Below the pieces are notes generated by a model. That model was not told where the DNA came from. It made no database searches and worked only from the letters and a program-made list of their open reading frames with translations. Shown here one piece after another: positions 1 to 64,000 of a stretch of 64,000 nucleotides of DNA (the first letter of the stretch is position 1; the number at the start of each line of letters is the position of its first letter). This DNA is from Isosphaeraceae bacterium EP7 (lineage in GTDB: Bacteria > Planctomycetota > Planctomycetia > Isosphaerales > Isosphaeraceae). The translations under genes and the position numbers were made by a program. The stretch covers positions 1,313,174 through 1,377,173 of the forward strand of contig CP151667.1 of assembly GCA_038400315.1 (NCBI GenBank), read 5' to 3'.

Positions 1-2726
1 TCGGCCCCGACGGGCTGCTCTACTTCAGCGTGGGCGACCGCGGCATGAACGTGAAGACGCCCGATGGCAAGTCGGTCATACGCACCGACACCGGGGTTGT
101 CCTGCGATGTAACCCCGACGGCACGAACCTGGAGATCTTCGCCACCGGCCTGCGCAACCCTCAGGAGCTGGCCTTCGACGAGTTCGGCAACCTCTTCACC
201 GGCGACAACAACAGTGACTCGGGCGACAAGGCCCGCTGGGTCTACCTGGTCGAGGGCTCCGACAGCGGCTGGCGCATCGGATATCAGTACATCGAGGTCC
301 CGAATAGCCGCGGTCCGTGGAACTCCGAGAAGCTCTGGTATCCCCAGTTCCAGGGGCAGGCCGCCTACCTCGTGCCCCCCATCGCCAACCTGGCCGACGG
401 GCCCTCGGGCCTGACCTATCACCCGGGCACCTCGCGGTTGGGCGAATCGGCCCGTGGTAAGTTCTTCATGGCCGACTTTCGCGGCGCGAGCGGCCAGAGC
501 GGCGTGCGTTCCTTCGGCGTGAAGCCCAAGGGAGCCGGCTTCGAACTGGTCGACAGCAAGCAATATGTCTGGTCGATCCTGGCGACCGACGTCGATTTCG
601 GCCCCGACGGGGCCCTCTACATCAGCGATTGGGTGCAGGGGTGGAGCAAGCCCGGCAAAGGCCGAATCTATCGGATTTCCGAGACCTCAACCGTCGCCGA
701 GGCCGAGGTCAGGGAAGTTCAGACCCTCATCCGCGAAGGATTCGACGGCAAGTCCGCCGCGGAGTTGGTGACGCTGCTCGGCCACGCCGATATGCGAGTG
801 CGTCAGGAAGCCCAGTTCTCCCTCGCCTCGCGTGCGAATGAGGCGATTCCCGCTTTCGCCGGCGCCCTGGCCGGAGATCGTCGGATGGCCCGCGTCCATG
901 CGGTCTGGGGCCTGGGACAGGTCGGCCGAGAGAAGCCCGAAGCCCTGAAGCCCGTCGTCGAGGTGCTCAAGGATGCCGATCCGGAGATCCGAGCCCAGGC
1001 GGCCCGCGTCGTCGGCGATGCCCACCTCGGCGACGCGACCGATCCGTTGATTTCTCTGCTCGCCGACCCGAGCGACCGCGTCCGCTCGCTCGCGGCGATC
1101 GCGCTGGGCAAGCTCGGCGGTGACCATCGGGTCATCGCTCCCGTCCTCTCCATGTTGAAGGTGAATGGCGACAAGGATCCGGTCCTCAGGCACGCGGGTG
1201 TCATGGCCCTGGCCGGCGTCTCCCAGGCCGATGCACTCGCAGAGGCCGAGGCTGATCCGTCGGCCTCCGCACGGATGGGCGTCTTGCTCTCCTATCGGAG
1301 GAGCGGGAATCCCAGGATCGCAGCCTTCCTCGGCGACAGCGACCTGTTGCTCGTCCTTGAAGCCGCCCGCGCTATCAATGACGTGCCGATCCCGGGGGCC
1401 ACCGCACCGCTGGCCGCCCTCGCGGCGCGGCCGACGAACTTCGAGCTGGCTTCCCGTCGGGTCGTCAACGCGAACCTGATGCCCATCACTCCCGAGACGG
1501 ACCTCGCCCGCGAAGCGCTTTTCCGCCGGGTCGTCAACGCGAACCTGACGCTCGGAACCAGCGAGGCGGCCCTTGCCCTAGTCGCCCTGGCTGCGCACAT
1601 CGGGACGCCCGAGTCGATCCGGATCGACGCCATCGAGGCGCTCGGCGTGTGGGCCAAACCTTCGGGCCGAGACCGGGTCACTGGCCTCTGGCGTCCGATT
1701 GCCGAGCGGTCGGCCGAACCTGCGTCCAAGGCCCTGGCGTCGAGTGCGGCCGACCTGCTCCGTGACCGCTCTTCGAAGGTCGTTCGTGCGACGGCCGAGG
1801 CCATCGGCCGCCTGAAGATCCGCGGTAAGTCGTCCGCGCTCGCGTCCCTGGTGACCTCCGGGAAACCGCCTGCCGCATCGGACGAGGTCCGCGCCACGGC
1901 TTTGCGGGCACTGGCGGAACTCGACGGCCCTGATCTTGGTGCCGCCGTCGCATTCGCGGTCGCCGACCCTTCGGACGTTGTCCGATCTGAAGGGATCGCG
2001 CTTCTCGGCCGGCTCTCCCCCGATCTCGCGGTGGAGACCCTGGGCGGCGTCCTGGAAGGCGGCAAGACCTCTGACAAGCAATCCGCCATTGCGGCCCTCG
2101 GCCGCCTGAAGACCCCCGAGGCCTCGAAGGTGCTTTCGGGCTGGCTCGACCGCTGGGACACGGGAAGGGTCCCGGCCGAGCTTGAGCTGGACCTGGCCGA
2201 CGCCGTCAAGCAGTCGGGAAATGCGGCCCTGGCCGAAGCACTGGTCCGAATCGACGCGAAGCGGTCGAAGGACGACCCCCTATCCGCTTATCGCGAGTGC
2301 CTGGTTGGTGGCAACTCGGGGCGTGGACGCTCGATCTTCCTCCAGAAGGCGGAAGCCTCCTGCCTGCGTTGCCACAAGGTCGAGGGGGGCGGCGGCGAGG
2401 TCGGCCCGAATCTCGACGGGATCGCCAAGAAGGTCGACCGTCGGCACTTGCTCGAGGCCATCGTCCTGCCCAACGCCAAGATTGCCGAAGGGTTCGAGAC
2501 ATTGGTCGTGGCCCTGGCCGATGGTCAGGTCGTCACGGGCATCCTCAGGAAGGAAGACTCGACGACGCTGACGCTCATCACCCCCGAGGCCAAGCTCGTC
2601 GACATCAAGAAGGCCGACGTCGAGGAACGCACGCGCGGGGCCTCGGCGATGCCGACCGACGTCGTCACCAAGCTCTCCAAGGCCGAGATTCGCGACCTGG
2701 TCGAATATCTCGGCGGCCTGAAATAA
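1..2726 (+). CDS. PVC-type membrane-bound dehydrogenase: beta-propeller, HEAT repeats and cytochrome c (5' partial)
   Basis: The reading frame is open from the first bases of the window (GPDGLLYFSVGDRG precedes the first ATG), so the N-terminus lies upstream. The first ~220 residues resemble the PQQ/glucose-sorbosone dehydrogenase-like beta-propeller of planctomycete 'PVC-type heme-binding' proteins. A long alpha-helical HEAT-repeat section follows. Near nucleotide 2361 there is one c-type heme motif, CLRCH, followed by GPNLDGIA and the usual C-terminal small domain (DGQVVTGILRKED). The product is probably exported and may oxidise a sugar or alcohol with transfer of electrons to its own heme, but the substrate cannot be read from the sequence. 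The HEAT section contains an exact 22-bp direct repeat encoding RRVVNANL twice. The stop is followed after 45 bp by a CBM9-like gene on the same strand, possibly co-transcribed. Confidence 0.85.
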   Translation, partial: GPDGLLYFSVGDRGMNVKTPDGKSVIRTDTGVVLRCNPDGTNLEIFATGLRNPQELAFDEFGNLFTGDNNSDSGDKARWVYLVEGSDSGWRIGYQYIEVPNSRGPWNSEKLWYPQFQGQAAYLVPPIANLADGPSGLTYHPGTSRLGESARGKFFMADFRGASGQSGVRSFGVKPKGAGFELVDSKQYVWSILATDVDFGPDGALYISDWVQGWSKPGKGRIYRISETSTVAEAEVREVQTLIREGFDGKSAAELVTLLGHADMRVRQEAQFSLASRANEAIPAFAGALAGDRRMARVHAVWGLGQVGREKPEALKPVVEVLKDADPEIRAQAARVVGDAHLGDATDPLISLLADPSDRVRSLAAIALGKLGGDHRVIAPVLSMLKVNGDKDPVLRHAGVMALAGVSQADALAEAEADPSASARMGVLLSYRRSGNPRIAAFLGDSDLLLVLEAARAINDVPIPGATAPLAALAARPTNFELASRRVVNANLMPITPETDLAREALFRRVVNANLTLGTSEAALALVALAAHIGTPESIRIDAIEALGVWAKPSGRDRVTGLWRPIAERSAEPASKALASSAADLLRDRSSKVVRATAEAIGRLKIRGKSSALASLVTSGKPPAASDEVRATALRALAELDGPDLGAAVAFAVADPSDVVRSEGIALLGRLSPDLAVETLGGVLEGGKTSDKQSAIAALGRLKTPEASKVLSGWLDRWDTGRVPAELELDLADAVKQSGNAALAEALVRIDAKRSKDDPLSAYRECLVGGNSGRGRSIFLQKAEASCLRCHKVEGGGGEVGPNLDGIAKKVDRRHLLEAIVLPNAKIAEGFETLVVALADGQVVTGILRKEDSTTLTLITPEAKLVDIKKADVEERTRGASAMPTDVVTKLSKAEIRDLVEYLGGLK
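1458..1548 (+). repeat. 22-bp exact direct repeat (1458-1479 and 1527-1548) inside the HEAT region
   Basis: Two identical 22-bp copies lie 69 bp apart (start to start), exactly 23 codons and in frame. Both encode RRVVNANL. This looks like a short in-frame segmental duplication of one helical repeat unit, now diverged outside the core. Confidence 0.75.
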
Positions 2727-2771
2727 CAGCTCGATTACGCGACTTGATCGGCCAAGGACCTGGAAGGACTG

Positions 2772-3824
2772 ATGATGACATTCGCTTGCGCGGCCATGGT
2801 CTCGCTCCTCGTTTCCGCCCCCCCCGGTGCCGGCGCCCCGGCCCATCCCAAAGGGTACGTCTGCCGGCGCGCCGCCGAGCCGATCGTGGTCGACGGCAAG
2901 CTCGGCGATGCGTCGTGGGCCGATGCCCCGTGGACCGATACCTTCGTGGACATCGAGGGGGACAAGAAGCCAAAACCCCGCTTCAAGACCCGGGCGAAGA
3001 TGCTCTGGGACGACCAGTACCTCTACATCGCCGCCGACATGGAAGAGCCCCACGTCTGGGGGACCTTGACCAAGCACGACTCGGTCATCTTCCAGGACAA
3101 CGACTTCGAAGTCTTCATCGACCCCGACTCTGATAATCAGAACTACGGAGAGCTGGAGATTAATGCGCTCAACACCGAGTGGGATCTCTTTCTCCCCAAG
3201 GCCTATCGCGATGGCGGCCCGGCACTCAACTCATGGGAGATTCCGGGCCTGAAGAAAGGCGTCAACGTCCGCGGCACGCTGAACGATCCCAAGGACACGG
3301 ACGAGGGCTGGTCGGTCGAGATGGCCATCCCCTGGTCGGTCTGGCGCGAGCACACCAAGCAGGCCCTTCCCCCGCGCGAGGGAGACCAGTGGCGCATCAA
3401 CTTCTCACGCGTCGAGTGGCACCACGAGCTGGTCGACGACAAGTACCGCAAAGTGCCCAACACCAAGGAAGACAACTGGGTCTGGTCGCCGCAGGAGGCG
3501 GTCGACATGCACCGGCCCGAGACCTGGGGCTACCTCCAGTTCACCGGCAAGTCGGGCAATGTCCCCTTCAGGCCCGATCCGACACTCGCCGCCCGGAATC
3601 TGCTCATGAAGATCTACTGGGCCCAGAAGCCGTATCACGGCGAGCACAAGAATTGGGCCGAGACGCTGAAGGATCTGAAGATCGAACTGCCCGAGGGTGT
3701 CCCCGCGCCGACGATTCGCCTGACCAAAGACGGATATGAAGCCACCATCCCCCTAGCGGCCGAGATCGGCGGTCCGCTGACGATCTCGCAAGACTCCCGC
3801 TTCGGCTCCGGCATCGCGAAGTAA
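2772..3824 (+). CDS. secreted carbohydrate-binding family 9-like protein
   Basis: A 350-residue protein with an N-terminal hydrophobic stretch (FACAAMVSLLVSAPPGAGAPA) that reads as a signal peptide. The body matches the CBM9-like fold seen in many bacterial secreted proteins: EPIVVDGKLGDASW near residue 35, WDDQYLYIAADMEEP near residue 78, then NDFEVFIDPDSDNQNYGELEINA and GWSVEMAIPWSVW. In this family the domain binds carbohydrate or is a stand-alone extracellular module; no catalytic residues are evident. The start ATG at 2772 has GGAAGGA 4-10 bases upstream; an ATG directly after it is an equally possible start. It follows the PVC dehydrogenase by 45 bp and may share its transcript, which would fit a role in polysaccharide or sugar use. 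A strong hairpin follows the stop. Confidence 0.8.
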   Translation: MMTFACAAMVSLLVSAPPGAGAPAHPKGYVCRRAAEPIVVDGKLGDASWADAPWTDTFVDIEGDKKPKPRFKTRAKMLWDDQYLYIAADMEEPHVWGTLTKHDSVIFQDNDFEVFIDPDSDNQNYGELEINALNTEWDLFLPKAYRDGGPALNSWEIPGLKKGVNVRGTLNDPKDTDEGWSVEMAIPWSVWREHTKQALPPREGDQWRINFSRVEWHHELVDDKYRKVPNTKEDNWVWSPQEAVDMHRPETWGYLQFTGKSGNVPFRPDPTLAARNLLMKIYWAQKPYHGEHKNWAETLKDLKIELPEGVPAPTIRLTKDGYEATIPLAAEIGGPLTISQDSRFGSGIAK

Positions 3825-3839
3825 ATTCGTTGAACGAGA

Positions 3840-3868
3840 CCCCGATCGCGATGGTGGCGCGATCGGGG
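3840..3868. terminator. GC-rich hairpin between convergent genes
   Basis: Perfect 11-bp stem CCCCGATCGCG / CGCGATCGGGG with a 7-base loop, located between the CBM9-like gene and the convergent DJ-1 gene. A clear U-tract is absent (it is followed by a G run), so termination strength is uncertain. Confidence 0.6.
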
Positions 3869-3881
3869 TGGGGGGGGTAGA

Positions 3882-4418
3882 TCAGCTCTTGGCCGGCTCG
3901 GACATGGCCGCGAAAATACCCTTCATGAATTCGGGAAGGTCATCCGGGGTGCGGCTGGTGACGATGTTGCCGTCGCGGACGCAGGCGGCGTCTTCCCAGA
4001 CCCCGCCAGCATTGACGACATCGTCGCGGATCGCGAAGAAACCGGTGACGCGCTTGCCCTTCAGGCAATGCGCCGAGCAGAGCATCCAGGGGCCGTGACA
4101 GATTGCCGCGAGCACCTTACTCTGCTTGGCCGCTTGGGTGACCAGGTCGACCATCGACGGATGTCGGCGCATGTGGTCGGGAGAATACCCTCCCGGGATG
4201 ACGATGGCATCGAAGTCGTCGGCCGTGACTTCTGTGGAGGCGGTGTCGGACTTGGCCGGATAGCCGTGCTTCGAGGCATAAGTCTCGCCGGCCTTTGGCC
4301 CGACGATCCTGACGTTGCAGCCGGCCTCGCGGAGCCGTAGGACCGGATACCAGAGCTCCAGGTCTTCGTAGAACTTCTCGACCAGAACGGCGACGCGCTT
4401 GCCTTGGACCGCTTCCAT
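3882..4418 (-). CDS. DJ-1/PfpI family protein (type 1 glutamine amidotransferase-like)
   Basis: A 178-residue protein of the PfpI/DJ-1 superfamily. It opens with GKRVAVLVEKFYEDLELWYPVLRLREAG, has the acidic/PGGYSPD segment in the middle, and carries the nucleophile elbow AAICHGPWML with a Cys-His pair. Family members are reported as intracellular proteases, deglycases or stress chaperones; the substrate here is unknown. Length agrees with PfpI (about 170 residues). The start lies 6 bp after the stop of the upstream epimerase gene on the same strand, so the two form an operon. No membrane segment or signal peptide is visible; a cytoplasmic role is expected. Confidence 0.87.
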   Translation of the reverse strand: MEAVQGKRVAVLVEKFYEDLELWYPVLRLREAGCNVRIVGPKAGETYASKHGYPAKSDTASTEVTADDFDAIVIPGGYSPDHMRRHPSMVDLVTQAAKQSKVLAAICHGPWMLCSAHCLKGKRVTGFFAIRDDVVNAGGVWEDAACVRDGNIVTSRTPDDLPEFMKGIFAAMSEPAKS

Positions 4419-4424
4419 CGTCGG

Positions 4425-5441
4425 TTAGCTCCCTGATGCCGGGCTTGTCGAGGCGATCAGGTCGGCGACCGCCGCCTTGAGCCCCGCTTCGGTGGTGAAT
4501 TTCGGTTGATAACCCAGCACACGCCGGGCCTTCTCGATCGAGTAGTCCAGATTCAGGCCCAGGAATTTGTACCGCGCCTTGTTGACCAGCGGGGGGTGGG
4601 GCGATTTTCGCCGCTTGGCCCCGCGCTCCATCAAGACGGCCAGGGTCCAGGCCAGCCAGAGCGGAATTTTCCGTCGCGGCGGCTTCAGGCCGGCCAGTGT
4701 GGCGACCGTCCCCACGAATTTACGCTTGCTCACGCGGACGCCGTCGGTGACGTTGAAGACCTCACCGATCGCACCTGGCGTCTCGGCGGCCAGGAAGATC
4801 GCCTGCACCAGGTTCTTCACGTAGATGCAGTTGAGCGCCTGCTCGCCCGACCCGAAGTAGGCGAACCGGCCATTTCGAAGGTTGGTCAGCAGCTTGGGGA
4901 GCACCGTCCGGTCACGCTCTCCGTAGATGAAGCCGGGGCGGACCACGGCGACCGGCAATTTCCTCGTCTTGAAGAATTCCAGCGCGAGCAGCTCGGCCTC
5001 GGTCTTCGACCGCGTGTAGGGGTCGAGCGACTGCGCAGCCGGGGGAGTCGTCTCGTCGGTGCCGAAATGGTCGCGTCCCTCGTAGACTCCCAGCGAGCTG
5101 ACATGGACGAATCGCTCGACCCCTTCGTCGGCGGCGGCCTCCAGCAGGAGCTTGAAAGCGTCGACGTTAATCTTGCGGAATTCTTCCAGGGTTCCCCAGT
5201 CGCCGACCTTGGCGGCGCAGTTGAACACCCAATCGACGCCCTTGACTCCTCGACGAAGGGCGTCCGCGTCGGCCAGGTCGCCCTCGATCTTCTCGACGCC
5301 CCATTGGTCGAGCAGCTTGGTGTCGCTCGATGCCCGCACCAGGGCCCGGACTCGATGGCCTCGGGCTAGGGCCTCCTCGACAACGTGGCTGCCGACCAGG
5401 CCGGTCCCCCCGGTGATGAAAATCGTCTTGGGCTCGCTCAT
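4425..5441 (-). CDS. NAD(P)-dependent epimerase/dehydratase (extended SDR)
   Basis: An extended short-chain dehydrogenase of about 338 residues. The nucleotide-binding motif TGGTGLVGSHV lies at the very N-terminus, followed by the acidic segment GDLAD, FNCAAKVG, VSSLGVYEG and the catalytic YTRSK (YxxxK). The C-terminal half resembles the 3-beta-hydroxysteroid dehydrogenase/isomerase-like group of NAD-dependent epimerases; the substrate may be a nucleotide sugar or a polycyclic alcohol and cannot be decided. An upstream in-frame ATG would add 30 unconserved residues, so MSEPKTIFITGG (start 5441) is chosen because the Rossmann strand begins right after it. It is the first gene of a two-gene minus-strand operon with the DJ-1 gene. 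Confidence 0.88.
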   Translation of the reverse strand: MSEPKTIFITGGTGLVGSHVVEEALARGHRVRALVRASSDTKLLDQWGVEKIEGDLADADALRRGVKGVDWVFNCAAKVGDWGTLEEFRKINVDAFKLLLEAAADEGVERFVHVSSLGVYEGRDHFGTDETTPPAAQSLDPYTRSKTEAELLALEFFKTRKLPVAVVRPGFIYGERDRTVLPKLLTNLRNGRFAYFGSGEQALNCIYVKNLVQAIFLAAETPGAIGEVFNVTDGVRVSKRKFVGTVATLAGLKPPRRKIPLWLAWTLAVLMERGAKRRKSPHPPLVNKARYKFLGLNLDYSIEKARRVLGYQPKFTTEAGLKAAVADLIASTSPASGS

Positions 5442-5758
5442 CTCGGTTGGCCTCGCCACGATCGGGTGCCTGAGGCCCGCTCGACATGGGTCGGGCGATG
5501 ACCTGCGGCTCGATCCGATCGCGTTAATCATGACACACGGGCGCGGGCCGCGGGGCGAGAGGCCGGGTTCGTCTCAATCTCCAACATGGGGTGGCCAAGG
5601 GACTCGAGGCTTCCGTACACTGTCTGGTCTCGTCCGCGCGGATTGGGAGATGGTCCCGACTGGTACGCGGCACGGATTGACAGCCTGGTCGGGCCGGCCT
5701 AGCATGCCATGGCCCGTTCCGGACGTAGGGCACGCCGCTCGCGCGGGGTGAGACAGTC
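5442..5758. other. divergent intergenic region, 317 bp
   Basis: Separates the minus-strand epimerase from the plus-strand DksA-like gene. Apart from the promoter at 5677-5705 for the plus strand, no convincing gene, hairpin or repeat was found. In-frame extensions of the epimerase into it look non-coding. Confidence 0.5.
5677..5705 (+). promoter_or_regulatory. sigma-70-type promoter of the DksA-like/lspA operon
   Basis: TTGACA (perfect -35) and TAGCAT (-10) separated by exactly 17 bases. The predicted transcript starts near 5712, about 47 bases before the ATG at 5759. Confidence 0.65.
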
Positions 5759-6148
5759 ATGGCCGGGGCCCTGAAGACCGAAGAAGTCGAGTCCTTTCGC
5801 AAGGCCCTCACGGATTTGCGTTCCAGGTTGCGCGGCGACCTCGACCAGATGACCGATGAAGCCCTGATGCGTAACCAGCCCGAGAGTTCGGGCAACCTCT
5901 CCAACGTCCCGATGCACATGGCCGACGTCGGGACTGAGGCCTACGATCAGGAATTCACGCTCAGCCTGATCGAGAACGAGCAGGGCACCCTCGAGCTGAT
6001 CCACGATGCGCTGGCCCGCGTCGAGGCCGGCACCTTCGGCCGATGTGCCGAGTGCGGCCAGCCGATTGCCAAGGCCAGGCTCCAGGCGATTCCCTACACG
6101 CCCTATTGCATCGAATGCGCCAGGGCCCAGGAGGAGAGGCAAGGATGA
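5759..6148 (+). CDS. TraR/DksA family zinc-finger protein
   Basis: A 129-residue DksA/TraR-family protein. The N-terminal half is helical and probably coiled coil (KALTDLRSRLRGDLDQMTDEAL). The C-terminal four-cysteine zinc finger is complete: C96, C99, C117 and C120 (CAECG ... CIEC). DksA relatives bind the secondary channel of RNA polymerase and modulate initiation; the length and fold suggest a DksA-like regulator, though the coiled-coil-tip acidic residues of true DksA are not obvious. The stop overlaps the lspA start (ATGA), indicating translational coupling, an arrangement also seen in other bacteria. A strong promoter precedes the gene. Confidence 0.85.
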   Translation: MAGALKTEEVESFRKALTDLRSRLRGDLDQMTDEALMRNQPESSGNLSNVPMHMADVGTEAYDQEFTLSLIENEQGTLELIHDALARVEAGTFGRCAECGQPIAKARLQAIPYTPYCIECARAQEERQG

Positions 6149-6678
6149 GGTCAGCCGTGCCGCTCTCCCGTTGGATCTTGTTCTGGACGATTGCACTGGG
6201 GGGCGCGGCCTTCGACCTCGCGACCAAGGCGGCCATCTTCCGCAGCGTCGGCCCGCCCGGCTCGCCGCCGGTCCAGATCGTGCACGATATCCTGGAACTG
6301 AGAACTAGCCATAACCCCGGTGCTCTCTGGGGCTTCGGGCGTAGCATGCCTTACAGCAGCCTGGTATTCGCCGGCCTTTCGGTCGTCGCCGCGGCGGCGA
6401 TCGTCTACTGGCTTTTTATCAAGGGGCACGCGACCGACCGGCGGCTGACGGTGGCCCTGGCGCTCATCATGGCCGGCGCCCTTGGCAACTGTTACGACCG
6501 GATCAGGCTGGGATATGTCCGGGACTTCGTCTACTTTCACGTCGACGCGATCAACTTCGATTGCGCCATCTTCAACTTCGCCGATAACATGCTCGTCGTG
6601 GGCGCCTGCCTGCTGATGCTCCTGGCGCTTCGACCCGAGGAGCCGGTTCCGGCCGAGGCTGCCGAGCTGGTGGCCTGA
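6145..6678 (+). CDS. lspA: lipoprotein signal peptidase II
   Basis: A 177-residue polytopic membrane protein of the signal peptidase II family, which cleaves the signal peptide of prolipoproteins after diacylglyceryl transfer. Both catalytic aspartate motifs are present: GNCYDRIRLGYVRDFV and FNFADNML. Four hydrophobic segments are visible. The ATG at 6145 overlaps the preceding TGA and has AGGAG/AGG sequences just upstream; the open frame extends further upstream, but that extension lies within the DksA-like gene. Length is normal for LspA (about 160-180). It would process lipoproteins such as the small one encoded at 20770-20991. Confidence 0.93.
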   Translation: MRSAVPLSRWILFWTIALGGAAFDLATKAAIFRSVGPPGSPPVQIVHDILELRTSHNPGALWGFGRSMPYSSLVFAGLSVVAAAAIVYWLFIKGHATDRRLTVALALIMAGALGNCYDRIRLGYVRDFVYFHVDAINFDCAIFNFADNMLVVGACLLMLLALRPEEPVPAEAAELVA

Positions 6679-6683
6679 CGGAT

Positions 6684-6699
6684 CCCGGCGACGGGTTTT
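6684..6699 (+). terminator. short hairpin with T-run after lspA
   Basis: CCCG-GCGA-CGGG followed by TTTT, directly after the lspA stop and before the convergent glnA end. The stem is only 4 bp, so this is a weak call. Confidence 0.35.
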
Positions 6700-6703
6700 C
6701 ATC

Positions 6704-8116
6704 TCAGGCATCGTAGTAGAGCATGAACTCGTACGGATGGGGCCGGATCCGCATCGCCTCGATCTCGTACGTCTTCTTGTACCAGACCCAGGTGTCGATC
6801 ACGTCGGGCGTGAAGACATCGCCTTGAAGCAGGAAGTCGTGGTCGGCCCGCAAGGCATCGAGCGATTCTTCCAGTGACCGGGGTGTGGTGGGCACGTGCT
6901 CGAGTTCGTCGGGCCTCAGGTCGTAGACGTCTTTGTCGAGCGGGTCTCCGGGCCTGATCTTGTTCTGGATCCCGTCGAGCGCCGCCATCAGCATGGCCGA
7001 GAATAGCAGGTAGGGATTGGCCGCCCCGTCGGGCCCGCGATACTCGATCCGCCGACTTCGGGGGTTCGGGCTGTAGATCGGGATCCGGATGATCGCCGAT
7101 CGATTGCGTCGACTGTAGCTCAGCTTCGTCGGCGCATCGAATCCTTCGACGAGACGCTTGTAACTATTCGTCGTGGGATTGGCGAAGGCGCTCAGCGCCT
7201 TGGCGTGCTTCAAGAGCCCGCCGACCGCGTACAGGCCGACGTCCGATAGCCCGGCATAGCCATTGCCGGCCAGCAGCGGGACCTCTCCTTTAAACAAGGC
7301 GAGGTGCGTGTGCATGCCCGAGCCATTGTCGCCGAAGAGCGGCTTGGGCATGAACGTCACGGTCTTGTTCAGGCGCCTGGCCATGTTGCGGATGATGTAT
7401 TTGGCCGTCATCACGCCGTCGGCCATCTCCACGAGCGGGCGCTCGACCAGGTCGATCTCGCACTGGCCGCCGGTGGCCACCTCGTGATAGTGCGCAGACG
7501 TGTCGATACCGCACTCGCCCATCAGTCGGGCCATCTCCGAGCGAAGATCGGAGAGGCTATCCGTGGGAGGGCAGGGGAAGTAGCCCAGCCCCGATCCCGG
7601 CTTGTAGCCGAGGTTCCTGGCCGAGTCGCTCCCGCGGTTCCATGCTCCCTCCTCGGAGTCGACCCGATAGAAGGCTTCATGGCCGCGCTGGTCGAACCGG
7701 ACGCTGTCGAAGACGAAGAATTCCAGCTCGGGAGCCAGCAGGCAGGTGTCGGCGATCCCCGTGCTCCGCATATAGCTCGTCGCCTTGCGGGCGATGTTGC
7801 GCGGGTCTCGGGTGTAATCCTGCTGTGTGATCGGGTCCTGGATGTTGCAGATCATCGTCAGCGTAGGCTGGGCGGTGAACGGGTCAATCAGTGCGGTCTC
7901 TGGCTGCGGGACGACGAGGAGGTCGGCCTCGTTGATCGCCCTCCAGCCGGCGACCGACGAGCCGTCGAAGCCGATCCCGTCTTCGAATGTCTCCTCGGTC
8001 AGGGCATCGGCCGGGATGGAGAAATGCTGCCAGACGCCCGGGAAATCCATGAACCGGAGGTCGACCGTGGTCACCTCGCGTTGACGGATCTGAGCCAAGA
8101 CTTCTTTGGGTGTCAC
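6704..8116 (-). CDS. glnA: type I glutamine synthetase
   Basis: About 470 residues, the size of dodecameric bacterial GSI, which makes glutamine from glutamate, ammonia and ATP. It begins VTPKEVLAQI, where GTG at 8116 has GGCGAGGG upstream; longer in-frame starts add an unconserved basic tail. Typical motifs are the ATP/metal segments (DLRFMDFPGVWQHF, FGDNGSGMHTH) and NRSAIIRIP. Tyr398 in the context VYDLRPDE sits at the position of the adenylylation-loop tyrosine of E. coli GS, so covalent regulation by an adenylyltransferase is plausible. It is a single gene, divergent from a small conserved gene; no glnB or amtB lies beside it here. A TGTCCC/GGGACA dyad at 8160-8180 lies in the leader, of unknown meaning. 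Confidence 0.95.
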   Translation of the reverse strand: MTPKEVLAQIRQREVTTVDLRFMDFPGVWQHFSIPADALTEETFEDGIGFDGSSVAGWRAINEADLLVVPQPETALIDPFTAQPTLTMICNIQDPITQQDYTRDPRNIARKATSYMRSTGIADTCLLAPELEFFVFDSVRFDQRGHEAFYRVDSEEGAWNRGSDSARNLGYKPGSGLGYFPCPPTDSLSDLRSEMARLMGECGIDTSAHYHEVATGGQCEIDLVERPLVEMADGVMTAKYIIRNMARRLNKTVTFMPKPLFGDNGSGMHTHLALFKGEVPLLAGNGYAGLSDVGLYAVGGLLKHAKALSAFANPTTNSYKRLVEGFDAPTKLSYSRRNRSAIIRIPIYSPNPRSRRIEYRGPDGAANPYLLFSAMLMAALDGIQNKIRPGDPLDKDVYDLRPDELEHVPTTPRSLEESLDALRADHDFLLQGDVFTPDVIDTWVWYKKTYEIEAMRIRPHPYEFMLYYDA

Positions 8117-8307
8117 CGCTAGTCGCCCTCGCCCCGGCCCGCGTCCGGGCCCTGCCGATTGTCCCAACAGGATCGGGACATCGTCGCCGTGCGTACAGGC
8201 TACCGAAACCGTTGCGCCCATACCATATCGGGCGCGATCAAACTTGGGTGTTCGACTCCCTCGGAACTCGACGGATCCATCTCGGTCGCCTTTTCTCAAC
8301 ACACTGG

Positions 8308-8336
8308 TTGCAGACACCATCGGTTTTTGCTATTCT
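8308..8336 (+). promoter_or_regulatory. sigma-70-like promoter for the small gene at 8403
   Basis: TTGCAG (-35), 17-base spacer, TATTCT (-10). The predicted start near 8343 gives a leader of about 60 bases ending in a GAGGGG ribosome site. Confidence 0.5.
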
Positions 8337-8402
8337 TCATTTGCTGACATTGAATCTCAATTGCGACGACCAAGCCGGGACATGAGTTCCGAGGGGCGGT
8401 TG

Positions 8403-8717
8403 ATGCGAGCCAAGACCGTACTGGGAACAATCGGCGGGACCGCACCCGAGCAACGGGTCGAGGTGAGCCTGGTGGCCCGGCGCGGGGGCGGCCTCACGAT
8501 CGACCTCTGTGAGCAGCATTTCGCCGAGGGAATCGGCTGGTACGATCAGCGCAGTTTCGCGCTCGATCCCCAGCAATTTCGCCAGATCCAGGCGATGCTC
8601 GGGCTGAGTTCCAGGCAGCTCGAGCAGGCCTCGCAGGAATCCCCCGCCACCTTGCCGTTCCCCGGCCCCTCCGAAGTCGGTGAGTACAGTCGCCCCGCGG
8701 TCGGCGACGCCGTCTGA
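8403..8717 (+). CDS. small conserved-looking hypothetical protein
   Basis: A 104-residue protein of unknown function. GAGGGG lies 6 bases before the ATG at 8403, a better start than the ATG at 8382 or the long upstream extension. The sequence is balanced and soluble (VEVSLVARRGGGLTIDLCEQHFAEGIGW, then LDPQQFRQIQAML) with no membrane segment, signal peptide or metal motif. The last ~30 residues are Pro/Ser-rich and probably disordered. It has its own promoter and ends before a strong terminator, so it is probably monocistronic. No function is proposed. Confidence 0.65.
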   Translation: MRAKTVLGTIGGTAPEQRVEVSLVARRGGGLTIDLCEQHFAEGIGWYDQRSFALDPQQFRQIQAMLGLSSRQLEQASQESPATLPFPGPSEVGEYSRPAVGDAV

Positions 8718-8775
8718 GGCGATCTCGACGACTGCGGATCTGGACACTCAGTGTTTGACCACTCTTCGAAACAAG

Positions 8776-8810
8776 AACGGGCCGCGAGACCAATCGTCTC
8801 GCGGCCCGTT
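8776..8810. terminator. bidirectional terminator, 15-bp perfect stem
   Basis: Arms 8776-8790 and 8796-8810 are perfectly complementary with a CAATC loop, AA before and TT after. It lies between the small plus-strand gene and the convergent bacterioferritin-like gene and could serve both. Confidence 0.8.
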
Positions 8811-8847
8811 TCGTTCGTACACGGCAAGCCTGCTCGCCGCGACTGGC

Positions 8848-9309
8848 TCAGCCGACCTTCGCCTGGGTCGACGCCGAGGCCTTGATGGCGACGTCACGCT
8901 TCTTGAGCAGCTTCTCCATGTGGTCGACACCTTCCTGCTCGTCGAGGCAGATGTCCTCGAGCAGGACGCGGATGGCCACGTCGCGGTCGTCGCAAAGCTG
9001 GAGGGCTTCGGTGTAAAGCTGGACGTGCTTGGATTCGACTTCCAACGAGTACTCGAGCATCTCCTGGAGGTCGGTCGTCAGCTTGACCTGGGCCCGCTCG
9101 ACCGTGGGGACGCCGCCGAGGGAGACGATCTTGTCGCCGACCTTGTGGGCATGGCCGAGCGCTTCTTCGCCATTTTCGCGGAACATCTTGCAGAAGACCT
9201 CGCGCCAGGTGTCCTGGACGAGGAAGCTGTATTGGGTGTACTGGACCAGGCCGGCGTACTCCCACTTGAGAATTTCGTTAAGCTTGTCGATCATCAAAGA
9301 CTTATCCAT
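8848..9309 (-). CDS. bacterioferritin-like ferritin-fold protein
   Basis: A 153-residue four-helix ferritin-like protein. Candidate di-iron ligands are in the expected order: Glu in LKWEYAGLVQY (helix A), ENGEEALGHAH (Glu...His, helix B), EYSLEVESKH (helix C) and DEQEGVDHMEKL (Glu...His, helix D). Length fits bacterioferritin (about 155), although the heme-binding Met of classic Bfr is not obvious. The likely role is intracellular iron storage or oxidant detoxification. It is monocistronic, ends at a strong terminator and is divergent from the LigD-type phosphoesterase gene. No iron-responsive operator was recognised upstream. Confidence 0.82.
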   Translation of the reverse strand: MDKSLMIDKLNEILKWEYAGLVQYTQYSFLVQDTWREVFCKMFRENGEEALGHAHKVGDKIVSLGGVPTVERAQVKLTTDLQEMLEYSLEVESKHVQLYTEALQLCDDRDVAIRVLLEDICLDEQEGVDHMEKLLKKRDVAIKASASTQAKVG

Positions 9310-9404
9310 CGGCGGAGCCCTTCCAGGTCGGAGGTCGAAAAACGATGGCGCCGCGGGACCTCGGCAGCCTTTGTTGTGATCCCACAGTCTAAACGGGTGA
9401 GGCG

Positions 9405-9815
9405 ATGTCGTCCAGCGGAGAGCCGAGGCGGGGCCGGTTCGTCATCCTCGAGCACGCGTGGGATGGCGTGCACTGGGACCTCATGCTGGAGGACGCGGAT
9501 TCGCTCCGCACATGGTCGATCGATGAGCCCATCGGATCGCAAGATTGCCTGACCGCGCGACCCCTGCCGGCGCACCGTCGCGTCTATCTGGACTTCGAAG
9601 GCCCGATCTCGGGTGGGCGGGGCGAGGTCAGGCGATGGGAAGCCGGAGTGTTTCGGGCCCCGATCTGGACCGACACCCACGTTGTGGCGGAGGTCGCCGG
9701 GCGTCAGCTCGTCGGGGTCGTCGAGCTTCGGGCCGTCGAGGGCTCGTCGTCAGGCGACTCGGGACGGGCCTGGCGATTGACCTTCCGCGAGGGAAATTTG
9801 GACTGGAGCACCTGA
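9405..9815 (+). CDS. stand-alone LigD-type 3'-phosphoesterase domain protein
   Basis: A 136-residue protein matching the N-terminal phosphoesterase domain of DNA ligase D (PF13298 type): RFVILEHAWDGVHWDLMLED, then TWSIDEP and VYLDFEGPISGGRGEVRRWEAG. The expected active-site set is mostly kept as His17, His23, Asp25, His57 and Tyr61, in the order of His42, His48, Asp50, His84 and Tyr88 of Pseudomonas LigD. The arginine of the HxDxR motif is Met27 here. Such enzymes trim 3'-phosphates or ribonucleotides at DNA ends. No Ku, polymerase or ligase domain lies next to it. The 3' end overlaps the convergent gene by 112 bp. Confidence 0.75.
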   Translation: MSSSGEPRRGRFVILEHAWDGVHWDLMLEDADSLRTWSIDEPIGSQDCLTARPLPAHRRVYLDFEGPISGGRGEVRRWEAGVFRAPIWTDTHVVAEVAGRQLVGVVELRAVEGSSSGDSGRAWRLTFREGNLDWST

Positions 9816-10507
9816 CGCTTGGGCAGGACCGGGGCGAATGCCTCTTTCCCATGGTTGGAGCGGCCCGCCAGGCGGATCTCGCCGGGCTTGATCCAGAGCC
9901 GTTCCAGGACGATGTCCTCGCGATCGTCATCGGGCTTGAAGCGGAGGGTGGCGACGGGGAGGCCCTGGTCGTGGGACCAGGTGAGATCGACGCCCCGCAT
10001 CTTGGCGTGCGCGGTCGCCCGAGCCAGGATTTCTTCGGACGGCACGGGAACCACGCCGGCGCGGATCCGAATGAGCGTCAGGGCCAGGACATTGTCCTCG
10101 GACACCTTGACCCTCGCGGTGACGGAGATGAGCGAGCGGAGCGGGCCGCGATCGAGCTGGAAGGCGAGGATGACCCGGTCGGCTTCGAACGAGACGCGAG
10201 GCTCGTGGACCTCGGGCGGGAGCTGATCGGCGAAGGTCCGCATCAGTTCCTCGGCCAGCCAGGCGTTCACCTGCTGGTCGGTGAAGGCCGCTTCCCAGGT
10301 CGGCTCGTTGACGATGTCGTTGCGAAGCTGCAGGCTTCGGGCGACGAAGTCCTCGACCTCGGCTTTCCGCTGAGCAGGCGGGACGGCCTCGGCGGCCCGA
10401 TAGAAGGCCGGGGCATGGTTGAGGCTGATCCAGGCGATCCAGGGCAACCCGACCAGGCCCAATGCGACAAGTCCGGCGATGGCGACGCGCTTGTAAACCT
10501 GGCGCAT
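9704..10507 (-). CDS. membrane-anchored hypothetical protein
   Basis: About 267 residues. The chosen start MRQVYKRVAIAG (10507) places a single N-terminal membrane segment (VAIAGLVALGLVGLPWIAWISL) right after a basic stretch, as expected for an uncleaved anchor or signal peptide. The exported part contains EAAFTDQQVNAWLAEEL and an alternating beta-rich middle (RVILAFQLDRGPLRSLISVTARVKV) that may be a lipid-binding or LolA-like fold, but this is weak. The Ser/Pro/Arg-rich tail overlaps the convergent phosphoesterase gene by 112 bp. A promoter with 17-bp spacing precedes it at 10644-10672. Function unknown. Confidence 0.7.
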   Translation of the reverse strand: MRQVYKRVAIAGLVALGLVGLPWIAWISLNHAPAFYRAAEAVPPAQRKAEVEDFVARSLQLRNDIVNEPTWEAAFTDQQVNAWLAEELMRTFADQLPPEVHEPRVSFEADRVILAFQLDRGPLRSLISVTARVKVSEDNVLALTLIRIRAGVVPVPSEEILARATAHAKMRGVDLTWSHDQGLPVATLRFKPDDDREDIVLERLWIKPGEIRLAGRSNHGKEAFAPVLPKRQVLQSKFPSRKVNRQARPESPDDEPSTARSSTTPTS

Positions 10508-10643
10508 GGCGAACCTCGTCCTCTCATCCGGGGGCCGGGACACGACCGATTCACGCGGCTGGCGCTGGGACTCGGAGAGGCTGGATTCGCCCGCGAGGTG
10601 GGAGGCCAACCTCCTTCGGGGGAGAATTGGCTGATCCGCGCGA

Positions 10644-10672
10644 AGCTTAGGGCGAGTTGGTGTCTGAGTCAA
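10644..10672 (-). promoter_or_regulatory. sigma-70-like promoter, minus strand
   Basis: Read on the minus strand: TTGACT, 17-base spacer, TAAGCT. The predicted start near 10637 gives a leader of about 130 bases to the gene start at 10507. Confidence 0.5.
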
Positions 10673-10721
10673 GATGAAGCCTCCGACGTCCAGGTGAGAC
10701 TCGACACCCGTCCCGGGTCTC

Positions 10722-10751
10722 TTGAGGCGCCCAGCCCGGCGGCCGTATCAT
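10722..10751 (+). promoter_or_regulatory. sigma-70-like promoter of the ABC exporter operon
   Basis: TTGAGG, 18-base spacer, TATCAT. The predicted start near 10758 lies about 60 bases before the ATG at 10819, which has GGAGGG at 10805-10810. Confidence 0.5.
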
Positions 10752-10818
10752 GGGGAGGAAGGCCCCGGCACAGACGGTCGAGGCGAGCCCGCATTTTACG
10801 CTGCCGGAGGGTCTCGCC

Positions 10819-11673
10819 ATGCCTTCGCGACTGGCCCAGGTGGCAATCCTCGTGACCTGGGCGGCGGCGGCCGTCGCCCTCTTCACCCGCGACCTCTTGC
10901 CTGAATTCCTGATCGGCGCAGCCCCGGACCTGCGGGCCCTGGCCTCGCCGGGCACCCCTCCGGGTCCGGTCAAGTGGGTGATTTTGACCGCGGAAGGCCG
11001 GTCGACGCTGGCACTCCGGCCGGTCGGCGAGGCGACCACCGAGACAAAGCCGACTCTCGACGGGGGCGTCGAGCTGACCAGCGAAGCCTGGTTCAACTCG
11101 GGTGAACTGCTCAGGGGCACGCCGCTTGCCATCCCCCATGAGTCACGCCTGGAGATGAAGAGCGTCTACCGGGTCGACAAGTCGGGCAGCCTTCAAGGTT
11201 TCACGGCGAGCATAAGGGCCGACGACGACCGGGACGCCCTGGTCTCGATGGTCGGCCAGGTCAAACTCCGGACCCTTGAAGTGAAGTCGACCGGGCCGCT
11301 GCCGATCCTGACCTGGACGAAATCGTTCCCGTATGAGCCGAGGGGCCTGGTGCAGGCCACGATGGGGGCGATGGACCGGCTTCCGGGCTTGAAGCTGGGC
11401 CAGCGCTGGGATACCCGGGTCGTCAGCCCGCTGACCGGGCGCGTGGAGACGGTCCGAGTCGAAGTGGCCAGGCGGGCCGAACTGTACTGGGATGGCGGGA
11501 TGGTCTCGACGCTGGAGGTTGTCGCCCACATGACTCCGCTGCGTGCCACGACCTGGGTCAGGCCCGACGGCCTGGTCTTGCGCCAGGAGGTGCCATTCCC
11601 GCTGTTCCGGGTGGTGCTGGAGCGTCTGCCCGATCTCAAGCGGGGCGAGGCAGGGGCGGAGGGCCGACCATGA
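10819..11673 (+). CDS. membrane-anchored hypothetical protein of the ABC exporter operon
   Basis: A 284-residue protein. The ATG at 10819 has GGAGGG 8 bases upstream and places the hydrophobic segment LAQVAILVTWAAAAVALF at the N-terminus, an anchor or signal peptide. The remainder is a soluble, beta-rich exported domain (KSVYRVDKSGSLQGFTASIRAD, WDTRVVSPLTGRVETVRVEV). The stop overlaps the start of the ABC ATPase (ATGA), so the three genes 10819-14206 form one translationally coupled operon. It may be an accessory periplasmic component of the exporter, but there is no family evidence for that. No catalytic motif was seen. Confidence 0.72.
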   Translation: MPSRLAQVAILVTWAAAAVALFTRDLLPEFLIGAAPDLRALASPGTPPGPVKWVILTAEGRSTLALRPVGEATTETKPTLDGGVELTSEAWFNSGELLRGTPLAIPHESRLEMKSVYRVDKSGSLQGFTASIRADDDRDALVSMVGQVKLRTLEVKSTGPLPILTWTKSFPYEPRGLVQATMGAMDRLPGLKLGQRWDTRVVSPLTGRVETVRVEVARRAELYWDGGMVSTLEVVAHMTPLRATTWVRPDGLVLRQEVPFPLFRVVLERLPDLKRGEAGAEGRP

Positions 11674-12437
11674 TCGAGCTGGTGGGCGTGACGAAGTCGT
11701 TCGGAGGAAAGCGGGCCGTCGCGGGGCTCGATCTCACGGTGAGGGCCGGCGAGCTGTTCGCCTTCCTGGGTCCTAACGGGGCGGGCAAGACGACGACCAT
11801 CAAGATGGTCTGCGGCCTGCTGACCCCGACGACCGGCACGGTCCGAGTTGGAGGCTTTCCTGCGGCCAGCCGCGAGGCCCGGCAACAACTCGCCTACGTC
11901 CCCGACCAGCCCTATCTCTACGAGAAGCTCACCGGACGCGAGTTCCTGAGATTTGTCGTCGAGATGTACGGCCTCGAGCCCATCCACGCGAGCCGCAGGA
12001 CCGAGGAGCTGATCGACACGTTCGAGATGGGCGACTACATCGACGAACTCTGCGAGAACTACTCGCACGGAATGAAGCAGAGAGTCGTCTTCGCGTCGGC
12101 CCTGGTGCACGACCCCAAGGTCCTCATCGTCGACGAGCCCCTCGTCGGCCTCGACCCTCGCAGCGCGCGGATCGTGAAGGACCTGTTCGTCTCGCAGGCC
12201 CGCTCGGGGGTCGCCGTCCTGATGTCGACCCACCTCCTGTCGATCGCCGAGGAACTGGCCGACACCATCGGGATCATCGACCACGGGCGGATGCTTTCGA
12301 GGGGCACGCTGGAGGAGATCCGCACAAAGGCCCAAATGCACGGGCCGCTGGAAGACCTCTTCCTCAAGCTGACCGGCGGCGATCGGCCGCTCACGACGCG
12401 GCCCGTCCTGGTCGAGCCCGGGGGCGACCTCGCATGA
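11670..12437 (+). CDS. ABC transporter ATP-binding protein
   Basis: A 255-residue ATPase with all nucleotide-binding motifs: Walker [10 protein letters not shown] near residue 36, signature YSHGMKQRV, Walker B VLIVDEPLVGLD and the switch His in STHLLS. It is of the single-domain type that pairs with ABC-2-like exporters. It overlaps the gene before it and the permease after it by 4 bp (ATGA) on each side, so stoichiometric expression with the permease is likely. The substrate is unknown. Confidence 0.92.
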   Translation: MIELVGVTKSFGGKRAVAGLDLTVRAGELFAFLGPNGAGKTTTIKMVCGLLTPTTGTVRVGGFPAASREARQQLAYVPDQPYLYEKLTGREFLRFVVEMYGLEPIHASRRTEELIDTFEMGDYIDELCENYSHGMKQRVVFASALVHDPKVLIVDEPLVGLDPRSARIVKDLFVSQARSGVAVLMSTHLLSIAEELADTIGIIDHGRMLSRGTLEEIRTKAQMHGPLEDLFLKLTGGDRPLTTRPVLVEPGGDLA

Positions 12438-14206
12438 ACAACCTTGCGAAACCGTCGTTCGATGGGGTGGCCTACAAGCGAGGGAAGCCTGAGGGGGCAA
12501 GTCCCGCGGGCGTCGCTCGGGCCTTCGGTCGGCTGCGCAACAGGCTGCTCGTCAACTCGTTGCGTAGCCTGATCGTGGGCTCACGGCTCCGCCTCTCGAT
12601 GATACTCGTCTGCAGCTTGATCTTCTGGACCGGCCTGTTTGGCCTCTTCTACGGCGGTTTCGAGTTCCTCTCCGCCTACATCGCGCTGACCGACACGGTC
12701 CTGGAATACCTCTTCGGCGTCTTCTTCCTGTCGCTCCTGGTGATGCTCTTCTTCTCGACCGGGATCATCGTCCACACCGGACTCTTCCAGTCGCGGGAGG
12801 CGGCCTTCCTGCTCTCCGGCCCCGCCTCGCCCGACCGAATCTTCGCGCACAAATTCGTCGAGGCCATCGCGTTCTCGAGCTGGGGTTTTCTTCTGCTGGG
12901 CAGCCCCCTGATGGTTGCTTATGGCCTGACAGCGGGGGTCTCGGGGTGGTTCTACGTCATCTTCCTGGCGTACCTGCTCGCCTTCGTCGTGATTCCCGGC
13001 AGTCTGGGGGCGGTGGCGTCGGTGTTGGTGGCGAACTTCTTGCCGAGGCGGCAGAAGTCGGTGCTGGCGGTGCTCTCCGTGGGGTCGATCGTCGCGGCGG
13101 TCATCTGGATTGCCCGTGCCTGGAAGACGCCCGGGGAACCGTTCTCGGAAGATTGGCTCGACGGGATGCTCGGCAAGCTGGCGTTCAGCCAGCACGCGCT
13201 CCTGCCAAGCCGATGGATGTCGGCCGGCCTGGTGGCGTCGGCGCGGGGTGAGTGGTCGTCGGGCCTCTTCTATCTCTTCGTGCTGGTGGCCCACGCCGGC
13301 CTGGCCTACCTGATCGCGGCGGTCATCGCTCGCGACCTCTATCGTCCGGGGTATGGCCGGGTGCAGGGAGGGCGATCGTCGCGTCGGCGCGGGAGGCTCT
13401 CGCGGCTCGATGCGCCGTTCCATCGCCTCTTCCCGTTCATCCCGCCGCCGATCCGGATCCTGATCCTCAAGGACATCCGGACCTTCCTCCGCGACCCGGC
13501 CCAGTGGTCTCAGTTCCTCATCTTCTTCGGGCTGCTCGGCTTCTACTTCGTCAACATTCGCAAGCTCGGTTACGACGTTCAGAGCCCGTACTGGCGGAAC
13601 CTCCTCAGCCTGCTCAACCTGTCGGTGACGGCCCTGATCCTGTCGACGTTCACCAGCAGGTTCATCTTCCCGATGCTCTCGCTGGAAGGCCGCAACTTCT
13701 GGGTGCTCGGCCTGCTCCCCCTCGAGCGTGCCTCGATCCTCTGGGGCAAATTCGCGTTCTCGGTGGGAATCTCGCTCGTGGCCAGCGAGGGGCTGGTCAT
13801 CCTCAGCGACCTTCAACTGCGGATCGAGCCCGCCATGGTTGCCCTTCATATGGGTGTTGTGGCGATCCTTTGCCTCGGGCTCTCGGGCATCAGCGTCGGG
13901 CTGGGGGCCAGGCTGCCTAACCTCAAGGAAGACGACCCGTCGAAGATCGCCGCGGGCTTCGGGGGGACATTGAATCTCCTGGTCAGCCTGCTCTTCATCC
14001 TGACGATCATCGGCAGCCTGGCGGTCCCCTGCCACCTCTACTTCGCCGGCCGCGAGCACGACGGCGCGGGGGTGAACATGCTCTCGCTCGGTCAGTTTCG
14101 CGCCTGGATGGGCCTGGCAGTTGCCACCAGCCTGGTCGTCGGTGTCATGGGGATCGTCATCCCTTTGCGGATCGGCATCAACGCCTTCCGCAAGATGGAG
14201 TTCTAA
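12434..14206 (+). CDS. ABC exporter permease (ABC-2-like)
   Basis: A 590-residue polytopic membrane protein. A soluble N-terminus of about 45 residues is followed by many hydrophobic segments, among them MILVCSLIFWTGLFGLFYGG, YLFGVFFLSLLVMLFFSTGIIV and, at the C-terminus, LVVGVMGIVIPL. A loop rich in Arg/Ser (QGGRSSRRRGRLSRLDA) near residue 310 divides the protein into two halves, as in 'putative ABC exporter' proteins with both half-transporters in one chain. It is coupled to the upstream ATPase by an ATGA overlap. The transported substrate is not apparent. Confidence 0.85.
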   Translation: MNNLAKPSFDGVAYKRGKPEGASPAGVARAFGRLRNRLLVNSLRSLIVGSRLRLSMILVCSLIFWTGLFGLFYGGFEFLSAYIALTDTVLEYLFGVFFLSLLVMLFFSTGIIVHTGLFQSREAAFLLSGPASPDRIFAHKFVEAIAFSSWGFLLLGSPLMVAYGLTAGVSGWFYVIFLAYLLAFVVIPGSLGAVASVLVANFLPRRQKSVLAVLSVGSIVAAVIWIARAWKTPGEPFSEDWLDGMLGKLAFSQHALLPSRWMSAGLVASARGEWSSGLFYLFVLVAHAGLAYLIAAVIARDLYRPGYGRVQGGRSSRRRGRLSRLDAPFHRLFPFIPPPIRILILKDIRTFLRDPAQWSQFLIFFGLLGFYFVNIRKLGYDVQSPYWRNLLSLLNLSVTALILSTFTSRFIFPMLSLEGRNFWVLGLLPLERASILWGKFAFSVGISLVASEGLVILSDLQLRIEPAMVALHMGVVAILCLGLSGISVGLGARLPNLKEDDPSKIAAGFGGTLNLLVSLLFILTIIGSLAVPCHLYFAGREHDGAGVNMLSLGQFRAWMGLAVATSLVVGVMGIVIPLRIGINAFRKMEF

Positions 14207-14227
14207 CCCCCCAATCGACGGCTCGGC

Positions 14228-14256
14228 TTGAAGGCGCAGGCCGATGGGCCTACAAT
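14228..14256 (+). promoter_or_regulatory. sigma-70-like promoter of mqnA-mqnC
   Basis: TTGAAG, 17-base spacer, TACAAT. The predicted transcript start near 14263 lies 60 bases before the mqnA ATG. Confidence 0.6.
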
Positions 14257-14322
14257 TCGTTCAATGTGTTCTGAAAGGAAATTCAGGACCGAGACCATCG
14301 TTCAAGAAGGATCCGGCCGACG

Positions 14323-15150
14323 ATGCCGAAGCCATTGCGGGTGGGGGCGGTCAGCTACCTGAACGCGAAGCCTCTGTATCACCGGTTCGACGAGCTCGCC
14401 CCCGGCGCGACCCTGGTGATGGACGTGCCAAGCCGGCTCGCCAGTCGACTCGCGGAAGGCTCGCTCGACGTCGCCCTTATCCCGTCGGTGGAATACCTGC
14501 GGGGCATGTCATCCGGCTATCGGATCTTGCCCGGCTTCGCCATTGCCGCCAGGGGCGCGGTGCGAAGCGTGAAACTGTTCAGCCGGGTGCCGCTCGGACA
14601 GATCCGCCGATTGGCCCTCGATGAGGGCTCGCGCACCAGCCAGGCGCTGGTTCGAGTTCTGCTGGCAGAGGTCCATGGAGTCTGCCCCGAGGCTGTCGAG
14701 CCGCTGCCCCTTGGCGTGCCGATCCAGGAAAGCACAGCCGACGCGATCCTGCTCATCGGTGATCGCGCGATGCACGACCCTGGAGGCCCGTTCCACACCG
14801 TCATGGACCTGGCCGAGGCCTGGCGCACCCTGACGGGCCTGCCGTTCGTCTTCGCGCTCTGGGTTGTGCGGGCCGGGGTCGACCTGGGCGACCTCCCCGA
14901 GCAACTTGACCGCTGCCGATCCGAGGGCCTGGCCCACGCCGACGATCTGGCCGCGATCCACGGGCCCCGGCTGGGCCTGGATGTGGCGACCTGTCTCGAT
15001 TATCTGACCAACGTCCTGTCGTATGATCTGGGCGTCCCCGAACTGGCCGGCCTGCGTCTGTTCGCACAGAAGGCCGCCGCACTGGGACTGGCGCCCGAAG
15101 GAGCCGATCTTGTCTTCTACCGTCGCCGCGATCTTGCAACGCGCCGTTGA
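14323..15150 (+). CDS. mqnA: chorismate dehydratase of the futalosine menaquinone pathway
   Basis: A 275-residue MqnA/MqnD-family protein: LRVGAVSYLNAKPLYHRF at the N-terminus, DVALIPSVEYLRG and ALDEGSRTSQALVRVLL are hallmark segments. MqnA dehydrates chorismate to 3-enolpyruvylbenzoate, the first step of menaquinone synthesis through futalosine. Its neighbour mqnC overlaps its 3' end by 41 bp, which fixes it as MqnA rather than MqnD. Length is typical (about 270-280). The protein has no signal peptide and should be cytoplasmic. A promoter with 17-bp spacing lies 60 bases upstream. Confidence 0.92.
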   Translation: MPKPLRVGAVSYLNAKPLYHRFDELAPGATLVMDVPSRLASRLAEGSLDVALIPSVEYLRGMSSGYRILPGFAIAARGAVRSVKLFSRVPLGQIRRLALDEGSRTSQALVRVLLAEVHGVCPEAVEPLPLGVPIQESTADAILLIGDRAMHDPGGPFHTVMDLAEAWRTLTGLPFVFALWVVRAGVDLGDLPEQLDRCRSEGLAHADDLAAIHGPRLGLDVATCLDYLTNVLSYDLGVPELAGLRLFAQKAAALGLAPEGADLVFYRRRDLATRR

Positions 15151-16213
15151 GGGAGCCCGTCTCACCCCCGAAGAGGGTGTCACGCTGCTCCGTGACGGCG
15201 ACCTGCTCTCGCTGGGCCGCGCCGCCGACGCCGTCTGCAAGCGGATGCATCCCGAGCCGTATCGTACGTATAACATCGATCGGAATATCAACTACACCAA
15301 CGTCTGCGCCGCCGTCTGCGACTTCTGCGCCTTCTACCGCAAGGTGGGCCACACCGAGGCCTATGTGCTCGAGCGCGACGTGTTGCTCAAGAAGATCGAG
15401 GAGACGGTCGCCCTCGGCGGCGACCAGATCCTGATGCAGGGGGGGCTGCACCCCGACCTGCCGTTCGAGTGGTACGAAGAACTCTTGCGCGACATCAAGG
15501 CCCATTTCCCGGGCGTGAACGTCCACGGCTTCAGCCCGCCCGAGATCTACTTCTTCGGCAAGAAATTCAAGATGCCGCTCGAAGAGGTCCTGGGAAGGCT
15601 CAAGGCCGCCGGGCTCGGGAGCCTACCTGGCGGCGGCGGCGAGATCCTGGTCGACCGCGTCCGCAAGGAGATCACCCGTGGCAAGGTACTCTCCGATGAC
15701 TGGATCGACGTGCATCGCGTCTGGCACAAGCTCGGTGGCAAGTCGACGGCCACGATGATGTTCGGCCACATCGAGACGCTGGAAGAGCGCGTCGAGCATT
15801 TCGAACGAGTGCGTCAGCTCCAGGACGAGACCGGTGGCCTGACGGCCTTCATCTCCTGGACCTTCCAGCCCGAGCACACCGACATGGCCGATGTGCCTGC
15901 CGCCGGTGCGTTCGAGTACCTCCGGACTCAGGCCGTCTCGCGGCTCTATCTGGACAATGTTCCCAATATCCAATCCTCATGGGTCACGCAAGGCCCGAAG
16001 ATTGGCCAGCTCGCCCTCTACTTCGGCGCCAATGACATGGGCAGCCTGATGATCGAGGAGAACGTCGTCTCCGCGGCCGGCACCGTGTACCACCAGAGCG
16101 TCCAGGAAATCCGCCGCTCGATCCGCGAATCGGGATATATCCCCCGCCAGCGCAACGTTTTCTACGACTACATCGACGCCGAGGAGGCCGGTGCCGTGGC
16201 CGTCGCTGTCTGA
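15110..16213 (+). CDS. mqnC: cyclic dehypoxanthinyl futalosine synthase (radical SAM)
   Basis: Radical-SAM enzyme closing the ring of dehypoxanthinyl futalosine in menaquinone synthesis. The cluster motif CAAVCDFC gives Cys66, Cys70 and Cys73, followed by AFYRK; later segments QGGLHPDLPFEWYEELLRDIK, PGGGGEILVDRVR and WTFQPEHTD are typical. The start chosen is TTG at 15110: AAGGAG lies 6 bases upstream and it gives 367 residues, the normal MqnC length. No ATG is available near the expected N-terminus. The 41-bp overlap with mqnA implies coupled translation. Confidence 0.93.
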   Translation: MSSTVAAILQRAVEGARLTPEEGVTLLRDGDLLSLGRAADAVCKRMHPEPYRTYNIDRNINYTNVCAAVCDFCAFYRKVGHTEAYVLERDVLLKKIEETVALGGDQILMQGGLHPDLPFEWYEELLRDIKAHFPGVNVHGFSPPEIYFFGKKFKMPLEEVLGRLKAAGLGSLPGGGGEILVDRVRKEITRGKVLSDDWIDVHRVWHKLGGKSTATMMFGHIETLEERVEHFERVRQLQDETGGLTAFISWTFQPEHTDMADVPAAGAFEYLRTQAVSRLYLDNVPNIQSSWVTQGPKIGQLALYFGANDMGSLMIEENVVSAAGTVYHQSVQEIRRSIRESGYIPRQRNVFYDYIDAEEAGAVAVAV

Positions 16214-16280
16214 ATCGGGACTCAGCCCATCTCGTCCGATCCTCGACGAGCGACGGATGGCCCGGGCCTGAATTGCCTGC

Positions 16281-16286
16281 TAGAAT
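16281..16286 (+). promoter_or_regulatory. TAGAAT -10 element before the heptaheme cytochrome gene
   Basis: A good -10 hexamer without a convincing -35 (TGGCCC at 17-base spacing). If used, transcription would begin near 16293, which argues for a translation start downstream of the ATG codons at 16285/16297. Confidence 0.3.
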
Positions 16287-16359
16287 GCCTGGGAGGATGA
16301 ACGACCCGGCCCGATCTGTCGGGCAAGGTCGATTCATCCTTCGCAGCCGGAGTCGAGGC

Positions 16360-18228
16360 GTGTCGATCATCCGTAGGCGTCGATGGGTGATCTGGTGTTC
16401 CATCCTCGCGGTCTTCGCCCTCATCGGTGCTGCCTGCCTTGTATGGTTCCGGCACGGAAGCGACCCGGTCGCAAACGCGAGATCGGCCTACAAGGCGGGA
16501 GACTGGGCGCGGGCCGCACAGCTTGCTCGCGAACGTCTGATGGTCAACCGCGACGATCTCGACGCAATCCGTCAGTTGGCCAGGGCGAACGCCAGGCTGG
16601 GGCGCGATGACGCAGCCGTCGCCCTGTACCAGAATCGCCTGGGCACGGATCGGATGGAGGCCGAGGACCGATTGCTGCTCGGCCTGATGATCGAGCGTCA
16701 GGGTGATAGGAGCCTGGCCCTCAGCGTCTGGCAGAAGGCCGCGGTCGAGCATCCCGACTCCCCGGAATTGCTCGAAGCTGTCACGCGACTCTCGTCGCAG
16801 ATGCAACGCCCCGAGGTCTCGGCCGAGGCCGCGGGGCGCCTTCGTGGTTTCCCCGGCTGGGAATCTCGCGGGCAAATCCTGCTCGGGTTGGCCCGCTCAG
16901 CGATGGACGACGACGCAGGCGCCGCCGAGGCGCTCGGTCGTGGCCTTTCCCTCGACAAGGCGGCCGAGAACCCGCCGATGTCGAACCATCGCTTGAGAAA
17001 CGTCTTCGCCAAAAGCCTGCTCAGGCTCGGCCGGCCTGCGGAGGCTCTCGACGCCATCGGTGCCCGAGACAAATCCGCCAATCCTGATGCCTCGGATCCG
17101 GAGTCGGCCTGGATCGCCTCCCGAGCCGACCTGGCGCTCGGGAAGAATCCCGACCTGGTCGCGGGTCGTCCGAAACTCGTGGCCGCTTACCGCAAGGCCC
17201 ATCCGCTCATGCCGGAGCCCGGCCCTTATCTCGGCTCAGCTCGATGTACCGAATGCCACGGCGAGATTTCCGGTTCCTATGGGAAGTCGCGGCATGCCCG
17301 GACGTTCCATCGCGGCGATGAACTGCTCGACTTGCCAAGGCCCCAGGCCGCGGTTGCCGACCCGGATCGGGCGAACGCAACCCATCTCATCGAACGGGAT
17401 GAGCAGCGCCTTCGAGTCACCACCCGCGAGGACGACAAGGTCTATCGCCTTCTGGTCGATTTCGCGTTCGGGACCCCCGAACGCTACCTGACGATGGTCG
17501 GGCGCGACGATCGGGGAGCGTACCGGGCCCTGCGGCTCTCGCATTATCGGGACGCCCAGGGTTCTGGCTGGTCGCGGACCTCGGGTGACACCGGAGATGA
17601 CCCTCATTCGGCCGACATCCGAGGCCAGGAAATCCACACCCGCGACGGCGTGGTCCGGTGTCTCGGCTGTCACGTCACGAACCCCCGCGACTTCCGATTC
17701 GACGGGGCCGAGCAGACCGCCGTGGCCACCGACCGGGCCATCGGCTGCGAGCGATGTCACGGGCCCGGGTCGTCCCACGTCGCTGCGGTGAAGATCGGTT
17801 CGGTCGACTCGGCGATCGTCAATGCGGGCCGGACCTCGGCTCGTGCCGTCAACGAGCAATGCCGAGAGTGCCACGTCGTCGGAGATACCTCGCAGATCGC
17901 GCTGACACCCACCGACCCGCTCTGGGTTCGATCAGCCGGCCTCACGCTCACGTTCAGCCGTTGCTTCATCCAATCGACCGGCCGGCTCGACTGCCTGACC
18001 TGCCATGATCCACACCAGGATTCGCCCACGACGGCCGAGGCCTATGAGCCCAAATGCCTGTCCTGCCACACGGCCTCCGCCGACGCGAAGGATCGGGTGG
18101 TCTGCAAGGTCAGCCCGGCCAAAGGATGCATCGGTTGCCACATGCCGAAGGTCCCGGTCGCTGCCATTCACGGCGAGTTGACGGACCACTTCATCCGGAC
18201 GCATCGGGACGGCCCGGCGCCCCAATGA
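16360..18228 (+). CDS. TPR-containing heptaheme cytochrome c, membrane anchored
   Basis: About 622 residues. An N-terminal basic patch plus membrane segment (RRRRWVIWCSILAVFALIGAACLVWF) is followed by TPR-like helical repeats for ~250 residues, then a C-terminal multiheme region with seven CxxCH motifs: CTECH, CLGCH, CERCH, CRECH, CLTCH, CLSCH and CIGCH. The spacing resembles cytochrome c554/DmsE-like multihemes, so a role in periplasmic electron transfer is likely. The partner and the redox substrate are unknown. The GTG at 16360 has GGAG 7 bases upstream and puts the anchor at the N-terminus; ATG codons at 16285 and 16297 are alternatives. The stop codon lies in the loop of the terminator hairpin. 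Confidence 0.85.
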   Translation: MSIIRRRRWVIWCSILAVFALIGAACLVWFRHGSDPVANARSAYKAGDWARAAQLARERLMVNRDDLDAIRQLARANARLGRDDAAVALYQNRLGTDRMEAEDRLLLGLMIERQGDRSLALSVWQKAAVEHPDSPELLEAVTRLSSQMQRPEVSAEAAGRLRGFPGWESRGQILLGLARSAMDDDAGAAEALGRGLSLDKAAENPPMSNHRLRNVFAKSLLRLGRPAEALDAIGARDKSANPDASDPESAWIASRADLALGKNPDLVAGRPKLVAAYRKAHPLMPEPGPYLGSARCTECHGEISGSYGKSRHARTFHRGDELLDLPRPQAAVADPDRANATHLIERDEQRLRVTTREDDKVYRLLVDFAFGTPERYLTMVGRDDRGAYRALRLSHYRDAQGSGWSRTSGDTGDDPHSADIRGQEIHTRDGVVRCLGCHVTNPRDFRFDGAEQTAVATDRAIGCERCHGPGSSHVAAVKIGSVDSAIVNAGRTSARAVNEQCRECHVVGDTSQIALTPTDPLWVRSAGLTLTFSRCFIQSTGRLDCLTCHDPHQDSPTTAEAYEPKCLSCHTASADAKDRVVCKVSPAKGCIGCHMPKVPVAAIHGELTDHFIRTHRDGPAPQ

Positions 18229-18243
18229 ATGGGGCGCCGGGCC
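18211..18243. terminator. 13-bp perfect GC stem between convergent genes
   Basis: Arms 18211-18223 and 18231-18243 with loop AATGAAT; the TGA of the cytochrome gene is within the loop. There is no U-tract on the plus side beyond CTGACTGTT. Confidence 0.7.
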
Positions 18244-18255
18244 TGACTGTTCCGC

Positions 18256-19524
18256 TCAACTTCCGAGGATGACCCGGAGGGCGCGGGCCGTACGATCGAT
18301 CTCGTCCTCGTCGTTATAGAGGTGGGTCGAGAATCTGAGCGCGTTGTATTCCGGCTTGGCGGCAACCTTCACGGCAATCTGGTGCTCCTGGAGCAGCCGC
18401 GTGAAGACCTCCCCGTTCTTGCCGGTCTTCAGGCCGAAGGTGACGATCCCTCCCGTCAACTCGGGCTCGGTTGGTGTCAATAACCTGAGCTGGTCGAGCT
18501 CGCTGAAACGCCGACGAAGGGTGCCGGCCAGCGAGCGGCAACGATCCTCGATTTTCCCCCGGCCGACCGCCTCGTGGAATTCCATCGCGGCGCCATGGCC
18601 CAGGATGTGGCTGACATCCCGCGTCCCGGTGGCGGCGGTGTAGGCCTGGTAGCCGGACGAGAGCACCATCGGCCGGACGCGTTCCTGGGCATCCTTGCGG
18701 ATGTAAAGCAGGCCGCTTCCCTTGGGGGCGAGCATCCATTTATGGCTGCTCGACGCATACGTGTCGACTCCCAGGGCCTTGACGTCGACTTGCAGCATGC
18801 CCGGCGCCTGCGCGCCGTCGCAGGCGAGCAGGATCCCGCGGGGACGCGTGATCTCCGAGATTTCCGCCAGCGGCATGACCAGCCCGGTGATCGTCTCGAC
18901 GTGGCTGAAGCAGCAGATGCGGGTGCGTGAGGTTAGGTTGTCCTGGACGAGCTGGAGGACCTGGGCCTTGCTCTCGACCGGTGCGGGCATCGAAATCGGG
19001 ACGATCTTGATGCCGATTTGCTTGGCCAGATACTCCCAGCAGACCAGGCCCCCCGGGTGCTCGTGGTTGGTAGTGAGGATCTCGTCGCCGGGTCGCAGCT
19101 CGTGGGCGATCCCTTGCGCCACGGCGTTCATGCCGGAGGTCGTGTTCTCGATCAGGGCGACCTCGTCGAGCGTGGCGCCGAGAAAGGCTGCGGCCCTGGC
19201 CCGGACCTCTTCCATCCGGTGGCCGATGTCGCCGAAGACGTTCGACGCCGGGTCTCCTTCGATCTCCGAGGCCAGGCTCGCGACCTCGTCGAGAACGCGA
19301 CGCGGGACGCTGCCGAGCGTGCCTGTATTCAGGTGGACGAGGCCCGGGCGGAGGAGGAACTGCGCTCGGACCTTGCGCCAGAATTTGGCCTCATCGGTAA
19401 GCTCGCGCAATTCCGTCGCGAGCCCGAGGAAGCCGGCGTCGGCCAGCGCGCCCGCCCCGGAAACGGCACACGTCGCCGCCGGGAAGGCCGCGGCCAACCC
19501 CTTGAGAAATCCGCGTCGCTCCAT
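18256..19524 (-). CDS. Tat-exported class V aminotransferase-like protein
   Basis: A 422-residue PLP fold-type I protein of the class V (isopenicillin N epimerase/cysteine desulfurase-like) group. The N-terminus MERRGFLKGLAAAFPAATCAV is a twin-arginine signal, so the enzyme should be exported folded with its cofactor. Core motifs are VHLNTGTLGSVPRRV, ENTTSGMNAVAQG, TTNHEHPGG, CDGAQAPG and the Schiff-base lysine in SSSHKWM. The start at 19524 is chosen because the Tat motif follows it directly; the longer frame adds 30 low-complexity residues. The reaction is unknown: related exported proteins are annotated only as aminotransferases. It lies downstream of the DUF1559 operon, separated by a hairpin. 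Confidence 0.87.
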   Translation of the reverse strand: MERRGFLKGLAAAFPAATCAVSGAGALADAGFLGLATELRELTDEAKFWRKVRAQFLLRPGLVHLNTGTLGSVPRRVLDEVASLASEIEGDPASNVFGDIGHRMEEVRARAAAFLGATLDEVALIENTTSGMNAVAQGIAHELRPGDEILTTNHEHPGGLVCWEYLAKQIGIKIVPISMPAPVESKAQVLQLVQDNLTSRTRICCFSHVETITGLVMPLAEISEITRPRGILLACDGAQAPGMLQVDVKALGVDTYASSSHKWMLAPKGSGLLYIRKDAQERVRPMVLSSGYQAYTAATGTRDVSHILGHGAAMEFHEAVGRGKIEDRCRSLAGTLRRRFSELDQLRLLTPTEPELTGGIVTFGLKTGKNGEVFTRLLQEHQIAVKVAAKPEYNALRFSTHLYNDEDEIDRTARALRVILGS

Positions 19525-19577
19525 GTCATCACCTGATGCTTGACGGCCCGCAGGAGTGAGTCCGGCACTCGACCCGC

Positions 19578-19607
19578 CCTCCGCGGCGATTTCCGTCGCC
19601 GCGGAGG
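19578..19607 (-). terminator. hairpin after the DUF1559 gene
   Basis: 12-bp perfect stem (19578-19589 / 19596-19607) with a TTTCCG loop, between the DUF1559 stop and the aminotransferase start, on the path of minus-strand transcription. It probably separates the two units. Confidence 0.6.
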
Positions 19608-19629
19608 ACGCCAACGATCGCCCGGTCGA

Positions 19630-20676
19630 TCAGTACGCGTCGGAGCTGATGACCTCGCCGCCGCCGCGCGTCGAGAGGGCCTGGTAAACGCCGTAGGGCT
19701 GGGTGGGCGTATAGATCCCGCCCGTGTAGGTGAGGCCACGGGGGAGGTAGTTGTTGGCGGGATCGATCTGCCACGAATTGATCGTGTTCTTGATGAACCG
19801 GACCGAGCCGTCGCACATCGAGAAGTTGCAGCCGCCGGGGTGGTTGCTGGTGGCAGAGATGATGACGATGCCGGCTCCGTTGGGGAAGACACTGAGGTTG
19901 TACGAGTTCTGCGGGTTCGGGGCATAGGTGGTCGACTGGATCGTGTCGCCGTAATTGCCGGCGATCCACCAATGCCAGCAATCCTTGTCGGCCTGGCTCA
20001 GCCGACCGTAGAACGCCTCGCCGAAGAGGAGGGTGTTGCTGGTGCCGTCGGTGATGGAGGAGATCGACGTGGAGCTTTCCATGTAGATCGTCCCCAGCGC
20101 ATTGGCCTTCATCGTGCCCCAGTTCGGCGTCGCCGAGGGGTTCACGCCACGGGGCGGGTTGATCCAGGGGCCGGCGATCGCCCGGTAGTTCGTGAGGCCG
20201 ACTTTGAAGTTCTGCCGGGGGGCGGCGAAACTCTTGGTGTACGCGTCATTGCCCGTTGTGACCTCGGGGTCGCTCGGGCAGTAGAGCATCGAGAGCTTCG
20301 CGGCCATGACCGTGTCGTTCTCGGGATACTGATAATATCGCAGGCTCGAATTGAAGGAATTGAACAGGTTTCCCTGCTCGATATAAGGGCAGAGGGCGAT
20401 CAGGCAGCCGTGCATCCAGGGGATGGTCGGTGACTTGTCATTGAAATAGCCGCCCATCGGCAGGGTGCCGTTGGTGTCCATGTAATTGTGGGCGGCCAGG
20501 CCGAGCTGCTTCAGGTTGTTGACGCACTGCATCCGCCTCGCCGCCTCGCGGGCGCTCTGCACGGCCGGGAGCAGCAGTGCGATCAGGACGGCGATGATCG
20601 AGATGACCACCAGGAGCTCGATCAGGGTGAAGCCTCGGCCGAGTAGCCGGGAGGTCCGCGTCTTCGTCATGTTCAT
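19630..20676 (-). CDS. DUF1559 domain protein (type II pseudopilin-like)
   Basis: A 348-residue planctomycete-type DUF1559 protein. It starts with a prepilin signal, RGFTLIELLVVISIIAVLIALLLPAVQSAREAARR, which has the conserved Gly-Phe cleavage site and Glu5. The C-terminal H-x-G-x-N...DGSVRF signature is present as NHPGGCNFSMCDGSVRFI. Such proteins occur in dozens of copies per planctomycete genome; they are presumed pseudopilin-like surface or periplasmic proteins of unknown function. The middle is rich in Asn/Ser/Tyr, as usual. The small lipoprotein gene lies 93 bp upstream on the same strand. Confidence 0.9.
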   Translation of the reverse strand: MNMTKTRTSRLLGRGFTLIELLVVISIIAVLIALLLPAVQSAREAARRMQCVNNLKQLGLAAHNYMDTNGTLPMGGYFNDKSPTIPWMHGCLIALCPYIEQGNLFNSFNSSLRYYQYPENDTVMAAKLSMLYCPSDPEVTTGNDAYTKSFAAPRQNFKVGLTNYRAIAGPWINPPRGVNPSATPNWGTMKANALGTIYMESSTSISSITDGTSNTLLFGEAFYGRLSQADKDCWHWWIAGNYGDTIQSTTYAPNPQNSYNLSVFPNGAGIVIISATSNHPGGCNFSMCDGSVRFIKNTINSWQIDPANNYLPRGLTYTGGIYTPTQPYGVYQALSTRGGGEVISSDAY

Positions 20677-20769
20677 GACTTTGTCCGGGAATAAGGGGAT
20701 GAGGGCTTCGAGGTGAGCGGCGGGACGATCGGGCGGGATGATTCGCGGAGTACGAGTGGCGGCGCGGGA

Positions 20770-20991
20770 CTACTTGACCGGCTGGGGAGGCATGGCCTGA
20801 GCAGCAGCCTTGCTCCTCGCCGAAGGCTTCTCCTTGATCCCGCCCGGGTTTTCGATGAAGGCGTGCGTCGACGCGGAGTCGGTGCTGGCGGGGATCGCGC
20901 CGGGATTGCCGTTGCTGTCGCCGCAACCCGGGGCAATGACGGCAATGCCCAGAGCAAGGGCCCAAGCGGAGGAACGCTGGATTCTTCGCAC
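20770..20991 (-). CDS. small lipoprotein paired with DUF1559 protein
   Basis: A 73-residue protein starting at GTG 20991, which is preceded by GGGAG at 7 bases. The N-terminus VRRIQRSSAWALALGIAVIAPGC is a lipoprotein signal peptide with a lipobox ending IAPGC; the mature part (GDSNGNPGAIPAST...) is short, polar and probably disordered. It precedes the DUF1559 gene by 93 bp on the same strand. Small lipoproteins of this kind next to DUF1559 genes are common in planctomycetes, suggesting a functional pair, though the role is unknown. It would be a substrate of LspA. Confidence 0.75.
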   Translation of the reverse strand: MRRIQRSSAWALALGIAVIAPGCGDSNGNPGAIPASTDSASTHAFIENPGGIKEKPSARSKAAAQAMPPQPVK

Positions 20992-21414
20992 AAAAAGACT
21001 CCCATGATGCCTGGGCACGCACGCGGCGTGGCCGGACGATCAACGAAGGAATACGGACTGACATGCTTGATTCACCAAGCCGAAGAACTCGGCATGGAGG
21101 GCGGTCAACGAAGTCTACCGCGGGGCGAGGAGGGGTCGGTCAGACGGTACGTGGCTGTGAGGCCACGCGATCACTGATAAGGTTATATCGAGCTAATCTG
21201 ACCCTTGCAGAGGTTTCACTCTGGCTTAGAGGGTCCTTGAAGTCAAGCGTCAAAATCCAGTTCTGCCCTCGAATCTTCGGACCTGAAGCGGGAGGTGGGT
21301 CTTGCGTCCGCGGAGGCTCGGGTCGATGATGCATGGACGAGCCTTCGGGCCCGGCGATCGTGGGTCGAAGGGGTCGCCCCGCCGCCATGAGGCCTTCGTC
21401 TGCCGAGCCGTCGC
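20992..21414. other. divergent intergenic region, 423 bp
   Basis: Between the lipoprotein/DUF1559 operon and the NatA-like ABC operon. It contains a possible minus-strand promoter at 21182-21210. Open frames here have no coding character or ribosome sites. No repeats or stable hairpins were seen, and no clear promoter for the plus-strand gene. Confidence 0.45.
21182..21210 (-). promoter_or_regulatory. possible promoter of the lipoprotein/DUF1559 operon
   Basis: On the minus strand: CTGCAA, 17-base spacer, TATAAC. The -10 matches consensus at 5 of 6 positions; the -35 is poor. The leader would be about 185 bases. Confidence 0.35.
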
Positions 21415-22179
21415 GTGATCCAGGTCGAACACCTCTCGAAGCGATTTCTCGACTATCGCCGGGGCTGGATCCCGGCCGTGGCTGATGTCAGCTTCACCTG
21501 CCAGCCGGGTGCCATCTTCGGCCTGCTCGGCCCCAATGGTGCCGGCAAGACGACCACCCTGCGCATGCTCAGCACCGTGCTTAAGCCGACCGGTGGCCGC
21601 GCCACCGTCGCTGGCTTCGACGTCGCCAGTCAGCCCGAGCAGGTGCGGGCCCACATCGGTTACATGTCGGCATCCACCGGACTGTACGACCGGATGAGCG
21701 CCTGGGAACTCGTCGAGTACTTCGGCCAGCTCTATCAGCTCCCGCGCGAGCGGCTCGCCGAGCGGATGGATTCGACGTTCGCCTGGCTCCAGATGGACGA
21801 TTTCCGAGACACCCTTTGCGCCAAGCTCTCCACCGGCCAGCGGCAGAAGGTCTCGATCGCCAGGACGATCATCCACGACCCTCCCGTCCTCATCTTCGAC
21901 GAGCCGACTTCGGGCCTCGATGTGATGGTCGCTCGATTGGTCTTGCGCAAGATCGTCGAGTTGCGTGACCAGGGCAAGACGATCCTCTTCTCCACGCATG
22001 CGATGCACGAGGTCGAGAAGCTCTGCTCCCGCGTGGCCATCATCCACCGGGGTCGGGTGCAGGCCGAAGGGACCCCCGCCGAGTTGCTCGAACGGTACGA
22101 GCAGGTCGATCTCGAAGAACTCTTCTTCCACCTGGTCGAGGTCGCCGAAGGGAGCGCCGAGGGGGCGGTCCCGCTCTGA
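21415..22179 (+). CDS. ABC transporter ATP-binding protein, NatA-like
   Basis: A 254-residue ATPase: Walker [10 protein letters not shown], signature LSTGQRQKV, Walker [13 protein letters not shown] and STHAMHEV. It resembles NatA, the ATPase of the NatAB sodium exporter, and partners with the permease-protease fusion gene that starts 46 bp downstream. It begins with GTG at 21415, directly before [10 protein letters not shown], the usual start of such proteins. The substrate is unknown; the NatA resemblance alone does not prove sodium export. Confidence 0.9.
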
Positions 22180-22225
22180 CCTAACCCCGAGACGCGACAC
22201 GAGTTTCGCCCGAGGATTTGCCAGC

Positions 22226-24400
22226 ATGCGTTGGTCGAACGTCGCCGTGATCGCCCGCCGCGAGATCCGCGACCAGCTGCGCGATCGCCGCACCCTGTTC
22301 ATGATCTTCGCCCTGCCGATCCTGCTTTATCCGATCCTGGGCATCGGCGTCGTCCAGTTCTCGGCGGCCTTCGAACAGAAGCCGCGAACCGCCATCGTCG
22401 TCGGTGCCGGAGCCCTGCCGGACGCCCCGCCGCTGCTCTCGCCCACGCGCGACACGTTCGACCCCTCGCTCTTCGACAACCCGGACGAGGCCGCCCGTCT
22501 CCACGTCATCCTGGCCGAGCCCGGCTCCGGCTGGGACAAGGAAGAGAAGCGACGAGAGGCGCTGCGTGGGGGCTTGGCCGATGCCGTGGTAATGATCCCG
22601 CCCGATGTCCGATCCCAGCTCGACACCACGCGCAAGGCTGACATCCCGATCGCCTACAACAGCACCGACGAGCCCAGCCAGGTCACCTACCTGCGTCTCC
22701 GCGAGGTGATCGCCCGCTGGCGCGACCGGATTGTCGACAAGCGGCTTGCGGCCGAGAACAAGCCCGCCGAGTTCGTCGAGCCGATCCGCGTGAAGGCCGA
22801 GGATGTGGCCACCCGCGCCGAGCAAGGATCGAGCGTCTGGGCCCGGCTCTTTCCATTCCTGCTCGTGATGATGAGCCTCACCGGCGCCTTCTACCCGGCC
22901 GTCGACCTCTGCGCCGGCGAGAAGGAGCGGGGGACGATGGAAACCCTGCTCATCAGCCCCGCCTCGCGCGGCGAGATCGTGATGGGCAAGTTCCTCACCG
23001 TCGTCCTGGCCAGCATCACCACGGCCCTCCTGAATCTGCTGTCGATGGGCCTGACCGGGATGCAACTCGCCCGGCAGGTGGGCGCGATGAGCGCCCGGGG
23101 TATGGGAGGCAACCCGGCCGCCGCGGGGATGGCCCCGCCCAGCCTCACGTCGGGCCTCTGGATGATCCTGCTCCTCATCCCCCTCTCGGTCTTCTTCAGC
23201 GCCATTTGCGTGGCCCTGGCCGTGCTGGCCAAGAGCATGAAGGAGGGGCAGTACTACATGACGCCCCTCTATCTCATCAGCCTGCCGCTGACCGTCCTGA
23301 CGCTCATGCCCGGCATCGAGCTGAACCTCTTCTTCAGCCTTGTCCCCATCACCGGAGTCAGCCTGCTGCTGCGTTCGTTGATCCTGGGCGACTATGCCAC
23401 GGCCCGGCAGTTCTTTTTGCCGGTCCTGCTGCCGACGATCGTCTACGGGGCCATCGCCTTGCGGTGGGCGGTGGACCAGTTCAAGCGTGAAGATGTGTTA
23501 TTCCGCGATGCCGAGCGATTCAGTCTGGGCGATTGGCTGCGCCACCTCATCCGCGACAAGGAGGCGACGCCAGGCCCAGGTCAGGCGTTGCTCTGCTTCG
23601 TCTTGATGATCTCGTCGGCCTGGTTCGTCCTCCAGTTCATGCCGGTAGGCGCCTCCGCGACGCTCGTGATGGGAGCCGGCCAGGCCGCCTTCATCCTGGG
23701 CCCGCCGCTCCTCCTAACCTTGCTCTTCGCCTCCGATTGGAAGGAAACCCTTCGGCTGCGAATGCCGAGGGGCCGCGACCTGGCCCTGGCCGTCGGGCTT
23801 GCGTTCTCGCTCAACCCGCTGGTCCGCGACTTCGGCCACTACGTCGACTCGGTCTTCCCCGTGCCCGACGCGGTGAAAACCGTGCTCGCCCAGATGATGG
23901 ATCAGCTCCCGGGCCTGGGCTCGGCGATCGTCCTGTTCGCCCTGATTCCGGCCGTCTGCGAGGAGTTCGCCTTCCGGGGCTACATCCTCGCGGGCCTCCA
24001 GAGAGGCTACTCGACCCGCACCTCGATCCTCCTCTCCGCGGTTATGTTCGGGATTCTCCACGTCCTGCTCAGCCTCTTCCAGCAGCTCTTCCCGGGGACC
24101 TTGCTGGGACTGGTGCTGGGACTGATCGCCATCAAGAGCCGGAGCATCGTCCCGGGGATCGTCTTCCACGCGATCAACAACTCGCTGGGAATCGTCGTCG
24201 GCACCGTCGTTGCTGACCCGTCGCGTCGAGATTCGTTGCGCTGGCTCTTCCGCGATCCGGCCGAGGCGCTCTTCCAGCCGATCTGGGTCGCCGTCGCTGT
24301 CGTCGCATCCGCGGGAATGCTCTGGGCGCTCATCCGAGAAACGCCGCCGGTTCAAGAGGATCTCATTGCAGAACCGAACGAGCTTGCCTTGAATCGGTGA
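22226..24400 (+). CDS. ABC transporter permease fused to CPBP-family intramembrane protease
   Basis: 724 residues with two modules. Residues ~1-430 form a NatB-type ABC-2 permease: a first membrane segment (LFMIFALPILLYPILGIGVVQF), a large extracytoplasmic domain, then ERGTMETLLISPASRGEIVMGKFLTV and further membrane segments. The C-terminal ~230 residues are a CPBP/Abi-type metalloprotease: EEFAFRGYIL (EExxxR), HVLLSLFQQLFPG and HAINNSLG carry the expected catalytic Glu and His residues. The ATG at 22226 has CGAGGA 9 bases upstream; the open frame extends into the ATPase gene but that part is out of context. Fusions of this kind are known in planctomycetes; the protease substrate is unknown. 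Confidence 0.88.
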   Translation: MRWSNVAVIARREIRDQLRDRRTLFMIFALPILLYPILGIGVVQFSAAFEQKPRTAIVVGAGALPDAPPLLSPTRDTFDPSLFDNPDEAARLHVILAEPGSGWDKEEKRREALRGGLADAVVMIPPDVRSQLDTTRKADIPIAYNSTDEPSQVTYLRLREVIARWRDRIVDKRLAAENKPAEFVEPIRVKAEDVATRAEQGSSVWARLFPFLLVMMSLTGAFYPAVDLCAGEKERGTMETLLISPASRGEIVMGKFLTVVLASITTALLNLLSMGLTGMQLARQVGAMSARGMGGNPAAAGMAPPSLTSGLWMILLLIPLSVFFSAICVALAVLAKSMKEGQYYMTPLYLISLPLTVLTLMPGIELNLFFSLVPITGVSLLLRSLILGDYATARQFFLPVLLPTIVYGAIALRWAVDQFKREDVLFRDAERFSLGDWLRHLIRDKEATPGPGQALLCFVLMISSAWFVLQFMPVGASATLVMGAGQAAFILGPPLLLTLLFASDWKETLRLRMPRGRDLALAVGLAFSLNPLVRDFGHYVDSVFPVPDAVKTVLAQMMDQLPGLGSAIVLFALIPAVCEEFAFRGYILAGLQRGYSTRTSILLSAVMFGILHVLLSLFQQLFPGTLLGLVLGLIAIKSRSIVPGIVFHAINNSLGIVVGTVVADPSRRDSLRWLFRDPAEALFQPIWVAVAVVASAGMLWALIRETPPVQEDLIAEPNELALNR

Positions 24401-24473
24401 TAAACTGTCCGGACAAGCTCGCTTACCAATGGATGGCGGAAGTGTCCGTCAGCGAGAGGAAGCAGGGGGCGCC

Positions 24474-25736
24474 ATGTCCGAAGATCCGGTGACTCTGGCG
24501 GCCCGATATGTCTTCCCGGTCGAGGGCGACCCGGTCGAGGATGCCCTTCTGACGATCCATGACGGGCTCGTCGCGTCCATCGAGCCGAGAGTCGGACGGG
24601 ATGCGGACTTTGATTATGGAAATGCAGCGATCACTCCGGGATTCGTGAATGCGCATACTCATCTGGAGCTGTCGCACCTGGATGGGGGCTCGCCCGACCA
24701 GCCCGAGGACCAGGTGGATTGGCTGAAGCGAGTGATCTCGCAGCGGATGAAACGTTCGCCGGAGGAACCTCGCAAGGTCATCGCCAGGAACATGCTGGAT
24801 AGCCTGGCGGCCGGGACGACGACGCTGGCCGACGTGACCACGGCCGGGATGAGTTGGGGAGTCGTGGCGGGGGCGCCGATTCGTGCGGTCGTCTTCTCCG
24901 AGATCATCGGCCTGAAGCGGATGCGCGGGGTGGAGACCGACCACGAGGCCTGGGAGTGGGTCAGCTCGGTGCGCGAAGCGGTCGAGTCGGGCGCCACGGC
25001 GGCAAGACCCGGTATCAGCCCGCATGCCCCCTATAGCACGGCCGGCTGGCTCTACCACAAGGCCGCCGCCGGCCGGGTGCCGCTGACGACCCACCTGGCC
25101 GAGATGCCCGAGGAATTGGAACTGCTAAGCAAACGGACGGGCCGGCTCCGGGAATTCTTGGGCGACCTGGGCGCCTGGGACGACTCGTGGGAACCCATCG
25201 GCGAGAAGCCGGCCGACTATATTCGCAAAGGGGAACTGCGCAAGGCCGACTGGCTGATCGCGCACGCGAATTATTGGGCCGAGGAAGACCTCTGGCAGCT
25301 CAGGCCCGAAGCCGGCACCGAGGGTTCACGGGTGGCCGTGGCCTATTGCCCGCGGACACACGCCCGGTTCGGCCATGCGCCGCATCCGTATCGTCTGATG
25401 CTGGAGAGGGGAGCGGTGGTTTGCCTGGGGACGGACAGCCTAGCCTCGGCCGACACCCTGAGCGTGCTCGACGAGGCCCGGTTCCTCCGGGGCCGGGATG
25501 AGTCCCTGGGCGGTGCGTTGCTGCTGGCGATGTCGACCCTGTTCGGAGCATGGGCGTTGCGATCGGAGCGGGCGACCGGCAGCCTCAGGCCCGGTAAATC
25601 GGCCGACCTCGCCGTGATCAGCCTGCCCGACCGCAGCGAGGCCGATCCCCACGACCTGATCTTCCGGAGCGACCTGCCCGTGCTCTCGGCCTATTTTCAG
25701 GGGCTCTGCGTGCACGGGCCGGGCATCTCGGGCTGA
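24474..25736 (+). CDS. metal-dependent amidohydrolase (possible aminofutalosine deaminase)
   Basis: A 420-residue amidohydrolase of the cytosine deaminase/chlorohydrolase group. Metal and catalytic motifs are in order: FVNAHTHLELSHL (HxH), SPHAPYST, TTHLAEMPEE and LGTDSLAS, with a C-terminal GKSADLAVISL. The start ATG at 24474 follows GAGGAAGCAGGGGG. Deaminases of this group act on purine-like compounds; one branch deaminates aminofutalosine to futalosine in menaquinone synthesis. As the window contains mqnA and mqnC, this is a candidate for that step, but it lies 8 kb away in its own unit and the evidence is circumstantial. Other options are guanine deaminase or S-adenosylhomocysteine deaminase-like enzymes. 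Confidence 0.82.
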   Translation: MSEDPVTLAARYVFPVEGDPVEDALLTIHDGLVASIEPRVGRDADFDYGNAAITPGFVNAHTHLELSHLDGGSPDQPEDQVDWLKRVISQRMKRSPEEPRKVIARNMLDSLAAGTTTLADVTTAGMSWGVVAGAPIRAVVFSEIIGLKRMRGVETDHEAWEWVSSVREAVESGATAARPGISPHAPYSTAGWLYHKAAAGRVPLTTHLAEMPEELELLSKRTGRLREFLGDLGAWDDSWEPIGEKPADYIRKGELRKADWLIAHANYWAEEDLWQLRPEAGTEGSRVAVAYCPRTHARFGHAPHPYRLMLERGAVVCLGTDSLASADTLSVLDEARFLRGRDESLGGALLLAMSTLFGAWALRSERATGSLRPGKSADLAVISLPDRSEADPHDLIFRSDLPVLSAYFQGLCVHGPGISG

Positions 25737-25739
25737 CCG

Positions 25740-26915
25740 TCAAGCCTCGGGAACCGGCGGTGATCCGGGCGAACCCGTGAGATCGAGCGTCGGCGACTTG
25801 GGGGCGAACTCGTCGGCCTCGTGGGATTCGAGGTAGACGTCGTGCCAGGGGGTGCCGTCGACATCCCGCCTGAGCATCAAGTAGATGACCGACAAGGCCG
25901 ACCAGAAGTAGCTGTAGGCCCAGGCATGGACCATCAGGCCGACCAGTCCGATCGCGCTGAGCAAGCTCGTGGATGACCGGCGGACATCGATCGCGCCGAT
26001 CTCATACACGGCTTCGAAGAATTGCAGGTCACCGAAGACCGAGAGCAGGCTCATGGAAAGGACAAGCACCATCGAGGCAAACCAGAAGACGAAGAAAAGC
26101 CCGATCGAACCGGCCAGCCAGGCGAGGATGAGGCAGGTTGTATAACGGATCAGTCTCTGATTCACATAGGAGAATGAGCGGCTGATCGCGTCGAAGATGT
26201 CCTCGCCCTCGGCCGCCACGGTCAGGTGCATCAGGGGCCAGGCAAGGACCAGCGCGATCAGCAGGAATGCCAGGAAGGCGGCACACACCACCGCCACGGG
26301 AGAGACCAGGCCCGCGACGAACGGGGAGTTGTGGAACAGTTTCGACACCAGCCCAGCAAGGATCGCAGGGGTGGCGAACATGGCCCCGAGCAGGAACGGT
26401 CCCAGGGGCGCACCGACGAGCGGTAGCCAGCGTCGGAGAGCGAATCGAAGGGAACCAAGTACACCGCCCCCGCCATTCCCGGTGGTCTGCACGACCGCGA
26501 TCCGCGCGATGGCGCCGCCTATCAGTCCCCAGACCGCCAGGATCCAGGCGCACGCCAGGGCGGCTTGCAGCCGACGCATGCCGGGCGTGTTCGACCTGAG
26601 GAGTTCGATCAACGGCTCGACGATCAGACGGGGGGGCTCCGTCACCAGCCAGGTGGCCATCGCCAGAGTCTCGGCCAGCCATTCGGGGCTGAACAAATCC
26701 CGCCAGACCCGGAGCGAGACGGGCAGAGGCGACGCGGGCCAAGGGTTGCCGAAGACGTAGTCAAGGCCCATGATCCCGACGCGAGTTAGGATCAGGCCGA
26801 GCATCGCAAGGATCAGCTTGCGGGCATCCGACGCCAGGCCGACGGAGCGTACGACGTCCGGCCAGTGGAACGGTCGTCGGGCCAATTCGAGGGGTTCCGG
26901 TCTGCCGTCGTCCAT
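25740..26915 (-). CDS. polytopic membrane protein of unknown function
   Basis: A 391-residue protein with six or seven membrane segments, including KLILAMLGLILTRVGIMG, LACAWILAVWGLIGGAIARI, LVSPVAVVCAAFLAFLLIAL, LAGSIGLFFVFWFASMVLVL and a C-terminal AIGLVGLMVHAWAYSYFWSA. The N- and C-termini are soluble and Pro/Glu-rich. No transporter or enzyme motif is recognised. It is convergent with the amidohydrolase (stops 3 bp apart) and lies downstream of manA on the same strand with a 104-bp gap. Confidence 0.75.
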   Translation of the reverse strand: MDDGRPEPLELARRPFHWPDVVRSVGLASDARKLILAMLGLILTRVGIMGLDYVFGNPWPASPLPVSLRVWRDLFSPEWLAETLAMATWLVTEPPRLIVEPLIELLRSNTPGMRRLQAALACAWILAVWGLIGGAIARIAVVQTTGNGGGGVLGSLRFALRRWLPLVGAPLGPFLLGAMFATPAILAGLVSKLFHNSPFVAGLVSPVAVVCAAFLAFLLIALVLAWPLMHLTVAAEGEDIFDAISRSFSYVNQRLIRYTTCLILAWLAGSIGLFFVFWFASMVLVLSMSLLSVFGDLQFFEAVYEIGAIDVRRSSTSLLSAIGLVGLMVHAWAYSYFWSALSVIYLMLRRDVDGTPWHDVYLESHEADEFAPKSPTLDLTGSPGSPPVPEA

Positions 26916-27019
26916 GGAGTCGTCCCGCCTTGCTCAATCCAAACGAACATCGGTCTGTCAGCGGCATACTGGCCAATTCATGGGCCTCGTCGCCCACGCG
27001 AGCCGGGGTCGAGGGTGCT

Positions 27020-28009
27020 TCAGGGCACGACGCACGTCAAGATGGTGGCCGTCCCGCGCGGCTCGACGTCGCAGACTCCGAGCGCCGCCGGCAGCAGCAA
27101 GGTCTCTCCCGCCTTCAAGGTCTCGGGGCGGCCGTCGGGACCTTTGCGGACGACCGAGTCGCCTTCCATGCCCAGGACGATCGTGAAACGATCGTGCGAG
27201 CCGATCTGCGTCGGGGCCCCGAGGGTGAGCCGCTCCATTCGGAAGTAGTCGGAGGATGCCAGAGTCTCGCGGGTACCTCCGGCGATCGGTTGGGCGGCCG
27301 ATTCGAGAGGTCGGACGGGGCCGGCCTGGAAGTCGGTGGCTTCCAGCGCCTGGGCCGGGTGAAGGGTGCGAGGCTTGCCGTCGGGGCCCACCCGGTGCCA
27401 GTCGTGGACGCGGAACGTGGCGTCGGACATCTGCTGGATTTCAGCGAGCAGCACGCCCGCGCCGATGGCGTGGACGGTCCCCGCCGGGATCAGGATGCAC
27501 TGGCCAACTTTGGCCTCGAACGCATGGAGCAATGGCTCGAACTCGCCGGTCTCGAAGGCCCGGGCGAATTGATCGCGGGTCACTCCTTCGTTCAGTCCGG
27601 CATAGATCAAGCTGCCGGGCTCGGCGTGGAGGATCACCCAGGCCTCGGTCTTGCCGTTGTCGTCGACCAGCCGTCGCCCGAGCGCATCGTCGGGATGGAC
27701 CTGGACCGAGAGGACCTGATTGGCGTCGAGGAACTTGACGAGCAGGGGGAATTGCCGCGGATGGGCTTTGCCGGAGCCGAAGAGCGCGTCGGCGTGCTCG
27801 CGGACGAGCGTCCGCAGGGAAGTCCCCTTCAGAGGGCCGTCGGCCACGACGCTAACGTCTTCTCGGTGATCGGACAGTTCCCAGCTTTCGGCGTAATCGG
27901 CCGCATCGCCGATCGGCTTGCGCAAGACGGTTCCGAGTCGCCTGCCGCCCCAGATCAGGCGTTTGAGGATGGGTTCGAAGCGGAGGGGAGACCAGTTGAT
28001 CGGGTCCAT
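27020..28009 (-). CDS. manA: class I mannose-6-phosphate isomerase
   Basis: A 329-residue zinc-dependent phosphomannose isomerase, interconverting fructose-6-P and mannose-6-P. The metal-binding segment VQVHPDD, KTEAWVILHAEPGS and the catalytic region GTVHAIGAGVLLAEIQQMSDATFRVHDW are all present. It is the shorter class I form common in Gram-positive bacteria (about 315-330 residues), with a C-terminal cupin (GEGDSVV-like, here GMEGDSVVRKGPDG). It supplies mannose for cell-envelope or polysaccharide synthesis, or allows mannose use. No sugar operon surrounds it. It is divergent from tatC. Confidence 0.92.
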   Translation of the reverse strand: MDPINWSPLRFEPILKRLIWGGRRLGTVLRKPIGDAADYAESWELSDHREDVSVVADGPLKGTSLRTLVREHADALFGSGKAHPRQFPLLVKFLDANQVLSVQVHPDDALGRRLVDDNGKTEAWVILHAEPGSLIYAGLNEGVTRDQFARAFETGEFEPLLHAFEAKVGQCILIPAGTVHAIGAGVLLAEIQQMSDATFRVHDWHRVGPDGKPRTLHPAQALEATDFQAGPVRPLESAAQPIAGGTRETLASSDYFRMERLTLGAPTQIGSHDRFTIVLGMEGDSVVRKGPDGRPETLKAGETLLLPAALGVCDVEPRGTATILTCVVP

Positions 28010-28425
28010 CGGTTGGCAGATCCTTCGCCAGGGGGGGAGAGTCCGCCCGGGGACGTCGTCGCGACGGGTAATCTACCGTCGATGTCGAGGCGGTGTCCAT
28101 CGGATTCGGAGGGGCCGCATTTCGCTTCGCACGCAGGAGTTGGGCCGGCCGGGGTGATGCCGCCAGGCCGATGAAGCGGCGGCCGGGCCTTGGCGTGGCG
28201 GTGCGGCGGCTGCTACGATGAGGCTCGGTGAAGCCCACTCCCGACCGGCCGTCCCCGCGAGGCCGAAGGGTTGTGCTGCTCGACAAGGGCCCCGGCCTCG
28301 GGACTGGCCGTCGCGACCCGCTTCTCCACCCTCCAATGCCCTCGGCGCTACGCCGGAACCGGACGCCCGCAGGGTGCCGGACACGGTGGCCGTCGACCCA
28401 CTCGGATTTTGGGTGGCCGCATTCC
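28010..28425. other. divergent intergenic region, 416 bp
   Basis: Between manA (minus) and tatC (plus). One possible plus-strand promoter is at 28190-28219. In-frame sequence upstream of the tatC ATG is basic and Pro-rich and does not look like protein. No hairpin, repeat or RNA gene was recognised. Confidence 0.45.
28190..28219 (+). promoter_or_regulatory. possible tatC promoter
   Basis: TTGGCG, 18-base spacer, TACGAT. If used, the leader would be about 200 bases, which is long. Confidence 0.35.
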
Positions 28426-29511
28426 ATGCCTACCGATCAAGATCTGTTCACCGAAGAAAACACGATGGCCTCGATGAGCTTCGGCGAGCACATCGAGGAG
28501 TTGCGCACACGCCTGATCCTGGGCGTGCTGGGCCTGATGGTGGGGGTCGTCCTGGCCCTCGTGCCGCCGTTCTACCTGGGCAAGAACGTCATCGAGACGA
28601 TGGAGATGCCCGCCAAGGTGGCGATGGAGAAGTTCTACGCCGACCGGGCCCGGATCCGCCAGCAAGAGGCCAAGGACGTTGAAGCGGAGTCGCAGAAGAA
28701 GGTCACGCCCTTCACGCCCGTCCCGTTCGAGCTGAATCCCGACCCCAACGACGCCACCCCGACGCGGATGCAGGTCGAGATCTCGGCGGCCGATTTCCTC
28801 GGTCAGGTGGGGAAGTTCATCCCGGGCCTGAAGATCCCCGACAAGAGTGAGCTGGCGGGCAAGACGCTGTCGCTGCCGATGTTGTTCAAGAACTCGGAGT
28901 TGATTGGCACGATCGCCACGTTCGATGAGCCGAGGAGCCCGCTGGTCTCGCTGGCCCCGCTGGAGACGATCACCATCTTCTTCATGGTCAGCATGGTGAC
29001 CGGGCTGGTGATCTCGAGCCCATGGGTGTTCTACCAGGCCTGGGCGTTCGTGGCAGCGGGGCTGTACTTCCACGAGCGGAAGTATGTCTATCGCTACCTG
29101 CCGTTCTCGCTCGGCCTGTTCCTGGGCGGAGTCTTCCTCTGTTTCTTCTTCGTGCTGCCGACGACCTTGAGCTTCCTCCTGGAGTTCAACGTCTGGTTGG
29201 GCATCGAGCCCACCTTGCGGCTCTCGGAATGGATGAGCTTCGCCACAATCTTGCCGCTGGTCTTCGGCCTGAGCTTCCAGACCCCCTTGATCATGCTGTT
29301 CCTGGAACGGATTGGCGTGTTCACGGTGGATGACTACCGGAGCAAGCGGAAGATGGCCATCCTGATCGTGGTCGTCGCCGCGGCGATCCTGACACCCGGG
29401 CCCGACGTCTTCAGTCAGTGCATGCTGGCCGTGCCGGTCATGGGCCTTTACGAGCTGGGTATCCTGATGGTGGCGGCCGGAAAGCCGAAGACGCTGGCGA
29501 CGACTTCTTGA
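28426..29511 (+). CDS. tatC: twin-arginine translocase subunit TatC with enlarged first periplasmic loop
   Basis: 361 residues, against about 250 for usual TatC. The core is clear: SFGEHIEELRTRL at the N-terminus, the first membrane helix, then FVAAGLYFHERKYV, LPTTLSFLLEFN, FGLSFQTPLIM and the last helices ending AILTPGPDVFSQ. The extra length sits between the first and second helices: residues ~49-181 form a loop of about 130 residues where E. coli has about 35. The loop is rich in charged residues (ADRARIRQQEAKDVEAESQKK) then beta-like. TatA/TatB are not adjacent. The ATG at 28426 or at 28465 could be the start. It would export proteins such as the Tat-signal aminotransferase at 18256. Confidence 0.9.
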   Translation: MPTDQDLFTEENTMASMSFGEHIEELRTRLILGVLGLMVGVVLALVPPFYLGKNVIETMEMPAKVAMEKFYADRARIRQQEAKDVEAESQKKVTPFTPVPFELNPDPNDATPTRMQVEISAADFLGQVGKFIPGLKIPDKSELAGKTLSLPMLFKNSELIGTIATFDEPRSPLVSLAPLETITIFFMVSMVTGLVISSPWVFYQAWAFVAAGLYFHERKYVYRYLPFSLGLFLGGVFLCFFFVLPTTLSFLLEFNVWLGIEPTLRLSEWMSFATILPLVFGLSFQTPLIMLFLERIGVFTVDDYRSKRKMAILIVVVAAAILTPGPDVFSQCMLAVPVMGLYELGILMVAAGKPKTLATTS

Positions 29512-29525
29512 AAAGGTCCGCTGAG

Positions 29526-31082
29526 ATGATGGGTGAGCGAGCAGGACGGGTTGACCTGGTCGGGGCCGGGCCGGGCGACCCGGGGTTGCTAACCCGGCGT
29601 GGGCACGAGGCCCTGGCCGGGGCCCAGGTGGTCGTCTATGACCAGCTGGTGACGACCCGCCTGCTCGGCCTCGCCCCGAAGGCCGCCGAGCGCATTTTCG
29701 TCGGAAAGACGGCCGGTCATTGCGCCATGCCGCAGCGGCAGATCAACGAGCTGCTCGTCGAGCGTGCCAAACGCGGCCTTGCGGTGGTCCGGCTCAAGGG
29801 GGGCGACCCCTTCGTCTTCGGCAGGGGCGCCGAGGAGGCCGAGGCCCTGCGAGACGCCGGGGTGGCCTTCACCGTCGTCCCCGGCGTGACCGCGGCCGTC
29901 GGCGTGACGGCCTACGCCGGGATCCCCGTCACCCACCGGGATGTCTCATCGGCCGTTGCGCTGGTCACCGGGCACCATGACCCCGAGGCCGAGGCCGAGC
30001 ATGCCAGGCTCGACTGGCAGGCGCTGGCCGGGTTCCCGGGCACCCTGGTCGTCTACATGGGCGTCAGCCGGCTCGCCGCAATCTGTCGGACCTTGATCCG
30101 CGGCGGCAAGCCCGAGTCCACACCGGCGGCCCTGATCCAGGCGGGCACGACTCCGGGTCAGCGTGTGGCGACGGGGACTTTGGTCAGCCTACCTGATCGG
30201 GTGGCCGAGGCCGGGCTAGGGGCGCCCGCCCTGTTCGTCGTGGGGCAGGTCGTCGATCGTCGGGCCACCCTGGCCTGGTTCGAGACCATGCCCCTTTTCG
30301 GCCTGCGGATCGTGGTGACCCGCCCGGCCGCCGAGGCCGACCATTGCGCCGCCGAACTGGAAGCACTGGGAGCCGAGGCCCTGGTGGCACCAACGGTCGA
30401 GATCCTGCCCGTCGAGGACTTCGGGCCGGTGGACGATGCCATCGGCCGGCTCGCTGGGTTCGATTGGCTGGTCTTCACCTCAGCCAACGGGGTGCGGGCG
30501 TTCCTGGGGCGGATCCTGGAGATTGGCCTGGACTTACGCGTCCTGGGCTCGGTCCGGCTGGCGGCGATCGGTCCGGCGACGACCGAGGCCCTCGCCTCGT
30601 TCCACCTCAAGGCCGACCTGGTCCCGGGTTCGTTTCGTTCAGAGGGACTTGCCCAGGCGCTTGAACCGCTGGTAGCCGGCGGGCGGGTCTTGCTCGCCAG
30701 GGCCGACCGGGGCAGGGACGTGCTGAGAGACGTCCTGGGGCGGGTCGCATACGTCGAACAAGTTTCTGTTTATCGAAATGTCGATGCCGAAGGCTTCCCT
30801 TCCGATGTCCTGGAACGCATCGAGTCGGGGTCGGTCGACTGGATTACGCTCACGAGCTCGGCGATTGTCAGACGCTTGTACGAACAGCTCACCCAAGAGG
30901 CCCGGTCGCGAGTCGGGACGAAGATCCGACTCGCGAGCATCAGTCCACTGACGAGCGAGGCCGCACGCTCGCTGGGATGGGAAATTGCGGCCGAGGCCAG
31001 CGAAATGAGCTGGAACGGGGTCGTGGAGGCGATCCGGCGAGAAAGCCCTTCCTCATCGACGGGGGATGCGACGAGGGGCTGA
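29526..31082 (+). CDS. cobA-hemD: fused uroporphyrinogen-III C-methyltransferase / uroporphyrinogen-III synthase
   Basis: 518 residues. Residues ~1-250 are a SUMT (CobA/CysG-C type): [40 protein letters not shown] and [20 protein letters not shown]. Residues ~255-510 are Hem[36 protein letters not shown], then [14 protein letters not shown] and [14 protein letters not shown]. HemD closes hydroxymethylbilane to uroporphyrinogen III, and SUMT diverts it to precorrin-2 for siroheme or cobalamin. The same fusion is known in clostridia and planctomycetes. It follows tatC by 14 bp, so co-transcription is likely. The ATG at 29526 is chosen (a second ATG follows directly). Confidence 0.93.
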
Positions 31083-31119
31083 CGCCGTCTAACTTCTTTT
31101 CAGGCAATAAGAACGGGAA

Positions 31120-31305
31120 TCAGCGCATTTCTCGGTAGGTCTCGATACCTTGCCAGAGAACGAAGGCGCCACCCATGATGAAGAGGATGTCCAGGACCAG
31201 GCTGGCCCGATTGAGCAGGCCGAGGCCGGCGTCGAGGGCGAAGATCAGGCAGACGAGCGCGGCGACGATCATCGCGGCGAAGCAAAGGATCTTCTCGGTC
31301 TCCAT
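31120..31305 (-). CDS. small two-helix membrane protein
   Basis: A 61-residue protein, METEKILCFAAMIVAALVCL..., with two hydrophobic segments (ILCFAAMIVAALVCLIFALD and ASLVLDILFIMGGAFVLWQG) and a short basic tail. The codon composition is consistent with coding and the start follows GGCCCC/AGG-type purines weakly (ACTCCTTG on the plus strand is AAGGAGT on the minus strand, giving a ribosome site). It lies alone between the cobA-hemD gene (convergent) and the Hsp20 cluster (same strand). Function unknown. Confidence 0.6.
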   Translation of the reverse strand: METEKILCFAAMIVAALVCLIFALDAGLGLLNRASLVLDILFIMGGAFVLWQGIETYREMR

Positions 31306-31429
31306 GGGGCCTCATACTCCTTGACGACGCCGGGCGGGGGAACGGACTTCACCCGCTAGTTTACCATGTCCCCGGGCCCGGTCCCAACGCACCCGACAAA
31401 TCGTCGGCGTGTTTTTTCAACAGCAGCGA

Positions 31430-31897
31430 TCATCCATGCTGGACGGGGATCGTCCTCGGCTTTGCAGCCTGGCGGCGAGGCATTCGAATATAGAGCACGC
31501 CGTGGCGGGCCTCGGCCTGGACGTTTTCGGAGTCGACTCCTTCACCCAGGGTGATCTGCCTTGAGAATGGGCCGCTGACGCGTTCCCGGTTCCGGGCCTG
31601 GCCGCCCGCGGGGTGAGAGAGCGTCCGCTCACCCTTGATGGTCAGCACGTCGCCGGAGACGGACAGGTCGATCGTGCTGGGGTCGACCCCGGGCAGGTCG
31701 ACGCTGAGCAACCACTCCTGGGGGGTTTCATCAAGGTCAACATTGGGCCGCCATGAATTCCGGTCCACGGCGGTCGAGGCGCGTGGGGTCTGCTGGCCCT
31801 GAGGCTGCCAGTACTCGTCGAACAATCGGTTCAGCTCGGTCTGCAACCCCTGAAAGGGGAACGACAAGTCGCGACGCTGCCAGGTGGGTCGATTCAT
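31430..31897 (-). CDS. Hsp20/alpha-crystallin family small heat-shock protein (third of three)
   Basis: 155 residues. The alpha-crystallin domain runs from RPNVDLDETPQEWLLSVDLPGVDPSTIDLSVSGDVLTIKGERTL to the signature ARHGVLYIRMPRR. A short variable N-terminus (FQGLQTELNRLFDEYW) and a C-terminal PRTIPVQ tail provide oligomerisation elements (IxP-like TIPV). It is an ATP-independent holdase that binds unfolding proteins in the cytoplasm. It is the last gene of the tandem and 68 bp after the second; the three differ enough to be old paralogues. Confidence 0.92.
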   Translation of the reverse strand: MNRPTWQRRDLSFPFQGLQTELNRLFDEYWQPQGQQTPRASTAVDRNSWRPNVDLDETPQEWLLSVDLPGVDPSTIDLSVSGDVLTIKGERTLSHPAGGQARNRERVSGPFSRQITLGEGVDSENVQAEARHGVLYIRMPRRQAAKPRTIPVQHG

Positions 31898-31965
31898 CGG
31901 AGGACGCTCTCCGGGGGATGATTTGAGTGAGTAAGGACGTGGAAGTGTGGACCGAGGGGCGCGAT

Positions 31966-32415
31966 TCAGGACATTTTGATCTCGATCCGACGCGTACGGG
32001 CCCGGTCGGCCTTCGGAAGGAACAGACGCAGGACGCCGTTCTTGAGCTCAGCGGAGATCCGCGACCGGTCGACCTCGTCGCTCAGGATGAACGACCGCTT
32101 GAAGCTGGTCGAGGGGAACTCTTCGTGGAGCGCGACGGCTCCTTCGGGGACGCTGAACGTCACCCTCGCCTCCAGGTTGAGGATGTTGTCCTCAAGCTGG
32201 ATGGTCACCGAGTCGTCGGAGACACCCGGAAGGTCGGCCTCCAGGATGAGCCCATCGGGGCCTTCATGGATGTCGACCTGGGGATTTTGGTGGTCGGACC
32301 CGTGACCGGAACCCCAAGCCGTCGAACGTGCCCGCCGAGGTTCGGTGGTGGGCTCGATCGGCCCGGGCGGGACGCGGAGGACGGAGATTCGGACGGGCTG
32401 AAAGTCGAATTTCAT
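31966..32415 (-). CDS. Hsp20/alpha-crystallin family small heat-shock protein (second of three)
   Basis: 149 residues. The N-terminus is MKFDFQPVRISVLRVPPG; the alpha-crystallin domain includes PQVDIHEGPDGLILEADLPGVSDDSVTIQLEDNILNLEARV and the signature ISAELKNGVLRLFLPKA; the tail ends RRIEIKM, an IEI-type C-terminal anchor. It starts 31 bp after the stop of the first Hsp20 gene, so an operon is nearly certain. The N-terminal arm is unlike those of its neighbours, as expected for paralogues with different clients or for hetero-oligomers. Confidence 0.92.
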   Translation of the reverse strand: MKFDFQPVRISVLRVPPGPIEPTTEPRRARSTAWGSGHGSDHQNPQVDIHEGPDGLILEADLPGVSDDSVTIQLEDNILNLEARVTFSVPEGAVALHEEFPSTSFKRSFILSDEVDRSRISAELKNGVLRLFLPKADRARTRRIEIKMS

Positions 32416-32446
32416 CGCCGGACTCCTGAAGGGGGACCGAGGCCGA

Positions 32447-32953
32447 TCACGCGAGATGGCCGGCCTCGTGAGAGTCTTCGTGGGATTGACCGACCCCTTG
32501 ATTCGGGATGTCCTCGGACGCGGAGGAAATCCGAATCTGCCTCGGCAGGCTCCCCTCCGACTTGGGCAGGGTGATGGTCAAAATCCCCGACGAGAATGCC
32601 GCCGAGACGGCCGATGCTTCGACGCGATCCGGCAGGGTGATCGTCCGGGACCAGCGACCGACCGGACGTTCCTGACGGCGATAGTGCTCTTCGGATGCTC
32701 CGCTCGAACGCTTCCGCTCCCCGCACAAAATCAGGGTGTCGCCGGTGATCGAGAGATCGAGGTCGTCCGAGGCAACTCCCGCGAGCTGGGCGGTCAGCAA
32801 ATAATGCGTTCCCGCGTCATACAAATTGACCGGGGGAAACGGCCTTGGAGAACCCCAGGCGGTCGGAACCTCGAAGGTCTCGATGATCCGACTGACTTCG
32901 CGCTGGATCTCGCGAAAGGGATCCCATCGGCCCTGAGAATTGAGACGGCTCAT
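32447..32953 (-). CDS. Hsp20/alpha-crystallin family small heat-shock protein (first of three)
   Basis: 168 residues. The N-terminus (WDPFREIQREVSRIIETF) is typical of bacterial class A Hsp20; the alpha-crystallin domain includes PVNLYDAGTHYLLTAQLAGVASDDLDLSITGDTLILCGERK and the signature VSAAFSSGILTITLPKSEG; the tail PRQIRISS carries an I-x-I anchor. The ATG at 32953 has GGGAGGG 8 bases upstream; the in-frame TTG before it is less likely. It is the promoter-proximal gene of the three-gene cluster and follows a -24/-12 promoter match by 36 bases of leader. Confidence 0.92.
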   Translation of the reverse strand: MSRLNSQGRWDPFREIQREVSRIIETFEVPTAWGSPRPFPPVNLYDAGTHYLLTAQLAGVASDDLDLSITGDTLILCGERKRSSGASEEHYRRQERPVGRWSRTITLPDRVEASAVSAAFSSGILTITLPKSEGSLPRQIRISSASEDIPNQGVGQSHEDSHEAGHLA

Positions 32954-32999
32954 CAATCAGGCCCTCCCTACGATCATGAAAGCCAGTTGATGAGCACGG

Positions 33000-33016
33000 A
33001 GCAATTCGTGGGCCAA
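33000..33016 (-). promoter_or_regulatory. sigma-54 (-24/-12) promoter of the Hsp20 operon
   Basis: On the minus strand TTGGCCCACGAATTGCT matches the sigma-54 consensus (TTGGCACG-N4-TTGCW) at TTGGC, C and TTGCT, and keeps the required GG-N10-GC spacing. The predicted start near 32989 leaves a 36-base leader with a good ribosome site. No sigma-32-type or CIRCE element was found nearby. Confidence 0.5.
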
Positions 33017-33027
33017 TGGAATTTTCG

Positions 33028-33161
33028 GCCAAATTGGCAGTCGATTCTTACGCCATAAATCTTAAGATTGTTAGATTTTAGAGTCAGATATCGAAGTCGG
33101 AGGAGACAGTTTCCCCCTTTGGGTCGGTGCGGAACGATTCCGTTTTATTGCCAAAATGGCA
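33028..33161. promoter_or_regulatory. three short dyads upstream of the Hsp20 promoter
   Basis: GCCAA-A-TTGGC at 33028-33038, AATCTT-AAGATT at 33058-33069 and TGCCA-AAA-TGGCA at 33149-33161, all perfect inverted repeats in an unusually AT-rich stretch. They lie about 40-170 bp upstream of the predicted transcript start, where activator sites for sigma-54 promoters usually lie. Whether they bind a protein is unknown. Confidence 0.35.
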
Positions 33162-33216
33162 CCCAAGATCGGATGGCGAATATTCCTGTCGAAATGGCAG
33201 ATTCAATCGAGTTGGA

Positions 33217-34701
33217 TTACCAGTGGACCCAGAGATCTTCGATCAGCAGAGATTCATCCTCGGAGGGGAGTATGGAAAGTCGCTCGGTCGTATCGCGGCC
33301 GTCGGCGGGGACCGACTGTTCGTCGACCCAGAGGGCGATTTGTGCACCATCGCGTTTGAGGCGGACATCACGCCAGCTTGGCGACTCTTTAGGTTCGATC
33401 AGATTGGGCACGGGAGGCGGAGTGGAGAGTCGATGGCCGAGGAGCTCGATTTTCTTCAGGTCCTGATCGGACGCGAAAATCCGGGCCGAGAGGCGGAAGT
33501 TGCCGGGTAGGACGAGCGGTAAGTCGTATCGAGGCTGGCCCTGGCCCGGATATCCTGAACCTCCCGGAATTTCGAGCCTGCTGGCTGTGAAGACCTGCAA
33601 CGTCGAGTCGTAGGAACCGTCGAGCGGCATGCGGACGTCTTCGAGCGTGAACCGACTTGCGAGCACGGTCATCAGGCAGGCCACGATGACCAGGGTCCGT
33701 CTCCACCAGCGTGGTGGAACGAGCTCCACCGGGAATGGAGCCCGGATGAGCATCAGGAGCCTGGGGGCCAGGGGCGAAGATTCGGGTTGCTGCGACCCTT
33801 TCGTTCGACTTGCCGGGCTCAGGGTGGTGCTGGCCGGGCCGACGGATTCCCGCGCCGATTGACCGGCGAGAGCCTCCGCGAGTCCCAGGAGTGAAGACCC
33901 ATAGTCGAGCGACCCGCCGAAATCGACCGAAGCCCGGCGATCGGCCAGAAGTTCCTGGTCCAGGCGAAGTTGTGCCGAGATCCACCAGACCTGGGGCAGC
34001 GGGAAGTAGAGTCCCCGCGCCGCGGCGGCCAGCGAGGCGAAGAGCGTGTCGTGTGTCCGGGCGTGGGCCAACTCATGGAGGAGGCTCAGGCGAAGGCGAG
34101 AGACGTCCGCGACCCGATCCATCTCGGAAGGGATCAGGATGGTTGGCCGAAGTATCCCGGCGAGAACTGGCCGACGCAGCCTCGACGAAACGCGCAAATC
34201 GGGCGCGTTCTCAGCCGTTTCGCCCTTGAGCGACCGGTAGACGCGAGACGTTTCGTCTGACGGAGAGTTGGACCGCCGGATGACAAAGCCGAGTGCCCAG
34301 AAGCCGAGGACGAGAGACCCGACGGCGGCGATGGCGGCGATCAGGTATCCCAGGGTCAGACCCCGGGTCAGATTCGAGATCCAGGGGTTGGCGATCCGAC
34401 GCTCGAAGAAGGAATGGACGAGAGTCCGGGTTACGTCGAGGCGAGTATCGGCATGAATGCTGCTCAGGAACGTCGTCGCCAGCCCAGCAGCCGCAGGCTT
34501 TATGGAAAACGAGAGTGATGGGCAGAACGCGGCGAGCGGGGGAAGTGAGAGCGCAGCAACGATCCCCGCCCTGGCGATCGCTCGACGCCTGGAGGGTTGA
34601 CGGCAACAGATCATGGCAACGATGACCATCGACAGCAGAATCGCCGCCGACAGTAAGCTGATGAGAAGAAAAGAACCGAGCCGGTCGACCAACTCCTGCA
34701 T
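33217..34701 (-). CDS. BlaR1-type M56 family metallopeptidase sensor
   Basis: About 494 residues. Membrane segments FLLISLLSAAILLSMVIVAM, IVAALSLPPLAAFCPSL and LIAAIAAVGSLVLGFWAL are followed by the M56 protease domain with H209-E-L-A-H213 (LLHELAHARTHD) and a later membrane segment (RTLVIVACLMTVLASRF). In BlaR1 the cytosolic protease cleaves BlaI after sensing by an extracellular penicillin-binding domain. Here that domain is absent; the C-terminal ~140 residues are beta-rich and end LKRDGAQIALWVDEQSV...IEDLWVHW, reminiscent of a laminin-G/concanavalin-like domain. The ATG at 34701 has GAGG 6 bases upstream. The BlaI-type gene lies just upstream, same strand. Confidence 0.85.
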   Translation of the reverse strand: MQELVDRLGSFLLISLLSAAILLSMVIVAMICCRQPSRRRAIARAGIVAALSLPPLAAFCPSLSFSIKPAAAGLATTFLSSIHADTRLDVTRTLVHSFFERRIANPWISNLTRGLTLGYLIAAIAAVGSLVLGFWALGFVIRRSNSPSDETSRVYRSLKGETAENAPDLRVSSRLRRPVLAGILRPTILIPSEMDRVADVSRLRLSLLHELAHARTHDTLFASLAAAARGLYFPLPQVWWISAQLRLDQELLADRRASVDFGGSLDYGSSLLGLAEALAGQSARESVGPASTTLSPASRTKGSQQPESSPLAPRLLMLIRAPFPVELVPPRWWRRTLVIVACLMTVLASRFTLEDVRMPLDGSYDSTLQVFTASRLEIPGGSGYPGQGQPRYDLPLVLPGNFRLSARIFASDQDLKKIELLGHRLSTPPPVPNLIEPKESPSWRDVRLKRDGAQIALWVDEQSVPADGRDTTERLSILPSEDESLLIEDLWVHW

Positions 34702-34794
34702 TACACGCCTCGCCAAATCCAAGGCAACTCTGATCGATTCGATCAAGGTCACGAGGATTCTACGAGCCGATTGATCGGAGGACAGGCCCGATTT

Positions 34795-35271
34795 TTAGTC
34801 GATCGCAGAATATGCGACGGGTTCGTTCATGACCTGCCGGTCACCCGCGGTGTTGACCTCTGGATTAGGAGCGCTGGTCTCTTGCGCGGCGGTCAGTCTG
34901 GCGCCGTCAATCATGACGCGGAGCCGTTCGAGCTCGGCGGGATCGGGCGACTTGGAGTCGAGCAGGGCAACCATCAGCCTGTCGATGGCGCCGTCGAAGA
35001 CTCGGTCGACGAATCGTCGCGTCAATTCGCCGATCGTCCGATCCGACGTCATCTTAGGGGTGTAGATGAAGGTCCGCCCCTCGACGACGTGACGGACGAG
35101 GCCTTTCTTTTCTTCCATGATGTTCAGGAGGGTCTGAACGGTGCTGTAGGCGACCGGCTCGCTCGTCTTGTTCAGGTCATCCTGAACCTCTCGAACGCTG
35201 GCCCGCTCACGTACCCAGAGGATTTTCAGGATTTCTAACTCGCGGTCGGTGACCATTTGGCCCTTACGCAC
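34795..35271 (-). CDS. BlaI/MecI/CopY family transcriptional repressor
   Basis: 158 residues. The winged helix is intact: TDRELEILKILWVRERASVREVQDDL, then YSTVQTLLNIMEEKKGLVRHVVEGRTFIYTP. The C-terminal half (IGELTRRFVDRVFDGAIDRLMVALLD) is the dimerisation and protease-target part. GTG at 35271 is the likely start, with GGGAGG 6 bases upstream. Together with the M56 gene downstream (93 bp) it forms a signal-controlled repressor pair; its targets are probably its own operon and perhaps neighbours. No consensus BlaI operator (TACTACA-type) was recognised. Confidence 0.9.
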   Translation of the reverse strand: MRKGQMVTDRELEILKILWVRERASVREVQDDLNKTSEPVAYSTVQTLLNIMEEKKGLVRHVVEGRTFIYTPKMTSDRTIGELTRRFVDRVFDGAIDRLMVALLDSKSPDPAELERLRVMIDGARLTAAQETSAPNPEVNTAGDRQVMNEPVAYSAID

Positions 35272-35381
35272 CGGCGGCCTCCCAATCTTGTAAAACGAAA
35301 GAACTCGCACTCGTAACGTATCCGTCCCAGTCATTCGAATCAAGCGAGATCAGGATGCGTTAATGATGCTTCGAAGCAACG

Positions 35382-36074
35382 TCAGCCCGTGCCGGGGCCC
35401 GTCAGAGCCGTAGCGAGCCGTCGGGCCAGGAGGCCTGGAAACAGTTTATACCAACGCTGGTTGAGCGGAGATGGATGGGGGAGCGGCGAGATGGTGACCA
35501 CCTTGGTCCTCGTGCCATCGGGCGTGTCGACCCGGATCGTGCAATCCAGGTCGGCCTCGTACCGATCCGCACGGGCCCAAAACTCGTCGAAGACCCCGTC
35601 GGCAGCATAGCATGAGTACCATCGAAAAGCCTCCGTGCCGAGCGTCAAGATCTTCCTGCCGGTGAAATGCTCGACGAGCAGGGAGGCGACGAGCGGGCGG
35701 AACCGCTCCTTGACCTTGTCCGGATAGGCTTTGTTCCCCGGCGGCTTGAACGGGACCGTGTTGGTGAGGAGCACGTGGTCGAGGACTGACTCCAGGCCCT
35801 TGTCCTTCGCAGGGGGCTCCGCGTTGTGAATCGCCCGGTAGATTCCCCCCCGGACTAGCCTGCCGCCGGCGCCGATGAGCGGCTGGCCCGCGGCGACCTC
35901 ATCCTTGCCGAGGTCTCTGCCCATGATTGCCACTCGCGCGGCGAGCGACCCAGCGTAGAGCACCGGCTCACCGGGGTTCTTGCCAGCCTTCTCATAGACT
36001 TCGGTATCAACGGGGAAGGGGGCTCGTGCCGCCTCCAGGCGCGTGGCCTCGATGAGCTGGTCGATTGATTGCAT
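35382..36074 (-). CDS. uracil-DNA glycosylase superfamily protein
   Basis: About 230 residues, starting MQSIDQLIEATRLEAARAPF. Motifs of the UDG fold: VAIMGRDLGKDEVAAGQPLIGAGGRLVRGGIY near residue 50, TNTVPFKPPGNKAYPD in the middle and PLPHPSPLNQRW near the C-terminus, the last being the DNA-intercalation/catalytic His loop. It lacks the four cysteines of Fe-S family 4 UDGs, so it belongs to a non-iron branch. A role in excising uracil or another deaminated base is inferred from family only. It is divergent from cimA with 156 bp between. Confidence 0.8.
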   Translation of the reverse strand: MQSIDQLIEATRLEAARAPFPVDTEVYEKAGKNPGEPVLYAGSLAARVAIMGRDLGKDEVAAGQPLIGAGGRLVRGGIYRAIHNAEPPAKDKGLESVLDHVLLTNTVPFKPPGNKAYPDKVKERFRPLVASLLVEHFTGRKILTLGTEAFRWYSCYAADGVFDEFWARADRYEADLDCTIRVDTPDGTRTKVVTISPLPHPSPLNQRWYKLFPGLLARRLATALTGPGTG

Positions 36075-36175
36075 GGGATTCGGTCGTTTGGTGAGGGGGT
36101 GGTGTGACAGGCTCGACAGGTGACGAACCGCATGCACGTCGCGATGGTCTGACTGTCGCGGCGGGGCGGTCGTTG

Positions 36176-36184
36176 TGATACGAT
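36176..36184 (+). promoter_or_regulatory. extended -10 promoter of cimA
   Basis: TGA-TACGAT, an extended -10 (TGN followed by a -10 hexamer) without a clear -35. The predicted start near 36191 lies 40 bases before the ATG at 36231. Confidence 0.4.
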
Positions 36185-36230
36185 CCGGTGTCAAATGCCC
36201 AGGCCAGTTGACGCGACGCGAGCTACCACG

Positions 36231-37841
36231 ATGACTCGGATCTCGGTTTATGATACGACGTTACGAGATGGCAGCCAGGGCGAAGGGGTCAACTTTTCGC
36301 TCCAGGACAAGCTGCTGATCACGGCCCGTCTGGACAAGCTCGGCGTCGATTACATCGAAGGGGGCTATCCCCTCTCCAACCCCAAGGATGCCGCCTACTT
36401 CCGCGCCGTCCGCGACCTGGAGCTGACACATGCCAAGGTCGTCGCCTTCGGTATGACCCGCCGACGGGACATCTCGGCAAGCTCCGACGTCGGGCTCAAG
36501 GCCCTGGTCGACTCGGGCTCGCAGGTCGTCACGGTCGTCGGCAAGAGCTGGGACCTGCATGCACGCGAGATCCTGGGGGTCTCGCTCGAAGAGAACATCC
36601 GGATGATTGCCGACTCGGTCGCCTTCCTCGCGGCCAACGTGCCCGAGGTCGTCTACGACGCCGAGCACTTCTTCGACGGCTACAAGCGGAACCCCGAGTA
36701 CGCCCTGTCGACGATCCGCGCGGCGGCCGAGGCCGGGGCGTCCTGGATCGTGCTCTGCGACACCAATGGCGGGACCCTGCCCGAGCAGGTTGCCGAGGCC
36801 GTCGGCCGGGTTCGCAAGCTGATCAGCGTGCCGCTCGGCATCCACCCGCACAACGACAGCGAGCTTGCGGTGGCCAATACGCTTGCGGCAGTCCGCAGCG
36901 GTGCAACGCAGGTGCAGGGGACGATCAACGGAATCGGCGAGCGGTGCGGCAACGTCGACCTTTGCAGCGTCGTGGCCAACCTGGCCTTGAAATATGAAGG
37001 GTACGACCTGCTGAAGCCGTCGAGCCTGGCGCTCCTGACCGAGGTTTCGAGGTTCGTCTACGAGACGGCCAACATGAACTTCAAGCCGGGCCAGCCCTTC
37101 GTCGGGTCGAGTGCCTTCGCCCACAAGGGGGGGATGCACGTCCATGGGGTCAGGAAGCTGGCATCGAGCTACGAGCATGTTGAGCCCGAGACCGTCGGCA
37201 ACGAGCGGCGGATCCTGGTGAGCGAGCTTTCCGGCAAGTCGAACATCGCCGAGAAGCTGGCCGAGTACGACCTTCTGCACGACCCCGCCCTGATGGCCAA
37301 GGTGCTGGACCGAGTGCAGGACATGGAGAACGAGGGCTACCAGTTCGAGGCCGCCGAGGCCTCGTTCGTGCTGCTGGTGGAGAAGCTCGCGGGCCGCTAC
37401 ACCCCCCGATTCGAACGGTGCGGGTACCACGTGAGCGTTGCGGGACGGGGTGACGATCTGACCGTGACCGAGGCGACGGTGAAGCTGAGGGTCGGGGATT
37501 CGACCGAGCACACCGTCAGCGAGGGGGACGGCCCGGTCAACGCGCTCGACGGGGCCCTGCGTAAGGCCCTCGGGCGGCACTTCCCGCGGCTCGCCGAGAT
37601 GCAGCTGGTCGACTACAAGGTGCGCGTGATCAACGAGCGCGAGGGGACCGCCGCCCGGGTGCGGGTGGTCATCGAGAGCCGCGACGCGGGCGAGGTCTGG
37701 GGGACGGTCGGGGTGTCGGAGAACGTCATCGAGGCGAGCTGGAACGCCCTGGTCGACGCCTTCGAGCACAAGATCTCCAAGGATGCTCGGGACGGGAAGG
37801 CGACAGCGCCCGAGGCCACCGAGCTGGCAAGCGCCCGATGA
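36231..37841 (+). CDS. cimA: (R)-citramalate synthase
   Basis: 536 residues, the length of CimA of the LeuA-like DRE-TIM metallolyase family. The N-terminal DTTLRDGSQGEGVNFSLQDKL, the metal-binding GIHPHNDSELAVAN and GTINGIGERCGN are present, followed by HKGGMHVHGVRK and a C-terminal regulatory LeuA-dimer domain (VNALDGALRKALGRHFP...RVRVVIES). CimA condenses pyruvate and acetyl-CoA to citramalate, opening the threonine-independent route to isoleucine. The C-terminal domain suggests feedback control by isoleucine. MTRISVYDT at 36231 is the start; the stop overlaps the following methyltransferase start (ATGA). Confidence 0.93.
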   Translation: MTRISVYDTTLRDGSQGEGVNFSLQDKLLITARLDKLGVDYIEGGYPLSNPKDAAYFRAVRDLELTHAKVVAFGMTRRRDISASSDVGLKALVDSGSQVVTVVGKSWDLHAREILGVSLEENIRMIADSVAFLAANVPEVVYDAEHFFDGYKRNPEYALSTIRAAAEAGASWIVLCDTNGGTLPEQVAEAVGRVRKLISVPLGIHPHNDSELAVANTLAAVRSGATQVQGTINGIGERCGNVDLCSVVANLALKYEGYDLLKPSSLALLTEVSRFVYETANMNFKPGQPFVGSSAFAHKGGMHVHGVRKLASSYEHVEPETVGNERRILVSELSGKSNIAEKLAEYDLLHDPALMAKVLDRVQDMENEGYQFEAAEASFVLLVEKLAGRYTPRFERCGYHVSVAGRGDDLTVTEATVKLRVGDSTEHTVSEGDGPVNALDGALRKALGRHFPRLAEMQLVDYKVRVINEREGTAARVRVVIESRDAGEVWGTVGVSENVIEASWNALVDAFEHKISKDARDGKATAPEATELASAR

Positions 37842-38545
37842 GCAAGATGACCCCCGAGCAGATCCGCGAGCGGTTCGACGCCGACGTCGAGCGGTTCTCC
37901 AACCTGGAGACCGGCCAGACGGCGACCATCGATGCACCGCTCGTGCTCGACCTGATCACCAGGGCCGCAGCGGCCGCGACGCCCGGGGCCCGCTCGGCCC
38001 TGGACGTCGGCTGCGGCGCGGGGAATTACACGCTCAAGCTGCTGGAGCGGCTGCCGAACCTGGATGTCACTCTCGTCGACCTGAGCTGGCCGATGCTCGA
38101 CCGGGCCGCCCAGCGGGTTGGCGCGGCGACGACGGGTAAGGTCGAGACGATCCAGGGGGACGTCCGCGAGATCGACCTGGGCGAGGGGCGACACGACGTC
38201 ATCATGGCGGCGATGGTGCTGCACCACCTGCGGTCGGAACGCGAGTGGCTCGACGTCCTCGGCAAGTTCCGCAAGGCGTTGAAGCCCGGCGGGTCGCTCT
38301 GGATCGCCGATCTGGTGGTTCACGCGATCCCCTCAATTCATGAACTGATGTGGGCCCGATACGGCGAATATCTCGCCGCCCTGCGAGACGAGGCCTACCG
38401 CGACCACGTCTTCGCCTACATCGAGCGCGAGGACACGCCGGCGTCGCTGGTCGACCAGCTCGGCTGGCTGCGTGCGGCCGGGTTCGATCGGGTCGAGGTC
38501 CTGCACAAGAACTCCTGCTTCGCGGCGTTTGGCGCCATTGCCTGA
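37838..38545 (+). CDS. class I SAM-dependent methyltransferase
   Basis: A 235-residue Rossmann methyltransferase. Motif I is ALDVGCGAGNYTLKLL, motif II VTLVDLSWPML, then QGDVRE and MVLHHLRSEREW; the C-terminal part (LRAAGFDRVEVLHKNSCFAAFGAI) is typical. The opening (RFDADVERFSNLETGQTATIDAPLVLDLI) resembles the first helix of CmoA-like and related enzymes, but no substrate can be assigned. Coupled to cimA by ATGA overlap and followed after 31 bp by valS, so the three genes may be one operon. Confidence 0.87.
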   Translation: MSKMTPEQIRERFDADVERFSNLETGQTATIDAPLVLDLITRAAAAATPGARSALDVGCGAGNYTLKLLERLPNLDVTLVDLSWPMLDRAAQRVGAATTGKVETIQGDVREIDLGEGRHDVIMAAMVLHHLRSEREWLDVLGKFRKALKPGGSLWIADLVVHAIPSIHELMWARYGEYLAALRDEAYRDHVFAYIEREDTPASLVDQLGWLRAAGFDRVEVLHKNSCFAAFGAIA

Positions 38546-38576
38546 AGTGAAGCCCTTCGAGAGACGCGCAGATCCA

Positions 38577-41381
<2,805 letters not shown>

Positions 41382-41395
41382 GACGAACGATTGCC

Positions 41396-41428
41396 CCCTT
41401 CGTCGGCCCGACTTCGGGCCGCGAAGGG
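41396..41428 (+). terminator. imperfect hairpin after valS
   Basis: CCCTTCG-tc-GGCCC-gacttc-GGGCC-g-CGAAGGG, 12 paired bases with a small internal asymmetry, 14 bp after the valS stop. No U-tract. Confidence 0.5.
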
Positions 41429-41440
41429 CTGCTGGGTGCG

Positions 41441-41469
41441 TTGACGGGTCGGCCCGGCCCCCTTATCAT
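41441..41469 (+). promoter_or_regulatory. sigma-70-type promoter of the bifunctional nuclease gene
   Basis: TTGACG, exactly 17 bases, TATCAT. The predicted start near 41476 is about 86 bases before the GTG at 41562. Confidence 0.65.
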
Positions 41470-41561
41470 CGAGTCCGTCGAGCATGCTGACGGCCGAGTG
41501 TGGGGCCCCCCGTCCGGGGGCCGCGCCGTGGATGGATCGGTGCGCGAAGGGGGCGAACGCA

Positions 41562-41957
41562 GTGGCCGTTCAGATGGAACTTACCCGGATCATCATCAGC
41601 GAGAACGGCGATCAGCAGATCATCTTCCTGCGCGAGATCGACGGACCTCGCACGTTCCCCATCGTCATCGGCCTGTTCGAAGCCACCAGCATCGACCGTC
41701 GCGTGAAAGGGGCTCCCTCGCAACGCCCCCTGACGCACGACCTGCTGGCCAACACGATCGAGCTGATGGGCGGCGAGCTTCAGGACATTCACATCAGCGA
41801 GCTGCGAGATCACACGTACTTCGCCAAGCTGCGTATCAAGCACGACGGCGAGATTGTCGAGGTCGACAGCAGGCCCAGTGACGCCATCGCGCTGGCCGTC
41901 ACGGTCGAGGTTCCTATCTTCGTCTCTGAAGACGTTCTCGACGAAGTTGGCCAGTGA
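41562..41957 (+). CDS. bifunctional nuclease family protein (DUF151)
   Basis: 131 residues of the DUF151/BFN family: [65 protein letters not shown] and [26 protein letters not shown]. Family members include a plant protein with RNase and DNase activity; bacterial copies are of uncertain function. The GTG at 41562 has GAAGGGGG upstream, and an ATG at 41574 is the next choice. A clear promoter precedes it, and the tRNA-Ser gene follows 29 bp after the stop. Confidence 0.88.
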
Positions 41958-41986
41958 GGGCGATCTGAGCCCACAAAATCGGTACC

Positions 41987-42071
<85 letters not shown>

Positions 42072-42086
42072 CTGAGTGCTCTCGAT

Positions 42087-42136
42087 AAAACAACGCGAGC
42101 CCGGCCCGAACGTTCGGGCCGGGCTCGCGTTGTTTT
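42087..42136. terminator. 50-bp perfect palindrome after the tRNA
   Basis: 25-bp arms (42087-42111 / 42112-42136) without any unpaired base, starting AAAA and ending TTTT, between tRNA-Ser and the convergent DUF1501 gene. It can act as an intrinsic terminator on both strands. Confidence 0.85.
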
Positions 42137-42150
42137 GCGGCAGGATGGGC

Positions 42151-43566
42151 TCAGGCAAGCATCTGCTTGACGACCTTGCCATGAACGTCGGTCAGGCGGA
42201 AGTCGCGGCCCGCATAGCGATAGGTTAGGCGCTCGTGGTCGAAGCCGAGGAGGTGGAGCATCGTGGCGTGGAGGTCGTGGACGTGGACTTTGTCCTCGAC
42301 CGCGGCGAATCCGAACTCGTCGGTGGCTCCCACGACGGTCCCTCCCTTGATGCCGCCTCCGGCCAGCCACATGCTGAAGCCGTAATGGTTATGGTCTCGA
42401 CCGCTCAGACCGGGTAGCTCGGCGACCGGGGTCCGGCCGAACTCGCCTCCCCAGAGGACGAGCGTCTCATCGAGCATACCTCGCTGCTTCAGGTCCTTCA
42501 GGAATGCGGCGATGGGCTGGTCCCAGTTCTTGGCGAGCGTCCTGTGATGGGCGACCAGGTTCTCGTGGTCGTCCCAGGCCTGGCCGGCACCGTCCCAGAC
42601 CTGGATGCAGCGGACCCCTCGTTCCAGCAGGCGGCGGGCGATCATGAGCTGGCGGCCGTGGATGCCGGTGCCGTACATGGCCTTGATCGAGGCGGGCTCC
42701 TGCTCGAAGTCGAAGGCGTCGGTGGCCTCGGTCTGCATCCGGTAGGCCAACTCGAACGACTGAATGCGCGACTCCAGGCGCGGGTCTCGCTGGTGGTCAT
42801 TCAGGTGCTTCTCGTTGATACGCCCGAGCAGGTCGAGCTGCCTGCGCTGCTGCTCGGGGGTGGCCGCCTCGTTGCGGATGTTGGAGATGAGCTTGCGGAT
42901 GTCGGTGTGCTGGCTGTCGATGTAGGTCCCCTGATAGGCGCCCGGCAGGAAGGCCGAACGCCAGTTCTGGGTGGCCACCACCGGGTATCCGCCGGGGCAC
43001 ATGGCGATGAATCCGGGCAGATTCTGGTTCTCGGAGCCCAGGCCGTAGGTGACCCACGAGCCCATGCTGGGGCGGGCCAGGCGTCCGTCTCCGCAGTTCA
43101 TCAGCAGGAGCGAGGGCTCGTGGTTGGGGACGTCGGCGACCATCGACCGGACGACGCAGAGGTCGTCGATGCAGCCGGCGGTCTGCTCGAACAGCTCGCT
43201 GACCTCGATGCCGCTCTGGCCGTATTTCTTGAACTTGAACGGCGAGCCGAAGGCGGCCCCGGTCTTGCGCTCGGTGCGCAGGTTGCTATTGGGCAGCGGC
43301 TTTCCGTGATATTTGGAGAGCTGCGGCTTGGGGTCGAACGTGTCGACCTGCGACGGGCCGCCATTCATGAACAGGTGAACCATCCGCTTCGCCTTGGGGG
43401 CGAAGTGCGGGGCCTTGGGCGCGAGCGGGTTCAGCTCGGTGGTTGCGGCGGGCGCATCGCCGGACATGACGCCGGCCAGCCCGAGCATGCCGAAGCCCAT
43501 GCCGCTGCGGCGGAGCATCTCGCGGCGGCCGATCGGCGTGTCGTCGGGGCGGGGAAGGTCGGCCAT
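42151..43566 (-). CDS. DUF1501 domain protein (sulfatase-like)
   Basis: 471 residues, typical of planctomycete DUF1501 proteins. The N-terminus PDDTPIGRREMLRRSGMGFGMLGLAGVMSGDA has a twin-arginine-like RR followed by a hydrophobic stretch, an export signal. The conserved core includes MVHLFMNGGPSQVDTFDPKP, SWVTYGLGSENQNLPGFIAM, WDDHENLVAHHRTLAKNWDQPIAAFLKDLKQRG and LVLWGGEFGRTPVAELPGLSGRDHNHYGFS. The fold is related to alkaline phosphatases/sulfatases; the function is unknown. It follows the DUF1549/DUF1553 gene by 33 bp, the usual arrangement in planctomycetes. Confidence 0.93.
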   Translation of the reverse strand: MADLPRPDDTPIGRREMLRRSGMGFGMLGLAGVMSGDAPAATTELNPLAPKAPHFAPKAKRMVHLFMNGGPSQVDTFDPKPQLSKYHGKPLPNSNLRTERKTGAAFGSPFKFKKYGQSGIEVSELFEQTAGCIDDLCVVRSMVADVPNHEPSLLLMNCGDGRLARPSMGSWVTYGLGSENQNLPGFIAMCPGGYPVVATQNWRSAFLPGAYQGTYIDSQHTDIRKLISNIRNEAATPEQQRRQLDLLGRINEKHLNDHQRDPRLESRIQSFELAYRMQTEATDAFDFEQEPASIKAMYGTGIHGRQLMIARRLLERGVRCIQVWDGAGQAWDDHENLVAHHRTLAKNWDQPIAAFLKDLKQRGMLDETLVLWGGEFGRTPVAELPGLSGRDHNHYGFSMWLAGGGIKGGTVVGATDEFGFAAVEDKVHVHDLHATMLHLLGFDHERLTYRYAGRDFRLTDVHGKVVKQMLA

Positions 43567-43599
43567 CGGACGTCCTCCGGGGGAGTGCGGGGTCGTCGT

Positions 43600-46383
43600 T
43601 TAATCGAGATACGAGAATTCGTTGGAGAGGAGGAGCGCCTGGACGTAACGCTCCCAGGAGGCGGCCGAGGCGCCATCCTCGCGGAGGAACTCACGTGCCA
43701 GGCCCCGCTCCTCATTGGAGGGGGACCGCTGGAAGAGGGCCCCGTAGAGCCCGGCGATGCGCCCGTCCTCTTCGCCGGTTGCCCGCCCGGAGACGGAACG
43801 GGCTGCGCCGACGACGAATGGGTGATTCATGAGGAAGAGTGCCTGGGGCGCGATGGTCGTCGGGTCACGGCGCGCGCTCGTGGCGTTGGGATCGGGGAAG
43901 TCGAACGTCCGGTAGAGGCCGGGAAGGTTCAGCCGATCGAGGAAGCCGTAAAGGGTGCGCCTGGAGGGCGCATCGGCCGTGATGTCCGGGAACGAGGGGC
44001 CGCCGACGTTGCCGTCGAGCCTTCCCGCGACGGCCAGAAGCGAATCGCGGGTCATCTCGAAATCGAGACGGCGGCGGTTCATCCTCCAGAGCAAGGCGTT
44101 TTCGGGGTCGACGGCGACGGCCTCGGGGCGATCGTCGCTGGCCTGCTGATAGGCCGCCGATCGCATGATCTGCCGATGCAGGGCCTTGATCGACCACCCC
44201 TCGGCCATGAACCGAGTGGCCAGGTGATCGAGTAACTCGGGATGCGTGGGCGGGTCGCTGCGCAGGCCGAAATCGCTGGGAGTCTGGACCAGCGGGGCGC
44301 CGAAGTGATGCATCCAGACTCGATTGACCAGCACGCGGGCGGTCAGCGGATTGTCGCGAGACGCGATCGCCTGAGCCAGCTCAAGCCGGCCGCTGCCGGC
44401 CTGGAACGGTTTAGCCTGGCCATGAGAGAGCACGTCGAGGAACTTGCGGGCGACGGGCTGGCCGGGGTTGAACGGGTTGCCCCGGACGAAGACGCGGGGC
44501 TCGACGGGGCTGGCCAGGTCTTCCAAGGCCATCGCCCTCGGCGGGGCCCCGGGGCCGGTCGTCCGCCATTTCACCACGGCGTTCCGAAGTTCCTGGAGCC
44601 TGCCCTGGGCCGGCCGGTCGGGAAGCAGGGCCAGGTCGCCGTACGGGTCGAACGGCAGGTCGGCCGGTGCGTCGGGCCCGTGGAAAAGCGGCCGCAATTG
44701 TTCCAGCGCAGGATAGGGCAGGGGGCCGGGCTCGACCCCACGCAAGTTGGCCCGGTCGTCGTGCTCGGCCGCGATCGACTCGACATTGTTCAGAAGCCGA
44801 CCGTATGCCGCGGCGGCTTCGGCCAGCGTGGCGGGGGGCCGGGCGGAGAACTCGGCAACGACGGCCGCGTTGACCGGCTTCGAGGGGTCATCGGTCGCGA
44901 AGCCACGTGAGGCCAGGCTCCGCGCTTCATCGGCAAATGTTCTGGGCGGGAGTGCGGCCAGTGCATGCCAGGGGGCGAGCACCGGGTGATGACGCTTCTT
45001 GGTCCGTTCCAGGAGCTTGCGGTAACGCGTGATCATCGCCGGGTTGAGGTCGCCGCCGTCGGCCAGCAGCATGAACTCCTCGGTGGAAGGCTGGTCGAGT
45101 GACGACTGGGCGGCGATGAGATAGTCGCCGACACGCGACCTGGCCCCCGCGGTCAGCTCGCGGTGCTTCTCGGCGACGAACTCGGCGAGTTTTCCTTCGA
45201 GAGACGTTAGCTCGCGGGCGAAGTTCACATACTCGGGCGTCGCAGGCGGCCTCTCGAAGAGAGGAGGCTTGGTCGGTTCCATGGAACTGGCGAAGACGCC
45301 GTAGAGGGCGTAATAGTCTTTTGTCGGGATCGGGTCGAACTTGTGGTCGTGGCAGCGTGCGCACGAGACCGTCAGGCCCATCAGGCCGCGGCTTACCACG
45401 TCGATCCGATCGTCGATCACGTCGTGGATGTTGTTCATGAACCGGCTGCCGATGGTCAGGTAGCCCATGGCCCTGAGGGGCCTGCGATCCTCACTCGGCG
45501 GGAGGCGGTCGGCGGCAAGCTGCTCGACGATGAATCGGTCGTAGGGGAGGTCGTCGTTGAACGACTGGATGACATAGTCGCGATACGTGTAAGCCCAGGG
45601 ATAATTTGCATCCTCGAACAGGATGTAACCCTTGGTGTCCGCGTAACGCGAGACGTCGAGCCAGTGCCGGGCCCAGCGCTCGCCGTACTGGGGCGAGGCG
45701 AGCAGGCGATCAACAACCTTGCCGAAGGCATCCGGGGAGTCGTCGGCGAGAAAACGGTCGACATCCGCAGAGGCAGGGGGGAGGCCGGTCAGGTCGTAGG
45801 TCGCCCGACGGATCAAGGTGCGTTTGTCGGCGGGACGAGACGGTTCGAGCCCCTTGGCTTCGAGCGAGCTCAGGATGAATCGGTCGACCGGCATCCTCGG
45901 CCATTCGGCGCGCTTGACGGGGGGCAACGAGGGATCGCCGATCGGCTGGAAGGCCCAGTGCTTTGAGGCGTCGGTCCCGTTTGCCGCGGCGTCAAGCTCC
46001 GACGACTCGGGCCAGGGGGCGCCCATCTTCACCCAGGCGGTGAGGTCGGCGACGGCATCGACACTCAAGGCAACCTTGGGGGGCATCTTGATCTCCCCCT
46101 CGCGGCGGATGACCTCGATGAGCGTGCTCTCTTCGGGCTGGCCCGGCGTGACGACCGGGCCGAGATCCGGGTGGACGAGCGCCTCGCGGGAGTCAAGCCG
46201 GATGCCCCCCTTCTGCACCTTGGCGCCATGGCACGAGGCGCAGCTTTCGACCAGGATCGGCCGGATCCGGCGCTCGAAAAATTCGGCCTGTTGCGGGGTC
46301 GCGACGGGGACTGCCGATGATGGAGTGTCGCCAGGGGCCGTCGCCAGAATCGGGCCGATCAGGAGGAACGAAGCTGCCCACAT
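43600..46383 (-). CDS. PSD1 and planctomycete cytochrome C domain protein (DUF1549/DUF1553)
   Basis: 927 residues. A cleavable signal peptide (MWAASFLLIGPILATAPGD) is followed by the planctomycete cytochrome C domain with a single CASCH motif (SCASCHGAKVQKGGIRLDSR) near residue 50, DUF1549 (ADKRTLIRRATYDLTGLPPASADVDRFL, YGERWARHWLDVSRYADTKGY) and DUF1553 at the C-terminus (DNPLTARVLVNRVWMHHFGAPLVQTPSDFG, then ALFLMNHPFV). Such proteins are encoded with DUF1501 proteins in planctomycetes and are thought to process sulfated or complex polysaccharides, which is not proved. Start 46383 places the signal peptide first; the longer frame adds 25 unconserved residues. The operon has its own promoter. 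Confidence 0.93.
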   Translation of the reverse strand: MWAASFLLIGPILATAPGDTPSSAVPVATPQQAEFFERRIRPILVESCASCHGAKVQKGGIRLDSREALVHPDLGPVVTPGQPEESTLIEVIRREGEIKMPPKVALSVDAVADLTAWVKMGAPWPESSELDAAANGTDASKHWAFQPIGDPSLPPVKRAEWPRMPVDRFILSSLEAKGLEPSRPADKRTLIRRATYDLTGLPPASADVDRFLADDSPDAFGKVVDRLLASPQYGERWARHWLDVSRYADTKGYILFEDANYPWAYTYRDYVIQSFNDDLPYDRFIVEQLAADRLPPSEDRRPLRAMGYLTIGSRFMNNIHDVIDDRIDVVSRGLMGLTVSCARCHDHKFDPIPTKDYYALYGVFASSMEPTKPPLFERPPATPEYVNFARELTSLEGKLAEFVAEKHRELTAGARSRVGDYLIAAQSSLDQPSTEEFMLLADGGDLNPAMITRYRKLLERTKKRHHPVLAPWHALAALPPRTFADEARSLASRGFATDDPSKPVNAAVVAEFSARPPATLAEAAAAYGRLLNNVESIAAEHDDRANLRGVEPGPLPYPALEQLRPLFHGPDAPADLPFDPYGDLALLPDRPAQGRLQELRNAVVKWRTTGPGAPPRAMALEDLASPVEPRVFVRGNPFNPGQPVARKFLDVLSHGQAKPFQAGSGRLELAQAIASRDNPLTARVLVNRVWMHHFGAPLVQTPSDFGLRSDPPTHPELLDHLATRFMAEGWSIKALHRQIMRSAAYQQASDDRPEAVAVDPENALLWRMNRRRLDFEMTRDSLLAVAGRLDGNVGGPSFPDITADAPSRRTLYGFLDRLNLPGLYRTFDFPDPNATSARRDPTTIAPQALFLMNHPFVVGAARSVSGRATGEEDGRIAGLYGALFQRSPSNEERGLAREFLREDGASAASWERYVQALLLSNEFSYLD

Positions 46384-46739
46384 TGGATCGAAAGCCCTCG
46401 GCGCAGGGGGGTGACATCGCGCATCGAACCGGGGAGGGCGTTCGTCACAGAGCGACAAAGCTGTCCGAAGGCCACCGACGGGCCCTGGATGAAATGTTTA
46501 AGCCTCGTTGGATTCTAGCCCAAAGACTCAGCGCGGTGAAGCCCTCGGGCCGGAGATGTGAGGGCGAAAGGCCGCGGATAAGCCGAGCTGGACCACCCCA
46601 CACGAATGACCAGAACCCGTGCGATCGTACGACGTGGCCGAGTTTGTTGTGAGATTCGAGCACGGATGGCAGGCTTTGGTCTTCCCCGGCGGGGTCGGCG
46701 CTCCGTACACTAGCGGGTGAACAAGGAGCAGGACTGCCC
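46384..46739. other. divergent intergenic region, 356 bp
   Basis: Between the DUF1549 operon (minus) and rimO (plus). It holds the minus-strand promoter at 46512-46540. A TACACT at 46706 is a possible -10 for rimO but has no matching -35. Open frames in it have no coding features. Confidence 0.45.
46512..46540 (-). promoter_or_regulatory. promoter of the DUF1549/DUF1501 operon
   Basis: On the minus strand: TTCACC, 17-base spacer, TAGAAT. The predicted start near 46505 leaves a leader of about 120 bases. Confidence 0.5.
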
Positions 46740-48176
46740 ATGAAGCCGGCCGATAATTCGCCCCCCAAGACCTATGCCTTCGTCAGCTTGGGTTGCCCCA
46801 AAAACCTCGTCGACAGCGAGCGGATGCTCGGTCTGCTGGCTCAGGATGGGTACGTTCTCGTGCCCGACTCGGCCAAGGCCGACCTGGTGATCGTCAACAC
46901 GTGCGGATTCATCGACGCCGCGCGGCAGGAGTCGCTTGGCGTCATCCGCGAGATGCTCGAGCGCAAGAAGCGGGGCGAAGTTAAAGGGGTGGTCGTGGCC
47001 GGCTGCCTGGCCGAGCGCCAGCGTGAGCTGCTGCTGGAGGAAGTGCCGGACGTCGACCAGATCGTTGGCGTCTTCGGCCGCGAGGAGATCGTCAGCGTCG
47101 CCGACCGGATCATGAACGGCCTGCAAGAGCAGCGCACCGTCTTCCGGCCGGCCGCCGTGCGTGCCCAGGACGACACCGCTCGCCTGCGGATCACGCCCAG
47201 GCACCTGGCCTACCTGAAGGTGTCCGAAGGCTGCGACCGGCTCTGCACGTTCTGCGCGATCCCGGGGATGCGCGGCAAGCACGTCACCAAGCCGATCGAG
47301 CAGGTCATCGTCGAGGCCCGCGAGCTGGTGGCCGACGGAGTGCGCGAGCTGAACCTCGTCGCCCAGGACATGACCTATTACGGCGTCGACCTTTATGGCC
47401 GACCGCGGCTGGCCGACCTGATCCGCGAGCTGGACCAGGTCGACGGCCTCGACTGGATCCGGGTCCTGTACAACTACCCCAACTATTTCACAGACGAGCT
47501 TTACGAGACCCTCGCATCGGCCTCGAAGGTGATTCCGTATCTTGATATGCCGCTCCAGCATATCAACGACCGGATGCTGAAGATGATGAACCGGCGGCAC
47601 GACCGCGCGGGGACCGAGACGATCATCGCCAATTTGCGGAAGTCGATGCCCAACCTGGTCTTGCGGACGACGTTCATCGTCGGCTTCCCGGGCGAGACCG
47701 AGGCCGAGTTCAACGAGTTGCTGGAATACGTCGAGGCGACGAAGTTCGAGCGTCTGGGAGTTTTCCCCTACTCGCACGAGCCTGACACGCCCGCCGCGAA
47801 GCTGCCTGGTCAGATCGAACAGGCGGTTCGCGAGGAACGCCGCGACCGTGTGATGGCCGCCCAGCAGCCGATCGCGTTCGGCTTCAATGAGAGCCTGATC
47901 GGCAAGACGCTGGACGTGCTGATCGACGGGCCTTCGCCCGAGTCGGACGGCCGTCTCTGGCTGGGCCGGACGTATGCCGACGCCCCCGACGTGGACGGCC
48001 TGACCTACGTCCAGGGGGCGAACTTGCAGACCGGCGACCTGGTCTCTTGCGAGATCGTTGGGACGCGAGGCTATGACCTGGTGGCCGACGCCGGTAACAT
48101 GCCCCCTCGGGGTCGCCGGTCGCGTCCCAAGGCGAAGAAGAGCCTGAAGAGCTCGCTGACGATCCTCAATCTCTGA
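46740..48176 (+). CDS. rimO: ribosomal protein S12 methylthiotransferase
   Basis: 478 residues. MTTase N-terminal domain with the three cluster cysteines (SLGCPKN, VNTCGF, VAGCLAE), the radical-SAM motif EGCDRLCTFCAIPGMRGKH and a C-terminal TRAM domain. NLVDSERMLG after the first Cys is characteristic of RimO rather than MiaB. It adds a methylthio group to an aspartate of ribosomal protein S12. It starts with ATG 46740 after AAGGAG 15 bases upstream. A short basic Lys/Arg tail (RGRRSRPKAKKSLKS) extends the C-terminus. pgsA follows after 22 bp. Confidence 0.94.
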   Translation: MKPADNSPPKTYAFVSLGCPKNLVDSERMLGLLAQDGYVLVPDSAKADLVIVNTCGFIDAARQESLGVIREMLERKKRGEVKGVVVAGCLAERQRELLLEEVPDVDQIVGVFGREEIVSVADRIMNGLQEQRTVFRPAAVRAQDDTARLRITPRHLAYLKVSEGCDRLCTFCAIPGMRGKHVTKPIEQVIVEARELVADGVRELNLVAQDMTYYGVDLYGRPRLADLIRELDQVDGLDWIRVLYNYPNYFTDELYETLASASKVIPYLDMPLQHINDRMLKMMNRRHDRAGTETIIANLRKSMPNLVLRTTFIVGFPGETEAEFNELLEYVEATKFERLGVFPYSHEPDTPAAKLPGQIEQAVREERRDRVMAAQQPIAFGFNESLIGKTLDVLIDGPSPESDGRLWLGRTYADAPDVDGLTYVQGANLQTGDLVSCEIVGTRGYDLVADAGNMPPRGRRSRPKAKKSLKSSLTILNL

Positions 48177-48198
48177 GACCAGAGGCCCGTCCGCGATC

Positions 48199-48783
48199 AT
48201 GGCGACCACCACCTCCGCGACCCGCCTCTGGAACGTGCCGAACACGCTCACGATGGGCCGGCTGTTCCTTGCGGTCATCGTCCTGGCCTTCATCTCCGCC
48301 GGCTGGTATTTCTCGGCGCTGGTCGCCTTCGCGATCGCGTCGTCGACGGACGCCCTCGATGGCTATATCGCGCGTCGGCTCAACCAGGTCACGGCACTCG
48401 GTCGTCAGCTCGATCCGCTCGTCGACAAGATCATCGTGCTGGGCGCGTTCATCTTCCTGCTGGCCGTCCCGGGCACGGGCCTTGCCCCCTGGATGGTGAC
48501 CGTCGTGGTGCTGCGTGAGCTGGTTATCCAGGCGTTGCGCAGTCACCTTGAAGGGCAGGGGATGGCCTTCGGCGCCAAGTGGCCTGGCAAGGTGAAGACC
48601 ACGTTCCAGTGCCTGGCGATCTCCGCGATTCTGGCCTGCCTCTGGCTCGGCGCGCCGCAACCCTGGCTGATGGGCCGCGACGGCCTGGTCTGGATCTCGA
48701 TCGCTCTGACCTTATATAGCGGCCTGGATTACCTGGCCGGCGCGATGACTTTGCTCCGAGGCGACGCCGCCCCCTTGAGGTAG
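48199..48783 (+). CDS. pgsA: CDP-diacylglycerol-glycerol-3-phosphate 3-phosphatidyltransferase
   Basis: 194 residues with the CDP-alcohol phosphotransferase motif DALDGYIARRLNQVTALGRQLDPLVDK (DG-x2-AR-x8-G-x3-D-x3-D) and four or more membrane segments. It starts with NVPNTLTMGRLFLAV, the usual N-terminal pattern of PgsA. It makes phosphatidylglycerol phosphate in the membrane. It sits between rimO and uppP; a GAGG ribosome site of uppP lies at its 3' end, so the genes are likely one transcript. Confidence 0.92.
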   Translation: MATTTSATRLWNVPNTLTMGRLFLAVIVLAFISAGWYFSALVAFAIASSTDALDGYIARRLNQVTALGRQLDPLVDKIIVLGAFIFLLAVPGTGLAPWMVTVVVLRELVIQALRSHLEGQGMAFGAKWPGKVKTTFQCLAISAILACLWLGAPQPWLMGRDGLVWISIALTLYSGLDYLAGAMTLLRGDAAPLR

Positions 48784-48789
48784 CTTTCC

Positions 48790-49728
48790 ATGCTCGACTG
48801 GGTCGAAGCGCTGACCTTGGGCATTGTCCAGGGCCTCACCGAGTTCTTGCCGATTTCAAGTGACGGCCACCTGGCGACGACACAGAAGCTATTCGGCTGG
48901 ATTCGAGGGGTGTCATCGTCGGCCGCCGACGACCTCTTCTTCGTCGTCATCGTGCACATCGGCACCCTCGTGGCGATCCTGCTGCGATATCGGACCGAGG
49001 GGCGCATGGGCGCGCAAGGGCTCCTCGGCTCGGAACAGGTCCCGACCGAATATCGCCGGAATTCGGTGGTGAGGGCGGGGCTGCTCGCCGTGCTCGCGAC
49101 GATGCCGGCTGCCGTGGTTGGCCTGTTCCTCAAGAAGCAAATCGAGGCGACCTTCGCGAGCCCCGCCGCCGCGGCGATCGGGTTCCTGATCACCGCGGGG
49201 GTGCTGTTGCTGACGATGGGCTTGAAGTCGGGGCACAAGGGGCTGAACGAGACGACCTGGGTGGACGCCCTCGCCGTAGGAGTCGCCCAGGCCTTCGCGC
49301 CTTTGCCCGGCGTGAGCCGGAGCGGCACGACCATCGCGGCGGGCCTGGCACTGGGCTTCACCAAGACCTGGGCGGTCGGTTTCAGCCTACTGATGGCCAT
49401 CCCCGCGATCGCAGGGGCCGAGCTCGTCGAATTGAAAGACGTCGACTACGCCACTCTCACGCCCGATTTCGTGGCGCGCTGCGTGGCAGCCTCGGTCGTC
49501 TCGGGCGTGGTCGGGTATGTGGCCCTGGTCTGGCTCGTTCGCGTTGTCCGATCGGGCAAACTATGGTATTTTTCTGTATACCTGGTGGCGCTCGCCCTGG
49601 TGATCTTCGCGACCCTCTGGCTTGGAGGAGATCGAGCCCATGCCGTCCCTCCGGCTGCTGAAAACGGGGCCGTTCGGGGCGCTCCCGCGGTGGGACTACC
49701 TGAGCTCGCGGAACCCTCGCCCCGATGA
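48790..49728 (+). CDS. uppP: undecaprenyl-diphosphatase
   Basis: 312 residues. Both conserved active-site segments are found: VQGLTEFLPISSDGHL and PLPGVSRSGTTI. About eight membrane segments are visible. UppP dephosphorylates undecaprenyl diphosphate, recycling the carrier lipid of cell-wall synthesis. Ser-Asp (SSDGH) replaces the more usual Ser-Ser/Gly-Ala after PIS, a common variant. The C-terminal 30 residues are Ala/Pro-rich and overlap the start of addB by 89 bp. GAGG is positioned 9 bases before the ATG, within the end of pgsA. Confidence 0.93.
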   Translation: MLDWVEALTLGIVQGLTEFLPISSDGHLATTQKLFGWIRGVSSSAADDLFFVVIVHIGTLVAILLRYRTEGRMGAQGLLGSEQVPTEYRRNSVVRAGLLAVLATMPAAVVGLFLKKQIEATFASPAAAAIGFLITAGVLLLTMGLKSGHKGLNETTWVDALAVGVAQAFAPLPGVSRSGTTIAAGLALGFTKTWAVGFSLLMAIPAIAGAELVELKDVDYATLTPDFVARCVAASVVSGVVGYVALVWLVRVVRSGKLWYFSVYLVALALVIFATLWLGGDRAHAVPPAAENGAVRGAPAVGLPELAEPSPR

Positions 49729-52700
49729 CCTGATCCTCGTCGCCGGCCCGACGGCCCGCGACCGCTGTCGGGCGGCACTTGCGAGCGGCCGTGATTCCTG
49801 GCTGGCTGGCCGCGTCTGGTGCTGGGACGACCTCTGGATGGCCCAGGCCGACGGGCGGCCCGATCGGCCTGCCTTGCTCTCCGACGCCGGGCGTCGCGAG
49901 GCCCTGAAGCAGGCTCTGGATCGTGCCCATAAGGCGACCGAACTCGACCGGATCGGTCATGGGGCTGCGACGCCAGGATTTCGGCGGCAGGTCAGCGAGC
50001 GTATCTCCGCCTGGATGCAGGCCGAACGATTTCCGTCGCCGAGTCCCCGAGCGTCCGATGTGGAGAATGCCCAGCGGTCGATCTTCCACCACTATCGAGC
50101 CGTCCTGCGCGAGCTGAATGCGGCCGACCTCGACTCGTTCGCAAGCTGGGCCTCGATCCCCTCGGATGACCACGCGAACGGATGGTTGGGGTCGCTCGGC
50201 CGTGTCCTGGTTGCCGAACCGCTGTCGATGACGCCCGCGCGATGGCGTGGTGTCGCACTCCTCCTCGACCACGCGAGGACGTTCACCGTCACGCTCCCGT
50301 ACGTCGCCGGCCCGGCGCTCGGCGAGGTCTACGCCGCCACCCGGCCAATCCGCGAGCGATTGCTCGAGCTGGGCCTGGAAGAGATCGTGCAGCCCGTCGA
50401 CCGGACCAGGTCCGTGTGCCTCTCCGCCCTGGATGTGCTGTTCGAACGCGACGACGAGTACGAGATTCCTCCCCCGCTCCCGACCGAAGGCCTCTCCCTG
50501 ATCGGGGCGCCAAGGGGCGAGGACCTGTCCAGGGTCGTCGCGTCGGAGGTTCGGGCTTATCTCGAAGATGGGGCGCGGCCGGCGGAGGTCGCGGTCGTCG
50601 TCAGACAGTGGGATGACGAGGCCGCCCTGATCGTCGGGGAGTTGCACGCGTGGTCGATCCCGGCGACCACGTCGATCGGGCGACCGCTTGCGAATGACGC
50701 GTGCCTCTGCGCCCTCAAGCTGGCAATGGGGATCACGGTCGAAGACTGGGCGACCGGCCCCCTCGTCCGGTTTTTGCGAAATGGCCAGGTGGACCCGGTC
50801 GGGCTGGGCGGTGAATCGACGGACGACCTGGCGGTTGCCGCCTCGATGATCCGGGCGACGCGTGTGACTCGCGGGCTGGACGCGCTCCGGGTTGCTCTTG
50901 CTCGCGCCGCGAACCCGCCTAAGCGGGGAGACGAGGACCAGATGTCGCAGGCCCGCTCGCGGAAGGCGAGCCGGGCGGCAGTCGCTCTCAAAATCGTCGA
51001 AAGGCTGGCCCAGGTCCTGCCGCCCTCGGGATGGTCGGGGAGCTGGTCCGACATGGTCGACCGGACTCGTCTGCTCTGGCGTGTCATCGGCCTGGACCGC
51101 TCCGAGGCAGGCCGTCGATCGACCTCCATGCTCGGGGCGGCGTTCGACGATCAAGGGTGGGTGATTGAAGGACTGGGGCAGGGCAAGGGGAGGACGGAGT
51201 GGCGGGCGTTTGTCGAACAGGTCGGCACGATGCTCGGTGAGCTGACGTTTCCACGCGACGCCGAACCCGGATCTGTCCTGGTGACCACCCTCGCCGACGC
51301 CGCCGGCCTGCAATCCAAACACGTTCTGATGGCCAACCTCGGCGAGGGGACATTTCCGATCCGGGCGGCAGTCGCGGGCCGCGACCAGCCCGAGCGACGG
51401 GCTGGGTTCGATTTCGACGAGCCCTCCGAGCCCGAGAACCTGGCCTTCGCGAGTGAGGCCCTGGAGTTCCTCCGGCTTGGCGGCATGGCCGGTCGCACCC
51501 TGGCGTTGGTCTATCCCACGACCGACGAGTCGGGCCAGGACCTGCTGCCCGCGAGTTTCGCCGAGGACCTGATCCGTCGACTCGACGCCGACCCGGCCGG
51601 CAGTCGGGTCCATCGTTCGCGCCGGCGGTATGACCCGACCCTGCTCGACGATCCGGGACTTGCCATCTCGGCCAACGACCGTCGGGTCCGGGCCGTTGCC
51701 CTGGCCCGGAAGACGGGGGCCGTCGACGAGCTGGTCAGGCTCGCATCTTCTCCGACGCATCGGTCGATCCTGTTCGCCGCGGCATCCGCCCTGCGGGTGA
51801 CGTCGAGGCGAAAGTTCGACAGGTCGTTCGGTCGGTTCGATGGGCGGCTGGAAGATTCCAGAATCGGCCAGGCGTTGATGACCAGCTTCGGCCCGGATCA
51901 TACATTTAGCGCCAGTCAGCTCGAATCGTTCACCCTCTGCCCCTTTCAGTTCTTCTCCCGGTATGTGCTGAACCTGGAACCCCCCGACGAACGCGGCGAG
52001 TTTGATGATGACTACGCAGACCGCGGCGACCGCCTGCACAAGGCGCTGGAACTGATCCACGTCCGCCTGCGCGACGAGCCGGGCGACCCTCTGATCAGGC
52101 TCCGAGAGCTGGTGCAGACGCATCTCGGTTCCGAGCTCATCGCGCCAGTCGGCTCGGTGGCCGCGGGGCTGGAGCGGATCGCCGAGGAGCGTAAGCAACG
52201 GACCCTGATTCGGTACGCGGGTCAATATGCCGATTACTCCCACGAGAAGGCCGAGACGCTGCACCCGCAGCACTTCGAGGTGAAGTTCGGCGCCGATGCC
52301 GGCCAGCCCGTTCTCAGGCTCGGCGAGGGGAGCGATGCGGTCCAGCTGCGAGGCGTCATCGACCGGATCGACCTCGTCGACCGGCCGGTCGGTCCCCCAT
52401 CATTCCGGGTGATCGACTACAAGTCGGGGGCGGGCCCTTCCAAGGCGGATATCTCGTCGGCCCTCATGCTCCAACTTCCCCTCTACGCGCTCGCGGTGCA
52501 GAAATTGGCCCTGGATGGCCGGTCGGCAGATCTGCTCGACGTCGGCTACTGGGGCCTGTCGGGGGTCGGCTATCGGTCGTTCGTCCCCAAGGGGAGCAAC
52601 TGGGACGAATTTCTCGGCCGTGTTGAGCGGTTCGTGCTGGCCCAGGTGGGCATGCTCCGCGACGGCGGCTTCGCCGTCAGCCCGCGCAAGGGAGACTGCC

Positions 52701-52798
52701 ACCAGCATTGCGACTTCTCGCTGGCCTGCCGGATCCGCCAGGCCCGGTCCGTCGGCAAGGACCGCTCCGGCTTCCCCGAGATCGAGACACAGGGATGA
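49640..52798 (+). CDS. addB: AddB-like helicase-nuclease subunit (PD-(D/E)XK, Fe-S)
   Basis: 1052 residues, comparable to AddB of AddAB/RexB double-strand-break repair enzymes. The N-terminal helicase-like half lacks a Walker A: the expected loop reads LILVAGPTARDRC. The C-terminal nuclease is complete: HKALE, G-V-I-D908 (GVIDRID) and IDYKSG (D926, K928). Four cysteines that would hold a 4Fe-4S staple are present: Cys767 (LCPFQFF) and Cys1020, Cys1024, Cys1030 near the end (DCHQHCDFSLAC). With AddA it would process DNA ends for recombination. ATG 49640 has GGAGG upstream and overlaps uppP. The stop overlaps addA (ATGA). Confidence 0.85.
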   Translation: MPSLRLLKTGPFGALPRWDYLSSRNPRPDDLILVAGPTARDRCRAALASGRDSWLAGRVWCWDDLWMAQADGRPDRPALLSDAGRREALKQALDRAHKATELDRIGHGAATPGFRRQVSERISAWMQAERFPSPSPRASDVENAQRSIFHHYRAVLRELNAADLDSFASWASIPSDDHANGWLGSLGRVLVAEPLSMTPARWRGVALLLDHARTFTVTLPYVAGPALGEVYAATRPIRERLLELGLEEIVQPVDRTRSVCLSALDVLFERDDEYEIPPPLPTEGLSLIGAPRGEDLSRVVASEVRAYLEDGARPAEVAVVVRQWDDEAALIVGELHAWSIPATTSIGRPLANDACLCALKLAMGITVEDWATGPLVRFLRNGQVDPVGLGGESTDDLAVAASMIRATRVTRGLDALRVALARAANPPKRGDEDQMSQARSRKASRAAVALKIVERLAQVLPPSGWSGSWSDMVDRTRLLWRVIGLDRSEAGRRSTSMLGAAFDDQGWVIEGLGQGKGRTEWRAFVEQVGTMLGELTFPRDAEPGSVLVTTLADAAGLQSKHVLMANLGEGTFPIRAAVAGRDQPERRAGFDFDEPSEPENLAFASEALEFLRLGGMAGRTLALVYPTTDESGQDLLPASFAEDLIRRLDADPAGSRVHRSRRRYDPTLLDDPGLAISANDRRVRAVALARKTGAVDELVRLASSPTHRSILFAAASALRVTSRRKFDRSFGRFDGRLEDSRIGQALMTSFGPDHTFSASQLESFTLCPFQFFSRYVLNLEPPDERGEFDDDYADRGDRLHKALELIHVRLRDEPGDPLIRLRELVQTHLGSELIAPVGSVAAGLERIAEERKQRTLIRYAGQYADYSHEKAETLHPQHFEVKFGADAGQPVLRLGEGSDAVQLRGVIDRIDLVDRPVGPPSFRVIDYKSGAGPSKADISSALMLQLPLYALAVQKLALDGRSADLLDVGYWGLSGVGYRSFVPKGSNWDEFLGRVERFVLAQVGMLRDGGFAVSPRKGDCHQHCDFSLACRIRQARSVGKDRSGFPEIETQG

Positions 52799-55700
52799 GC
52801 GAGACGACCTCCGATAAATCTCGTAGCTCGCTCACGCCCGAGCAGCGCGAGGCGCTCGACGTCCGGGGCGTGAGCGTCGCCCTGAGCGCCGGCGCGGGCA
52901 GCGGCAAGACCACGGTGCTGACGGCACGCTACCTGGGCGAGCTGGAGGGTCCCAACCCTCGTTCGCCGGGCGAGATCATCGCGCTGACCTTCACCGATAA
53001 GGCCGCCCGCGAGCTACGCCAACGCGTCCGCGACGCCTGCCGCGCCCGTGCCACGTCCGGCCCAGACCGCGCCTACTGGCGATCCGTCTTGCGCTCGCTC
53101 GACGCCGCGCCGATCGGCACATTCCACGGATTCTGTGGCGACATCCTGCGACGTTACGCGATCAGTGCCGGCGTCGACCCCGCCTTTGCCGTGGCCGAAG
53201 AGGCCATTGCGCCGACGATCCGCGACGAGGCGATCGACGGGTGCCTCAGGCGTTGGCTGTCGGACCAGGAGCCCGATCTGATCGATCTGGCCGTCGAGTT
53301 CGGCCTCGAATTCGTCCGAGACGCGCTCATCCGGCTCGTGTCGGGCCGCGGGGCCGAGACCCTCGAACACTGGGCTGGACGATCGATCGAAGACCTAGTC
53401 TCCGTCTGGGCCGAGGCCTGGATAACCGACGAGCGACCGGCCCGGATCCGCCGGTTCGTCGCCGACGCCGGCCCTTGCCTGGAGATGCTACGCCTGCACA
53501 CGCCCGATCACCCCAAAATGCAGGCCAATCGCGCGACCCTCCTCGCCGAGATCTCCGCGCTGGAGACGGCCCGCGACCCGATCAAGGTGCTGCTGGGTAT
53601 CGTCGAGAACAAGGAGGCGACGCTCGGGGGCTCGCGTGTGAAGAACTGGCCGACGCCGGAGGTCTATGCGTCGATCAAGGATATGCTGGAGTCGTTGCGT
53701 GGCTCGATGAAGAAGATCTGCGAGTCGCTCAACCCGAGCGAGGAGATGACCTTCGAAGCCGCCCGGCATGGCCTGCGATTTGCGCGGCTGGCGAGCGAGG
53801 CCAGGAGCGAATACGCCGACGCGAAGCGGAAGCGTGGCCTGGTCGACTTCGACGACCTGCTTCTGATGACCCGCGATGTGCTTCGCGACCACGCCGAAAC
53901 GGTCCGCGCGGAGCTTGCGGCCGAGTGCGGCCTCATCCTGGTCGACGAGTTCCAGGACACCGACCCACTTCAGGCCGAGATCCTGGAACTGCTCTCCGGA
54001 GGCGACCTGCTCTCGGGCAAGTTCTACTTCGTGGGCGACTTCAAGCAGTCGATCTACCGCTTCCGTGGCGCACGGCCCGACCTCTTCCTGGGCTACCGCG
54101 CGAGGTTCCCCGAGGAGGGTCGCAAGAGCCTGCGTGCCAACTTCCGGAGCGACCCGGCCGTCCTCGACTTCGTCAATGCGCTCTTCGACGAAACCTTCCC
54201 CGACGACCAGCCGCTCGTCGCCAGCCGGCCGGCCGACCTCGACGCCGAACCTGCCCCTCGCGTCGAGTTCCTCTGGGCGAATGAGCCCGATTCCGGCGCG
54301 AAGCGCCCCGGTTCGAGGTCGGTCAATCGGATGGTCGAAGCCCGATGGATCGCCCGCAGGATCGCGCAGGCGATCTCCGATGGGACGACGATCGTCGAGC
54401 GCAAGACCGGCCAGCGGCGCCCGGTCGGGGCGGGTGATTTTGCCCTCCTTTTCCGCACGCTCAACGACGCCACGACGTATGAAGCCGCGCTGGCGCATGA
54501 AGGGCTTGATTACTACGTGGTGGGGGGCAAGGCGTACTACGCGCAGCAGGAAATCCACGACGTTATCAACGTCCTGAGCGTGGTCGAAGACCCGCACGAC
54601 GGGGTCTCCCTGGCGGGTGCGCTGCGCGGGCCGTTCTTCAACCTCAGCGACGACGCCCTGTTCTGGCTGGTCCGCGACGGCAACGGCTCGCTCGTGGACG
54701 GGCTCGATTCGTGCGACGGTGAGGGGGGAGGGCGGCTCGACCCGGACGACTTCGCCGGCGCCAGACGCGCACGCCGCCTCTTGCGCGAGTGGCGATCGGC
54801 CAAGGATCGAGTCCCCATCGCGGCGATCGTCGCGCGGGTCCTCGACGAGTCGGGCGCCGAGGCGGCGATGGTGGCCGACACATTCGGGGAACGCCAGCGT
54901 GCCAACGCCCGCAAGCTGATCCGGATGGCCCGCCGGTTCGACTCCGCCGGCGGGTTCACGGTCGCCGACTTCGTCGCCAGGCTCCGTGCCGACCTGCGCA
55001 AGGCCCCCGCCGAGGAGCAGGCGGCGACGACCGACGAGCAGGGCTCGGCCGTGCGGATCATGACGATCCACAAGGCGAAGGGCCTCGAATTCCCGTTCGT
55101 CTTCGTCCCGGACCTCGACCGAAGGAGCGAGCACCAGTCGGCCCGCGTCTTGCTCGCCCCCGATCTCGGCCCGATCGTCTGTCCCCCGGGTGACGCATTA
55201 GTCGACGTCGATCAGGGCGAGGCCGGCGAGTCGATGGCCGACTCATCCTCGACGGCCACGAGCATGGGCTGGCTGATCCATCGTGGCAGGGAAGACCGCG
55301 AGGACCGCGAGGAGGCGTTGCGACTCTTCTATGTCGCGACCACCCGCGCCCGCGACCGCCTGGTCCTCTCGGCCGCTCGACCGCTCGACGCCGCGCCTCA
55401 CTCCGCGGCCCTGAAGCTCCTCGCCGGGAGGTTCGACCTCACCTCTGGCACCTTCCTGGGCAATTTGCCCCCCGGAGTCGGCCAGCCAGTCGTCAGGGTC
55501 ATCAACGCCGAGCCCGCACCGCCATTCGAAGACCGCGACCCCGCGCCGTTTCGTAGCCGAGGTGGCCTGAACCTCAATCAGATCGCCGATGCGATCTTCG
55601 AAGTCGCCGTCGATGACGCTCCTGGGAACCAAACTACGGTCGTTCCAACACCGGTCGTCGACCTCGATCCTGCCAGGGGCGTCGACCCCGAGTCGGCGCG

Positions 55701-56211
55701 ACTCATCAGGCTCGTCCGGTCGGTCATGCGCGAGACAATCCCCGAAGACGCGGAGGAGCTGGCGGCGAAGGTCGAACAGGCGGGCCGGATCCAGAATCCC
55801 GTCGCCGTGAGACGCCTGCGTGCGAATGCCTTCTCAATCCTCTCCGAGTGGCAGGCCCAACCATTCGCGCGGCCACTCGCCCGGAACCTGGCCATTCGCG
55901 AGGACGTCGCCTGGTCGGTCATGGCCGGCGACCAACTCATCCTCGGCCGCACCGACCTGGTCGCCGACCTCGGCGATGGCGGTGCGATGCTCGTCCACCT
56001 CGCGGCCCCGGGTTGCGACCTGTCGCGGCATCGACTCCGGGCGTTGCTGGCGCTCCGGGAGGCGGAATCACTCGGCCTCGGAGTCGAAGCGGAATCGTGG
56101 GTCGTTCAGCTCGATTTGCCGATGATCGTGGAGCAAATCACCGATCCGTCGGACCTGGCTCTTGCTCGGGCCTTGCTCGCGTTCAATTCGTCCGAGCCGG
56201 TTGATTCCTGA
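52795..56211 (+). CDS. addA: AddA-like UvrD/RecB-type helicase
   Basis: 1138 residues. Superfamily 1A helicase motifs: Walker A AGAGSGKTT near residue 36, IALTFTDKAARELRQRV, VDEFQDTDPLQ, FVGDFKQSIYRFRGA, FRSDPAVLDFVN and the late motifs RIMTIHKAKGLEFPFVFV and ATTRARDRLVL. The C-terminal region is where AddA has its nuclease; here the segment GRTDLVADLGDGGAMLVHLAAPG (from residue 1051) keeps one Asp, but the second motif, DYKTD in AddA, has become HLAAP. The nuclease is therefore probably inactive. Coupled to addB by ATGA. It probably works as motor of the AddAB complex in the cytoplasm. Confidence 0.87.
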   Translation: MSETTSDKSRSSLTPEQREALDVRGVSVALSAGAGSGKTTVLTARYLGELEGPNPRSPGEIIALTFTDKAARELRQRVRDACRARATSGPDRAYWRSVLRSLDAAPIGTFHGFCGDILRRYAISAGVDPAFAVAEEAIAPTIRDEAIDGCLRRWLSDQEPDLIDLAVEFGLEFVRDALIRLVSGRGAETLEHWAGRSIEDLVSVWAEAWITDERPARIRRFVADAGPCLEMLRLHTPDHPKMQANRATLLAEISALETARDPIKVLLGIVENKEATLGGSRVKNWPTPEVYASIKDMLESLRGSMKKICESLNPSEEMTFEAARHGLRFARLASEARSEYADAKRKRGLVDFDDLLLMTRDVLRDHAETVRAELAAECGLILVDEFQDTDPLQAEILELLSGGDLLSGKFYFVGDFKQSIYRFRGARPDLFLGYRARFPEEGRKSLRANFRSDPAVLDFVNALFDETFPDDQPLVASRPADLDAEPAPRVEFLWANEPDSGAKRPGSRSVNRMVEARWIARRIAQAISDGTTIVERKTGQRRPVGAGDFALLFRTLNDATTYEAALAHEGLDYYVVGGKAYYAQQEIHDVINVLSVVEDPHDGVSLAGALRGPFFNLSDDALFWLVRDGNGSLVDGLDSCDGEGGGRLDPDDFAGARRARRLLREWRSAKDRVPIAAIVARVLDESGAEAAMVADTFGERQRANARKLIRMARRFDSAGGFTVADFVARLRADLRKAPAEEQAATTDEQGSAVRIMTIHKAKGLEFPFVFVPDLDRRSEHQSARVLLAPDLGPIVCPPGDALVDVDQGEAGESMADSSSTATSMGWLIHRGREDREDREEALRLFYVATTRARDRLVLSAARPLDAAPHSAALKLLAGRFDLTSGTFLGNLPPGVGQPVVRVINAEPAPPFEDRDPAPFRSRGGLNLNQIADAIFEVAVDDAPGNQTTVVPTPVVDLDPARGVDPESARLIRLVRSVMRETIPEDAEELAAKVEQAGRIQNPVAVRRLRANAFSILSEWQAQPFARPLARNLAIREDVAWSVMAGDQLILGRTDLVADLGDGGAMLVHLAAPGCDLSRHRLRALLALREAESLGLGVEAESWVVQLDLPMIVEQITDPSDLALARALLAFNSSEPVDS

Positions 56212-56257
56212 CTGGAATGTCCCGGGTCGCATTCTTCGCAACTGCACGCCGCCCGGA

Positions 56258-58021
56258 TTATTTGGTCGCCGTGGGGGTCTCGGCTCGGGCGGTTTGCTGG
56301 GGGGGCCTGGCGCGGGCGTATTCGAGCCATCGGGTTTCCAGGTCGCTCAGCCCCTGGATTCCGTAGTGCTCCAGCAGGGCGGGCTCGGTGCCCGAGACCT
56401 GCGAGGTTCGGAGAAAGTCGATGAACTTGCCGGGGGACGACTGCTCGACGAGGAACTGCGTCAGCGAGACGCTCTGCGCGTAGAAGAGCGTCCAGTGCTT
56501 GGGGCTTGGGTAGTCGAGCTCCAGCAAGTCGTTTACGCGGAAGACCTGCCCCTTGGACAGCGGCTCGGTCAGCTCAGCGGTCCGCTTGTCGCGCTCGTTC
56601 AGCGGCTCGGAGAGGACGGCGATACCCTCGTCGGCCCAGCGGGGGATCTGCTTCTTGGGGAAGAGATCGGCGAGGACAACGTGGGTCAGCTCGTGCGGCA
56701 GGACCGCGCCGACGAGATCCGGATGGTCGGCACGCAGGTTGATGCGTCGGCCGATGATCTTGCCGTTGTTCATTCCCATCGTCGAGAACCCGGGCGACTC
56801 CTCGGCCTGGCCGGTGAGTGCGGCGAAGACTTTGCCGTCGGGATAGAGATAGATCTCGCAGCGGGGGTTCCACGGGGCGGTTGCCGGGGCGCCGGTCCAC
56901 CGCCTGGCGAGCGCGTCCTTGGCCCGCTCGGCAAGGTCGGCGACCTTCTCGGCGAGTTCCGGATTGACGTGATGAATCACGAAGCTGGGCGTCTCGCGGA
57001 TCACCCAATCGGGGGCCTGCTGGCTTTGCTGCGGCGCGGGCGCCGACGATTGCGTGCCTGTCTCGGGAGCGACGTCATTGGTCCTGGGCAACTCGGCGGC
57101 CCGAGGAGCCATCGGCGGGGGTGTTCCGGCAGAGTCATCAGGCGAGGCACCCCGGACGATCGTCCTGCTGGTGTCGGGCTTGCGGCGGGGCGGGTTGGTG
57201 GCGGCGACCCGCTTGCGGAGGTACTCGGCGAACCAACGGCCCGAGTTGGGGGCCTTGATCTCGGCGAGATCGGCGTGGATCTTATCCCACTCCTCGGCGG
57301 TTCTGGGCTTGGCATTGATCCGCTTGACGATCTCGACCCAGCGGCAATAGGCCCACTGCTCCTGGCGGTTCGTGGGGAGCGTCTTGGCCCTGACCAACTC
57401 GCCGTAAAGCTTTCCGGCGGCGGCGTAATCCTTGGAGCGGAATGCCGCGTCGGCCTTCGAGACGTCCGGCGCCGGGGGGAGGCTGGCGGAAGGTTTGGGC
57501 TGGGGCCGCTCGGCGGCCGGGGGCGGTAGCTTTGCGGGCTCGGGGAGCAACGCGGGGAGGGCGGCCTCGGGGGCCGGGGCGATCGCTTCGGCGAGGCTCG
57601 CCTTCTTGATCGACGGGTCGCTCGCGGGTGGCGGGGCGGGTTCCGGCAGAGCGGGCGGCTCCTCCATCGCTTGCGGCGTCTCGGGGCTCGGAGCGGGCGA
57701 GGCTGGTGGGGCGGGCGCCTTGCGGTCGAGGATCCCGAGGTTCTCTCGGTAGTCGTGCGCCTCCTCGGTGCGGCCGGCGGCGTCGGCCTGGAGGATGGCC
57801 GCCGCGTAGGCCTCCTTCAACGTCGCGACGAGGCCAGGTCGCTCGGCCTGAGTGGCGGACGGGAGTGCGTCCTCGAGCAACTCGACGGCGGCGACGGCCT
57901 CATTGCGGCCGAGTCGCAGGCGGGCCTGTGCCTCGACGTCCGACCCCAGGACCGAGGCGGGGGCGGCAATCGCGAAGCAAGCGAGCGCCGCGAGGGCGAT
58001 GAAGGCTTGGGGACGGTGCAT
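56258..58021 (-). CDS. exported DUF1570/peptidase MA-like metalloprotease
   Basis: 587 residues. A signal peptide (MHRPQAFIALAALACFAIAAPASVLG) is followed by a helical, Pro/Ala-rich region and a C-terminal gluzincin domain with HELTH (LPHELTHVVLADLF) and WADEGIAVLSEP, the pattern of MA-family peptidases and planctomycete DUF1570 proteins. The middle (PAPPASPAPSPETPQAMEEPPALPEPAPP) is a long low-complexity linker. Probably periplasmic; substrate unknown. ATG 58021 is chosen because the signal peptide follows; the longer frame adds 84 basic residues. It is convergent with addA and has a promoter 230 bp upstream. Confidence 0.82.
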   Translation of the reverse strand: MHRPQAFIALAALACFAIAAPASVLGSDVEAQARLRLGRNEAVAAVELLEDALPSATQAERPGLVATLKEAYAAAILQADAAGRTEEAHDYRENLGILDRKAPAPPASPAPSPETPQAMEEPPALPEPAPPPASDPSIKKASLAEAIAPAPEAALPALLPEPAKLPPPAAERPQPKPSASLPPAPDVSKADAAFRSKDYAAAGKLYGELVRAKTLPTNRQEQWAYCRWVEIVKRINAKPRTAEEWDKIHADLAEIKAPNSGRWFAEYLRKRVAATNPPRRKPDTSRTIVRGASPDDSAGTPPPMAPRAAELPRTNDVAPETGTQSSAPAPQQSQQAPDWVIRETPSFVIHHVNPELAEKVADLAERAKDALARRWTGAPATAPWNPRCEIYLYPDGKVFAALTGQAEESPGFSTMGMNNGKIIGRRINLRADHPDLVGAVLPHELTHVVLADLFPKKQIPRWADEGIAVLSEPLNERDKRTAELTEPLSKGQVFRVNDLLELDYPSPKHWTLFYAQSVSLTQFLVEQSSPGKFIDFLRTSQVSGTEPALLEHYGIQGLSDLETRWLEYARARPPQQTARAETPTATK

Positions 58022-58254
58022 GACGATCCATGTCCCACGTCTGCGGCCGATTCCCGGATGAACTCCGTTCGGTCGGGCCACCCTTGGGCGATCCTTCCGC
58101 GGGAACCGTCCTCGTCCTTGAGGGGTCTGGCGGGCTCTGGAGAGCACTCGTGCGTCGAGAGTGCCGGGTCTGCGACGAAGCGGCCGCGCCGCTCGAGAAT
58201 TCGAGGCGAACGTCGTCCGATCCGTTGATTCGATGTCATTCCCGGGGGTGCGGG

Positions 58255-58283
58255 AGTATCGCTGGGCCCGCATAATTCGTCAA
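58255..58283 (-). promoter_or_regulatory. promoter of the metalloprotease gene
   Basis: On the minus strand: TTGACG, 17-base spacer, GATACT. The predicted leader is about 227 bases. Confidence 0.45.
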
Positions 58284-58330
58284 GTCGAACGGCCCGGCGG
58301 CCGACAACCCACCGAAATCGGGCGAGCCTC

Positions 58331-58339
58331 TGTTAGAAT
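58331..58339 (+). promoter_or_regulatory. extended -10 promoter of rsmD
   Basis: TGT-TAGAAT without a recognisable -35. The predicted start near 58346 lies 37 bases before the ATG at 58383. Confidence 0.45.
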
Positions 58340-58382
58340 CGGGCGATCTGCGTCATCCGACGCGCCCGAGGGAGTTGCTCGC

Positions 58383-59018
58383 ATGAGAATCATCGCCGGC
58401 ATCCGCCGGGGCCATAAATTCGACGGCCCGCGCGATTCCAAGACCAGGCCGACGAGCGACCTCGTCCGCGAGTCGCTATTCAACATCCTCGGCGACCTCG
58501 TCGACGGCTTGCTCGTCGTCGACCTCTTCGCGGGGGCGGGCGGCATCGGCCTGGAAGCCCTCTCGCGCGGGGCGCGGCGGGCGATCTTCGTCGAGCGTGA
58601 TCGCGACAACGTCGAGATGATTCGCCGCAACATCGCCACCCTCCGTTTCGAGGGGCAGGCTCATGTGATGGCGAACGACACCTATCGCTGGGCACGAGCC
58701 AGCCTGAAGCACATCGACGAGCCGATGGTCGTGTTCATCGACCCGCCGTATCGCGAATATGAGAACCACCCGGAGCGCGTGACGAAGCTGCTCACCGACC
58801 TGATCGAGCACATGCTGCCCGGCTCGGCCATCGCCCTGGAAGCGGGCAAGACGATGGAGCTGGACACCTTGCCCGACCTCGACGCCTGGGACGTCCGCCG
58901 CTACGGCGGCACCCGAATCGCGATCCGCCTGGTCGGCGAGCCCGCGGAAGCTGCGGAAGACCTGGCCGAAATCCCTTCGATCCATGAAGCCAGCGATGAC
59001 CTCGATGAGTCCGACTGA
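58383..59018 (+). CDS. rsmD: 16S rRNA (guanine(966)-N(2))-methyltransferase
   Basis: 211 residues of the RsmD family: MRIIAGIRRGHKF at the N-terminus, TRPTSDLVRESLFNIL, VVDLFAGAGGIGLEALSRGA (SAM motif I) and the catalytic DPPY in VFIDPPYREYENHP. It methylates G966 of 16S rRNA. The ATG at 58383 follows GAGGGAG; long in-frame upstream sequence is non-coding. It overlaps the downstream nucleotidyltransferase gene by 35 bp, indicating coupling of two RNA-maturation functions. Confidence 0.93.
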   Translation: MRIIAGIRRGHKFDGPRDSKTRPTSDLVRESLFNILGDLVDGLLVVDLFAGAGGIGLEALSRGARRAIFVERDRDNVEMIRRNIATLRFEGQAHVMANDTYRWARASLKHIDEPMVVFIDPPYREYENHPERVTKLLTDLIEHMLPGSAIALEAGKTMELDTLPDLDAWDVRRYGGTRIAIRLVGEPAEAAEDLAEIPSIHEASDDLDESD

Positions 59019-60276
59019 AGCAAGACGGGATTTTGCCGTCGAGGTGGTCCGGGTCCTGCGCTCGGCCGGCTATCAGGCGCTCTGGGCCGGCGGCTGCGTG
59101 CGCGACCTGATCCTGGGCCGCGAGCCGACGGATTACGACGTGGCCACCAACGCCCGGCCCGAGCAGGTTGTGCGGCTCTTTCGTCGCACGCTCTCGGTGG
59201 GGGCCAGCTTCGGCGTGATCATGGTCCTCGGGCCGAACAGGGCCGGCGATGTCGAGGTGGCCACCTTCCGGGGCGACGGCGAATATCTCGACGGCAGACG
59301 CCCTTCGAGCGTCCATTACGGCGATGCTAGGCTGGACGCCTCGCGCCGCGATTTCACGATCAACGGCCTGTTTCTCGACCCCGAGACCGACGAGATCATC
59401 GACTACGTCGGCGGCAGGGCCGACCTCGAGGCCGGCGTCATTCGTGCCATCGGCGATCCTCGCGCCCGGTTTGCCGAAGACAAGCTGAGGCTCCTGCGCG
59501 CCGTCCGATTCGCGGCGAGGCTCGAGATGACGATCGAGCCGGCGACCTTCGAGGCGATTCATGAGATGGCCGGCCAGGTGACCGTCGTGGCCGCCGAACG
59601 AATCGCCCAGGAATTGCGGCGGATGCTAGGCGATTCCCATCGCGCGGTTGCCTTCTCGACCTTGGCCGGGCTGGGGATGCTGGGCGAAATCCTCCCGTCG
59701 ATGGCATGGGCCGGAGGACAGCAGAGGCGGGAGTCGTGGTTGAACGTCCTCAACGCGCTCGACAAACTGCCGGAGTCCCCGAGCTTCCCGCTTGCCCTGG
59801 CGACGTTGTTGCACGCCGTCGAGCCTGAGGCGGACGCGGCCCGTCTCGTGAATGACGACTGCCGCGCCTTGAAGCTGGCCAACGACGAGCGGGAGCGGAT
59901 CGTCTGGCTTGTCGCCAGTCAGGCGGCGAAGATCGAGCCGGGCACCGGCTCCGAATCAAGACTGAAGCGACTGCTGAGTCATCCCGGCGCGACGGACCTG
60001 CTGGCGTTCAGACGTGCGATCGCCCTGGCGACGACGGGGGACGACTCGGCGGTTTCGCGCGCCGAGGCTTATTTACGGGACGAGCCCGAAGGGCCGATCA
60101 ACCCGCTGCCGATCCTGACCGGGGGCGACCTGATCCGCCATGGCTTGAAGCCGGGCCCCGAGTTCTCGGGACTGCTGGAAGCCGTCCGCGATGCACAGCT
60201 CGAGCGCAGGATCGGCACCGTCGAGGATTCGCTCGCGTTGGTCGACCGGCTTCGAACGGAGAAGGCGGGGGGCTGA
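58984..60276 (+). CDS. CCA tRNA nucleotidyltransferase / poly(A) polymerase family
   Basis: 430 residues, class II nucleotidyltransferase. The head contains ALWAGGCVRDLILGREPTDYDVAT (GG...RD...DxD), then DASRRDFTINGLFLDPETDEIIDYVGG and the neck FAEDKLRLLRAVRFAARL. The C-terminus is helical. Either CCA-adding or poly(A) polymerase activity fits the motifs; the tRNA-Ser in this window lacks encoded CCA, so a CCA enzyme is needed in this cell. The exact start may be ATG 58984, 58996 or 59005. It overlaps rsmD by 35 bp and ends within a terminator stem. Confidence 0.87.
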   Translation: MKPAMTSMSPTEARRDFAVEVVRVLRSAGYQALWAGGCVRDLILGREPTDYDVATNARPEQVVRLFRRTLSVGASFGVIMVLGPNRAGDVEVATFRGDGEYLDGRRPSSVHYGDARLDASRRDFTINGLFLDPETDEIIDYVGGRADLEAGVIRAIGDPRARFAEDKLRLLRAVRFAARLEMTIEPATFEAIHEMAGQVTVVAAERIAQELRRMLGDSHRAVAFSTLAGLGMLGEILPSMAWAGGQQRRESWLNVLNALDKLPESPSFPLALATLLHAVEPEADAARLVNDDCRALKLANDERERIVWLVASQAAKIEPGTGSESRLKRLLSHPGATDLLAFRRAIALATTGDDSAVSRAEAYLRDEPEGPINPLPILTGGDLIRHGLKPGPEFSGLLEAVRDAQLERRIGTVEDSLALVDRLRTEKAGG

Positions 60277-60306
60277 CACTCGGTCGGCCCCCCGCCTTTC
60301 GTTTTT
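60264..60306 (+). terminator. intrinsic terminator after the nucleotidyltransferase gene
   Basis: 10-bp GC stem GGCGGGGGGC / GCCCCCCGCC (60264-60273 and 60287-60296), 13-base loop containing the TGA stop, followed by TTTCGTTTTT. This is the clearest rho-independent terminator in the window. Confidence 0.8.
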
Positions 60307-60327
60307 CGATCCCGGCAGTCGGGTCGT

Positions 60328-61590
60328 TTACTTGACCTCGCTCGGGGCGGGCGGAATGATGCTGGGCAATTCCAGGCGGCGGACGACGCCGCTCTTGAGC
60401 ATCTGGTGCTTGGCCTGGGTGGTCTGAGACAGGCCGTGGATCTTGATGAAGCCCTGCGCGGCCGACGAGTCGTACATGTCACCTTCTTCGTAGGTGGCCA
60501 GCTCGTGCCGGTAGAGGCTCTGCTCGCTCTTGCGGCCCACGATCGCCGCGTGGCCCTTGTATAGCTTGATGCGTGCCGTGCCCGAGACGTACTGCTGGTT
60601 GCTGACGACGAAGGCCATCAGGTCCTGGTGCAGGGCGCTGAACCAGAGGCCGTTGTAGATCAGGTCGGAATACTGCTGGCTGACGTGGGTCTTGAAGCGG
60701 AGGGCTTCCTTGGAGAGCGTGAGGAACTCAATCTCGCGGTGGGCCTCGTGCAGCACGTAGGCGGCCGGGGCCTCGTAGATCTCGCGCGACTTGATGCCGA
60801 CGAGGCGGTTCTCGATGTGATCCACCCGGCCGACGCCGTGGCGGCCGGCGATGGTGTTCAATTGCTCGATGAGGGCGACCGGGTCCATGTTCAGGCCGTT
60901 GAGCGCAGTGGGGCGACCCTGCTCGAACTCGATCGTCACTTCCTCGGGCTCATCGGGGGCGCTGCGGGGGTCGGCGGTCCACTGGAAGGTGGCGGCGGGG
61001 GGCTCGACCCAGGGGTCTTCCAGCACGCCGGCCTCGATGGAGCGGCCCCAGAGGTTCTGGTCGGTGCTGAAGATGCTCTTCTTGGTCGCCTCGACCTCGA
61101 TGTTGTGCTTGGCGGCGTATTCGAGCTCCTGTGTGCGCGTCCACTTCCACTCGCGCACCGGGGCGATGATCTTCAGCTCGGGGGCCAGGGTCTGGAAGGT
61201 CACGTCGAAACGGACCTGATCGTTCCCTTTGCCCGTGCAGCCGTGCGCCACGGCCACGGCGCCATGTTCGCGGGCGACGCGCACCATTAGCTGGGCGATC
61301 AGGGGCCTGCCCAGCGCGGTGGCCAGCGGGTATTTGCCCTCGTAGAGGGCCCCGGCCATCAGCGAGGGAAGGCAGAAGTAGTCGACGAAGAGGTTGCGGA
61401 CGTCCTCGGCGATCGCCTCGACGGCGCCGGTCCTCAGCGCCTTCTGGCGGATGGCCTCGATGTCCTGGCCCTGGCCCAGGTCGCACGTGTAGGCGATGAC
61501 GTCGAGGTCATAGGTCTCGTTGATCCACTTGACGGCGACCGACGTGTCGAGGCCGCCGCTGTACGCCAGAACCACCTTATCGCGTGCCAC
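60328..61590 (-). CDS. argG: argininosuccinate synthase
   Basis: About 420 residues. The N-type ATP pyrophosphatase motif is at the start (VLAYSGGLDTSVAVKWI), followed by AHGCTGKGNDQVRFDVTF, APVREW and YEAPAAYVLHEAHREIE. ArgG joins citrulline and aspartate in arginine synthesis. The likely start is GTG at 61590 (VARDKVVLAYSGG); an ATG at 61650 would add 20 residues. Downstream of the pyruvate carboxylase gene on the same strand with a 133-bp gap. No arg operator was recognised. Confidence 0.94.
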   Translation of the reverse strand: MARDKVVLAYSGGLDTSVAVKWINETYDLDVIAYTCDLGQGQDIEAIRQKALRTGAVEAIAEDVRNLFVDYFCLPSLMAGALYEGKYPLATALGRPLIAQLMVRVAREHGAVAVAHGCTGKGNDQVRFDVTFQTLAPELKIIAPVREWKWTRTQELEYAAKHNIEVEATKKSIFSTDQNLWGRSIEAGVLEDPWVEPPAATFQWTADPRSAPDEPEEVTIEFEQGRPTALNGLNMDPVALIEQLNTIAGRHGVGRVDHIENRLVGIKSREIYEAPAAYVLHEAHREIEFLTLSKEALRFKTHVSQQYSDLIYNGLWFSALHQDLMAFVVSNQQYVSGTARIKLYKGHAAIVGRKSEQSLYRHELATYEEGDMYDSSAAQGFIKIHGLSQTTQAKHQMLKSGVVRRLELPSIIPPAPSEVK

Positions 61591-61723
61591 GTTGAGCTTC
61601 GCCCTTCTGATCGAAATTGCGTCGGAAAACCCAGCCCGGCCGATCTTCAACGTACCCCCCGCCGGCGCCGACCGTCAAGCGATCGAGGGCGGCGGGGTGG
61701 AGTAGGCCGACTCTCGGAGGCGT

Positions 61724-64000
61724 TCAGATTGCTTCCAGGCGGAACAGCAGCTCGCCGGTCGTGACCTGGCGGCCGACGGCGGCGAGCACCTCGACGACGC
61801 GCCCGGGGCGTTCGGCGTAGAGGGTCGTCTCCATCTTCATGGCCTCGATCGACAGCAGCTTCTGGCCTTTGCGGACCGCGTCGCCCGCCGTGACGGCCAC
61901 GCCGACGACCAGGCCGGGCAGCGGCGAGCCGATCTGGTTCGGGTTGGCCGGATCGGCCTTGGGGGCCTCGCGCACGGCCGAGGCGAGCGAGCGGTCGAGG
62001 ACCTCGATCTCGCGCGGCTGGCCGTTCAGCTCGAAGAAGACGGTCCGCTTGCCGTCGGCGTGCGGGTCGCCCACGGCGAGCAGTTTGACGATCAAGGTCT
62101 TCCCGGGCTCGATCTCCACCATGTTCTCGACCCCCTGGTCGGGGCCGAAGAAGAACAGAGGGGTGGGCAGGAACGACGTGTCGGCATAGGCCCGTAGATG
62201 GGCGGCCAGCTCGGGGAAGACGCGCGGATAGAGCACGTTGCTCAGGGCGTCTTGCAGGTTCGCGGGCCGTCCGAGATAAGCGGCCGCTTTCTCCTGCGCG
62301 GCGGGCAGGTCGGCGGGCTCCATCCCTTCGCCCGGTCGGCCGATCTTGGCGGGGCGGCCCTTCAGCACGCGCTCTTGCAGGTCTTTGGGGAACCCGCCTG
62401 GGGGCTGGCCGAGGCGGCCCTCGAAGAGTTCGACGACGCTCTCGGGGAAGGCCAGCTCGCGGTTCTCATCCAGGATGTCGGCGGGAGTCAGGTTGTTGGC
62501 GACCACGAACAGGGCCATGTCGCCGACGACCTTCGAGGTGGGGGTCACCTTGACGATGTCGCCGAACAGGAGATTCACCTGGGCGTAGGCCTCGCAGACC
62601 TGGACCCACTGGTGGTCGAGGCCCAGGGCTTTGGCCTGCTGGAGCAGGTTGGTGTATTGCCCGCCGGGCATCTCATATTCGTAGAGGTCCGCCGATGGGG
62701 CCTTCAGGCCGGCCTCGAACGGGCTGTAAAGCTCGCGGACCTGCTCCCAGTAGCGGCTCATCTCGATGAGCGAATCGGTGTTGATTCCCGTGTCGCGCGG
62801 CGTGTGCTTCAGGGACTCGACGATGGCGTTGAGCGACGGCTGGGAGGTCAGGCCCGACATGCTGGCAACCGCGCCGTCGGCGATGTCCAGGCCGACTTCG
62901 GCCCCCTTCAGCACGCTGGCGGCCTGCGCACCGCCGATGTCGTGGGTGTGGAAATGGATGGGCACGCCGACCGCCTCACGAAGCGATTTCACCAGCAGCT
63001 CGGCGGAGTAGGGCTTGCAGAGGCCCGCCATGTCCTTGATGGCGATGATGTTGGCCCCTCGCTTCTCGAACTCCCGGGCCAGGTTGACGTAATACTTCAG
63101 GTCGTACTTGGGCCGGGCCGGGTCGAGGATGTCGCCGGTATAGCAGATGGCCGCCTCGCAGAGCGCACCGCTGTCGCGGATCGACTCGATGGCCACTTCC
63201 ATGTTGGGGATGTAGTTCAGCGCGTCGAAGACCCGGAACAGGTCGATTCCCGCGCCGGCGCTCTCGCGGACGAACTCGCGGACGACGTTGTCGGGATAGC
63301 TGGTGTATCCGACCGCGTTCGAGCCGCGCAGGAGCATCTGGAAGAGGATGTTGGGAATTCGCTCGCGCATCTGCGCCAGGCGTTCCCAGGGGTCTTCCTT
63401 GAGGAATCGCATCGACGTATCGAACGTCGCCCCGCCCCACATCTCCAGCGAGAAGACGTTCGGCAGGAGCCGGGCATAGGCATCGGCGACCCTGAGCATG
63501 TCGCGGGTGCGGACGCGGGTGGCCAGCAACGACTGGTGGGCGTCGCGGAACGTGGTGTCGGTGACGAGCAATTGCGTCTGCTCGCGCACCCACTTCGAGA
63601 ACCCTTCGGCGCCGAGCTTCTGGAGTCGCTGACGCGAGCCGTCGGCGGGCTTGGCCGTGTGGTCGAAGTCGGGGACGATCGGCTCGGGCGGGGCAGAGTA
63701 GTTGGGCGGGCGGACGACGCCGGGGAAGCCGTTGACGGTGACCTCGCCGGCGAAGGCCAGCAGCTTCGTGGCCCGGTCTTGCAACACCGGGAACCGGAAC
63801 AGCTCGGGTGTCTCGTCGATGAACCGGGTGGTGCAGCGCCCTTCGAGGAAGTCGGGATGGTTGATCACGTTCAGGAGGAACGGGATGTTGGTCTTCACGC
63901 CTCGGATGCGGAATTCGTGGAGCGCCCGCTCCATCCGGCGGACGGCGTCGATGAATCGCGTTCCGCTGGCGCAGACCTTCACCAGGAGCGAGTCATAGAA
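61724..64000 (-). CDS. pyc: pyruvate carboxylase (N-terminal part missing at window end)
   Basis: The frame is open to the last base (FYDSLLVKVCASG), so the biotin carboxylase domain lies beyond the window. What is visible is the end of that domain, the linker (NVINHPDFLEGRCTTRFIDETPELF), the carboxyltransferase domain (LLVTDTTFRDAHQSLLATRVRTRDML, IHFHTHDIGGAQAASVLKGAEVG), the tetramerisation region and the C-terminal biotin carrier domain with biotinyl lysine in SIEAMKMETT. It is a single-chain Pyc of the usual ~1150 residues. It makes oxaloacetate from pyruvate and bicarbonate, feeding aspartate, which argG downstream consumes. CT active-site segments appear intact. Confidence 0.95.
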   Translation of the reverse strand, partial: FYDSLLVKVCASGTRFIDAVRRMERALHEFRIRGVKTNIPFLLNVINHPDFLEGRCTTRFIDETPELFRFPVLQDRATKLLAFAGEVTVNGFPGVVRPPNYSAPPEPIVPDFDHTAKPADGSRQRLQKLGAEGFSKWVREQTQLLVTDTTFRDAHQSLLATRVRTRDMLRVADAYARLLPNVFSLEMWGGATFDTSMRFLKEDPWERLAQMRERIPNILFQMLLRGSNAVGYTSYPDNVVREFVRESAGAGIDLFRVFDALNYIPNMEVAIESIRDSGALCEAAICYTGDILDPARPKYDLKYYVNLAREFEKRGANIIAIKDMAGLCKPYSAELLVKSLREAVGVPIHFHTHDIGGAQAASVLKGAEVGLDIADGAVASMSGLTSQPSLNAIVESLKHTPRDTGINTDSLIEMSRYWEQVRELYSPFEAGLKAPSADLYEYEMPGGQYTNLLQQAKALGLDHQWVQVCEAYAQVNLLFGDIVKVTPTSKVVGDMALFVVANNLTPADILDENRELAFPESVVELFEGRLGQPPGGFPKDLQERVLKGRPAKIGRPGEGMEPADLPAAQEKAAAYLGRPANLQDALSNVLYPRVFPELAAHLRAYADTSFLPTPLFFFGPDQGVENMVEIEPGKTLIVKLLAVGDPHADGKRTVFFELNGQPREIEVLDRSLASAVREAPKADPANPNQIGSPLPGLVVGVAVTAGDAVRKGQKLLSIEAMKMETTLYAERPGRVVEVLAAVGRQVTTGELLFRLEAI

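Follow-up and report, generated by a model that had tools for sequence, protein, structure and literature searches.

A sigma-54-type promoter and paired upstream palindromes before an hsp20 operon point to a probable sigma-54 chaperone regulon in Planctomycetota

Several described systems come close to the locus studied here. The sigma-32 (RpoH) regulon of Pseudomonadota has similar targets, and the HrcA/CIRCE system likewise controls groESL and dnaK. The E. coli small heat-shock gene ibpB reportedly has a sigma-54 promoter; there the promoter serves one gene only, and the bacterium possesses RpoH, whereas here several chaperone operons have common enhancer-like sites. Sigma-54 promoters, whose -24/-12 consensus is TGGCACGN4TTGC, need an activator and are tightly off in its absence; sigma-54 systems need not alter the level of the sigma factor, and the loop by which the activator contacts sigma-54 is usually GAFTGA. 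In NtrB/NtrC-type pairs, as here, a receiver-AAA+-Fis activator is found beside a HisKA-HATPase kinase together with palindromic upstream sites, but in our case the likely targets are chaperones and the kinase of the genome under study has no Pfam sensor domain.

In a recent study based on genome-wide promoter matrices (PMC12316311, PLoS One 2025), predicted sigma-54 promoters were found to be enriched at GroEL, GroES, IbpA, GrpE, DnaJ and DnaK in Planctomycetota, and sigma-54 enrichment at chaperones was predicted in Bacteroidota too. Planctomycete activator genes with such promoters were likened there to ZraR, but the main text of that article contains neither 'UAS' nor 'upstream activat', and we found no activator assigned to the chaperones in it. 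An array study of Rhodopirellula baltica (PMC2754498) reports that heat induces ClpB, GroEL, DnaJ, GrpE, Hsp20 and DnaK, and that rpoH, rpoE and rpoN are present and not heat-regulated, from which 'a significantly different response cascade' was inferred. A Salmonella rpoN mutant complemented by a planctomycete rpoN, cited in PMC3035269, suggests that planctomycete sigma-54 reads canonical promoters. Sigma-54 at planctomycete chaperones has thus already been predicted; the enhancer sites and the kinase-activator pair described below are new as far as we found, since the literature that we searched described neither the palindrome nor a kinase-activator-dnaK group, and what Studholme and Dixon (2004) published about Pirellula and its sigma-54 activators may overlap with our work.

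The window, i.e. the whole stretch of 64,000 nucleotides of Isosphaeraceae bacterium EP7 that was analysed, contains on its minus strand three tandem Hsp20 genes, hsp20A (32447-32953; PF00011 HSP20, E 3e-17), hsp20B (31966-32415; PF00011, E 5.5e-17) and hsp20C (31430-31897; PF00011, E 4.6e-19), separated by 31 and 68 bp. These matches bear out the three tandem paralogues proposed in an earlier note made from the sequence alone. The same note placed a -24/-12 element with GG-N10-GC spacing upstream of hsp20A, and we confirmed it: the sigma-54-type promoter TTGGCCCACGAATTGC lies at 33001-33016 on the minus strand, identified by sequence and conservation, and its core TGGCCCACGAATTGC (33015-33001) has the GG-N10-GC form and two mismatches to the consensus. 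From the promoter geometry, transcription is predicted to start at 32989 (minus strand), 12 bases from the C of the -12 element. This agrees with the leader of 36 bases and strong ribosome site claimed before; the ribosome-binding site GGGAGGG (32962-32968, minus strand) stands 8 bases 5' of the ATG. The claim that no CIRCE element precedes the operon holds as well, the best match having 8 mismatches. Upstream of hsp20A are a gene for an M56 peptidase (33217-34752) and one for a BlaI-type repressor (34795-35343). A fourth Hsp20 gene of this genome (L096, G000:C1:5683807-5684250) has no clear promoter element or site pair and may be under other control.

With up to two mismatches the same -24/-12 pattern occurs 20 times in the whole window against 19.8 expected. 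As this is the frequency of chance, the match gains its weight from its position in front of the operon and, chiefly, from its conservation. An hsp20A homologue was found in 43 of 45 genomes of the family, and the best 30 of these 43 loci were compared (one, L031, with 322 bp of upstream sequence only). Of these 30 loci, 25 had a GG/GC element with at most two mismatches in the 330 bp upstream (dinucleotide shuffles: mean 0.71, maximum 4), and 28 had one with at most three mismatches (shuffles: mean 4.2, maximum 10); in the remaining two upstream regions, L027 and L042, none was found within three mismatches. The conserved element that the earlier note proposed to look for in other Isosphaeraceae is indeed there, with GG and GC kept. 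In such conditions, the interpretation given in that note, that hsp20ABC is led by a sigma-54-type promoter, is supported at the level of sequence comparison.

The arrangement of the genes is conserved too. Among the same best 30 of 43 loci, about 22 have three hsp20 frames and the other 8 have two, counts which are approximate because they were taken from stop-to-stop frames. With three tandem frames in 22 of 30 loci and the promoter kept, this arrangement is the rule in the family and no oddity, so that the earlier description of a three-gene sigma-54 small heat-shock operon as unusual is not supported; the same follows across the phylum from the sigma-54-type elements and common upstream sites at 81 of the 104 chaperone places, among the matches listed, that are described below. 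The M56 gene was observed upstream of hsp20A in 20 of the best 30 of 43 loci, our own genome included. In this genome of 7.2 Mb, RpoN is matched once (PF04552, E 7.6e-62) and the sigma-54 activator domain 19 times, with E of about 4e-43 or better in 12 cases.

Farther upstream than the -24/-12 element we observed palindromes, missing from the earlier note, of the form CTGCCA-N3-TGGCAG, mostly in pairs. In the window, a palindrome search and a strict pair pattern gave putative upstream activator site 1, TGCCATTTCGACA (33187-33199, minus strand), and putative upstream activator site 2, TGCCATTTTGGCA, a perfect 5-3-5 palindrome (33149-33161, minus strand), 38 bp apart from centre to centre. The palindrome search gave a third copy, TGCCAATTTGGCC (33027-33039, minus strand), which adjoins the -24 element on its upstream side. 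In the upstream regions of the best 30 of 43 family loci, 74 TGCCA-N3-TGGCA palindromes with at most two mismatches were counted, some of which overlap the -24 element, compared with 4.5 in shuffled sequences (maximum 10); all 30 loci have at least one and 29 of the 30 at least two. The TGGCA of the -24 element is itself a half-site, and a palindrome overlaps this element in 9 of the 28 loci of the family that have a promoter match. By way of a palindrome beside or over the -24 element, the activator might be able to close its own promoter.

The strict pair pattern matched once in our whole genome, at hsp20ABC, and its reversed control not at all. A looser pattern gave two matches in this genome against four in the reversed control, which is the level of chance, so that the loose form alone is no evidence. 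Within the family the strict pair was found in 26 of 45 genomes, compared with 3 of 45 for the reversed pattern. An Hsp20 frame lies at 17 of the 28 strict-pair loci and an HSP70 frame at 6; no chaperone was found at four (L063, L073, L077 and L083), and L069 was left out of the scan. The palindromes are likely to be the address of the activator that the sigma-54 promoter requires, and we infer that the pairs act as enhancers. The neighbouring BlaI and M56 genes were also considered as owner of the palindrome and were set aside, since it precedes chaperones in many genomes.

We then extended the comparison to 292 genomes of Planctomycetota. The strict pair was found in 94 of them, the reversed pattern in 14 of 292. 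No strict match was found in the other 198; the strict pattern under-detects, since it missed 19 of 45 family genomes although all 30 family loci examined hold palindromes, and the pair is also likely to be truly absent from some lineages. In 104 of 119 places, among the matches listed, the pair stands in the right orientation before groES/groEL, dnaK, clpB or hsp20. The first 60 places were picked by eye, skipping repeats and odd spacings, and 59 more (58 plus L228) were added against that bias; among the matches listed, 59 of 60 are chaperone-linked in the first set and 45 of 59 in the second, which holds 14 of the 15 misses (L180, L329, L333, L343, L344, L346, L353, L354, L356, L357, L361, L362, L383, L384 and L385). 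The 119 places cover two of the many G289 repeats and one G132 repeat, and leave out the second pair in L136 and the matches of G064, G086, G105, G120, G164, G199 and G237. The targets are groEL alone, groES-groEL, dnaK, clpB and hsp20, with representatives confirmed by Pfam.

These pairs have a regular architecture. At 81 of the 104 places, among the matches listed, a GG/GC element with at most two mismatches follows the pair at a distance of up to 260 bp (shuffles: 1.95, maximum 6), and in the first set the pair start and the sigma-54-like element are separated by a median of 149 bp. The centres of the two sites are 39-42 bp apart, about four helix turns, in 75 of the 104 places among the matches listed, with 37-67 bp allowed by the search, and the motif searched for is flanked by C and G at 68%. 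These comparisons give good support to both promoter and regulon. A gene for a single-domain response regulator was observed with groEL or groES-groEL behind the pairs in 31 of the 104 places among the matches listed, e.g. at L135, L138, L140, L144, L150, L164, L182, L184, L187 and L191; in groES-groEL operons it is often the first gene, and it may be a feedback part.

In our own genome, a palindrome and a -24/-12 match are found both before a groES-groEL locus and before a second groEL; behind the latter comes a third groEL, accompanied by its own groES, that lacks such an upstream set. Three palindromes precede dnaK, where no -24/-12 match was found within two mismatches and one was seen by eye at three. 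Two neighbouring HSP70-like genes (L098 and L099, G000:C1:4950360-4953483) have no palindrome within one mismatch nearby.

The textbook regulators of heat shock are nearly absent from the same genomes. One of the 292 genomes passed the HrcA cut-off, by a narrow margin (24.1 versus 22.2 bits) and inside a frame of 1197 residues, and our own genome did not, compared with 7 of 14 control genomes. The RpoH model, which was made for Pseudomonadota, was over its cut-off in 0 of 292 genomes and in 2 of 14 controls; weaker matches occur in every genome, as expected from any sigma-70 relative. This does not bear out the presence of rpoH in R. baltica as stated in PMC2754498. No CIRCE was found before groEL, dnaK or hsp20 of our genome. 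Control of these chaperones by CIRCE, HrcA or RpoH was rejected on the near-absence of HrcA and RpoH and the lack of CIRCE. In G086, a partial RpoH match of 301 bits lies at a contig edge, on what may be a foreign contig.

Which protein would bind the pairs? In G157, the site pair sits between a gene for an NtrC-type activator and dnaK. Among the 12 activators of our genome, the best match to this protein is that encoded at G000:C1:4435058-4436428 (L086:2559-3929), with 46% over 456 residues; the corresponding value for the protein of G075 is 51%. The candidate has receiver, AAA+ and Fis domains (PF00072, PF00158 and PF02954), and a small histidine kinase gene lies next to it (4436457-4437137). 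The gene of a small HisKA-HATPase kinase comes before that of the activator in G157, in G075 and in our genome. No chaperone gene adjoins these two genes in our genome. The DNA-binding region of the activator is strongly conserved in the alignment, and its sigma-54 contact loop reads GAFTNA, where 7 of 10 aligned members have GAFTGA and the others GAFTNA, GAFTDA and GSFTGA.

Kinase and activator genes were found near dnaK in 14 loci, two of them in Planctomycetota MAG records (L258 and L266). In 12 they are directly upstream of dnaK on the same strand; in the other two they are divergent (G075) or 2.65 kb away (G054). The kinase lies within the flank in 19 of the 30 best activator loci and is present in all 20 larger activator regions, two of which (G021 and G197) end at a contig edge; L242 has a weak, differently placed match only. 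In 8 of these 20 regions dnaK is nearby, a count that includes G296, picked for its site pair, and G054 with its distance of 2.65 kb. Conversely, 14 of 21 planctomycete kinase loci (L251-L254, L256, L257, L259-L265 and L269) have no activator of the candidate's type in the sequence covered, some because the contig ends. The kinase is apparently elsewhere in several lineages, which fits such loci. Outside Planctomycetota, the kinase scan found many NtrB-like kinases. Two of the kinase loci that lack such an activator, L259 and L260, are those of Roseiconus nitratireducens and Rhodopirellula maiorica, whose related kinase has none within 6 kb. A contig filed as Candidatus Kuenenia stuttgartiensis (L248) carries a kinase-activator pair that in the tree groups with our own family, and it is possibly misbinned.

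In a maximum-likelihood tree, the 14 dnaK-linked activators, the candidate of our genome and 40 other planctomycete rows share one side of a branch with a support of 100/100, and 11 paralogues of our genome and 4 proteins of other phyla fall on the other side. The tree has a midpoint root, the paralogues have long branches, and the 40 extra rows group as they do partly by selection, most of them having been picked for their high similarity to our activator. Over the 292 genomes, activator matches are stronger in genomes with the pair (median exponent 148) than in those lacking it (136.5; p 1.5e-7, a value which ignores relatedness). Eight genomes have the pair and a weak activator match, with an exponent below 125 (G067, G078, G079, G112, G171, G183, G289 and G309). 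An activator near the response regulator-groESL locus of G132 (L191) was dropped, as it is not close to our candidate; the main activator group is represented in G132 by a dnaK-linked gene at another locus. Gene neighbourhood and co-occurrence give a strong but indirect assignment, by which the protein of G000:C1:4435058-4436428 is most likely the activator of hsp20ABC, phosphorylated by the neighbouring kinase.

Taken together, these comparisons make it probable that hsp20ABC is a member of a sigma-54 chaperone regulon present in much of Planctomycetota and run by a dedicated two-component enhancer circuit. In this circuit the kinase would phosphorylate the NtrC-type activator, which would bind the paired CTGCCA-N3-TGGCAG palindromes and open the sigma-54 promoters of hsp20, dnaK, groES/groEL and clpB. 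Judging from these targets, the signal would be heat or misfolded protein. In a plausible model the chaperones would restrain the kinase or the activator, and the receiver protein of the groESL operon might serve as a phosphate drain.

The circuit could exist as described and respond to another signal, such as growth phase, nitrogen, oxidative stress or envelope stress. The kinase of our genome begins almost at HisKA and has no Pfam domain besides HisKA and HATPase, so that its sequence names no signal; starting there, it may read an internal one, and its orthologues have longer frames. However, most of the pairs precede core chaperones (104 of 119 places, among the matches listed) and the R. 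baltica counterparts are reported as heat-induced in PMC2754498, so we regard a signal other than heat or misfolded protein as unlikely.

A little less likely still is that the sigma-54 promoters are real and that a repressor or activator distinct from the one proposed occupies the palindromes, the promoter being opened by another of the dozen enhancer-binding proteins of the genome. Such a reading would suit the nature of the link between activator and palindrome, which consists of gene neighbourhood and co-occurrence only, the eight genomes in which pairs go with weak activator matches only, and the position of the third palindrome, adjoining the -24 element here and overlapping it in 9 of 28 family loci, where a repressor site might lie. 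Against a separate palindrome-binding protein, the activators of the 14 dnaK neighbourhoods fall into one group, and paired sites far upstream with near-fixed spacing are typical of enhancers. Finally, it is very improbable that the -24/-12 element matches by chance and that transcription of the operon starts at an ordinary promoter or runs on from the M56 peptidase gene upstream: such matches by themselves are about as frequent in the window as chance predicts, but the conservation of this one exceeds that of shuffles in the family and in the phylum, and no sigma-70-type site was found in 31250-33300.

Returning to the dedicated sigma-54 circuit, a broader version of it seems possible to us, with the odds leaning against it as a whole: the main heat-shock response of much of the phylum would depend on sigma-54, with a sensorless kinase and an NtrC-type activator in place of RpoH and HrcA; free chaperones would inhibit the kinase or the activator until misfolded protein titrates them, and the receiver encoded ahead of groES-groEL would drain phosphate as negative feedback. 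As sigma-54 promoters are tightly off unless an activator is at hand, a heat-shock regulon with ATP-driven enhancer activation would be an unusual design. For the control of chaperones in Planctomycetota in the absence of RpoH and HrcA, a motif, a promoter class, a kinase and an activator can now be named, so that the question is reduced to simple deletions and binding tests. The results suggest that planctomycetes may switch on the rescue of their proteins by a route other than those of the textbooks.
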